The notes beneath the pieces are model-generated. The model was not told the origin of the DNA. It ran no database searches and was given only the letters and a program-made list of their open reading frames with translations. DNA of 36,048 bases, taken from contig JAJFFW010000010.1 in assembly GCA_021776435.1 (NCBI GenBank), positions 1 to 36,048 of the forward strand, given 5' to 3'. The translations under genes and the position numbers were made by a program. Numbering within the stretch: position 1 is the first letter of the stretch; each line of letters opens with the position of its first letter. This DNA is from Parvularculaceae bacterium (lineage in GTDB: Bacteria; Pseudomonadota; Alphaproteobacteria; Caulobacterales; Parvularculaceae). This document shows, in pieces, positions 1-36,048 of this stretch.

Positions 1-21
1 CATTATGCAGCACGCTCAAGA

Positions 22-139
22 CGAACTTCGGATTCGATAAGGACACTAGCAAGTTTATGATTCTAGTGTGGTTTTGGATTTAAAGTTCGTTGTGAGCAAG
101 CTGCGAATTATGTAACGAACTTCAAATCCACCACACTAG
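22..139. repeat. Three related copies of an intergenic repeat, two forming an inverted pair
   Basis: Positions 63-91 (starting CTAGTGTGGTTTTGGATTT and ending AAGTTCGTT) are the imperfect reverse complement of 114-139 (AACGAACTTCAAATCCA then CCACACTAG). The only differences are one substitution and a three-base insertion of T. A third, more divergent copy in the orientation of the second lies at 22-50 (GAACTTCGGATT, then GACACTAGC). The inverted pair could form a 26-bp hairpin around a 22-nt loop. No gene is visible in 1-330; this repeat and the rpmG promoter are all I can support there. Confidence 0.6.
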
Positions 140-239
140 CGTGGCTGTTACCGGTCTCAAAGGGGGCGCTGATCGGCCTTCAATGGGCCAATCGAATGCA
201 TGGTTTCGCAGATAGGGCGTGCGGACCGAACCTAGACGC

Positions 240-267
240 TTGACACGCGCCGCGCGGTTTGTATGGT
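240..267 (+). promoter_or_regulatory. Predicted sigma-70 promoter of rpmG
   Basis: A perfect -35 element TTGACA at 240-245 is followed by a 16-base spacer and TATGGT (4 of 6 match) at 262-267. Transcription would start near 274, giving a leader of about 57 bases before the rpmG start at 331. Confidence 0.55.
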
Positions 268-330
268 CCGCCGCTCGAAGCACAGGCCCCATGAAACGGG
301 TCCCCAGACCGCGCGCAAGGAGCAATGGCC

Positions 331-498
331 ATGGCCAAGCCGACAACAATCAAAATCCGGCTGAATTCAACGGCGAATACCGGCTTTTTCTACGTCACGA
401 AAAAGAATACGCGCACCATGACGGAGAAGCTTGTTTTGAGAAAATACGATCCCATCGCGCGCAAGCACGTCGAGTTCAAAGAAGGTAAGATCAAATAG
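331..498 (+). CDS. rpmG: 50S ribosomal protein L33
   Basis: Encodes a 55-residue basic protein of the L33 family, a structural component of the large ribosomal subunit near the E site. The sequence begins [20 protein letters not shown] and continues with the family's YVTKKN and LxLRKYDPxxRKHV segments, so it is full length. It lacks the CxxC zinc motifs of zinc-type L33 copies. I chose the ATG at 331 because AAGGAG at 317-322 lies 8 bases upstream; an in-frame ATG at 325 is only 2 bases from that site. It stands alone between a promoter at 240-267 and a hairpin terminator at 526-553. Confidence 0.95.
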
Positions 499-525
499 AT
501 CGCCCTCTCGATACTAGAATCAGAC

Positions 526-553
526 AAAGCCGCCTGTTTCGGGCGGCTTTTTT
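526..553 (+). terminator. Rho-independent terminator of rpmG
   Basis: AAAGCCGCC (526-534) pairs with GGCGGCTTT (542-550) around a seven-base loop and runs into six T residues (548-553). It lies 27 bases after the rpmG stop and before the convergent pleD end at 581. Confidence 0.85.
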
Positions 554-580
554 GATGACGAGCCGTGCAGTCAACGGGGA

Positions 581-1957
581 TCAGGCGGCGCTTACGATGA
601 CCCTGTTGCGCCCGTTGCTCTTCGCTTCATAGAGCGCTTCATCCGCACGTTTTATCAATTTTTGTGAATTGTCGTCTTCTGGACCATCTTCGGTGGATGC
701 AATACCGATGCTCACGGTTATCTGAGCGATGTCACGCCCGCCATTCAGGACGATTTGCTCCGTGGCAATTTCCTGCCGCAATCGCTCGGCGACAATGGTT
801 GCGAATTTTTTCTCCGTATCCGGCATAGCGATCAGGAACTCCTCACCGCCATAGCGACAGGCGAGATCAATACCGCGAACGGAGGCATTCATTCGTTCAG
901 CGAATGCTTGAAGGATTTTGTCTCCCGCGTCGTGCCCATGGGTGTCATTGATCTTCTTGAAATGATCAATGTCGAGGATCATCACTGACAAGGGGCGATT
1001 GCTCCAGGCCCCTCTATCGAACATTGCGGATAAATGACTAGCGAGGTAACGGCGATTGTACAGCCCCGTAAGCTGGTCGGTGACCGCCATCTCAAGACTT
1101 GCCTGAAAGGACGAGCGAAGCTGGTCGATATACCGCTTTCGTTTGATTTGGGTGGAGATTCGCGGTGTGAGTTCGTTCTTATCGACCGGGCGTGTCAGAT
1201 AGTCGTTGACGCCGATATCGAGTGCACGGACCAGTTTGCGTGTATCCCCCTGGCGTACAATGGCGAGAACAGGCGTCAATCGCGTTTCTTCGAAAGACCG
1301 GATGGATGAACAAAGTCGCAATGGATCCATCGATTCGATCGACATATTAATAATAATAAGGTCGAAATCCCCGGATCGAGCCCGTCCGAGAGCGACTTCT
1401 GGGTCGGTCTCGGAGGAGACCGCATAGTCCTCATTCAGATTGGCGCATAATCGTTCAATCTGTTCTTCTTGATCGTCGATAATAAAAATGCGCTTGGGAA
1501 CATCATTATCTTCATCATATTCAATCTGTTTGACAACGCCCAGACTCTCTCCGGTTGTGTACCGCATGCGAAGTTCATCGGTCATGGTTTTCAACCGCGT
1601 CAGGCTTCGCACGCGTGCGAACAAAGCAACATCTTCGACAGGCTTCGTCAGAAAATCGTCCGCCCCAGCTTCAAGCCCGGCGATACGATCCGCCTGCTGG
1701 TCGAGGGCTGTTACCATTACGACGGGTATGTGCGCCGTTTCCGGGGCTGATTTGAGAATGCGGCAGGCCTCAAATCCATCCATCCCGGGCATCATGACAT
1801 CGAGCAGTATGATGTCCGGTTGGTCAGTCTTTGCGCGTTCAATTGCTTCAGCGCCGGAATACGCTGTCATCACATCAAAATACTCGGCTCGAAGCTTCGC
1901 TTCGAGGAGTTTTAAATTGGGCTCAAGGTCGTCGACGACCAGTACACGCGCCGTCAT
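581..1957 (-). CDS. pleD: Response regulator diguanylate cyclase PleD
   Basis: Makes cyclic di-GMP from two GTP, driving the motile-to-sessile switch. The 458 residues match the PleD layout: receiver domain 1 (about 1-120) with phosphoacceptor Asp53 in LLDVMMPG and Lys105; receiver domain 2 (about 155-275), where the acceptor position is Asn204, so it is a degenerate dimerisation domain as in Caulobacter PleD; and a GGDEF domain (about 290-455) with the active site GGEEF at 370-374. RGID at 361-364 fits the RxxD inhibitory site, so product feedback inhibition is expected. The ATG is preceded by AGGAA at 6 bases. It follows divK by about 43 bases and is probably cotranscribed. Assignment rests on architecture and on this neighbour. 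Confidence 0.95.
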   Translation of the reverse strand: MTARVLVVDDLEPNLKLLEAKLRAEYFDVMTAYSGAEAIERAKTDQPDIILLDVMMPGMDGFEACRILKSAPETAHIPVVMVTALDQQADRIAGLEAGADDFLTKPVEDVALFARVRSLTRLKTMTDELRMRYTTGESLGVVKQIEYDEDNDVPKRIFIIDDQEEQIERLCANLNEDYAVSSETDPEVALGRARSGDFDLIIINMSIESMDPLRLCSSIRSFEETRLTPVLAIVRQGDTRKLVRALDIGVNDYLTRPVDKNELTPRISTQIKRKRYIDQLRSSFQASLEMAVTDQLTGLYNRRYLASHLSAMFDRGAWSNRPLSVMILDIDHFKKINDTHGHDAGDKILQAFAERMNASVRGIDLACRYGGEEFLIAMPDTEKKFATIVAERLRQEIATEQIVLNGGRDIAQITVSIGIASTEDGPEDDNSQKLIKRADEALYEAKSNGRNRVIVSAA

Positions 1958-1967
1958 GAGTTCCTCA

Positions 1968-1982
1968 TTAATTAAGGTTTAA
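1968..1982. promoter_or_regulatory. CtrA-box-like motif between divK and pleD
   Basis: TTAA (1968-1971), seven bases, TTAA (1979-1982) fits the core of the Caulobacter CtrA consensus TTAA-N7-TTAA. It sits 10-25 bases before the pleD start. AT-rich sequence makes chance matches likely, so this is a weak candidate. Confidence 0.25.
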
Positions 1983-2000
1983 GCTTGCTTGGTGTTAAAA

Positions 2001-2369
2001 CTAACCCAAATACCTTTTCACTTTCTCAATAAACGAAGAAACTGAGATCGGTTTTGCTAAATAGTCTTCGCATCCGCCTGCGCGAATGCGTTCTTCGTCG
2101 CCCTTCATCGCGAAAGCGGTGACTGCAATGATCGGAATGTCAGACAAATCATCGTCTTCTTTGATCCAGCGAGTGACTTCCAGGCCAGAAACCTCAGGTA
2201 ATTGAATATCCATCAAAACCAGGTCTGGGTGGTGCTCACGAGCAAGCTCCAGGGCTTCGTGACCGGTCCGCGCCTGCAGAGTATTGTATCCATGCGCTTC
2301 GAGCAGATCATGAAAGAGTTTCATGTTCAACTCATTGTCCTCGACGATGAGAACGGTTTTAGGAAGCAT
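2001..2369 (-). CDS. divK: Single-domain response regulator DivK
   Basis: A stand-alone receiver domain that in Caulobacter is phosphorylated by DivJ, dephosphorylated by PleC and acts through DivL/CckA to control CtrA. The 122 residues contain [20 protein letters not shown], the acceptor Asp in [17 protein letters not shown], the switch Thr in [14 protein letters not shown] and the invariant Lys in LAKPIS, all nearly identical to Caulobacter DivK. I chose the ATG at 2369 because the protein then starts [12 protein letters not shown] like known DivK proteins and GGAA lies 6 bases upstream. In-frame ATGs at 2390 and 2399 would add 7 or 10 residues. It precedes pleD, the conserved Caulobacter order. 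Confidence 0.93.
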
Positions 2370-2449
2370 TGACAATTCCAGCTTCTCCATGGCCGCCATA
2401 ATACGCCTAACACCGCTGCTTGCCGAATCGTCGGCCCTGTAGTTCTTAT

Positions 2450-2491
2450 CGCTCCAAAGGTATTAATTGATTGTTTATTGTGTTTGGAGCG
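2450..2491. promoter_or_regulatory. Inverted repeat enclosing a CtrA-like box in the divK-dinB intergenic region
   Basis: CGCTCCAAA (2450-2458) is perfectly complementary to TTTGGAGCG (2483-2491), nine-base arms with a 24-base AT-rich centre. Inside lies TTAA-N7-TTTA (2463-2477), one mismatch from the CtrA core. The element lies between the divergent divK and dinB starts, so it could regulate either; the function is inferred from position only. Confidence 0.35.
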
Positions 2492-2523
2492 CTTCGACGC
2501 AACAGCATATGGATTAAGGGAAA

Positions 2524-3828
2524 GTGTCTGAAACTCATAAACAATCTGGGTTTTGCAGGGATTGCTTTTCCGCAGCTCAAGAAGGCGTTCACCGGTGTAT
2601 TGAATGCGCCGGCCGGCGAATCACACACCATAACGAGCTATTTTCACTCTCGGTGGCTCATCTCGACTGCGACGCTTTTTATGCGGCGATCGAAAAACGC
2701 GACCGTCCAGAGCTTGCAGATAAGCCGGTCATCATAGGCGGCGGCCGGCGCGGCGTGGTCATGACCGGCTGCTATGTGGCGCGCACCTTCGGAATCCGGT
2801 CAGCGATGCCAATGTTCAAGGCGCTGCAAGCCTGCCCCCATGCGACGGTGATTTCATCTGATATGGCGAAATACGCTACCGTCGCTGAGGAGGTGCGGCG
2901 CCTCATGAGAACCCTAACCCCTCTGGTCGAGCCGCTTTCAGTGGATGAGGCTTTTCTGGATTTATCGGGGACCGAGCGCATTCATGGCGCGCCACCGGCA
3001 ATCACGCTCGCCAGACTACAAAAGCGAATCGCATTGGAACTGAGAATTACCGCTTCGATCGGACTTAGCCACAATAAGTTTCTCGCGAAGATCGCATCGG
3101 ACCTTGATAAGCCAAATGGTTTTTCTGTCATCGGGCGCGCCGAGACTCGTTCGTTTTTAGCAAAAAACCGGATATCCATAATTTGGGGTGTTGGGACCGC
3201 CTTGAATAGGCGCCTGGAGAAAGACGGCCTCACCACAATCGGTCAGTTGCAAGAAATGGATCCGAAAGTGCTCGCCTCCCGCTATGGAGAGGTTGGATGG
3301 CGGCTGGCGCGGTTGGCCATTGGCGAGGATACTCGCGCTGTTATCCCCGACAAGAAGGTCAAAAGCATCTCCTCAGAGACCACCTTTGATGCAGACATTA
3401 GTGATCTCACTTTGCTTGAGGACAAATTGTGGATGCTTTGCGAAAAAGTCTCGATGCGCATGAAACAAAAGGCCATCTCCGGTCAAGTGATTACCCTGAA
3501 ACTCAAGACAAGTGATTTCAAAACGCTCACCAGACGACGTACGCTCGAGAACGCTGGTAATTTGGCGCGTACGGCCTTTGCGACATCGAGAGCTCTGTTG
3601 CGTGAAGCTGCTCATGGGCGTTCATTTCGGCTGATAGGTGTTGGTTATTCGAATCTCGTTCCTTCTCAGGATAATCAACAGCCAATGTTTTTTGAAAGCG
3701 ATGAGAAGCGCTTTGGCGCCCAAGAAAATGCGATTGATAGGATACGCTTGAAGTTTGGCTCGGAGGCTATCGGCGCCGGGCGCAGTTTGCGGAAATCAGA
3801 AAATTCTCCGACTGTAAGAAAAAAATGA
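2524..3828 (+). CDS. dinB: DNA polymerase IV (Y family)
   Basis: Error-prone translesion polymerase. The 434 residues show the Y-family palm with catalytic Asp48 (HLDCDAFYAAIEK) and the SVDEAF pair Asp141/Glu142, then helix-hairpin-helix thumb and little-finger regions. QPMFF near residue 390 fits a sliding-clamp binding motif. The first 40 residues carry CRDC (11-14) and CIEC (25-28), a four-cysteine possible zinc ribbon also present in other alphaproteobacterial DinB proteins. The start is GTG with AAGGG only 3-4 bases upstream; a later start would lose the cysteine pairs. No GTTC-N7-GTTC LexA box is visible upstream. It heads a possible operon with the RidA gene 16 bases downstream. Confidence 0.93.
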   Translation: MSETHKQSGFCRDCFSAAQEGVHRCIECAGRRITHHNELFSLSVAHLDCDAFYAAIEKRDRPELADKPVIIGGGRRGVVMTGCYVARTFGIRSAMPMFKALQACPHATVISSDMAKYATVAEEVRRLMRTLTPLVEPLSVDEAFLDLSGTERIHGAPPAITLARLQKRIALELRITASIGLSHNKFLAKIASDLDKPNGFSVIGRAETRSFLAKNRISIIWGVGTALNRRLEKDGLTTIGQLQEMDPKVLASRYGEVGWRLARLAIGEDTRAVIPDKKVKSISSETTFDADISDLTLLEDKLWMLCEKVSMRMKQKAISGQVITLKLKTSDFKTLTRRRTLENAGNLARTAFATSRALLREAAHGRSFRLIGVGYSNLVPSQDNQQPMFFESDEKRFGAQENAIDRIRLKFGSEAIGAGRSLRKSENSPTVRKK

Positions 3829-3844
3829 AAAGGAACCCACGCTC

Positions 3845-4306
3845 ATGAATCGAATTGAAGCCAACCTGAAACAGCACAATATTGTCTTGCCCGAACCCGT
3901 CGCGCCGGTCGCTAATTACGCGCCTTTTATATTGAGCGGTAATCTGGTTTTTATTTCAGGTCAGGTTTCTATTGACAGTGAGGGGTTGATAACCGGCAGA
4001 CTGGGAGCTGACTTGTCGGTTGAACGGGGTATAGATGCCGCGCGCGCTTGCGGTATAAATATCATTGCTCAACTGAAAGCCGCATGTGACGGTGATCTCG
4101 ATCGCGTACGCCGTTGCGTCAAATTGGGTGGTTTCGTGAATTGTACGGATGAGTTTTTTGATCATCCAAAAGTAGTGAATGGCGCGTCGGATTTAATGGT
4201 GACGGTATTTGGTGAAACGGGGCGCCACGCACGCGCCGCCGTAGGAGCGACCAGTCTCCCTCTTGGTGCGGCTGTTGAAGTGGACGCTGTGTTTGAGATC
4301 TCATAA
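3845..4306 (+). CDS. RidA family protein (YjgF/YER057c/UK114)
   Basis: Members deaminate reactive enamine/imine intermediates such as 2-aminoacrylate; some have other roles. The 153 residues cover one full domain with the family signatures FISGQV (36-41), VKLGGFVNCTDEF and RAAVGATSLPLGAAVEVDAV. Arg130 lies at the position of the conserved carboxylate-binding arginine, so enzymatic activity is plausible. At 153 residues it belongs with the longer alphaproteobacterial members (classical RidA is about 128). AAGGA lies about 10 bases before the ATG. Its stop codon TAA shares one base with the start of the next gene, which implies translational coupling. Confidence 0.85.
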   Translation: MNRIEANLKQHNIVLPEPVAPVANYAPFILSGNLVFISGQVSIDSEGLITGRLGADLSVERGIDAARACGINIIAQLKAACDGDLDRVRRCVKLGGFVNCTDEFFDHPKVVNGASDLMVTVFGETGRHARAAVGATSLPLGAAVEVDAVFEIS

Positions 4307-5460
4307 TGGCTGACGGCGGCGATACCTTTTCAGCGCGAACGGTTTCCTCAATCGCAGAGATCGGCCGTGATGTCTGGGATCAATTTGCTAACCCTCCATC
4401 GCGCCCCTTTAATCCGTTTCTTGCCTATGATTTTCTTTATGCACTTGAGGAGAGCGGCTCCGTTACGCCGGAAGCAGGATGGGTGGCGACGCACTTGGCG
4501 CTCGAAAATAACGGCGTTACAGTGGGTGTTGCTCCGCTTTATGTGAAAGGCCACAGTCAGGGCGAGTATGTGTTCGATCACCATTGGGCGGATGCTTATG
4601 AGCGCGCTGGTGGGCGATATTACCCTAAACTCGTCTCTGCGACGCCCTTTACACCCGTCCCCGGACCCCGTTTGCTGAGTGACAGAAAAGATCTTCAACG
4701 CATCCTGGGCATCGCAATGAGGAGCGTTTCTGATCGGTTTGGGTGCTCCTCAATTCATGTTAACTTTCTGCCTAAGGATGAACAAGATACGCTGATCGAT
4801 GCAGGGTTTCTTCCAAGAATAGGCCAGCAATATCACTGGTTTAATCGCGGCTATGATGGATTCGATGATTTTCTAGCAGCGCTTTCATCGCGAAAACGCA
4901 AGGCGATTATCCGTGAGAGACGCAATGTACATGAGACGGGTCTGACGATTCGCCACTTAACGGGTTCTGACATTAAGGAGCGCCATTGGGATGCATTCTG
5001 GTCATTTTATCAAGACACCGGGTCGCGAAAATGGGGTCGTCCTTATTTGACTCGATCCTTTTTTAACCTTCTCGGTGAACGCATGCCCGAAAGGCTCTTA
5101 TTGGTGATTGCAGAGCGCGACGGCGTTGCAATGGCCGGCGCCCTCAATGTCCTCGGCGGGGATACCCTATATGGCCGTTATTGGGGATGTACGCAGGACG
5201 TGCCATTCCTTCATTTCGAAATCTGCTATTACCAAGCGATTGACTTCGCGATCAATGCCCGGCTCGCATGCGTTGAAGCTGGCGCGCAAGGCGAGCATAA
5301 AATTGCCCGCGGATACGAACCCGTTCCCACCTATTCCTCACACTGGATCTCAGACCCCTCTTTTCGGGATGCAGTGGAACGTTATCTCACCTCGGAAAAC
5401 ATTCATGGGAAAGCCGAGATCGAAGCGCTTCAAAAAGTCAAACCCTTTAAGAAAACCTAA
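4306..5460 (+). CDS. COG3146/DUF482 GNAT-like acyltransferase
   Basis: A 384-residue protein of the family annotated as GNAT N-acetyltransferase or 'peptidoglycan biosynthesis' COG3146. Recognisable segments are NPFLAYDFLYALEESGSV (family start), FDHHWADAYERAGGRYYPKL, TPFTPVPGPRLL and, near the C terminus, VEAGAQGEHKIARGYEPVPT with the conserved GEHK. It has no signal peptide or membrane span, so it is cytoplasmic. The biochemical substrate is unknown to me; the fold suggests acyl or aminoacyl transfer like FemX proteins. The ATG overlaps the RidA stop by one base, and an HIT gene follows 53 bases later. Confidence 0.85.
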   Translation: MADGGDTFSARTVSSIAEIGRDVWDQFANPPSRPFNPFLAYDFLYALEESGSVTPEAGWVATHLALENNGVTVGVAPLYVKGHSQGEYVFDHHWADAYERAGGRYYPKLVSATPFTPVPGPRLLSDRKDLQRILGIAMRSVSDRFGCSSIHVNFLPKDEQDTLIDAGFLPRIGQQYHWFNRGYDGFDDFLAALSSRKRKAIIRERRNVHETGLTIRHLTGSDIKERHWDAFWSFYQDTGSRKWGRPYLTRSFFNLLGERMPERLLLVIAERDGVAMAGALNVLGGDTLYGRYWGCTQDVPFLHFEICYYQAIDFAINARLACVEAGAQGEHKIARGYEPVPTYSSHWISDPSFRDAVERYLTSENIHGKAEIEALQKVKPFKKT

Positions 5461-5513
5461 CCAGCCTCCCCCGCGTTCCGGTAATCTACAAACCTGAAAA
5501 AATGAGATTGATC

Positions 5514-5945
5514 ATGTCCTTAAATACCGCTTATGACTCCGATAACATCTTTGCAAAGATCATTCGCGGAGATATGGCTTGCACCAAAGTATACGAAGAC
5601 AAAGATATCCTCGCTTTTATGGATATTTTCCCGCAAAGTCCGGGACATACGCTTGTCATTCCAAAAGCGATTAAGGCAATAAACATCTTTGATGTTGATC
5701 CAGACGAATTAAGCACTCTAATTATTGGTGTGCAAAAAATCGCGAAGGGTGTGCGTAAAGGTCTCAATCCGGACGGTTTACGGATCATTCAGTTCAATGG
5801 TGCGCCAGCAGGTCAAACTGTTTTTCATATTCATTTTCATATCATCCCCATATATTCTGAAAAAGCGCTTGCTTCCCATGGAGGCGGCGCATCCGACCCT
5901 GCCAAGTTACGGCTGCTTGCGTCGAAAATTGCATCTTCCATTTGA
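5514..5945 (+). CDS. HIT family hydrolase
   Basis: Histidine-triad nucleotide hydrolase, acting on phosphoramidates or dinucleoside polyphosphates. The 143 residues include IFAKIIRGDMACTKVYED at the start, the IFPQSPGHTLVIPK strand and the triad His105-Ile-His107-Phe-His109 (FHIHFHIIP), so the active site is complete. Starting at 5514 gives the usual MSLNTAYDSDNIFAKI start; an in-frame ATG at 5502 would add MRLI. Neither has a strong ribosome binding site. It ends the dinB-RidA-acyltransferase run on the plus strand. Confidence 0.92.
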   Translation: MSLNTAYDSDNIFAKIIRGDMACTKVYEDKDILAFMDIFPQSPGHTLVIPKAIKAINIFDVDPDELSTLIIGVQKIAKGVRKGLNPDGLRIIQFNGAPAGQTVFHIHFHIIPIYSEKALASHGGGASDPAKLRLLASKIASSI

Positions 5946-6069
5946 TCACTCACGAAGCAGTGAAAAAAATCGCGCATCCGTGTATTGCGAGTGACCATTA
6001 TAGGCCATAAATTCAACTTGCGCCTCAGGGAACGCGAAACTCTGAAACGCACTGTCTTTCTAAGACTAC

Positions 6070-6159
6070 ATAAGTAACGCGCCCCTAGCCCCTCCCCTAT
6101 AGTGGGCGCGACAATTAAAGAGACCGCCGCATATCCCCCCACGGCGGTCTCTTTTTTTT
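6070..6159 (+). ncRNA. Candidate small RNA with two C-rich hairpin loops
   Basis: After the HIT gene there is no open frame until 6317, yet the stretch ends in a strong terminator. Hairpin 1: CGCGCCC (6078-6084) pairs with GGGCGCG (6104-6110), extended inside by CTA/TAG, with loop bases 6088-6099 holding CCCCTCCCC. Hairpin 2 is the terminator at 6117-6159, whose loop holds a run of six C. Loops complementary to Shine-Dalgarno sequences are typical of some alphaproteobacterial regulatory RNAs. The 5' end is unknown; I found no convincing promoter. It could instead be the 3' leader of the HIT transcript. Confidence 0.4.
6117..6159 (+). terminator. Strong rho-independent terminator
   Basis: AAAGAGACCGCCG (6117-6129) pairs with CGGCGGTCTCTTT (6142-6154), 13 base pairs around the loop CATATCCCCCCA, and continues into a T run ending at 6159. 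It ends either the HIT transcript or the candidate small RNA. Confidence 0.88.
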
Positions 6160-6210
6160 ACAACGATTTGACTTTTACAGAGGCGTAAACTTGACCGCAT
6201 CGGTTGCGTC

Positions 6211-6316
6211 CTAGAGCGTTTCCGAGGAAAAGTGGTTCGCGGTTTTCCGATTAAGGAAACGCGCAAAAAAGACTCTAGCGCTATTCCTGATTCAGTTGAA
6301 ACCGGAATGGCGCTAG
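6211..6316. repeat. Alphaproteobacterial palindromic intergenic element (two stem-loops)
   Basis: The element opens CTAGAGCG and closes GGCGCTAG. Stem 1: GCGTTTCC (6216-6223) with GGAAACGC (6255-6262), plus an inner GGAAAA/TTTTCC pairing. Stem 2: CTAGCGCTATTCC (6275-6287) with GGAATGGCGCTAG (6304-6316), 13 pairs including one G-T. From memory, this resembles dispersed CTAGAGCG-type palindromes common in alphaproteobacterial genomes. It directly abuts the DM13 fragment and is read through in its frame. Confidence 0.75.
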
Positions 6317-6567
6317 CAGGTTGCATACTTGATGCAGACTTTAGCACCAAAAAGGCGCCAGACCTTAAGATATTCCTCTCGCCGCTATCGGTGAACGACG
6401 CCAATGAAGAAAACTCAACTAAAGGGTCCCTAATGATTGCACCGCTTACCAGCAATAAAGGCGCGCAAAGTTATGAAATTCCCGAAAGTGTGGTTTTAAC
6501 GAACTACGCTTCTGTTCTGATCCACTGCGAGGCCTATGCCAAGCTTTGGAGCGCAGCGTCCCTCTAG
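6317..6567 (+). pseudogene. DM13-domain gene remnant, 5' part replaced by a palindromic repeat
   Basis: About 83 codons encode the C-terminal two thirds of a DM13 domain: DADFSTKKAPDLKIFLSP, then KGAQSYEIPESV and YASVLIHCEAYAKLWSAASL, with the conserved Cys before the end. DM13 is proposed to be an extracellular redox or electron-transfer domain. The N-terminal strands and any export signal are missing. The frame stays open upstream through the palindromic repeat to 6172, but that part looks nothing like DM13, and the only start (GTG at 6232) lies inside the repeat with no ribosome binding site. A truncated remnant is the simplest reading; a repeat-fused functional protein is less likely. Confidence 0.6.
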
Positions 6568-6648
6568 GGGGAGAGCCCTCTTCGGATCAACACATCGTCG
6601 TGATTGTGTTTGATTTGTCAATCGGGTCATTTGTATTCTAAATTTCCA

Positions 6649-6669
6649 ATCAGTAAACTCTATACTGAT
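6649..6669. promoter_or_regulatory. Dyad overlapping a possible -10 upstream of the DUF3179 gene
   Basis: ATCAGTA (6649-6655) and TACTGAT (6663-6669) form a perfect dyad with a seven-base centre, 30 bases before the DUF3179 start. TATACT (6661-6666), a 5 of 6 match to a -10 element, overlaps the right arm, but I see no good -35. It looks like an operator; the regulator is unknown. Confidence 0.35.
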
Positions 6670-6698
6670 CGTGAAATGAGGAAAGCTGAAAACATATA

Positions 6699-7757
6699 AT
6701 GCGTTTTTTTATCCTTCTTAGTAGCCTTGTTTTTGCTCTCGCGATGAACATTGGCGCCCATGCGCAAATTGACCGGGCGCAAGCCTGGAGAAATGAGTGG
6801 CCGCAAACTGATTTTTCCAAACATGCCGTCCCCCTTCGTGATATCGAGTCGAATGTCCCAAAAGATATGATCGCATCGATCGATGATCCGCAATTCTCAC
6901 CGGTTCAAGATGTGCTCATCGAAGAAAATGGCGAGACACGGTTTCCTGCTCGCAAGACTGGTGCTTATTCGCGACGCCTGTCCGAGAGGACATTCAGCCT
7001 CAGCCTGCGCGACCCGGTCATTAGCCTTGAGATTGATGGGGATGCGCGCGCATATCCTTTACGCGTCTTGATGTATCATGAGATCGTGAATGATGTTGTC
7101 GGCGGTAAGCCAGTCGTTGTCACCTTCTGCCCACTTTGCAATGCGGCAATCGTGTTTGGTCGTGAGGTCGATGGGAAAGCTTCAGAATTTGGAACAACGG
7201 GGAAGCTCAGAAAATCCGATCTCGTCATGTATGATCGTACAACCAATAGCTGGTGGCAGCAATTTACAGGTCGCGCCATCGTTGGAGAAATGACCGGGGA
7301 TCAGCTGCAACGTTATCCTGCCCGCCTTGAATCCTATCAACGGTTTGCTGCGAGACATCCCGGTGGGTCCGTTCTTGTCCCAAACGATCCGAATGCGGCG
7401 CCCTATGGGAGAAATCCTTATATCAGTTATGACACAGCGCAACGGCCCTTTCTTTACCGCGGAGGATTGCCAGAGGGAATAAAACCCATGGCGCGGGTGG
7501 TCGTTGTGGACAATGTCGCTTACAGCCTCAAACGTCTCCGCGCGTCGGGTGCGATTGAAGAAGGTGATTTAAGCATACGATGGAGTGCAGGTCAGGCTTC
7601 GGCGCTGAACAGTCAAAATATTGCCGAAGGCAGAGATGTCGGTAATGTCGTTGTACAAGCAAAAGCCGGTGACGGTGTATGGCGCGATGTTCCGTATGAT
7701 GTCGTGTTTGCGTTTGTCTTTCACGCATTCAGCCCGGATGGTCAGTGGCGCCTTTGA
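6699..7757 (+). CDS. Exported DUF3179 domain-containing protein
   Basis: The 352 residues begin with a signal peptide (MRFFILLSSLVFALAMN to about GAHAQ, residue 23). The rest is a DUF3179 domain: FPARKTGAYSRRLSERTFSL is followed by the hallmark segments ISLEIDGDARAYPLRVLMYHEIVND, PVVVTFCPLCNAAIVFGR (CPLC), LVMYDRTTNSWWQQFTG and the later VPNDPNAAPYGRNPY. Family members are exported proteins of unknown biochemical role. The start is the only one that keeps the signal peptide; the nearest purine-rich site, AGGAAAG, is 13 bases upstream. A separate lipoprotein gene follows, behind its own promoter. Confidence 0.88.
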   Translation: MRFFILLSSLVFALAMNIGAHAQIDRAQAWRNEWPQTDFSKHAVPLRDIESNVPKDMIASIDDPQFSPVQDVLIEENGETRFPARKTGAYSRRLSERTFSLSLRDPVISLEIDGDARAYPLRVLMYHEIVNDVVGGKPVVVTFCPLCNAAIVFGREVDGKASEFGTTGKLRKSDLVMYDRTTNSWWQQFTGRAIVGEMTGDQLQRYPARLESYQRFAARHPGGSVLVPNDPNAAPYGRNPYISYDTAQRPFLYRGGLPEGIKPMARVVVVDNVAYSLKRLRASGAIEEGDLSIRWSAGQASALNSQNIAEGRDVGNVVVQAKAGDGVWRDVPYDVVFAFVFHAFSPDGQWRL

Positions 7758-7766
7758 ATTGTCATG

Positions 7767-7796
7767 ATGACGCAAAAGCTTTATTACCCCTATAAT
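7767..7796 (+). promoter_or_regulatory. Predicted sigma-70 promoter of the propeller lipoprotein gene
   Basis: ATGACG (4 of 6 match to TTGACA) at 7767-7772, an 18-base spacer, and a perfect TATAAT at 7791-7796. Transcription would start near 7803, 58 bases before the lipoprotein ATG. Confidence 0.5.
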
Positions 7797-7860
7797 GATG
7801 GCTTGCAGTGATGTATTCGCTGCTTTCCTCGATCCTGTTTCTGTTTTGGAGTGCAAGAAG

Positions 7861-9126
7861 ATGAACACTCTCCTGCCCGTTTTGTTTGTTTTTCTGGCGA
7901 CGGCTTGCGTCAATCGAGATGTAACCGAAAACCCTGCACCCGCCCTGTCGTACCAAATCGCAATGACACAAGCCGGGGCGGCATTTGAAATCGAAGATTG
8001 GGACAGCCTCAACCACAATCTCGATGCCGCACAACTGGCGCGCCCCTACTCTTTATACGTGTTGAAGAACCGGATTTTAGCGCGCAGCCTTGCAGGGCGC
8101 ACGGATGAGGCCTTCGCGCTGATTGAGCAGGCAGCGGAGCGTGGCCTTACATTAGATTTAAACGGCCACGAAGCATTTGATCTCTTGAAAGCAGACCCAC
8201 TCTATGCACCGCTGAAAGCGCGCATGGTGGAAAACCAGAAGCCAATCGGAACGCCGGCTGTTTTTCTGCGACATGACGATACCTCGCTTTTGCCAGAAGC
8301 CATTGCCGATGACGGCGCCGGCGGCGTTTATGTCGGGTCAGTCCGAAATGGTGAAATCATCCATCTCCTGCGCGATGGAACCAGATCACGCATGGCGACG
8401 GCTCCGGGAGGCGTTTTTGATCTTGAATTACGCGGCCATACGATTTGGGCCGCCGTCAATAATCAACTCGCTTATGTGGGGGGCAAAGAGCAACCCCCTT
8501 TCGCTGCTATCATGGCTTTCGATCAGGTAACGGGCGCGATAATTCATGAGACCCGAATGACCGGCGCTGATGTTCTTTTCGGCGATATTGAAATTGACGC
8601 CATGGGTGCAGTATACGCCAGCGACAGCAGCACACCGCGCATTGTCAAATATTCTCCGGGGCCGGATGCAATTATCGAGTTTGCGATCGATGACAGATTG
8701 GTCAATCTACAGGGGATTGCCCTCGACGAAGCCGGCGGTCACCTATTCGTAGCGGACTATCTTGTTGGTCTTTTCGTTATTAATCTTGCCGATGGCGTGG
8801 TCCGCCCAATTCGCAATGCGGCCAACGCTCATCTCGGCGGTATAGACGGGCTCTACCATCATGAAGGTGCGTTAATTGGAATTCAAAATGGTTCAACGCC
8901 TCAGCGGATCATCCGTATGGAACTGAATGATAAAGCGGACGCCGTCGTGCGTTTAGACGTCATTCAACAAAACATCGATACTTGGAACGAACCCACTCAC
9001 GGCTATCTCGCCCACGACGCGTTTAGATATATCGCCACCAGCAACTGGCCATCCTACGATGATGCGTGGAATGATCGTACGGACAGACCTGCGAAGCCGC
9101 TTCTCGTTATGACGGCTCCATATTAA
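7861..9126 (+). CDS. Lipoprotein with TPR-like segment and SMP-30-like beta-propeller
   Basis: The 421-residue product starts MNTLLPVLFVFLATAC, a lipoprotein signal with lipobox LATAC and lipidated Cys16. Residues about 40-120 form two helical hairpins resembling tetratricopeptide repeats (SLYVLKNRILARSLAGRTDEAF, AERGLTLDLNG). Residues about 125-420 are a beta-propeller of the SMP-30/gluconolactonase/NHL kind (GGVYVGSVRNGEI, GAVYASDSSTPRIVKYSPG, GHLFVADYLVGLFVIN). It is probably anchored in the outer membrane facing the periplasm. I chose the ATG at 7861 because GGAG lies 9 bases upstream; an earlier ATG at 7795 would bury the lipobox. The substrate is unknown. Confidence 0.82.
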   Translation: MNTLLPVLFVFLATACVNRDVTENPAPALSYQIAMTQAGAAFEIEDWDSLNHNLDAAQLARPYSLYVLKNRILARSLAGRTDEAFALIEQAAERGLTLDLNGHEAFDLLKADPLYAPLKARMVENQKPIGTPAVFLRHDDTSLLPEAIADDGAGGVYVGSVRNGEIIHLLRDGTRSRMATAPGGVFDLELRGHTIWAAVNNQLAYVGGKEQPPFAAIMAFDQVTGAIIHETRMTGADVLFGDIEIDAMGAVYASDSSTPRIVKYSPGPDAIIEFAIDDRLVNLQGIALDEAGGHLFVADYLVGLFVINLADGVVRPIRNAANAHLGGIDGLYHHEGALIGIQNGSTPQRIIRMELNDKADAVVRLDVIQQNIDTWNEPTHGYLAHDAFRYIATSNWPSYDDAWNDRTDRPAKPLLVMTAPY

Positions 9127-9177
9127 GGCTTCGGAATAAGCACCCGATTTCGATAAAGAGGAACGTAAGTCTACTCT

Positions 9178-11517
9178 CTATTCAACTAAAACAGGAACGC
9201 TTGCGTCGTCATCGTTACCGTTTGCCTCCTCTGAAGGGTTCTTTTCTTCCGGGTCGGCAATGTATTCAAAGGCGAGCTTAGAGGTATCATCTGGGTCGGT
9301 TGAAACCTTCACAACACCGCCATGCTTGAGACTTCCGAACAGGATTTCATCGGCGATCGGTTTCTTCACACTTTCCTGGATGACTCGCGACAGCGGTCGT
9401 GCGCCCATTTCGTCGTCAAACCCGCGTTCGCCCAGCCACTTCGTCGCCTCTGGTGTGAGTTCAAAAGTGATGCCGCGATCCGCCAGTTGAGCTTCGAGCT
9501 GCATTACGAACTTTTCAACGATGCGATTGATAATAGCTGGCGATAAGCCTGAGAAATGGATTGTCGCATCCAAACGGTTACGAAATTCCGGTGTGAACAG
9601 TCGCCGGATTGCGGCGTCCGTTTCGTCGCTTTTTTTACCGCCGGCAAACCCGATTGCGAATTTCGCTGCGTCAGATGCGCCTGCATTGGTTGTCATGATA
9701 ATGATGACATTACGGAAATCGACCTTGCGGCCGTTCGTATCAGTCAGTTGTCCATTATCCATGACCTGAAGAAGGATGTTGTAAATTTCGGAATGTGCTT
9801 TTTCGATTTCATCGAGCAAGAGTACACAATGAGGATGCTGGTCAATTGAGTCAGTCAGCAAGCCGCCTTGGTCAAAGCCAACATAACCTGGCGGCGCGCC
9901 AATTAAGCGAGAGACAGTGTGGCGTTCCATATATTCTGACATATCGAATCGAATGAGTTCAACGCCTAGCGCAAAAGCAAGCTGTTTAGCGACTTCCGTC
10001 TTTCCCACACCGGTTGGACCCGCGAAGAGATAGCTGCCGATTGGTTTTTCCGGCTCGCGCAGGCCAGCGCGTGACAGCTTGATCGCGGCGGCGAGTTGAT
10101 GAATGGCTTCATCTTGTCCGAACACAACACGACCAAGGTCTTCATCCAGACTACGTAAACGCTCTGTGTCCGACCTAGAGACAGATTTTGGTGGGATGCG
10201 CGCCATCTTCGCAACGACTTCTTCGATATCGGCCACATCGATAATTTTTTTACGTTGATCGGCTGAAAACAACATTTGGCGCGCGCCCGCCTCATCGATA
10301 ACGTCAATTGCTTTGTCTGGCAGTTTTCTGTCGGTCATATATTTCGATGAAAGGTCGGCGGCGGCTTTCACCGCCTCATCAGTGTATTTCAACCCATGAT
10401 GTTCTTCAAAATAAGGTTTTAAACCGATCAGGATTTTGACAGTATCATCCAGACTCGGCTCGACGACGTCGATTTTTTGGAAGCGACGGGCAAGTGCTCG
10501 ATCTTTCTCAAAGTGCTGACGGTATTCCTTGTAAGTCGTCGATCCCATGCAGCGAAGGGTTCCCGATTGCAGGGCGGGTTTTAAAAGATTAGAGGCGTCC
10601 ATTGCGCCGCCCGACGTTGCGCCGGCGCCGATGACGGTGTGAATTTCATCAATAAAGAGAACTGCGTCGTCATGCTCTTCAAGTTCTTTGAGCACCATTT
10701 TGATCCGTTCTTCGAAGTCCCCTCGATAGCGGGTACCCGCAAGCAAAGCGCCCATGTCGAGTGCAAAGATGGTTGCTTTTGAAAGAACGTCAGGGACGTT
10801 TTCATCCACAATCTTAAGCGCAAGGCCTTCCGCAATCGCGGTCTTGCCAACGCCAGGGTCTCCGACAAGCAGCGGATTGTTTTTACGCCGCCGGCATAAA
10901 ACCTGAATCGATCGTTCAACTTCGGAATCGCGTCCAATCAGTGGGTCAATTTTTCCAGCGCGCGCTTTGTCGTTTAAATTGACACAGTATGCGTCCAGCG
11001 CCTCATCTCCGGTTTTGGGGTTCTGGTGGTCCGGATCTTCGCTGATACCGCGCACCGGTCTCGACGTCGCCTCTCCCGGCCTCTTCGCAAGTCCATGCGA
11101 GATGTAATTAATCGCATCGAACCGCGTCATGTCTTGCTGCTGCAGAAAATGCGCTGCGTTGGATTCACGTTCAGCAAATAGGGCAACCAGAACATTGGCG
11201 CCGGTGACCTCTTCACGACCTGAAGATTGGACATGAATCACTGCGCGCTGGATAACTCTCTGGAAGCTCGCGGTTGGTTTCGCCTGTTCACCGTCATTCA
11301 GTAGCAGATTCGCAAGATCGTTCTCGATGAATTCATTAAGATTTCGCCTTAAAAGATTGAGATCGACATTACACGCGCGCATGACGGCGGCAGCATCCTG
11401 ATCGTCTGTAAGCGCCAAAAGTAAGTGCTCCAGGGTCGCCAATTCATGTTCGCGCTCGGTGGCGATAGCGATCGCTCGGTGAAGCGCTTCATCAAGATTC
11501 CGACTAAATGACGCCAC
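9178..11517 (-). CDS. clpA: ATP-dependent Clp protease ATP-binding subunit ClpA
   Basis: AAA+ unfoldase that feeds substrates, including N-degron proteins delivered by ClpS, into ClpP. The 779 residues show the Clp N domain (1-145), AAA1 with Walker A GDPGVGKT (219-226) and Walker B DEIH (290-293), AAA2 with GPTGVGKT (500-507) and LLLDEIEKAH (567-576), the ClpP-docking loop IGF in FAIGFAGGKK, and the D2-small domain. The last 25 residues are an acidic tail (PSEEANGNDDD), longer than in E. coli ClpA. The start is GTG, 3 bases after the clpS stop, with AAAGGGA inside the end of clpS as ribosome binding site, so translation is coupled. Confidence 0.97.
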   Translation of the reverse strand: MASFSRNLDEALHRAIAIATEREHELATLEHLLLALTDDQDAAAVMRACNVDLNLLRRNLNEFIENDLANLLLNDGEQAKPTASFQRVIQRAVIHVQSSGREEVTGANVLVALFAERESNAAHFLQQQDMTRFDAINYISHGLAKRPGEATSRPVRGISEDPDHQNPKTGDEALDAYCVNLNDKARAGKIDPLIGRDSEVERSIQVLCRRRKNNPLLVGDPGVGKTAIAEGLALKIVDENVPDVLSKATIFALDMGALLAGTRYRGDFEERIKMVLKELEEHDDAVLFIDEIHTVIGAGATSGGAMDASNLLKPALQSGTLRCMGSTTYKEYRQHFEKDRALARRFQKIDVVEPSLDDTVKILIGLKPYFEEHHGLKYTDEAVKAAADLSSKYMTDRKLPDKAIDVIDEAGARQMLFSADQRKKIIDVADIEEVVAKMARIPPKSVSRSDTERLRSLDEDLGRVVFGQDEAIHQLAAAIKLSRAGLREPEKPIGSYLFAGPTGVGKTEVAKQLAFALGVELIRFDMSEYMERHTVSRLIGAPPGYVGFDQGGLLTDSIDQHPHCVLLLDEIEKAHSEIYNILLQVMDNGQLTDTNGRKVDFRNVIIIMTTNAGASDAAKFAIGFAGGKKSDETDAAIRRLFTPEFRNRLDATIHFSGLSPAIINRIVEKFVMQLEAQLADRGITFELTPEATKWLGERGFDDEMGARPLSRVIQESVKKPIADEILFGSLKHGGVVKVSTDPDDTSKLAFEYIADPEEKNPSEEANGNDDDASVPVLVE

Positions 11518-11520
11518 AAC

Positions 11521-11850
11521 TCAATCCCTTTCCATCGTACACTGCAGAGGGTGTTGGTTTCGCCGTGAAAGCTCCATAACCTGGGCGACTTTCGTTTCTG
11601 CAACCTCATATGTGTATACACCGCATACGCCGACCCCGCTCTGGTGGACGTGTAACATTATACGCATAGCGTCCTCGGCGTCTCGCTTGAAGATAGCTTG
11701 CAGCAACCACACGACAAATTCCTGAGGTGTGTAATCGTCGTTTAGTATCAACACCTTATAGAGGGACGGTCGTTTTGTCTTCGGTGCTGTCTTAGTGACA
11801 ACGCCAATGCCCACGCCAGGCCCCTGCTGATTATCTTCTTCTTGCGCCAT
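11521..11850 (-). CDS. clpS: ATP-dependent Clp protease adaptor ClpS
   Basis: Binds bulky N-terminal residues and delivers these N-degron substrates to ClpA. The 109 residues have a flexible Gly/Lys-rich N terminus and the core with [45 protein letters not shown] and the final [11 protein letters not shown], all family hallmarks including the Asn-Asp of the N-degron pocket. The start is uncertain: I chose the ATG at 11850 (MAQEEDNQQ) for typical length. ATGs at 11865 (GAGG directly abutting) and 11898 are in frame. It lies just upstream of clpA in the usual clpS-clpA operon. Confidence 0.95.
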
Positions 11851-12074
11851 GGTCTCGCCGTTCATCCTCACCAGTCTAGCCTCTAAAAAAGGCGACATTA
11901 CATATCTATCCCCACTTCGTTGAAAAGACGCAAACCCTTCGGCACAAAAAAGGAATAGCGCGAGATAGACCTGGAAGCCCTGCGCACGAGGCTAATATAT
12001 TGTGAGTATTGCGGCGCTGCACAAGGTTTAGGAGAATGTTGCTGATGCAAATGTTACGATTTTTGATCGACAAC

Positions 12075-12102
12075 AAAAAGCCCGGCTCAGCGGCCGGGCT
12101 TT
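12075..12102 (-). terminator. Rho-independent terminator of the phasin gene
   Basis: Read on the minus strand, AAAGCCCGG (12102-12094) pairs with CCGGGCTTT (12085-12077) around an eight-base loop and ends in a run of five T (12079-12075). It lies 28 bases after the phasin stop and isolates it from clpS. Confidence 0.85.
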
Positions 12103-12129
12103 GAACGCAACAGGTACGCAACGAAAGAA

Positions 12130-12576
12130 CTAGGGACGGTATGATTGTACTAGTTCGACAAATTCATTGTAGCGGGCTGTCAACGGCTCAGCGGCTTTTT
12201 TGCTCGTTTCGATCCAAAGATCGGCCATCTTATTGATTTGGCCAAGATTCTTTTCAACAGTCGATTGAACAAACTGGTTGTTCGCCTCGAACACTTCTTG
12301 AATATTTTTCGAAGATGTGGCCGCTTTTGTCGCTTCTACGCCTTCTTCCATAGCCGTTTTGGTAAAAGCCGTACTATCGGTCGCAACTTTTTCAACGCCT
12401 TTATAAAAGACATTTGCTGAGGCGAGAATGGCTTCATAAGTGCTTTTTTGAAAATCGGCCAGAGCCGTTACACCTTCAGATAGTTTTTCGTAACCCTCTT
12501 TGAAGGTGTCGGGGTTGATCGTTGTAAACGCTTCAAAATTATCAGTAGCGCCTGCGGTTTTCTCAGCGGCAGCCAT
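12130..12576 (-). CDS. Phasin family protein (polyhydroxyalkanoate granule-associated)
   Basis: Phasins coat polyhydroxyalkanoate granules. The 148-residue, almost wholly helical and Ala/Glu/Lys-rich protein fits the Phasin_2 family: NFEAFTTINPDTFKEGYEKL, ALADFQKSTYEAILASANVFYKGVEKVATD, then EVFEANNQFVQSTVEKNLGQ and a PLTARYNEFVELVQ end. It has no cysteine. The ATG at 12576 has AAGGAG 6 bases upstream, which overrules the longer frame from 12660. Two TGC-N3-GCA sites lie over its promoter, consistent with PhaR-type control. No PHA synthase gene is in the window, so granule binding is inferred from family. Confidence 0.85.
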   Translation of the reverse strand: MAAAEKTAGATDNFEAFTTINPDTFKEGYEKLSEGVTALADFQKSTYEAILASANVFYKGVEKVATDSTAFTKTAMEEGVEATKAATSSKNIQEVFEANNQFVQSTVEKNLGQINKMADLWIETSKKAAEPLTARYNEFVELVQSYRP

Positions 12577-12630
12577 GGTGTTCTCCTTGAGTTGTGACCT
12601 GAGGTTGGGGGCCCCGGTCAAATGTTCGTT

Positions 12631-12689
12631 GTGCAATGCAACATAAGCCCTATTTTCCACCCGTCAAGCAAAAATGGTGCGCTGCAACA
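12631..12689 (-). promoter_or_regulatory. Phasin promoter with two PhaR-like operators
   Basis: On the minus strand a -35 TTGACG (12667-12662), a 16-base spacer and a -10 TATGTT (12645-12640) form a promoter starting near 12633. Two copies of GTGC-N3-GCAACA (plus-strand reading) occur at 12631-12643 and 12677-12689, 46 bases apart. The first covers the -10 and start site; the second lies just upstream of the -35. The half-site pair TGC-N3-GCA matches what I recall for the PHA-responsive repressor PhaR of Paracoccus (CTGC-N3-GCAG). Confidence 0.55.
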
Positions 12690-12719
12690 AATTTTTTTTC
12701 AACCCAGGTAAACAACTCG

Positions 12720-12735
12720 TTAACCAAGCCTTTAC
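12720..12735. promoter_or_regulatory. CtrA-like box upstream of the carboxypeptidase gene
   Basis: TTAACC (12720-12725), then AAGCC and TTTAC (12731-12735), is one mismatch from TTAACC-N5-TTAAC, the extended CtrA consensus. It lies about 200 bases before the carboxypeptidase start and about 145 before the phasin start. A chance match is possible. Confidence 0.3.
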
Positions 12736-12933
12736 CCGCACCGAAGATGATTCGAATTGTGGCGATCTTCAAAACGTCACAAAACGGCATGACGTTTGCT
12801 GACTTCCTCATTTTACAGGTGGCTTTCCAGGCTGCTTGTGGCGGATATCAGCTCTTGTCATTGTGATGTCTTGATTGAGCGTGGTCTCCGATCAAGCGTT
12901 GAAAAAATGACGCGGTTAAGCGAGGCTATCGCG

Positions 12934-14322
12934 ATGAAGTCGGTTTTGCGTTGTGTGATGGGGTGTTGGGTGGGCGTGATTCTTAGCGCCAGCCTCATTG
13001 CGCCTGCTTCAGCCAATTCTAAATATGCCGCGATCATAATTCAGGCTGATTCCGGTGACGTGCTGTTTGACCGGCACAGCAACGCACGTCGCTATCCAGC
13101 CTCGCTGACAAAGATGATGACCCTTTATCTCCTCTTCGAAGAGATTGAGGCCGGACGGCTTTCGCCGTCCTCACAACTGACCGTTTCTTCCCGCGCCGTT
13201 GGTCAGCCGCCGTCAAAGTTAGGGTTGAAAGTTGGCGCAACGATCTCCGTCGAAACCGCTATTGAGGCGCTAGTCGTCAAATCCGCTAATGACGTGGCTG
13301 TGGTTGTTGCCGAAGCGATCTCCGGTTCTGAGTGGCGTTTTGCGCAGAAAATGACGGCCAAGGCGCAAACTCTAGGGATGCGTCGCACCACTTTCCGCAA
13401 TGCTTCAGGGCTTCCAAACAACAAACAAGTGACGACCGCGCGCGATCTCGCCACGCTCGGTCAGCGATTAATTCAGGACTATCCTCAGCAGTTTCATTAT
13501 TTCGCTATCCGTAGTTTCTCATGGCAAGGTAAAATTTATCGGACGCATAATGCGTTGGTGAAAAGCTATGACGGAGCTGACGGTCTGAAAACAGGATACA
13601 CACGGCGCTCCGGTTTCAATCTGGCGACAAGCGCTACGCGCAATGGCCAGCGCCTTATCGGGATTGTCCTTGGTGGTCGCTCAGCGAACACCCGCGACGC
13701 CCACATGCGCAAAATACTCGACCAGGCGTATACAGCACTTGACCAAAATCCGGCTCTCGTTGCCTCGCTTCACCGCAATCGTCCGACCCCTCGATTGAAA
13801 CCAACGCTTCTGGCCCAGCTCGAATCCCAAGATCGTTCTGGTTTGCCGTTTGTTGGCGTCGATAATGCTACGAAAGACCTGCCCCATACCACCACCGCGT
13901 TCGCCAACCGGCCCGATTCTGACGCGAATAAAAACGATATGTTGGGCGCTTTGATCGCGTCCGCCGACTCTCATGATCTCAATGAGTTCGAGCGCGCGCG
14001 TTTAGACGCGCTTACACCCCGTGATGGTTTCGTCGGCGAAGGCGACACCGAGGCCCTTTTCTCACAGCCCAGCGGTTGGAGCGTGCAGATCGGCGCCTAT
14101 TCCACCCAAGCTCTCGCTCGAAAAGAGCTTGAAGGCGCCGCCTTAAGAGGTGATCTCGAACAACAAGCACGGGCGGTTATGCCGACTCAACGCGAAGACG
14201 GCTCGAAGATATACCGGGCTCGCTTTACCAGTCTTACTGAGGCAGCGGCTCGCGCGACCTGCAATGGCCTGAAGAAAAAAGCCCTGACCTGCTTTGTTGT
14301 CTCAGAAGCGCCTCCCCTATAG
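12934..14322 (+). CDS. D-alanyl-D-alanine carboxypeptidase with SPOR domain
   Basis: Low-molecular-weight penicillin-binding protein (peptidase S11) that trims the terminal D-Ala of peptidoglycan stem peptides in the periplasm. The 462 residues begin with a signal peptide (cleavage after APASA, about residue 27). Catalytic motifs are complete: Ser57-Leu-Thr-Lys60, Ser117-Ala-Asn119 and Lys219-Thr-Gly221. A linker (about 260-370) leads to a C-terminal SPOR domain (about 375-462, GWSVQIGAYSTQALARKEL), which binds denuded glycan at division sites. The ATG at 12934 has GAGG 8 bases upstream and places the signal peptide at the N terminus; upstream in-frame starts at 12907 and 12796 have no comparable site. 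Confidence 0.92.
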   Translation: MKSVLRCVMGCWVGVILSASLIAPASANSKYAAIIIQADSGDVLFDRHSNARRYPASLTKMMTLYLLFEEIEAGRLSPSSQLTVSSRAVGQPPSKLGLKVGATISVETAIEALVVKSANDVAVVVAEAISGSEWRFAQKMTAKAQTLGMRRTTFRNASGLPNNKQVTTARDLATLGQRLIQDYPQQFHYFAIRSFSWQGKIYRTHNALVKSYDGADGLKTGYTRRSGFNLATSATRNGQRLIGIVLGGRSANTRDAHMRKILDQAYTALDQNPALVASLHRNRPTPRLKPTLLAQLESQDRSGLPFVGVDNATKDLPHTTTAFANRPDSDANKNDMLGALIASADSHDLNEFERARLDALTPRDGFVGEGDTEALFSQPSGWSVQIGAYSTQALARKELEGAALRGDLEQQARAVMPTQREDGSKIYRARFTSLTEAAARATCNGLKKKALTCFVVSEAPPL

Positions 14323-14447
14323 CAGCTCGCTAAGAATTATCCCCAATCCTTCTCTCTGCTGAAAGCGTGTTGCGCTTGGCGCCGGTGCGTCGAATGGCTT
14401 AAGTTTGATCTAACCAACGGGCGAATCCCTGAAGCGGAGAGATATCA

Positions 14448-16391
14448 ATGTCATCGGAAGAATTGATCTTCAAAGTCGATAAAGCAACTGCAGCCGACGC
14501 GCTCATTAATGCGGCGCGTGAAAACGAAATGCGCAATCACTTTACCACGGATCATGAAGGGTTTTGGGCCGATATTGCGCAACGAATCGACTGGATGACC
14601 CCTTTCACCAAGGTGAAGGATGTTTCTTTCGCTGCAAACGATCTGCACATCAAATGGTATTACGATGGCGAGTTGAACGCTTGTGTGAACTGTCTCGACC
14701 GGCATCTGCCTGAGAAAGCGAATGATATCGCTTTCATTTGGGAGGGTGACGATCCAGATACCCACAAGAATGTCACTTATGCAGAGGCGCTGGAAGAGAC
14801 CTGCCGTATGGCGAACGTCTTGAAGGCGCGCGGCGTCAAACGCGGTGACCGCGTTGTCATCTATATGCCAATGATTCCTGAGGCCGCCTATGCGATGCTG
14901 GCATGCGCGCGCATCGGCGCCGTTCATTCTGTCGTATTCGGAGGGTTTTCCCCTGAAGCATTGGCGAGCCGGATTATTGATTGCGGCGCGGTTGCTGTCA
15001 TTACAGCAGATGAAGGTGTGCGAGGGGGTAAAACCGTCCCGCTGAAAGTGAATGTAGACAAGGCCCTTGCTAAAGCTGATGGGGTGCGGTTGGTGTTAAC
15101 GGTGGAGCGTACAAATGCCGATGTACCGATGTTGCCCGGTCGCGATCTCTATTGGTCAGTCGCGCGAAGCGATGTGTCTCCTGATTGTCCTGCCGAAAAG
15201 ATGGGAGCTGAGGATCCACTTTTTATCCTCTATACGTCCGGCTCAACGGGTAAGCCAAAGGGCGTGCTTCATACCACCGGCGGTTATCTCGTTTATGCTG
15301 CTTATACGCATGAGGCCGTATTCGATTATAAACCTGGAGAGATTTATTGGTGCACTGCGGATGTTGGCTGGGTTACAGGGCACACCTATATCGTCTATGG
15401 CCCCCTTGCGAATGGGGCGACCTCATTGATTTTCGAGGGCGTACCGACATGGCCTGATTATTCTCGTTTCTGGCGAGTTGTGGAAAAGCATAAAGTCAAC
15501 ATCTTCTACACAGCGCCAACGGCGATTCGGGCTCTGATGCGCGAGCATGATGACTTTGTAAATGCAGCCGATCGATCTTCATTGCGCTTGCTCGGCACGG
15601 TCGGTGAACCGATCAATCCGGAAGCTTGGCTTTGGTATTATCGTGTCGTGGGTGAAGAGCGCTGTCCGATCGTCGATACATGGTGGCAAACAGAAACGGG
15701 TGGAATCCTCATTTCGCCCCTGCCCGGCGCGACCGAACTGAAGCCCGGATCCGCGACGAAACCGCTGCCTGGCATTGAAGCTGGACTTGTCGATGCGCAG
15801 GGTGATCCTCTCGAGGGAGAGAATTCAGGCAATCTGGTGTTGCTGGACTCCTGGCCTGGACAAATGCGTACGCTCTTCGGCGACCACCCGCGTTTTGTCG
15901 ATACTTACTTCACGGCATATCCGGGGCGCTATTTTACGGGTGACGGAGCGCGGCGTGATAAAGATGGTTATTATTGGATCACGGGTCGTGTCGATGACGT
16001 CATAAATGTTTCCGGGCACCGTTTGGGTACGGCGGAAGTCGAAAGCGCGCTTGTTGCACACCCGACTGTCGCCGAAGCCGCTGTCGTTGGTTATCCCCAC
16101 GACATCAAAGGTCAGGGCATTTACGCCTATGTGACGCTGATGGAAGGTGAGGAACCGACCGATACGTTACGCAACGAATTGCTGAAATGGGTGCGATCGG
16201 AAATTGGCGCCATCGCCAAGCCGGAATACCTGCATTTTACTGAAGCCTTGCCTAAAACCCGTTCGGGAAAGATTATGCGCCGGATTCTCCGAAAAATTGC
16301 CGAAAACGATTATTCTGCCTTGGGCGATACCTCGACCCTGGCCGATCCTGGGGTCGTGGATAAGCTGATTGAGGGGCGTCTTAACCGTTAA
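14448..16391 (+). CDS. acs: Acetyl-CoA synthetase (AMP-forming)
   Basis: Activates acetate to acetyl-CoA through acetyl-adenylate, in the cytoplasm. The 647-residue length equals the family norm. Seen in order: the N-terminal DITWMTPF-like region ([16 protein letters not shown]), [11 protein letters not shown], the P-loop-like [24 protein letters not shown], the hinge region [31 protein letters not shown] (given in parts: [15 protein letters not shown] and [16 protein letters not shown]) and PKTRSGK ending at Lys608, the catalytic and acetylation-controlled lysine. GGAGA lies 7 bases before the ATG. It could serve acetate use or scavenging linked to the neighbouring phasin and storage-polymer metabolism, though that link is inference. 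Confidence 0.97.
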
Positions 16392-16468
16392 TCAAGACGA
16401 TTCGGCACGAGCCTTAATAATAAGGAAACGCTAACCGCGTTAGAATTCGCTTGTGTTTTTAGAAGCGA

Positions 16469-18007
16469 ATGATGCCTGTAACCACTCTCCCTGCCGGTCA
16501 CATTGAGGCCAGTCCACAGCTGCCCGCCGTGATTGCGTATGTCGTCTTTGCTTTGGCGACAATTACGTTCCTGCACCCGACCGTGATCGCCATGGTGGCG
16601 ATGTGGCTTCAATCGTCATCGTTCAATCATGGGGTTTTAATCGCACCCATCGCAATTTGGTTAATGGCGACGGACCAGAGAGCAAAAATGATTGCGCCGG
16701 CGCCAACATTTTGGGCGTCCGGAATTGTCGCGCTGGCGGCTATTGTTTGGCTCTTAGGGCGCGCTGGAAATGCTGAACTCATCGAAGAAATCGCTTTGGT
16801 CAGTCTTCTGATCGCAGGAGTCGTTACCGTTTTCGGATTGCAGTTGGCTCGAATATGGGTGTTTCCACTTGGCTTTCTCTATTTCATGGTTCCATTCGGC
16901 GGGTCCCTGATCCCAGCTTTACAACACTTGACAGCGAGCGTCGTCGTTAGTGTCTTAAGCTTCTCGGGAATACCGGTCACAGCGGATGGTGTTTTGATCA
17001 ATACGTCAGCAGGCGCTTTTGAGATTGCGGAGGCTTGCGCCGGATTTCGTTTCCTCATCAGCGCAGTGATGATCTCAACTTTGTTTTCGTATCTGGCATT
17101 TGTCAGTTGGCGTAAGCGTGGCATATTTATCGGATTTGCTATCGCCCTGGCGCTGACTGCCAACATTATCCGAGCATTCTTTCTTATTATACTCGCGACA
17201 TTGACTGAAAAGAAATTTGGTGTTGGCCCTGAACATATTTTGATCGGATGGTTTTTTTACGGGGCTGTCTTCCTGACCCTGATTGTGATCGGGCGGAAAT
17301 TTTCAGACCGTCGGCCCTTTGACGGCGCCCTTCACCCCGTCACAGCATTTAAAGGGCGTTCGCAATTGATCGCGGCGATTATTCCGCTGATCGCCATTCT
17401 GCTCATCACTTCCACCTATGCCCGCATTGTCATCGACCGACATGATGGCGTTGCGCCGACAGTGTTACCACTATTGAGCGCGTCCGGATGGAGAATCACG
17501 CCTCCTGATTTAGAGTTGCAGGCGCGGTTTACAGGCGCGGACAGAGCCGTTCATGCGTCCTATCAGGACGACATTACTCAGGTGCAGACTTCCATTGCCT
17601 ATTATGCTTACGATCGACCCGGTGCGGAAGTGATTTCAAGCGGTAATCGTGGATTTGAGAAATTCGGGTGGAGAGAGACAGGCGCGCGCACATTTGAGAT
17701 TGATGGCCTCGGCGTTCAAAATCTGTCAATCAAGGTGCGTTTTCTCCGCGGACCCCACCACCAGCGGATTGCAGTAACGACACTTTATTGGCTTGGAGAT
17801 GATGCCTACGATAACCCCACTGCCCTGAAATTTCATCAGATGCGTGAGCGATTGGTCGGAATCCATAAACCCGGTGGGCTCATCGTCGTGGTCGCCCCTA
17901 TTGCAAGTGACGAGATCATGGCTGCCGCCGACATTGCAAAATTTTTACATGATTCAGAATCGATTCCGGTCTGGCGTAACCGAATAGCCGTGAAAGCGAC
18001 GCAATAG
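16469..18007 (+). CDS. xrtA: Exosortase A fused to an EpsI domain
   Basis: Exosortases are membrane cysteine transpeptidase-like enzymes that process PEP-CTERM proteins. The first 275 residues are hydrophobic with about eight membrane segments and carry the catalytic triad: Cys190 in EACAGFRF, Arg235 in ANIIRAFF and His256 in GPEHILIGWFF. Residues about 290-512 are a soluble EpsI/DUF3485 domain with one further membrane span (AIIPLIAILLITSTYA). This fused form is usual for exosortase A. Next, separated by one base, is the amidotransferase typical of XrtA loci, which supports type A. ATG codons at 16469 and 16472 are equivalent. No PEP-CTERM protein is found in the window. Confidence 0.9.
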   Translation: MMPVTTLPAGHIEASPQLPAVIAYVVFALATITFLHPTVIAMVAMWLQSSSFNHGVLIAPIAIWLMATDQRAKMIAPAPTFWASGIVALAAIVWLLGRAGNAELIEEIALVSLLIAGVVTVFGLQLARIWVFPLGFLYFMVPFGGSLIPALQHLTASVVVSVLSFSGIPVTADGVLINTSAGAFEIAEACAGFRFLISAVMISTLFSYLAFVSWRKRGIFIGFAIALALTANIIRAFFLIILATLTEKKFGVGPEHILIGWFFYGAVFLTLIVIGRKFSDRRPFDGALHPVTAFKGRSQLIAAIIPLIAILLITSTYARIVIDRHDGVAPTVLPLLSASGWRITPPDLELQARFTGADRAVHASYQDDITQVQTSIAYYAYDRPGAEVISSGNRGFEKFGWRETGARTFEIDGLGVQNLSIKVRFLRGPHHQRIAVTTLYWLGDDAYDNPTALKFHQMRERLVGIHKPGGLIVVVAPIASDEIMAAADIAKFLHDSESIPVWRNRIAVKATQ

Positions 18008-18008
18008 C

Positions 18009-19910
18009 GTGTGTGGAATTGCTGGTATAGTCGACATATGTGGGGATCGGAATATTGATCCCTCGATTATAAGACGCATGACGGACGCACTACGTCACCG
18101 TGGACCAGATGGTGAAGGATTTTACGAAGCGCCAGGAATTCACTTCGGCCACCGGCGTCTTGCAATTATAGACCGTGAGGGCGGCGCCCAACCTTTCCAT
18201 GCGCGGACCCGAAAATGCATCCTCTCCTATAATGGTGAAATCTATAATCATGCCGGACTCGCCGCTCGTCTGAATATGCGTGGCCATACGATGCACACAC
18301 GTTCCGATACGGAGGTTGTGGCTGAAGGACTAGCGTATGATGGCGCGAAGTTCATTCATGAGATGCGGGGTATGTTCGCCTTCGCCTTTTGGGATGACGA
18401 ACAAGGGGCGCTTTTGCTGGCGCGTGACAGGCTCGGTGAAAAACCCCTTTATTACGCTGTCACGCATGATGGGTTTCTGATTTTTGCCTCGGAAATTTGC
18501 GCCCTCGCCGTTTCAGGGTTGATTGCCCTCGAATTGAATCCTGAGGCGGTGATGGATTATTTCTATTACGGATATGTCCCAGACCCCAAGACGATCTATC
18601 GCGGCGTGAGTAAGCTGGAGGCAGGCCACCAGCTCTCTGTCAAACGGGGCGGCGATCTCAAGATAGAACAATATTGGAAACCAGCTTTTGCGCCTTCGCC
18701 GGCGCGCTCATTCGAACAGGCTAGCGACGAGCTTTGCGAAAAACTTGATGAGGCGGTTCGGTTACAGATGGTGACGGATGTACCTTTAGGCGCATTTCTT
18801 TCCGGCGGCGTAGACTCGTCCGGGATCGTTGCCGCGATGGCGCAAACAGGCGTCCAGCCTGTGACTTGCACAGCCGGGTTTAACGATGCTGCATTCGACG
18901 AACGGGTCTATGCGCGCGTCGTCGCTGATCGCTTCTCGACCAATCATCACGAGCTCACAGCGCAACTGAATGCAGTGACCTTAATCGATGACGTCGCCCG
19001 AGCGTTCGGTGAACCCTTCGCTGACATATCTGCTTTGCCCACCTACTTGGTGGCGAAGCTGGCGAGAGAGCACGTTACTGTGGCGCTCTCTGGAGATGGA
19101 GGCGATGAAGTCTTCGGAGGGTATCGCCGGTACAGGTTTTTTACAGCTGAAGAGCGGCTTCGTTCACTCCTTCCCTCTTCACTTCGGCATTTGGTGTTTG
19201 GGTCTGCCGGCGCTGTGTATCCAAAACTCGATTGGGCGCCTCAACCGTTCCGATTAAAAACGACATTGCAGGCGCTAGGCGATTCTCGTGCAAAAGGGTA
19301 TGCGCGCGCCGTCGCAATTAATTTTCCAGATAGAGTACGGACCATCCTTTCTGGTGATTTCAAATATTCCTTGGCCGGTTATTGTCCACAAACAGTGATA
19401 GAAAGCGCCATGGACGGGGCCGGTTGCGAAGATCCTTTACTCCTTGCTCAATATACCGATTATTCAACATGGTTGTCTGGGCGCATGCTCGTTAAAGCGG
19501 ACCGGACATCCATGGCGCATTCGCTTGAGGTGCGGGCGCCGCTTTTGGATTCCAAACTTGTTGATTGGGCAGGGTTGTTACCGCCGTCGTATAAGAATTT
19601 TCAAGGCTCGGGGAAACGTATCCTGAAGGCTGCCCTCGCACCGCGGTTTGAGGAAGGATTCCTGGATCGGAAGAAACAGGGATTTACACCGCCATTGGCC
19701 GAGTGGTTGCGTAGCAACACGAACAACCCGATTTCCCGTCTTGAAGACTCCTCGCTATGGAGCCAATCGGGCATTCTCGATGAGAAGGCCGTTCGTTCTC
19801 TCGCAGTTTCTCACAGTGTGAAACGCGTCGATGCTTCACAAGAATTGTGGACAGTGATTATGTTTGATGCGTTTTTGCGTAACCAGGCAAAACCGCCCTC
19901 ACCTGTTTAA
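18009..19910 (+). CDS. XrtA-associated asparagine synthase-like amidotransferase
   Basis: Class II glutamine amidotransferase plus asparagine-synthase domains; the related family 'exosortase A system-associated amidotransferase 1' is thought to amidate a sugar or exopolysaccharide component. The 633 residues begin MCGIAGIVD with nucleophile Cys2, glutaminase domain about 2-210 (RHRGPDGEG, LSYNGEIYNH), then the synthetase domain with the PPi loop FLSGGVDSSG (about 262-271) and ALSGDGGDEVFGGYRRY. The start is GTG, one base after the xrtA stop, without a clear ribosome binding site, so it is probably coupled. Its last 53 bases overlap the convergent gene. Confidence 0.9.
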   Translation: MCGIAGIVDICGDRNIDPSIIRRMTDALRHRGPDGEGFYEAPGIHFGHRRLAIIDREGGAQPFHARTRKCILSYNGEIYNHAGLAARLNMRGHTMHTRSDTEVVAEGLAYDGAKFIHEMRGMFAFAFWDDEQGALLLARDRLGEKPLYYAVTHDGFLIFASEICALAVSGLIALELNPEAVMDYFYYGYVPDPKTIYRGVSKLEAGHQLSVKRGGDLKIEQYWKPAFAPSPARSFEQASDELCEKLDEAVRLQMVTDVPLGAFLSGGVDSSGIVAAMAQTGVQPVTCTAGFNDAAFDERVYARVVADRFSTNHHELTAQLNAVTLIDDVARAFGEPFADISALPTYLVAKLAREHVTVALSGDGGDEVFGGYRRYRFFTAEERLRSLLPSSLRHLVFGSAGAVYPKLDWAPQPFRLKTTLQALGDSRAKGYARAVAINFPDRVRTILSGDFKYSLAGYCPQTVIESAMDGAGCEDPLLLAQYTDYSTWLSGRMLVKADRTSMAHSLEVRAPLLDSKLVDWAGLLPPSYKNFQGSGKRILKAALAPRFEEGFLDRKKQGFTPPLAEWLRSNTNNPISRLEDSSLWSQSGILDEKAVRSLAVSHSVKRVDASQELWTVIMFDAFLRNQAKPPSPV

Positions 19911-20982
19911 TCTTGTTGCGAATTCGCGCCCGGGCGCCGTTGCGTTCAATCACAACAGTTGAGAGTGTTTCGCCTTCCATACCCAGCTCGCGCTTATAAC
20001 GCGCTTCACCAGCCAGAAAATCATAAACGGCATAACCGGCGTCCATGTAATGTTGAGCGGCGAGAGCATGGCTGACAAGACCAGGCTTTAACCGATTATC
20101 GGGTTCATATTGAAATCCGCTTTGGTAACTTAAAACTCGGTCATTATGAACAAAATTATGAAGTCCACCAATCAGTTGATCACCGGCAAAAACTGTACAT
20201 AAAGACAGAACTTCCGGCGCTTCAGCAAATAATCGGTTATGAAACGATAAAAACAATGGATTTGAATAGACGCCCGCACTCCCTCGATTCGCCCAGGTTT
20301 TGGCGTGTAGGTCTTTAATAAGGTCAAATGACTGGCGGTAATCCTGGCTGCCGTCTTCGATGACAAGGCGTAACTCACCCCGTTGGCGATATAGCCGGAT
20401 TGAGCGCTTGATTGCGCTCCGAACAGAAGCCCGAAGGCCATCCAGTAATGTCTTGCCTGAGTCTCTGGCATGCAGGAGGTTACTCTGAAATGTTGGTAGA
20501 CTGTTTATCACTTCATGGTGGCGCCCGTTCTCTTCAGCGATAGCGATAATGGAGTTACAAAAACTTTGCCGGGCATTACGAAATACCAATCTGTCAGCAA
20601 CCGTTTGATTGGTGAGTAGTGCTCTCGCAGCGATACGTTTTAACTGACCGCCGTGGTGTTGGCGGTGAGTCAAGAAGTCGTTGAATTCGATATAAATTGC
20701 ATCGTGTGCTGGGAGCCCATACTCCATGCAATGGGCGGGATTCGAGCCGAACAGAGTTGAATAGCGGTTGTTTGATTGACCGAAGGCAGTCATCAGAATT
20801 GGTTCGCCCGCCTCTTCAATGATCAGTTGAAAGACCTTTGATCCTCGTGGACGGCCTTTGATCCAAGCAATGACCCATGCGGGTGATAAGTAAAATGGAG
20901 GCTCGTCAGCCTGAGAGTAAAGTCGATGCCATGTACGAATAAAAGCGTCTACATCAACGACAGGTTCAATGCGGGCTTTCAT
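19858..20982 (-). CDS. GNAT/FemAB-like acyltransferase (CelD/BcsL type)
   Basis: A 374-residue soluble protein with the double-GNAT architecture of CelD/BcsL and FemAB-like proteins. Seen are the N-terminal FYLSPAWVIAWIKG, the basic helix LRASVRSAIKRSIRLYRQRGEL, LHAKTWANRGSAGVYSNP and the C-terminal core QLIGGLHNFVHNDRVLSYQSGF followed by AGYAVYDFLAGEARYKREL (typical YDFLxGdexYK). Such genes accompany exopolysaccharide and exosortase loci and may acylate a glycan or lipid carrier. The ATG overlaps the glycosyltransferase stop by four bases (ATGA). Its 3' end overlaps the amidotransferase gene. Confidence 0.82.
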   Translation of the reverse strand: MKARIEPVVDVDAFIRTWHRLYSQADEPPFYLSPAWVIAWIKGRPRGSKVFQLIIEEAGEPILMTAFGQSNNRYSTLFGSNPAHCMEYGLPAHDAIYIEFNDFLTHRQHHGGQLKRIAARALLTNQTVADRLVFRNARQSFCNSIIAIAEENGRHHEVINSLPTFQSNLLHARDSGKTLLDGLRASVRSAIKRSIRLYRQRGELRLVIEDGSQDYRQSFDLIKDLHAKTWANRGSAGVYSNPLFLSFHNRLFAEAPEVLSLCTVFAGDQLIGGLHNFVHNDRVLSYQSGFQYEPDNRLKPGLVSHALAAQHYMDAGYAVYDFLAGEARYKRELGMEGETLSTVVIERNGARARIRNKIKQVRAVLPGYAKTHQT

Positions 20983-22148
20983 ATATTTCGTCCGGCGGCT
21001 TGTAGGTAAAGCGCACGGTGCGCCTCAATCATAGGCTCCAACCGGAAGTCCCGCCTTGCTTTTTGAGCATTTGCAGCGCCCAGCGCCTGGCGGAGCGTGC
21101 GATCGTCGATTAACCGGCTCAACGCCGCTGAGAATGCCTTTTCATCACTGACCGGAATAATGAAAGGTTTATTTTCCGCCGCGACCATATCAACGATCTC
21201 GCCGACATCAGTGGAGATCACGGGTAATCCAGCCGCCATAGCTTCCATAAGGCTGATCGGAGCTTGTTCCGTATCTGAGGACATCACAAATATATCGAAT
21301 GTTGGGTAAACGCTTTCGGGTTTTGAAGTGGCGCCTAGTAATGAAATTCTCTCCCCTGCCCGACTAGATTCTTTTGCGGCGGCAAGGAGATCGCGCTCGG
21401 GCCCGGCGCCAATAATCTCAAGGCGCGTGCGGAGATGGCTATCACACTTGGAAAATACGCGTATCAACCGCGAAAAATTCTTTTCAGGTCGTAGAGCCCC
21501 GACAGTTCCAATTGTGACAATGTCAGACTTCACGGCGTTATTCTTGGCGCGGGTTACCGTCATAAATCGGTTAACGTCTATCGCATTGCCGATGTGGCGG
21601 ACATTTTTGCGTGGCAGTCGCCATTTTGAAATCGCCAGGGATTCAAGTGCGCGTGATGGTGTTACGGTAATACTCTGGGTAAGCACCAATCTACGCATGA
21701 ATACACGCCGGGCCAACTGATGTGATGGCGATTCATCAGGTCCGAATCCATCTTCGAAATGTAAATGAGGTCTATGTGCGAAAAATCTGTTGGCGAGCGC
21801 AGCTTCTGTTGATCCCCAATTGTAGGTACACAAGAGATCGGGGTTGATTCGATCGATCAGCGATAGAACCGCCCTTACATTGGTCGGGCTGATGAAGGAT
21901 GATTTGTGCGCGGTGAGGCTATGATAATCGACAAGGGTGTCATCGCTAAAAGGTTGGCGCGCGCTGAAATCGCCGTCTAATGCTGCGACATGGTGGTGAA
22001 ACGACTGCCCGAGTGCGCCAGCCAACGTTATAAAACGAGATTGCTGGCCGCCCATCGCAAAAGATGGAAACACATGAAGCATAACAGTGGGATCGGCGTC
22101 GACCAGATGACAACCCTCAGTGGCGCAATGTTCTATTTGTTTCAGCAT
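20979..22148 (-). CDS. Glycosyltransferase family 4 protein
   Basis: Retaining GT-B glycosyltransferase, here probably building the exopolysaccharide of the exosortase locus. The 389 residues show the N-terminal Rossmann start VMLHVFPSFAMGGQQSRF, then TIGTVGALRPEKNFSRLIRVF with the Pro-Glu-Lys segment, RLEIIGAGPERDLL, and the donor-binding stretch DIFVMSSDTEQAPISLMEAMAAGLPVISTDVGEI (in parts: DIFVMSSDTEQAP and ISLMEAMAAGLPVIST). I chose the ATG at 22148; a TTG at 22166 is also in frame and neither has a good ribosome binding site. It overlaps the next gene by four bases. Donor and acceptor sugars cannot be told from the sequence. Confidence 0.87.
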   Translation of the reverse strand: MLKQIEHCATEGCHLVDADPTVMLHVFPSFAMGGQQSRFITLAGALGQSFHHHVAALDGDFSARQPFSDDTLVDYHSLTAHKSSFISPTNVRAVLSLIDRINPDLLCTYNWGSTEAALANRFFAHRPHLHFEDGFGPDESPSHQLARRVFMRRLVLTQSITVTPSRALESLAISKWRLPRKNVRHIGNAIDVNRFMTVTRAKNNAVKSDIVTIGTVGALRPEKNFSRLIRVFSKCDSHLRTRLEIIGAGPERDLLAAAKESSRAGERISLLGATSKPESVYPTFDIFVMSSDTEQAPISLMEAMAAGLPVISTDVGEIVDMVAAENKPFIIPVSDEKAFSAALSRLIDDRTLRQALGAANAQKARRDFRLEPMIEAHRALYLQAAGRNI

Positions 22149-22312
22149 TCGCGTTATTTTTGGCAAACCGTGTGTCCGGCATTAGATCGTAAAGATCTGG
22201 AAAGGGTATTAAGAGCCAAGAAAATAAACGATTTGGCGCTGAAATCGAGAAAGGCGCATCACGATCCGCACTGCACAGGTTGTAAACAATCTGGTAGGAC
22301 TCAAATGGAATA

Positions 22313-23485
22313 ATGGTCCTAATTATGACCAGATCATTAAAATGCGCAGTTATTGGAGCTGGCGCTGCTGGCTCTGCAGCTGCATATCATCTTGCGCGTT
22401 CAGGCGCCCGTGTTTGTGTCTTCGAACAATACCCGCTATTGCATGACCGCGGCAGCTCACATGGCTCAACACGCCTATTTCGGGTCGCCTATTTTGAAGA
22501 CCCACATTATGTACCGCTCTTACGGCGGTGTATCGAAATGTGGCGGGACCTTGAATTAACTTCCGGGGAGCGTCTTTTTTTTCAAATTGGCGCTCTGCAG
22601 GTTGGTCATGGCGACGGGGTATTGATCCCCGGTGTGTTACGAACTGCGAAAGAGTATGACCTGCCGATTGAGAAACTGACGGAGCATCGTGCAAAAGAAC
22701 GATTTCCCTGGTTCAATCTGGATAAGAACACTTCAGCCATTGTCGATTGCGAAGCGGGTTTTATTCTCGCAGAATCTGCAGTGCGAACACATTTGGAAGC
22801 GGCACGCTCATTGGGCGCCCAGATTTGTGCTGAAGAACGAGTGGTAAATTGGTGTGATAGTGGAAAAACACTTTCACTTGAAACGGACAAGGATAAATAC
22901 CAGTTTGACCGGATCATCTTCACGCCTGGCGCTTGGGCCAATCGTTATCTCGCTGAACTCGGTATCAATATCCAACCCGTCCGAAAAACAGTGCACTGGA
23001 TAGCACAAGGGGATGAACGGTTTCGCGTTGGAGCAGGGTTTATTCCGTTTGTCATAGAGACTAAAGATTCTGAAATACTTTACGGTTTTCCTGCGACAGA
23101 TGATGCTGGGGTGAAAATCGCTCTTCACACAGGTGGTGAGAATTCTGACACACCCGACAACGTCAATCGTATTGCCAGTATCCGCGATGACGAACCAGTC
23201 ATAAATGCTTTGAATACCTATGCACCTGGATTGCCATCGATCATACAGCGAAGAAAAACATGTCTCTATGAAATGAGTCCGGACGGGCATTTTATAATTG
23301 ATAAACATCCGGACGATAATCGGGTCGTATTTGCACTTGGCCTTTCCGGTCACGGATTCAAATTCACGCCGTTAATCGGTGCGGTGATGGCTGATCTTGC
23401 CCTGAAGGGAGGCACGCTTTCGCCCATCGGGTTTCTCAATTTGAACCGATTCAATGCTTCAGGAGATATAAAAGCATTGCTTTGA
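22313..23485 (+). CDS. FAD-dependent oxidoreductase, sarcosine/N-methyltryptophan oxidase type
   Basis: Flavin amine oxidase of the MSOX/SolA group, oxidising N-methylated amino acids to the demethylated amine, formaldehyde and peroxide. The 390 residues show the dinucleotide-binding motif GAGAAGSAAAYHLARSGARV, the RGSSHGSTRLFR segment after it, PGAWAN near the middle and CLYEMSPDGHFIIDKHP, with Cys at the position that links FAD covalently in SolA and MSOX, then LGLSGHGFKFTPLIG. The ATG at 22313 has GGAA 4 bases upstream; 22325 is an alternative. It is divergent from the glycosyltransferase gene and stands alone, so its link to the exosortase locus is doubtful. Confidence 0.85.
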   Translation: MVLIMTRSLKCAVIGAGAAGSAAAYHLARSGARVCVFEQYPLLHDRGSSHGSTRLFRVAYFEDPHYVPLLRRCIEMWRDLELTSGERLFFQIGALQVGHGDGVLIPGVLRTAKEYDLPIEKLTEHRAKERFPWFNLDKNTSAIVDCEAGFILAESAVRTHLEAARSLGAQICAEERVVNWCDSGKTLSLETDKDKYQFDRIIFTPGAWANRYLAELGINIQPVRKTVHWIAQGDERFRVGAGFIPFVIETKDSEILYGFPATDDAGVKIALHTGGENSDTPDNVNRIASIRDDEPVINALNTYAPGLPSIIQRRKTCLYEMSPDGHFIIDKHPDDNRVVFALGLSGHGFKFTPLIGAVMADLALKGGTLSPIGFLNLNRFNASGDIKALL

Positions 23486-23601
23486 CCGTAGGTCATTCAT
23501 TTCATTGAATGAACACATTTTTCCATAGCGGATAGTGATCACGCCATTTCACGCAAAGTCCTCTGCATGCGTCTCGCTTGATGTTACAAGCCTACTATAG
23601 A

Positions 23602-23629
23602 ATCGGGCGATAAATCAGGATCGCCCGAT
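23602..23629. terminator. Hairpin between convergent genes
   Basis: ATCGGGCGA (23602-23610) pairs perfectly with TCGCCCGAT (23621-23629) around ten bases. On the plus strand a T-rich stretch starts only 8 bases later, so it is a weak terminator for the oxidoreductase gene; it may serve both directions. Confidence 0.4.
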
Positions 23630-23653
23630 GCGATCGTTTTCTTTGTGGTCGCT

Positions 23654-23698
23654 CCGGTTTCGCGAAAAACCGGACCTCATCTTGAGCTTGTCGAAGGA
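23654..23698. repeat. Short palindrome plus a dispersed CTTGAGCTTGTCGAAGGA-type repeat
   Basis: CCGGTTT (23654-23660) pairs with AAACCGG (23667-23673). Directly after it, CCTCATCTTGAGCTTGTC then GAAGGA (23675-23698) matches a repeat that I recall as widely dispersed in bacterial intergenic DNA (TCGACAAGCTCAGGATGAGG on the other strand). It lies just downstream of the last pilus gene. Confidence 0.55.
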
Positions 23699-23718
23699 CC
23701 GCTTTTTCGCCCGGCGCT

Positions 23719-24318
23719 CTAAGTTGTGCAATTTGTTGGGGCGGGGTCGCACAATTGGACGCGTGTTGTTTGTCGCGGCCAGCGTTTGACGTTTTCAGAA
23801 AATGTTAATGGCGCTTTGAATATCTGGTGAGTTAATGATGATTTGTATTGATAATTCATTTCCACGACAATCAACGACGTCTGGTCGTTCAGAAGAGTGT
23901 CGTCGTCAATATTTGTGTACGTAACGCCACGTTGTAACGGTTCTATTCCTGCATTATTACGACTCCAGTGGACAATAGCATTCCCGTTTGGGTCTCTTAT
24001 GACACTGATTAACGTATAGGTGAGTGTCGATTGACCATTTGGCTGCAATATCTGCTCGATACCTGTAAAGAGATCATCGATTTCTGTGGGCGATAGTTCA
24101 GTGGACTGGGCGGCGAGATCTGAGAGCGTATTAGCAGCATGAGAGATTCGTCGCTTTATCGTCAGCGCATCAGATCCTTCCAACATCCCGAAGAAAAGAA
24201 TGGTCATTACAGGTAATATCAAGGCGAATTCAGTCGCGGCCATGGCTACCCGATCATGCCAAAAATTCTTCAGACAGCGCATGAAACCGACGCCTCTTTT
24301 GAGTGCTGAATATTTCAT
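23719..24318 (-). CDS. TadE/TadG-like pilus assembly protein
   Basis: A 199-residue minor pilin-like protein of Flp/Tad pilus systems. A basic N terminus (MKYSALKRGVGFMRCLKNFW) is followed by the TadE signature RVAMAATEFALILPVMTILFFGMLEGSDAL, here given in parts AATEFALILPV and MTILFFGMLEGSDAL, a prepilin-like Glu at the start of one membrane segment. The rest is extracytoplasmic, beta-rich and ends CDPAPTNCTT with two cysteines. AGAGG lies 9 bases before the ATG. It is the last of three such genes on this strand; the spacing suggests one operon. Confidence 0.82.
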   Translation of the reverse strand: MKYSALKRGVGFMRCLKNFWHDRVAMAATEFALILPVMTILFFGMLEGSDALTIKRRISHAANTLSDLAAQSTELSPTEIDDLFTGIEQILQPNGQSTLTYTLISVIRDPNGNAIVHWSRNNAGIEPLQRGVTYTNIDDDTLLNDQTSLIVVEMNYQYKSSLTHQIFKAPLTFSENVKRWPRQTTRVQLCDPAPTNCTT

Positions 24319-24360
24319 TTTGAAACGCCTCTGTCGCGAACAACCATTAAATATGCATCC

Positions 24361-24918
24361 CTAGTTTTTCGAAAACGGTTCATTACGGAAGATGAAAGTC
24401 GATACTAACCTTCTAGCGGCGCCGTCAGTTGATGATAGGTTGATACCGATAGATGGATTAATTGGCCTGTAGAGCAGACAGAATCGCAATCGAATAATCT
24501 GATTATCCACCCCGGGTTCGAAAGCCAGATTGTCGATGGCATTTTGATCATCACCGCGACAAACCGCTGGCGTCACATCCGCAGCGAGGTCTGCGAAGGT
24601 GTTGAATTGTTTCACCTCGACCGTCAGATTCGTTGTGCATTCACCAAACAGATCCAATGTCGGACAAACAAGTGTGAAGAAATCTTGTTTGGTGAGGCCA
24701 TTATTCTGAGATTGGCCCGTTCGTACGAACCTAGAAGCACTAATCGTCGCTGCGTCGAGTGTCGAATTTACAAAATAGAACCACCCGACTTCGAATGTCG
24801 AAAACATCATTAAAAAGAATATTGGCGCGACGATCGCAAACTCTATAGCGGATGTGCCCTGCTTATCGCAGGGAAAACCGTGTATCTTTCTGATTAACTT
24901 TCTCATGGTCGGCGCCAT
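24361..24918 (-). CDS. TadE-like pilus assembly protein
   Basis: A 185-residue protein with the TadE signature GTSAIEFAIVAPIFFLMMF (about residues 21-39): Glu in SAIEF and one membrane helix, then FEVGWFYFVNSTLDAATISASRFVRTG, with the family's typical DAATxxAxRxVRTG stretch. Four cysteines in the exported part may form disulfides. TadE proteins are pseudopilins processed by TadV-type peptidases. In-frame ATGs at 24918 and 24906 are both possible and lack a clear ribosome binding site, which suggests coupling to the upstream gene. It lies 34 bases after the large TadG-like gene. Confidence 0.85.
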   Translation of the reverse strand: MAPTMRKLIRKIHGFPCDKQGTSAIEFAIVAPIFFLMMFSTFEVGWFYFVNSTLDAATISASRFVRTGQSQNNGLTKQDFFTLVCPTLDLFGECTTNLTVEVKQFNTFADLAADVTPAVCRGDDQNAIDNLAFEPGVDNQIIRLRFCLLYRPINPSIGINLSSTDGAARRLVSTFIFRNEPFSKN

Positions 24919-24952
24919 TCGGTTATGAATACTATGTTCGATTTAGTTCGCG

Positions 24953-27076
24953 CTAACGACTGACATGAAGTTTGACGAGATCCTGTGCAATCGTTCCAAA
25001 GGCGGCCTCGAGGTCTGCACCGCTCGGCGCCTTGAAATAATGGGGCGCCGCGGGGCTTGTAGCGCAGGACCGAAAAACTTCTTCCAAATTGGCGTCATTG
25101 AGGCCGAAAACGATTGAATAAACGAGGATCCCTTCCTTCTTCATTCGGTGACAGGTCCGGAGCAGTTTTTCGTCAAGCTGATTGCGCATGGTGTTGGGAT
25201 TGGTCATACCCGCTCCCATACGGCCATCAATTGCATAACCATAGGACGTGATCGACGACTCCTTATGGGTGTTTCGCGAGCCGATAGTGTTCTGACCGTC
25301 AGTCATAAGCACAACGGCTTTTGACCACCCTTTGTCCGTATATTCCGCCCCCTCAGTAAAGGGCGCGCCAGGGGATAGCACGCGCCAACCCCACACCATT
25401 CCGTTGGCGGAGTTGGTGTTACCATTTGGAAACAGAGTATCCATGTGTGTTTCCACCTTGGAGCGATCATCTGTCAAAGGAAGGATCGGCGCCGGGCAAT
25501 CCTTGTTCGGTCCTCGCATACTGGAATCATTGTCACTGATATTTTCATCGATGGACGCCGGTAGATCGTACTTATAGTCGTACTGATTGGTTGCCGGATT
25601 CCACCAGCCGACATAAGCGTTGCGGACGATATATTCATCAAGGCCGATGCTTGTTGCACCCAGATCTGCAAACCGCGTTTTGACACCATCCCAGTAATTA
25701 TCGAGCTGAGCGAAGGAATGATTTGTTACATAACGGAAATCCGTAACGGTTTTGGCGTAACGGGCGTACGCTTCTCCCTTATTACGATAGCTATAATTCT
25801 TATCATTGATGAACCAGCGGTTATCGTAACTGTTGCGATTCTGTCCGTCTTCACCGGGATCATCGAACCAATAGCCTTTAATTTTGCCGCCAAATTCATC
25901 CTTCACCCATATTTTGACGCCGTTCAGCGTATAGGCTTCATTATCCGACCATCCGCCGCGACAATAGGATGCGCTATTGTAGCAATCCGGCTCGTCCTCA
26001 CGGAAATAGGGAACCCAGCGGGAATTCTCGATCTTACCAACATCAGAGGCATTAAGGGCGAGATTAGGCGCGCGATCGAAAGCGAGGCGGATCCGCGCAT
26101 CCGGCTCTTGGGCAATGGTGGGCGTGACCAGAGCGCCAGTCAGAGTCGACGCTGGGGTGGATTGCCCCGGCCCGTTGTCCAACTCGTCTAACGGATAAGG
26201 TCGAGCCTCAAAGCACCCTTTCCACTCAGTGCCAGGAACCGACTCGAACAAGCGGAAATGATTGACTTTCTTGTTAACGTCAACGTCGCCGTTTTCATCC
26301 ACATGAAAGAAGTGAGCGCCATGATAAACCGCTTGTGCGTTTTCATCGCCCCAACCCATATTCCAGCTTGAGGCGGCGCCTGGATTGACATGGGCATTAA
26401 ATGGAACAACGCCGACTTTGATATTTGGATCCGATGTTTTGGTGTCGTACATCACCTGTAAAAGGTTATCGACCGCATCACGTAAGCTGACAATTTTTCC
26501 ATTGGACCGCATGGACCCCGTGACATCAAGAACCAGCGCCAGCTCAATTTTACCAGAGCCATGGCGGGTGATTTCAGTATCGGTCGCCAGGTCGAGAAAT
26601 TCTAGCTTTGTGGCAATGGTGGCGTCATGGGTGATCTGCGCAAGCAAATCCATGCCGACGCCAAGAAACAGAGTCTTTATCTCACCGCTGACGACCGGTG
26701 TGATCGTTGCTGATGTCACGGTGAAATCGACGTCAAGGTTTTTCACATTGCCTTCGTGTCGAAAATTCTCGTGAAAAAACCTCTTCCCGTAATCTTTTAA
26801 CTCAGCATCGGATAGGGATTTGTCCATGGCGCTGAGTTGTGCGATCGCTAATCCGGCCGAGTCCATCGACTCAATAAGTTCCGCACGCACGGCATTATAG
26901 CGTGCATAGTCAACTGCCCCGCCTGTGAAAAGTACGAGGAGTGAAAAGACGAAAACGAACAGAATTGCGATATTGCCATCGCGATTCCTGGCAAAGCGGA
27001 AAAGTAAACTGTGAAGGCCCGACTTACAGCCATATCTGGTTGAGCTGGTGGGGCGAACGGTAAGATGACTAGACAT
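24953..27076 (-). CDS. TadG-like pilus protein with von Willebrand factor A domain
   Basis: A 707-residue membrane-anchored protein. The N terminus has the Tad motif RNRDGNIAILFVFVFSLLVL, a prepilin-like membrane segment followed by DYARYNAVRAELIESMDSAGLA. A VWA domain starts with the metal site DVTGSM (184-189) and resumes after a long insertion with VLMTDGQNT, then LRTCHRMKKEGILVYSIVFG. The insertion (about 215-560) is rich in Tyr, Trp, Asp and Asn and unlike known domains to me. Similar TadG-VWA proteins accompany Tad pili and may aid adhesion. The ATG has AGAGG 9 bases upstream; a TTG two codons earlier is also open. It is first in its operon. Confidence 0.85.
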   Translation of the reverse strand: MSSHLTVRPTSSTRYGCKSGLHSLLFRFARNRDGNIAILFVFVFSLLVLFTGGAVDYARYNAVRAELIESMDSAGLAIAQLSAMDKSLSDAELKDYGKRFFHENFRHEGNVKNLDVDFTVTSATITPVVSGEIKTLFLGVGMDLLAQITHDATIATKLEFLDLATDTEITRHGSGKIELALVLDVTGSMRSNGKIVSLRDAVDNLLQVMYDTKTSDPNIKVGVVPFNAHVNPGAASSWNMGWGDENAQAVYHGAHFFHVDENGDVDVNKKVNHFRLFESVPGTEWKGCFEARPYPLDELDNGPGQSTPASTLTGALVTPTIAQEPDARIRLAFDRAPNLALNASDVGKIENSRWVPYFREDEPDCYNSASYCRGGWSDNEAYTLNGVKIWVKDEFGGKIKGYWFDDPGEDGQNRNSYDNRWFINDKNYSYRNKGEAYARYAKTVTDFRYVTNHSFAQLDNYWDGVKTRFADLGATSIGLDEYIVRNAYVGWWNPATNQYDYKYDLPASIDENISDNDSSMRGPNKDCPAPILPLTDDRSKVETHMDTLFPNGNTNSANGMVWGWRVLSPGAPFTEGAEYTDKGWSKAVVLMTDGQNTIGSRNTHKESSITSYGYAIDGRMGAGMTNPNTMRNQLDEKLLRTCHRMKKEGILVYSIVFGLNDANLEEVFRSCATSPAAPHYFKAPSGADLEAAFGTIAQDLVKLHVSR

Positions 27077-27121
27077 ACGCAACTACCTCTACTGAGGTCT
27101 CGGCTGTACTGCCGCTACACC

Positions 27122-27140
27122 GTCATTTCTATCAAATGAC
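27122..27140 (-). other. Hairpin in the TadG/TadE operon leader
   Basis: GTCATTT (27122-27128) pairs perfectly with AAATGAC (27134-27140) around CTATC. It would lie in the leader RNA, 46 bases before the ATG. The function is unknown. Confidence 0.4.
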
Positions 27141-27169
27141 ACTTAACCGTTGGTAATAACTCTTGGTTA

Positions 27170-27197
27170 ATCTTTGTAAGGAAATAAAAAGTGTCAA
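27170..27197 (-). promoter_or_regulatory. Candidate promoter of the TadG/TadE operon
   Basis: On the minus strand a perfect TTGACA (27197-27192) is followed after 16 bases by AAAGAT (27175-27170), a 3 of 6 match to the -10. A CtrA-like TTAA-N7-TTAT overlaps the start region (27170-27156, minus strand), and TTAACC/GGTTAA arms lie at 27143-27148 and 27165-27170. Of the 27083-27388 gap, this, a leader hairpin (27122-27140) and a weak pdhA terminator are all I can support. Confidence 0.4.
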
Positions 27198-27279
27198 CCC
27201 CCAAAACGGGTGTGCGTATTTTTAAAAATATGCACTTAAAACAAATAGATACAAGCAAAAGGCCGTATCAATGAGGTGA

Positions 27280-27307
27280 CAAAAAATCCTACCATTCTCT
27301 TAAGGAT
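27280..27307 (-). terminator. Weak candidate terminator of pdhA
   Basis: On the minus strand ATCCT, a 12-base loop and AGGAT are followed by a run of T. The five-base stem is weak; I list it because it is the only terminator-like structure between pdhA and the pilus genes. Confidence 0.25.
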
Positions 27308-27388
27308 AGATTCAAATTTTCCATAAATGCGAAGGATAACGCACATTAAGGATGTTCCGAAACTCGATTTTATGTCTACCGTCGGTGG

Positions 27389-28399
27389 TTAAATCACGAC
27401 GTCGGTATACAGCTCAGCGAGCGCAGGCTCCGGGCTTTTCATAGCAAAATCTGCAGATTTCAACACAATCTCTTTTATCTCTTTGTCGATTGTTTTGAGC
27501 GCGGTCGCGTCAGCGAAATCAGCATCAATGATCCGTTGTTCGCAACGTTTGATGGGGTCATTGTGCGCGCGCACCTCATCGACTTCCTCTCGGCTGCGGT
27601 ATTTTGCAGGATCCGACATGGAATGGCCGCGATACCTGTAGGTTTTCATTTCGAGGATGAACGGTCCCTCACCGCTTCGCGCGTGTTCAACGGCGTCACG
27701 GGCTGCTTCACGAACTGCGAGGACATCCATGCCATCAACTTCCACCCCAGGAATGCCAAACGATGCGCCACGACGATAGAGATGCGTTTCTGAATGCGAT
27801 CTTGTGACACTCGTGCCCATCGCATACTGATTGTTCTCAATTACAAAAACCGCAGGCAGTTTCCAAAGCTGCGCCATATTCATAGCCTCGAAGATCTGAC
27901 CTTGATTGGACGCGCCATCGCCAAAATACGTGAAGCTGACCTTCTTTTCCTCACGATAGCGGTTCGCGAAAGCCAGCCCCACACCCAGCGGGACCTGCGC
28001 GCCGACAATGCCATGCCCTCCATAAAATTCCTCTTCTTTAGAGAACATATGCATAGAGCCGCCTTTGCCCTTGGAATATCCGCCTTCGCGCCCGGTCAGT
28101 TCCGCCATGACGCCTTTTGGGTCCATACCGCACGCCAGCATATGGCCGTGATCACGATAGCCCGTGATGACTTGATCACCCTTTCGTTTTACAGCTTCCA
28201 CGCCCACGACGACCGCTTCTTGCCCGATATAGAGGTGACAGAAACCGCCGATATGACCCATGCCATAAAGTTGACCGGCTTTTTCTTCAAAGCGGCGAAT
28301 AAGAAGCATGTCTCGATAATATTTGAGGAGCTCCTCTTTGCTGGCCTTTAGATTGGAATTCAGGCTGTGGGAGGCTTCAGCGCTGGCGTCAGCGGGCAT
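27389..28399 (-). CDS. pdhA: Pyruvate dehydrogenase E1 component subunit alpha
   Basis: Thiamine-diphosphate subunit of the pyruvate dehydrogenase complex, decarboxylating pyruvate before transfer to lipoamide. The 336 residues show MLLIRRFEEKAGQLYGMG, GFCHLYIGQEAVVVG, the TPP fold motif GDGASNQGQIFEAMNMAQLW ending near VIENNQYAMGTS, and the loop YRYRGHSMSDPAKYRS, all as in alphaproteobacterial PdhA. CGGAG lies 6 bases before the ATG. Usually pdhB follows directly; here the downstream 300 bases are non-coding and then pilus genes begin, so the beta subunit must be elsewhere. Upstream are ftsB and eno, the usual neighbours. Confidence 0.96.
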   Translation of the reverse strand: MPADASAEASHSLNSNLKASKEELLKYYRDMLLIRRFEEKAGQLYGMGHIGGFCHLYIGQEAVVVGVEAVKRKGDQVITGYRDHGHMLACGMDPKGVMAELTGREGGYSKGKGGSMHMFSKEEEFYGGHGIVGAQVPLGVGLAFANRYREEKKVSFTYFGDGASNQGQIFEAMNMAQLWKLPAVFVIENNQYAMGTSVTRSHSETHLYRRGASFGIPGVEVDGMDVLAVREAARDAVEHARSGEGPFILEMKTYRYRGHSMSDPAKYRSREEVDEVRAHNDPIKRCEQRIIDADFADATALKTIDKEIKEIVLKSADFAMKSPEPALAELYTDVVI

Positions 28400-28483
28400 A
28401 GTAATCTCCGATTGGATTCAGCCAATTACCTAACGTATTTTCCAGAAATGTGGATACCTGTTGAGAAAAAAGTACGCAGATTC

Positions 28484-28526
28484 GAACGAGAATGGTCGGT
28501 GTTCCAATATTTGGGAACGAGATTGG
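28484..28526. promoter_or_regulatory. Direct repeat and dyad upstream of pdhA
   Basis: GAACGAGAATGG (28484-28495) and GAACGAGATTGG (28515-28526) are direct repeats 31 bases apart, about three helical turns. Between and overlapping the second is the dyad GTTCC-N8-GGAAC (28501-28518) centred on AATATT. They lie 85-130 bases before the pdhA start, a plausible operator region. The regulator is unknown. Confidence 0.4.
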
Positions 28527-28623
28527 AATGAGAAATGTCGAATGGATCGCGATACGGGGCAGACCGTCTGCATTTCTATATGATGGCCGTCGGTGAAACT
28601 GCGGAGTCACAATCAGGACTGTT

Positions 28624-28974
28624 TTATCGACGTTTTAGTGGCCCTTGGGCGGTTTTGATCACAGCGCGTAACTCATTGCGGGGTATGACATAATCGCCTT
28701 CCCTGGCGTAACCCAGCACGCCCCGTACGCGCTCATCGACCATGTCGGGATCGAGCGAGCGCGAATGCAGGAGATGCGTTCTGCTCTCTAACCATTGGCG
28801 GCGCGTGCGCATGGCGTCCACTTCCAGTTCGACGACCCGCGCTTCTTCGCGCATGGCGGCCAGGGTTCTATATCCTGATGCGCCAGCGACCGCTTCAAAT
28901 GCGAGAAATGCCACCCAACACATACACAGTGTTGGCAGTGCAATCGTTATCAGAAATTTTCCAAACGGTCCCAT
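28624..28974 (-). CDS. ftsB: FtsB/DivIC-like septum formation initiator
   Basis: Small bitopic divisome protein that links FtsL and FtsQ and helps activate septal peptidoglycan synthesis. The 116 residues have a single membrane segment (about 5-30, FLITIALPTLCMCWVAFLAF), then a coiled coil (about 40-70, LAAMREEARVVELEVDAMRTRRQWLESR) in parts LAAMREEARVVELEV and DAMRTRRQWLESR, and a C-terminal part with DPDMVDERVRGVLGYAREGD typical of the alphaproteobacterial family. I chose the ATG at 28974 because AGGTGAG lies 6 bases upstream; the longer frame to 29022 lacks that. It lies between eno and pdhA, the conserved order. A leader hairpin covers its ribosome binding site. Confidence 0.87.
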   Translation of the reverse strand: MGPFGKFLITIALPTLCMCWVAFLAFEAVAGASGYRTLAAMREEARVVELEVDAMRTRRQWLESRTHLLHSRSLDPDMVDERVRGVLGYAREGDYVIPRNELRAVIKTAQGPLKRR

Positions 28975-28980
28975 TGAGCG

Positions 28981-29000
28981 CTCACCTAGAATCAGGTGAG
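28981..29000 (-). promoter_or_regulatory. Hairpin sequestering the ftsB ribosome binding site
   Basis: On the minus strand CTCACCT (29000-28994), loop GATTCT, AGGTGAG (28987-28981) form a perfect seven-base hairpin. Its 3' arm is the Shine-Dalgarno sequence 6 bases before the ftsB ATG, so translation should depend on melting the stem. Confidence 0.55.
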
Positions 29001-29073
29001 ATGAATTGAATATCCTTAACAAAATATGAACAAAAGCGCTGGATAATAACTCTGAAGCACTGGCGTCTGGTGA

Positions 29074-29091
29074 CGGTGTTCACCTACACCG
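29074..29091 (-). other. Small hairpin downstream of eno
   Basis: CGGTGT (29074-29079) pairs with ACACCG (29086-29091) around six bases, 44 bases after the eno stop. No T run follows, so I do not call it a terminator; read-through from eno into ftsB is possible. Confidence 0.3.
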
Positions 29092-29134
29092 CAGCCGCTT
29101 CATCTCCCGTGCCTGTTCTTGCAGGGGACGAAGG

Positions 29135-30427
<1,293 letters not shown>

Positions 30428-30492
30428 TCAAGGAAAGCGTGACACAGCCTCTATACGCGTCATGCCGCGACGCGCAAGACGCGCGATATGCG

Positions 30493-31473
30493 TTATTTAT
30501 CATCGCGCTTCTCAAATTTCGGCCGCGTTATCGTCCTGCCATTCCCTGAATTTTTTGATCCTGATGTCTTTTGCGGGGGCGCAGATGGCGTCGTTGCCGC
30601 AGGCGGCGCGGACTTTTGTTGCTTTTTTGAAGCCGGCGGCGGCGATTTCTGACTTTGAGGAGGCGGGATGCTTCGACGCTGTTGCGACGGTGGAGAAGAT
30701 CGTTGGCGTCGTTGTGATCCAAAAGAAGATCGTTGGCGTCGTTGACCATCAGTCGATTGACGCCCTCCTTGCCGGTTTCGATCTGCGTCTTGCCGCCGGA
30801 TACGTGGTGGCGTTCCGTTCACTCTGTCCTCACGTCGGCCTGCAACAGGTGGCCTTCTTTTCTTACCATCGCCCCGGCTTTTCAGTCTCGATCCGACGGT
30901 GTTGGTATCATTGCGATCCCGTCCCGCGTCATGATTGTCCTGTGAGCTTCGATGACGCTCGCCGGTCAGGGGGCGATCATCACGGTCGCGATGAGCCCGT
31001 TGCTGGTTGCGAAAACGGTTATTGATATGTCGTTGATCGAATGAACTGTGCCGCTGAGATCTGCCAACGGAGTGGCGACCGGATTGATAGCCGTAATGGG
31101 TCGTCGAATAGGCAAAACCGAAAACATAACCGATATCGGGATACCATGAGCCATGTTGCCCATACCAAGGGGAAGCGTATCCATAGGAGCTATATCCAGG
31201 GCTATATCCGTAAGAAGAACCGTAGCCGTAATTCGACCGGGTCTCCCGATAAGGGGAATACGCACCTGAAAAGCATTGGTTAGCTTCCGTTTCGCAGCTG
31301 GCGTGGCATTCGCCATAACCCGCAGCATCGTCAGCATAGGCCTCGCATTCTCTGTAGCACGCTCCAGCCTTGTCATCGCACCCCGAAAAAGCCAATGCAT
31401 AGGGATAGGTTTCACACGCGCTAATCATCGCGGTGATTGCGAATAGGGAGATCAGTTTTAGAAAAAGGCTCAT
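30493..31473 (-). CDS. Low-complexity lipoprotein of unknown function
   Basis: I do not recognise a family. The 326 residues open with a lipoprotein signal (MSLFLKLISLFAITAMISAC, Cys20 lipidated). Residues about 30-70 hold eight cysteines in CxxxxxxCxxxC-like spacing (GCDDKAGACYRECEAY, YGECHASCETEANQC). Residues about 78-115 are Tyr/Gly/Ser-rich (YGYGSSYGYSPGYSSYGYAS). From about 130 to the end it is disordered and very basic, with His/Arg/Asp/Gln, and an imperfect ten-residue tandem repeat (QRRQRSSFGS, QRRQRSSPPS), ending Pro/Lys/Ser-rich. The ATG at 31473 puts the lipobox at the right distance; the longer frame from 31515 does not. Anchored in a membrane, its basic tail could bind polyanions. 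Confidence 0.7.
   Translation of the reverse strand: MSLFLKLISLFAITAMISACETYPYALAFSGCDDKAGACYRECEAYADDAAGYGECHASCETEANQCFSGAYSPYRETRSNYGYGSSYGYSPGYSSYGYASPWYGQHGSWYPDIGYVFGFAYSTTHYGYQSGRHSVGRSQRHSSFDQRHINNRFRNQQRAHRDRDDRPLTGERHRSSQDNHDAGRDRNDTNTVGSRLKSRGDGKKRRPPVAGRREDRVNGTPPRIRRQDADRNRQGGRQSTDGQRRQRSSFGSQRRQRSSPPSQQRRSIPPPQSQKSPPPASKKQQKSAPPAATTPSAPPQKTSGSKNSGNGRTITRPKFEKRDDK
30694..30744. repeat. 30-bp period tandem repeat inside the lipoprotein gene
   Basis: AGAAGATCGTTGGCGTCGTT plus one G occurs identically at 30694-30714 and 30724-30744, encoding the RQRSS-type repeat of the lipoprotein. The nearly perfect copies suggest recent duplication. Confidence 0.7.
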
Positions 31474-31619
31474 GGCTCTCTCATCCGCGACGCTTTCAAC
31501 GGGGTTACTACCCATTTTGACGCCACAGCTTCAAAAGGACGCTTTCCAATTGCGATTGAAAAACCCCCAGCACCCCGAGCCTTAACTATAAGAGTACCTT
31601 GAACCGGTCAGAAATAGCA

Positions 31620-31644
31620 AACGCCGCCCAATGAGGGCGGCGTT
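31620..31644 (-). terminator. Rho-independent-like terminator of rpmF
   Basis: AACGCCGCCC (31620-31629) pairs with GGGCGGCGTT (31635-31644), ten pairs with a five-base loop, 30 bases after the rpmF stop on the minus strand. Only a short, interrupted T tract (TTTGCTATTT) follows. Confidence 0.65.
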
Positions 31645-31674
31645 AAAAAAGCATGCTGCGATGTGATCGCGCTT

Positions 31675-31857
31675 TTAGTCTTCTTTCACCTCGAGCACCT
31701 GGCGGCCCCGATATTTTCCTGTCTTCAGGTCAATATGGTGCGGCCGACGAAGCTCGCCGGAATCCTTGTCTTCAATATAGGTTGCGCCTTCGAGGCGGTC
31801 ATGGCTGCGACGCATGCCGCGACGCGAACTGGTAATTTTACTCTTTGGTACGGCCAT
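31675..31857 (-). CDS. rpmF: 50S ribosomal protein L32
   Basis: A 60-residue basic protein of the large ribosomal subunit. It begins [20 protein letters not shown], the L32 family signature, and continues [20 protein letters not shown] with [15 protein letters not shown] at the end, an alphaproteobacterial-type full-length protein without zinc-binding cysteines. AAAGGG lies about 8-10 bases before the ATG. The gene is on its own, with a hairpin terminator after it and the divergent gene at 32064 upstream. The common plsX partner is not in this window. Confidence 0.96.
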
Positions 31858-32063
31858 AACGAGAGCCCTTTTTGTCAGTCAATGGCGGCCCCTGAGAGGA
31901 GCCTTATGGAGCCGGTCCTCTAGCGGAAGCGACTGCCTAAGGCAAGACCACAACGCGTTATTTCTCCACGTTAAGGTTACCTCTACCCGGTCAAATTGCA
32001 TCGATGGTCTTCAATTGCCCGCAACGCCTCATCAATAGGGTTGGCTCCGTAACGGAGAACCAA

Positions 32064-32534
32064 ATGCAGTTGCGTAGACCTTTAGTTTTTGGCGTCTTCT
32101 TCGGTGTCGCCACTTTCTGTTCCTTTGATTTAGGCGCCCAGGAGCTTATAGAGCCGCAAAACACAGTGTATGTGGACATGCGCTGGCAAGCGCTCAGTGA
32201 CGATGAGAAAGCGATCGTCGACCGATTAGCGACGGATTTCTATGAGGAGTCGCTGCGCTATTCGCAAGCGAGCGCTATCGAAGCCCATACGACAAAGATT
32301 TACACGGTTGGATCGCCAGAAGTGCGTGACCGTTTTCGCCGTGAACGTCGCCTCAAATGGCTGTCGATGACCGGAGCCCAAAGACAGACCTTCCGCAATT
32401 CGAAGCGGCCCAGGTTTACGCATCTCGAGGAAGGTCAAAAACACCCTTTTCGGCAGTTCGCCTTGGATCGATTGGACGCCGCTGGTGCGGTTGATCAGGA
32501 GGCGTTAAACGACGCCATTAATAGCAGCATTTAA
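32064..32534 (+). CDS. Small exported protein of unknown function
   Basis: I do not recognise the family. The 156 residues start with a signal peptide (MQLRRPLVFGVFFGVATFCS, predicted cleavage after FDLGA-Q, about residue 25). The mature part is helical and charged: VYVDMRWQALSDDEKAIVDR, a Tyr-rich stretch, RDRFRRERRLKWLSMTGAQR and DRLDAAGAVDQEALNDAINS. The ATG at 32064 has GGAG 7 bases upstream; an upstream ATG at 32004 would place the signal peptide internally. It converges with the BKACE gene (6-base gap) and is divergent from rpmF. Confidence 0.7.
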   Translation: MQLRRPLVFGVFFGVATFCSFDLGAQELIEPQNTVYVDMRWQALSDDEKAIVDRLATDFYEESLRYSQASAIEAHTTKIYTVGSPEVRDRFRRERRLKWLSMTGAQRQTFRNSKRPRFTHLEEGQKHPFRQFALDRLDAAGAVDQEALNDAINSSI

Positions 32535-32540
32535 TAACGC

Positions 32541-33401
32541 TCAACGGATACCCATCATTTGCCGCGCCTCTTGCGGTGATGCGACTAAGCGCCCGGCGCG
32601 TCTGGCGGTCTCTGCGAGCGCCGCAATCATGGCCCCGTTACTCGACGCCTTTTCACCGCTGGGGAGATAGAAGCTGTCCTCAAGCCCGGTTCGTAAATTC
32701 CCGCCAAGCTCCGCCACACGGGCATGAACATCCCAGATTTCTGTGCGCCCAATCACTGTGGCCTGCCAGGGGCATTCTGGATTTCTGTATTTCACCAAAA
32801 GCGGCAACAGGTCCGGATCTGCAGGCATTCCGGAGGCGACGCCCATGACGAAGTTATAATCTGCATGATCGGTCATCCCATTTTCGACGTATAAGCCGAC
32901 TGACCGCACAATGCCGACGTCGAAGCATTCAAACTCCGGAATAATGTTTTCTTCTTTCATGACGTCGAGAAAGGTTTTTACCTTCTCGACCGGATTGTCG
33001 AAGACCATAGGCGGCCATGCCCATGATCCATCTCGACGTGTCTTCAAGTAATTCAACGTGCCCGCGTTGCAAGCCGCCATCTCGGGCTTGCAGGCGCGAA
33101 GGTAATCAAGGACGTAATCATATTCCGCGCCGACAACGCCGGTCGTCATATTGATGATAACGTGAGGACACGCATCGCGGATCGCTGCGTTGATTTCCTG
33201 GCATATGACGGGATCCCACGTGGGTAAGTGTCCCTTGCCTTTATCCTGTTGTCGATAATGAACATGCATGATCGAGGCGCCAGCGTCGTATGCGGCTTTC
33301 GCTTCCGTCGCCATTTGCGATGGGGTCACTGGCACCGGGTGTTGATCGGGATTGGTTAAGACGCCAGTGAGGGCGCAAGTGATGATCGCTTTATCGGGCA
33401 T
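32541..33401 (-). CDS. BKACE family enzyme (DUF849, 3-keto-5-aminohexanoate cleavage-like)
   Basis: Beta-keto acid cleavage enzymes use zinc to condense a beta-keto acid with acetyl-CoA, giving acetoacetate and a new acyl-CoA. The 286 residues form the TIM barrel: AIITCALTGVLTNPDQHPVP, metal-binding His46 and His48 in IMHVHYR, INMTTG, FECFDVG and the conserved RTGLEDS (Glu241). The substrate cannot be told; the neighbours suggest acyl-CoA or amino acid breakdown. The stop lies 6 bases from the convergent secreted protein gene, and the carboxylase stop is 3 bases upstream of its start, so it is the last gene of an operon. Confidence 0.88.
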   Translation of the reverse strand: MPDKAIITCALTGVLTNPDQHPVPVTPSQMATEAKAAYDAGASIMHVHYRQQDKGKGHLPTWDPVICQEINAAIRDACPHVIINMTTGVVGAEYDYVLDYLRACKPEMAACNAGTLNYLKTRRDGSWAWPPMVFDNPVEKVKTFLDVMKEENIIPEFECFDVGIVRSVGLYVENGMTDHADYNFVMGVASGMPADPDLLPLLVKYRNPECPWQATVIGRTEIWDVHARVAELGGNLRTGLEDSFYLPSGEKASSNGAMIAALAETARRAGRLVASPQEARQMMGIR

Positions 33402-33404
33402 CGT

Positions 33405-35360
33405 CTAAATCTCCGCCGTCAGTGTGATGAGCTTCGTGCGTATCGAAACCTGTATGCCCGTACCGGCAAGCACCTCCGCAACGAGGCCGTCACGCGGGGC
33501 TTTCAACTGATGTTCCATTTTCATGGCTTCGATGGTCACAACCGTCTGACCCTTGCGAACCGTATCGCCAGCAGAGACGGAAATGCCTGTGACAAGACCG
33601 GCCATCGGCGCAAAAATGGCGTCAGCGCCAATCGCTTGATCGCCGGCGGGTGCGTAAGTGAGGTCGAGAAACCGGCGCGTCACACCATCATCCTTGATAT
33701 CGATGACATCATGATTGCGAACACAATACGCGACCTTGGTCGCACCATTTTCGAAATAGGTGAGACGACCGTCATTCCTTTTGCCTATCTGAATGTGCGC
33801 GGTTTCGTTATCCCTGGAGACGGAAATCATGTCGCCATTAAAAATGACCGCACTGTGTATCACTTCATCACCACATTGAAGAATGATTGGAACGGGTTGC
33901 GCCCCACGTGAATTCCAGCCGGTAAGAAGCGCGCCTGCTGGCGCCTTTGTGGACACGGCTGCCGCGAGCGCGATTTCGCGTAGCGTGGCGGACTCAGTTG
34001 GCGGGCAGAGACTGTCGAGATTGTGTTCAATATAATCGATATCGGCTTTACCGCTCACAAAGGCTTCGTCGCGCAATAAGCCGATCAGGAATTCCTGATT
34101 TGCGCTGACACCCAGAACGGCGCCGTTTTCAAGCGCTGCAATCAGACGGCGCCGAGCGGTTTCTCGATCGGGACCACTCCCGATAATTTTAGCCATCATG
34201 GGGTCGTAATGAGAGGTAATTTCATCTCCTGCTTCAACCCCTGAATCGACCCGGACACCCTCATCTCTCGAAAATTCGAAAGCCGTGATGACGCCGGTTT
34301 GCGGCATGAAGTTCAGGGAAGGGTTTTCAGCATATAGGCGAGCCTCAATTGCCCATCCCGAGAACTTTACGTCTTCCTGTTTTAGAGCGAGCGGCTTTCC
34401 CTCCGCGATCTCAAATTGAAGATCGACGAGGTCGAGACCAGTGATATATTCCGTTACCGGATGTTCGACTTGAAGGCGCGTATTCATTTCTAGAAAATAA
34501 AACTCTTTGGTTTCTGGGTCGAAAAGAAACTCCACAGTTCCGGCGCCTTCATAACCAACAGCCCGTGCTGCCTGGACGGCCACCGCGCCCATACTTTCGC
34601 GAAGCTCTGGCGTGATGACGGGTGACGGCGCCTCTTCAATAACCTTTTGGCGACGGCGTTGGAGTGAACATTCCCGCTCGCCAAGATGAAGGACATGACC
34701 ATGAGTGTCCGCAAGCACTTGTATTTCAATATGCCGCGCGCCAGTGATCGCCTTTTCGAGCAATAACCTCCCATCACCGAAGGCGCTTTCGGACTCTGTC
34801 CGGGCAGAGGTAAGCGCGTCCGGAAGGTCCGCTGCTTTATGAACGATGCGCATGCCGCGGCCGCCGCCCCCGGCTGAAGCTTTCACCATGACGGGAAAGC
34901 CGATTTTCGCAGCTGCTTCGATCAAGCTGTCTTCGTTCTGTTCATCGCCGTCATAACCGGGAACGCATGTGACGCCTGCCGCCATCATGCGCCTTCGCGC
35001 CTGCGCCTTGTCGCCCATGGCAGCGATCGCACTGGCTTGCGGACCGATGAATATTATTTCGGCTTTGGCGCAGGCCAGGGCGAAATCTGCACGCTCCGAA
35101 AGAAAACCATAACCGGGATGAATTGCGTCGGCGCCCATCTGTTTCGCCGCGTCAATCATAGCGTCGATATTGAGATAGCTCTCAGACGGGGCCGAGCCGC
35201 CAATATGAACGGCCTCATCCGCGCACCGAACGTGATACGCATTTCTATCGGCGTCTGAAAATACAGCTGTTGTGCGAATGCCGCGCACCCGCGCGCTGCG
35301 AATGATGCGCACGGCAATTTCACCACGATTGGCGATCAGGAGTTTGCGGATGGGGGTCAT
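33405..35360 (-). CDS. Acyl-CoA carboxylase, biotin-containing alpha subunit
   Basis: Carboxylates its biotin at ATP expense for a partner carboxyltransferase; methylcrotonyl-, propionyl- or geranyl-CoA carboxylases are candidates. The 651 residues run biotin carboxylase N domain (KLLIANRGEIAVRIIRSA), ATP-grasp (KASAGGGGRGMRIV, FLEMNTRLQVEHPVTE), C domain, a linker and the biotinyl domain with EAMKMEH, Lys614. I chose the ATG at 35360 (MTPIRKLL); the longer frame to 35420 reads through the palindromic repeat. No beta subunit is in the window; it may lie beyond 36048. The preceding gene is an acyl-CoA dehydrogenase, which favours the methylcrotonyl/geranyl type. Confidence 0.88.
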   Translation of the reverse strand: MTPIRKLLIANRGEIAVRIIRSARVRGIRTTAVFSDADRNAYHVRCADEAVHIGGSAPSESYLNIDAMIDAAKQMGADAIHPGYGFLSERADFALACAKAEIIFIGPQASAIAAMGDKAQARRRMMAAGVTCVPGYDGDEQNEDSLIEAAAKIGFPVMVKASAGGGGRGMRIVHKAADLPDALTSARTESESAFGDGRLLLEKAITGARHIEIQVLADTHGHVLHLGERECSLQRRRQKVIEEAPSPVITPELRESMGAVAVQAARAVGYEGAGTVEFLFDPETKEFYFLEMNTRLQVEHPVTEYITGLDLVDLQFEIAEGKPLALKQEDVKFSGWAIEARLYAENPSLNFMPQTGVITAFEFSRDEGVRVDSGVEAGDEITSHYDPMMAKIIGSGPDRETARRRLIAALENGAVLGVSANQEFLIGLLRDEAFVSGKADIDYIEHNLDSLCPPTESATLREIALAAAVSTKAPAGALLTGWNSRGAQPVPIILQCGDEVIHSAVIFNGDMISVSRDNETAHIQIGKRNDGRLTYFENGATKVAYCVRNHDVIDIKDDGVTRRFLDLTYAPAGDQAIGADAIFAPMAGLVTGISVSAGDTVRKGQTVVTIEAMKMEHQLKAPRDGLVAEVLAGTGIQVSIRTKLITLTAEI

Positions 35361-35364
35361 GCTC

Positions 35365-35460
35365 GTGTCATCCCGGACGCGCCGAAAGCGCGATCCGGGA
35401 CCTCCCTGCCACGCGGCCAAAAGATCCCGGCTCTCCGCTTCGCTTCGGCCGGGATGACAC
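35365..35460. repeat. GTCATCCCGG-type palindromic intergenic element
   Basis: GTGTCATCCCGG (35365-35376) and CCGGGATGACAC (35449-35460) are perfect inverted repeats. Inside are two smaller hairpins: TCCCGGA (35371-35377) with TCCGGGA (35394-35400), and ATCCCGGC with GCCGGGAT near 35424-35455. Such GTCATCCCGG elements are, from memory, dispersed in alphaproteobacterial genomes. Here it separates the acyl-CoA dehydrogenase from the carboxylase gene and abuts the carboxylase start. Confidence 0.75.
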
Positions 35461-35478
35461 GAAGAAGACGTTTCATGC

Positions 35479-36048
35479 TCACTTCCGGTTCGTCTTGCCA
35501 GGGAGGGTACCCATATATTTACAGATGATCGAGAGCATCACTTCATCAGCTCCGCCGCCGATTGAGGCCAGTCGCCCGTCGCGATAGGCGCGCGAAACCA
35601 GCGTTTCCTCCATAAAGCCCATGCCGCCCCAATATTGAAGGCAACTGTCATTCACTTCCCGAGCGAGGCGCCCGGCTTTGAGTTTCGCCATAGACGCCAG
35701 CATGGTCACATCCTCACCCGAAAGCATTTTCTCGACCGCGTCCCAGGTTAAGGAGCGCAGCGCCTGAACTTCTGTCTTAAGCTCGGCCAGCCGGAAATGC
35801 ACGACCTGGTTATCGAGAATTGATTTTCCGAAAGCTTTGCGCTGGCCAGTATATTCTACGGTCGCATCGATGGTGTTATCGAGGCTGACAAGACTGGAAA
35901 GCCCAGCCCACAAACGTTCTTCCTGGAATTGCAGCATCTGATACATGAACCCTGCACCCTCTTCGCCAATGCGATAGCGCTGGGGTACGCGGACATTATC
36001 GAAGTAAAATTCAGCCGTGTCGGAACTCCGCATTCCGAGTTTCTTGAG
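35479..36048 (-). CDS. Acyl-CoA dehydrogenase (partial, N terminus beyond window)
   Basis: FAD-dependent alpha,beta-dehydrogenase of acyl-CoA. The visible 189 residues are the C-terminal half: LKKLGMRSSDTAEFYFDNVR, IGEEGAGFMYQMLQFQEERL, then the helical C-terminal domain with AFGKSILDNQVVHFRLAELK, CLQYWGGMGFMEETLVSRAY and RDGRLASIGGGADEVMLSII, typical of the family. The reading frame is open to the last base, so the gene continues past 36048. The carboxylase alpha gene follows, separated by the palindromic element. Isovaleryl- or citronellyl-CoA dehydrogenase roles are possible; I cannot choose. Confidence 0.93.
   Translation of the reverse strand, partial: LKKLGMRSSDTAEFYFDNVRVPQRYRIGEEGAGFMYQMLQFQEERLWAGLSSLVSLDNTIDATVEYTGQRKAFGKSILDNQVVHFRLAELKTEVQALRSLTWDAVEKMLSGEDVTMLASMAKLKAGRLAREVNDSCLQYWGGMGFMEETLVSRAYRDGRLASIGGGADEVMLSIICKYMGTLPGKTNRK

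Follow-up and report, generated by a model that had tools for sequence, protein, structure and literature searches.

Element E, a 106-bp palindromic repeat in the window (the whole stretch of 36,048 nucleotides analysed here), is probably a miniature element of the CIR type moved by a resident IS630-family transposase, and the DM13-domain gene beside it has, on this reading, lost its start, its signal-peptide-like N-terminus, the first quarter of its domain and its likely promoter. According to our sequence comparisons, E is best read as recently active, with an IS630 partner. The observations behind this reading are the copies of E, its structure, its matching left end, the missing part of the gene and the conserved order of the neighbours. 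The DM13 gene itself would be an ordinary casualty. The wider interest lies in a genome that holds identical copies of E together with a candidate transposase and in which CIR mobility, a question left open in a 2007 review, becomes testable. The features discussed are the following.

5502..5945, + strand: HIT-domain gene; its place upstream of DM13 is conserved in relatives
6054..6159, + strand: ar14-like small RNA with terminator, between the HIT gene and E (Rfam RF02344, 6054-6156)
6211..6316, + strand: element E, two-arm palindromic repeat of 106 bp with CTAG at both ends (nine full genome copies and fold)
6211..6226, + strand: left end of E, 16 nt shared with the resident IS630-family IS at its own left end (CTAGAGCGTTTCCGAG)
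6214..6263, + strand: hairpin arm 1 of E (fold and covariation)
6232..6567, + strand: 111-codon ORF from a GTG inside E into the DM13 remnant, with no signal-peptide-like start (by eye)
6271..6275, + strand: GANTC site (GACTC) in the linker of E, adjoining the internal CTAG (6275-6278)
6275..6316, + strand: hairpin arm 2 of E, bounded by CTAG on both sides; elsewhere in the genome it occurs by itself
6289..6293, + strand: GANTC site (GATTC) in the loop region of arm 2 of E
6317..6567, + strand: probable DM13-domain gene remnant, last 80 of 105 profile positions with its own stop codon; similarity certain from 6328

E occurs in nine full copies in its own genome, a draft of 2.96 Mb in 142 contigs (98.6% complete). 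All nine align over the same 106 bases, and the boundary given in the preliminary description, a 106-bp element ending at 6316, is exact. Seven of the nine copies are identical and the remaining two carry two substitutions each. As RNA, E folds into two hairpins and a linker with -44.5 kcal/mol, where shuffled sequences average -26.1 (z -5.2), and as DNA with -24.9 (z -4.8). The same genome holds partial or diverged relatives, namely a lone arm 2 (L010), a diverged inverted pair (L012) and a diverged two-arm relative that is 89% identical across arm 1 (L011). Judged from ORF layout, without a family search on the flanking ORFs, six of the nine copies lie between ORFs, in two (L004, L009) the element ends where an adjacent ORF has its stop codon, and the window copy abuts the gene remnant; none of the eight others lies inside a gene. 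No Rfam family matched E at the gathering cut-off in the window, and the seven Rfam matches at E-values up to 5 within 5930-6580 do not overlap it. A blastn search of 72,556 plasmid records returned no match to E.

The candidate partner is an IS630-type transposase gene in the same genome (DDE_3, 110 bits, L088), whose stop codon is directly followed by the reverse complement of TTAGAGCGTTTCCGAT. Left ends of the IS are found on three contigs of this genome and right ends on two, all with TAGAGCGTTTCCGA. With at most one mismatch, this 14-mer occurs at 21 places in the genome, against one for the reversed control; these are the nine copies of E, L011, the IS left ends L141, L142 and L147, the IS right ends L135 and L139, and six others. 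The left end of E agrees with the IS left end at 16 of 16 nucleotides. At the right end, however, the match to the IS end is only 11 of 15, and no single contig of this genome was seen to carry a complete IS; both points weigh against the IS630 assignment. An IS that is 89% identical, 1042 bp long and bounded by CTAG at both ends is present in another genome (G028), where its frame contains one stop. Among 22 related IS loci, tallied by eye, the right end reads NTA[GA][ACG]GC in 20 and both ends fit in 12; the best TA-anchored inverted repeat served as the left end, and six loci were too short for one. These loci comprise 14 from 11 family genomes and eight from named plasmids chosen among 283 matching plasmid records (Microvirga, Martelella, Bosea, Sphingobium, Azospirillum, Rhizobium, Paracoccus and Roseibium), and they are not independent, with two from G000 and three from G027. 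A second DDE_3 gene (L089) was rejected as the partner, showing three or four mismatches at best to the ends of E. Five further loci (L148, L150, L151, L152 and L153) carry another short element with ends TAG[AG]GCGTTTCCG, in L153 with CCGGAAATGCGCTAG, which may be another miniature element belonging to the same IS.

The DM13 domain stands in frame after E, as the preliminary description had proposed, and the profile search agrees (PF10517, 39.6 bits against a cut-off of 25). The match covers profile positions 25-104 of 105; a full domain is absent. The domain was said to continue from 6316 on. It is indeed there, but certain similarity to the relatives begins at 6328, the 11 bases 6317-6327 being ambiguous. 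The frame is open over 6172-6564 and runs through the repeat in frame from the GTG at 6232, in agreement with that description. Its picture of a repeat interrupting a continuous gene did not hold up, since nothing recognisable as a DM13 N-terminus was found upstream of E in the window. DM13 matches were found in 24 of 62 family genomes, this one included. In the relatives (Parvularculaceae, Marinicaulis MAGs) the orthologue lies in the same place with a start codon, a signal-peptide-like N-terminus and the first DM13 strands. Marinicaulis MAGs are the named records closest to this DM13, and on that basis the host is assigned to Parvularculaceae. The comparison with intact genes, which had been proposed as a check, shows an open frame of at least 68 codons upstream of the matched part in 21 of the 23 other family genomes; the remaining two are a 40-codon fragment (L036) and a locus not recovered by the script (L038). 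This 5' part is absent from the window, and no full-length homologue beginning at the same point without the repeat was found among the 23 family genomes. The upstream stretches in relatives mostly show a signal-peptide-like start (judged by eye, no predictor used) and an SGxWxKK-like motif. The fragment L036, in G012, is another degenerate DM13 copy, 40 codons long with a stop.

The neighbourhood allows the missing stretch to be sized. As in the window, HIT lies beside DM13 in 15 of the 23 family loci; among the remainder, some are cut by contig ends or short flanks. Between HIT and E lies the ar14-like small RNA, which scores 42.7 bits with RF02344 (E-value 1.6e-6), under the gathering threshold of 58.8, and whose terminator T-run ends at 6159. 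Of the 11 aligned relatives, L050, L052 and L053 have a resembling terminator between HIT and DM13, the likeness having a blastn E-value of 3e-4 for L052 and 0.04 for L050 and being judged by eye for L053. Compared with these three, and corrected by hand to the end of the T-run, the window lacks about 274-285 bp, and E stands there instead. The missing stretch comprises coding bases, the start codon and a box near TCGTGTTTTGC, which may be the DM13 promoter. Coding bases before the start of the window's similarity number 201-210 in the eight relatives measured. By eye, the box near TCGTGTTTTGC is also seen upstream of DM13 in 11 aligned relatives (among L039-L054), and a second box of this kind precedes the small-RNA-like stretch in L050, L052 and L053, perhaps as a shared promoter. 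A hand-made consensus of the missing 5' part, which matches 20 of the 23 relatives as a positive control, gave no hit elsewhere in the genome, and no second DM13 was found there either. The sequence beside E is probably a pseudogene and the gene broken. The remnant is unbroken and 68-70% identical to its three best relatives (L039-L041), whereas the identity to these three is 59-62% for HIT and 64-66% for FemAB; from this the loss appears to be recent.

In the mechanism we favor, the IS630-family transposase of the same genome would move E into TA targets, often CTAG. The variable bases outside TA, which differ between elements (for example T-TA..TA-A in L092), are as expected if TA alone is duplicated. 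In the DM13 gene, E lies exactly at the break, and the remnant would have become a pseudogene. Insertion by itself leaves the loss of ~280 bp unexplained. Our preferred cause is recombination between two copies of E, after which a single intact E would remain at the junction; a deletion adjacent to E is also possible. Both the action of the transposase on E and the loss by either route are what we infer. Several results weigh against this mechanism in addition to the imperfect right end and the lack of a complete IS on one contig. No empty site was found for any copy of E. The element is present in 21 of 62 family genomes and the IS in 11, and they occur together in four against 3.7 expected, so that co-occurrence is at the level of chance. 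Ten of 24 elements located by arm 1 lack GANTC.

The alternatives differ in how they relate E to the damage. An unrelated earlier loss of DM13 sequence is possible, and the gene might already have been decaying or have been cut by another mobile element, with E arriving later or marking the scar and no causal link between them. The eight bases after E, CAGGTTGC, are similar to two sequences, CAGGCTGC next to the IS in L121 and CAGGCTAT next to L010, and could be the edge of another IS; however, eight bases are weak evidence, and the unbroken remnant, 70% identical to its best relative, suggests that decay is recent. We regard this account as unlikely, though it is the strongest competitor. Considerably less probable is an assembly artefact, in which two direct copies of E flanking the DM13 5' part were collapsed. 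In a draft of 142 contigs with identical 106-bp repeats, an assembler could drop the DNA between two direct copies, which also counts against the favored mechanism, and at least 12 contigs begin within ~90 bp of another repeat. On the other hand, the expected neighbours stand in the expected order on both sides, the missing part of DM13 was found on no contig, and two insertions would still be needed.

The two remaining readings appear more improbable still. The preliminary description left a choice between a broken gene and a case like the Rickettsia palindromic elements. The absence of the 5' part and start region bears out the broken gene, and we give very little credence to the other, in which E is a tolerated in-frame insert and the 111-codon fusion a working protein. 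The frame is open through E, the net insertion over CTAG would be 102 bp, divisible by 3, and the GTG inside E has an upstream GAGG. But the gene lacks its start region and 24 of 105 profile positions, and the other eight copies of E, judged by ORF layout, lie outside genes. An ORF spanning the element with at least 50 codons on each side was seen at only two of 34 loci (L004 and L103; 34 were located of the 39 given, one being a repeat of the window copy), and both run opposite to long ORFs that border the element or end at it. The ORF in L103 was dismissed; the two long ORFs to its left and right run the other way. E carries two open frames; among 13 two-arm elements with lengths of 105-107 bp, seven have at least one, against 5.5 expected, and six have none. 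It seems just as improbable that E is a REP-type palindrome mobilised by a Y1 (RAYT) transposase instead of IS630. The hairpin shape and mostly intergenic placement would suit it; yet a Y1_Tnp match is absent from this genome at E-values up to 10, where a draft could miss the gene, while 10 of 14 control genomes gave matches, six above the cut-off. The TA/CTAG ends and the left end that fits IS630 also speak against it.

Related two-arm elements extend beyond this genome. All 13 elements chosen from Parvularculaceae have a GANTC ahead of the internal CTAG, a figure inflated by the pattern that selected most of them, which favored a linker GANTC, and 11 of the 13 have a second one in arm 2. Among 24 elements located by the arm-1 core alone, beyond the nine own copies, 14 carry a linker GANTC, 10 carry one in arm 2, and 10 lack the motif. 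All 33, own copies included, hold 43 GANTC sites against 13.7 expected. A covariance model built from the 13 elements matched in 19 of 241 class genomes, from 12 families, and in none of the three genomes of the same order but other families, the search covering genomes of the class and scoring up to 16 candidates per genome under strict filters. In the 33 model matches (29 of 30 loci), 94.1% of cells pair and both sides change at 23 of 29 pairs, in an alignment fitted to the model itself. None of 500 shuffles reached this level, and sliding the partners by 1-3 columns lowered pairing to 34-51%. At the class level, GANTC is present in 18 of the 33 matches, with 25 sites against 12.9 expected, and both ends fit NTA[GA]NGC in 12 of 33.

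Published repeats are compared here as far as the consulted portions of the cited papers describe them. CIR repeats (Chen and Shapiro 2003; description taken from PMC2229807 and PMC10969869) are about 110 bp long and alphaproteobacterial. E shares with them the length of ~110 bp, two hairpin arms with a linker, GANTC at an arm loop, TA ends and the occurrence in Alphaproteobacteria (PMC2229807, PMC10969869). Unlike E with its two open frames, CIR is described as having stops in all six frames (PMC2229807, PMC10969869). CIR is called strictly intergenic; E is mostly intergenic by ORF layout, with six of the nine copies between ORFs, two ending at a stop codon and one abutting a remnant. A candidate IS partner is visible for E. 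The likeness to CIR1-4 is one of published description. RUP of Streptococcus pneumoniae, proposed to move by IS630-Spn1, is like E a short non-autonomous element, of 107 bp, with ends and a TA target common with the host IS630; it differs in host and sequence, and repeats other than CIR have one stem and lack arms and linker (PMC2229807). Bru-RS1/2 of Brucella (Bru-RS 103-105 bp, near the length of E) and the intergenic, mosaic RIME of Rhizobium are likened to E by description alone (PMC2267715, PMC2573895). Rickettsia palindromic elements, of 105-146 bp, have an open frame through the element as E does, but lie in frame inside proteins, whereas at E the N-terminal part is missing and the other copies are outside genes (PMC2229807, PMC10969869). 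An IS630 partner for CIR, RIME or Bru-RS is named in none of the consulted portions of PMC2229807, PMC2573895, PMC2267715, PMC10969869, PMC5082802 and PMC3733652. Tentatively, and at well under even chances, two-arm and often GANTC-bearing repeats of Alphaproteobacteria (CIR, perhaps RIME and Bru-RS) might be miniatures of CTAG-targeting IS630 elements that chain at shared CTAGs into mosaics, and GANTC may link their transposition to CcrM methylation and so to replication. Such chaining would follow because each element ends in CTAG and inserts into CTAG.

A second repeat, M2, with two CTAG-bounded arms, occurs at about 30 places in the same genome. The CTAG at the start of E is also the end of one M2 arm in L005 and L009, where the outer flanks differ. 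Together with the lone arm 2 in L010, these few cases suggest that repeat modules appear to join at shared CTAGs. The contig of the window itself starts within a two-arm, CTAG-bounded M2 repeat (window 1-139, with a 77-bp arm at 63-139), and M2 is the repeat near which the at least 12 contigs of the draft begin, within about 90 bp of a copy. Near the other end of the window, 35356-35469 holds a 48-bp imperfect inverted repeat of GTCATCCCGGA type that is 73% complementary.
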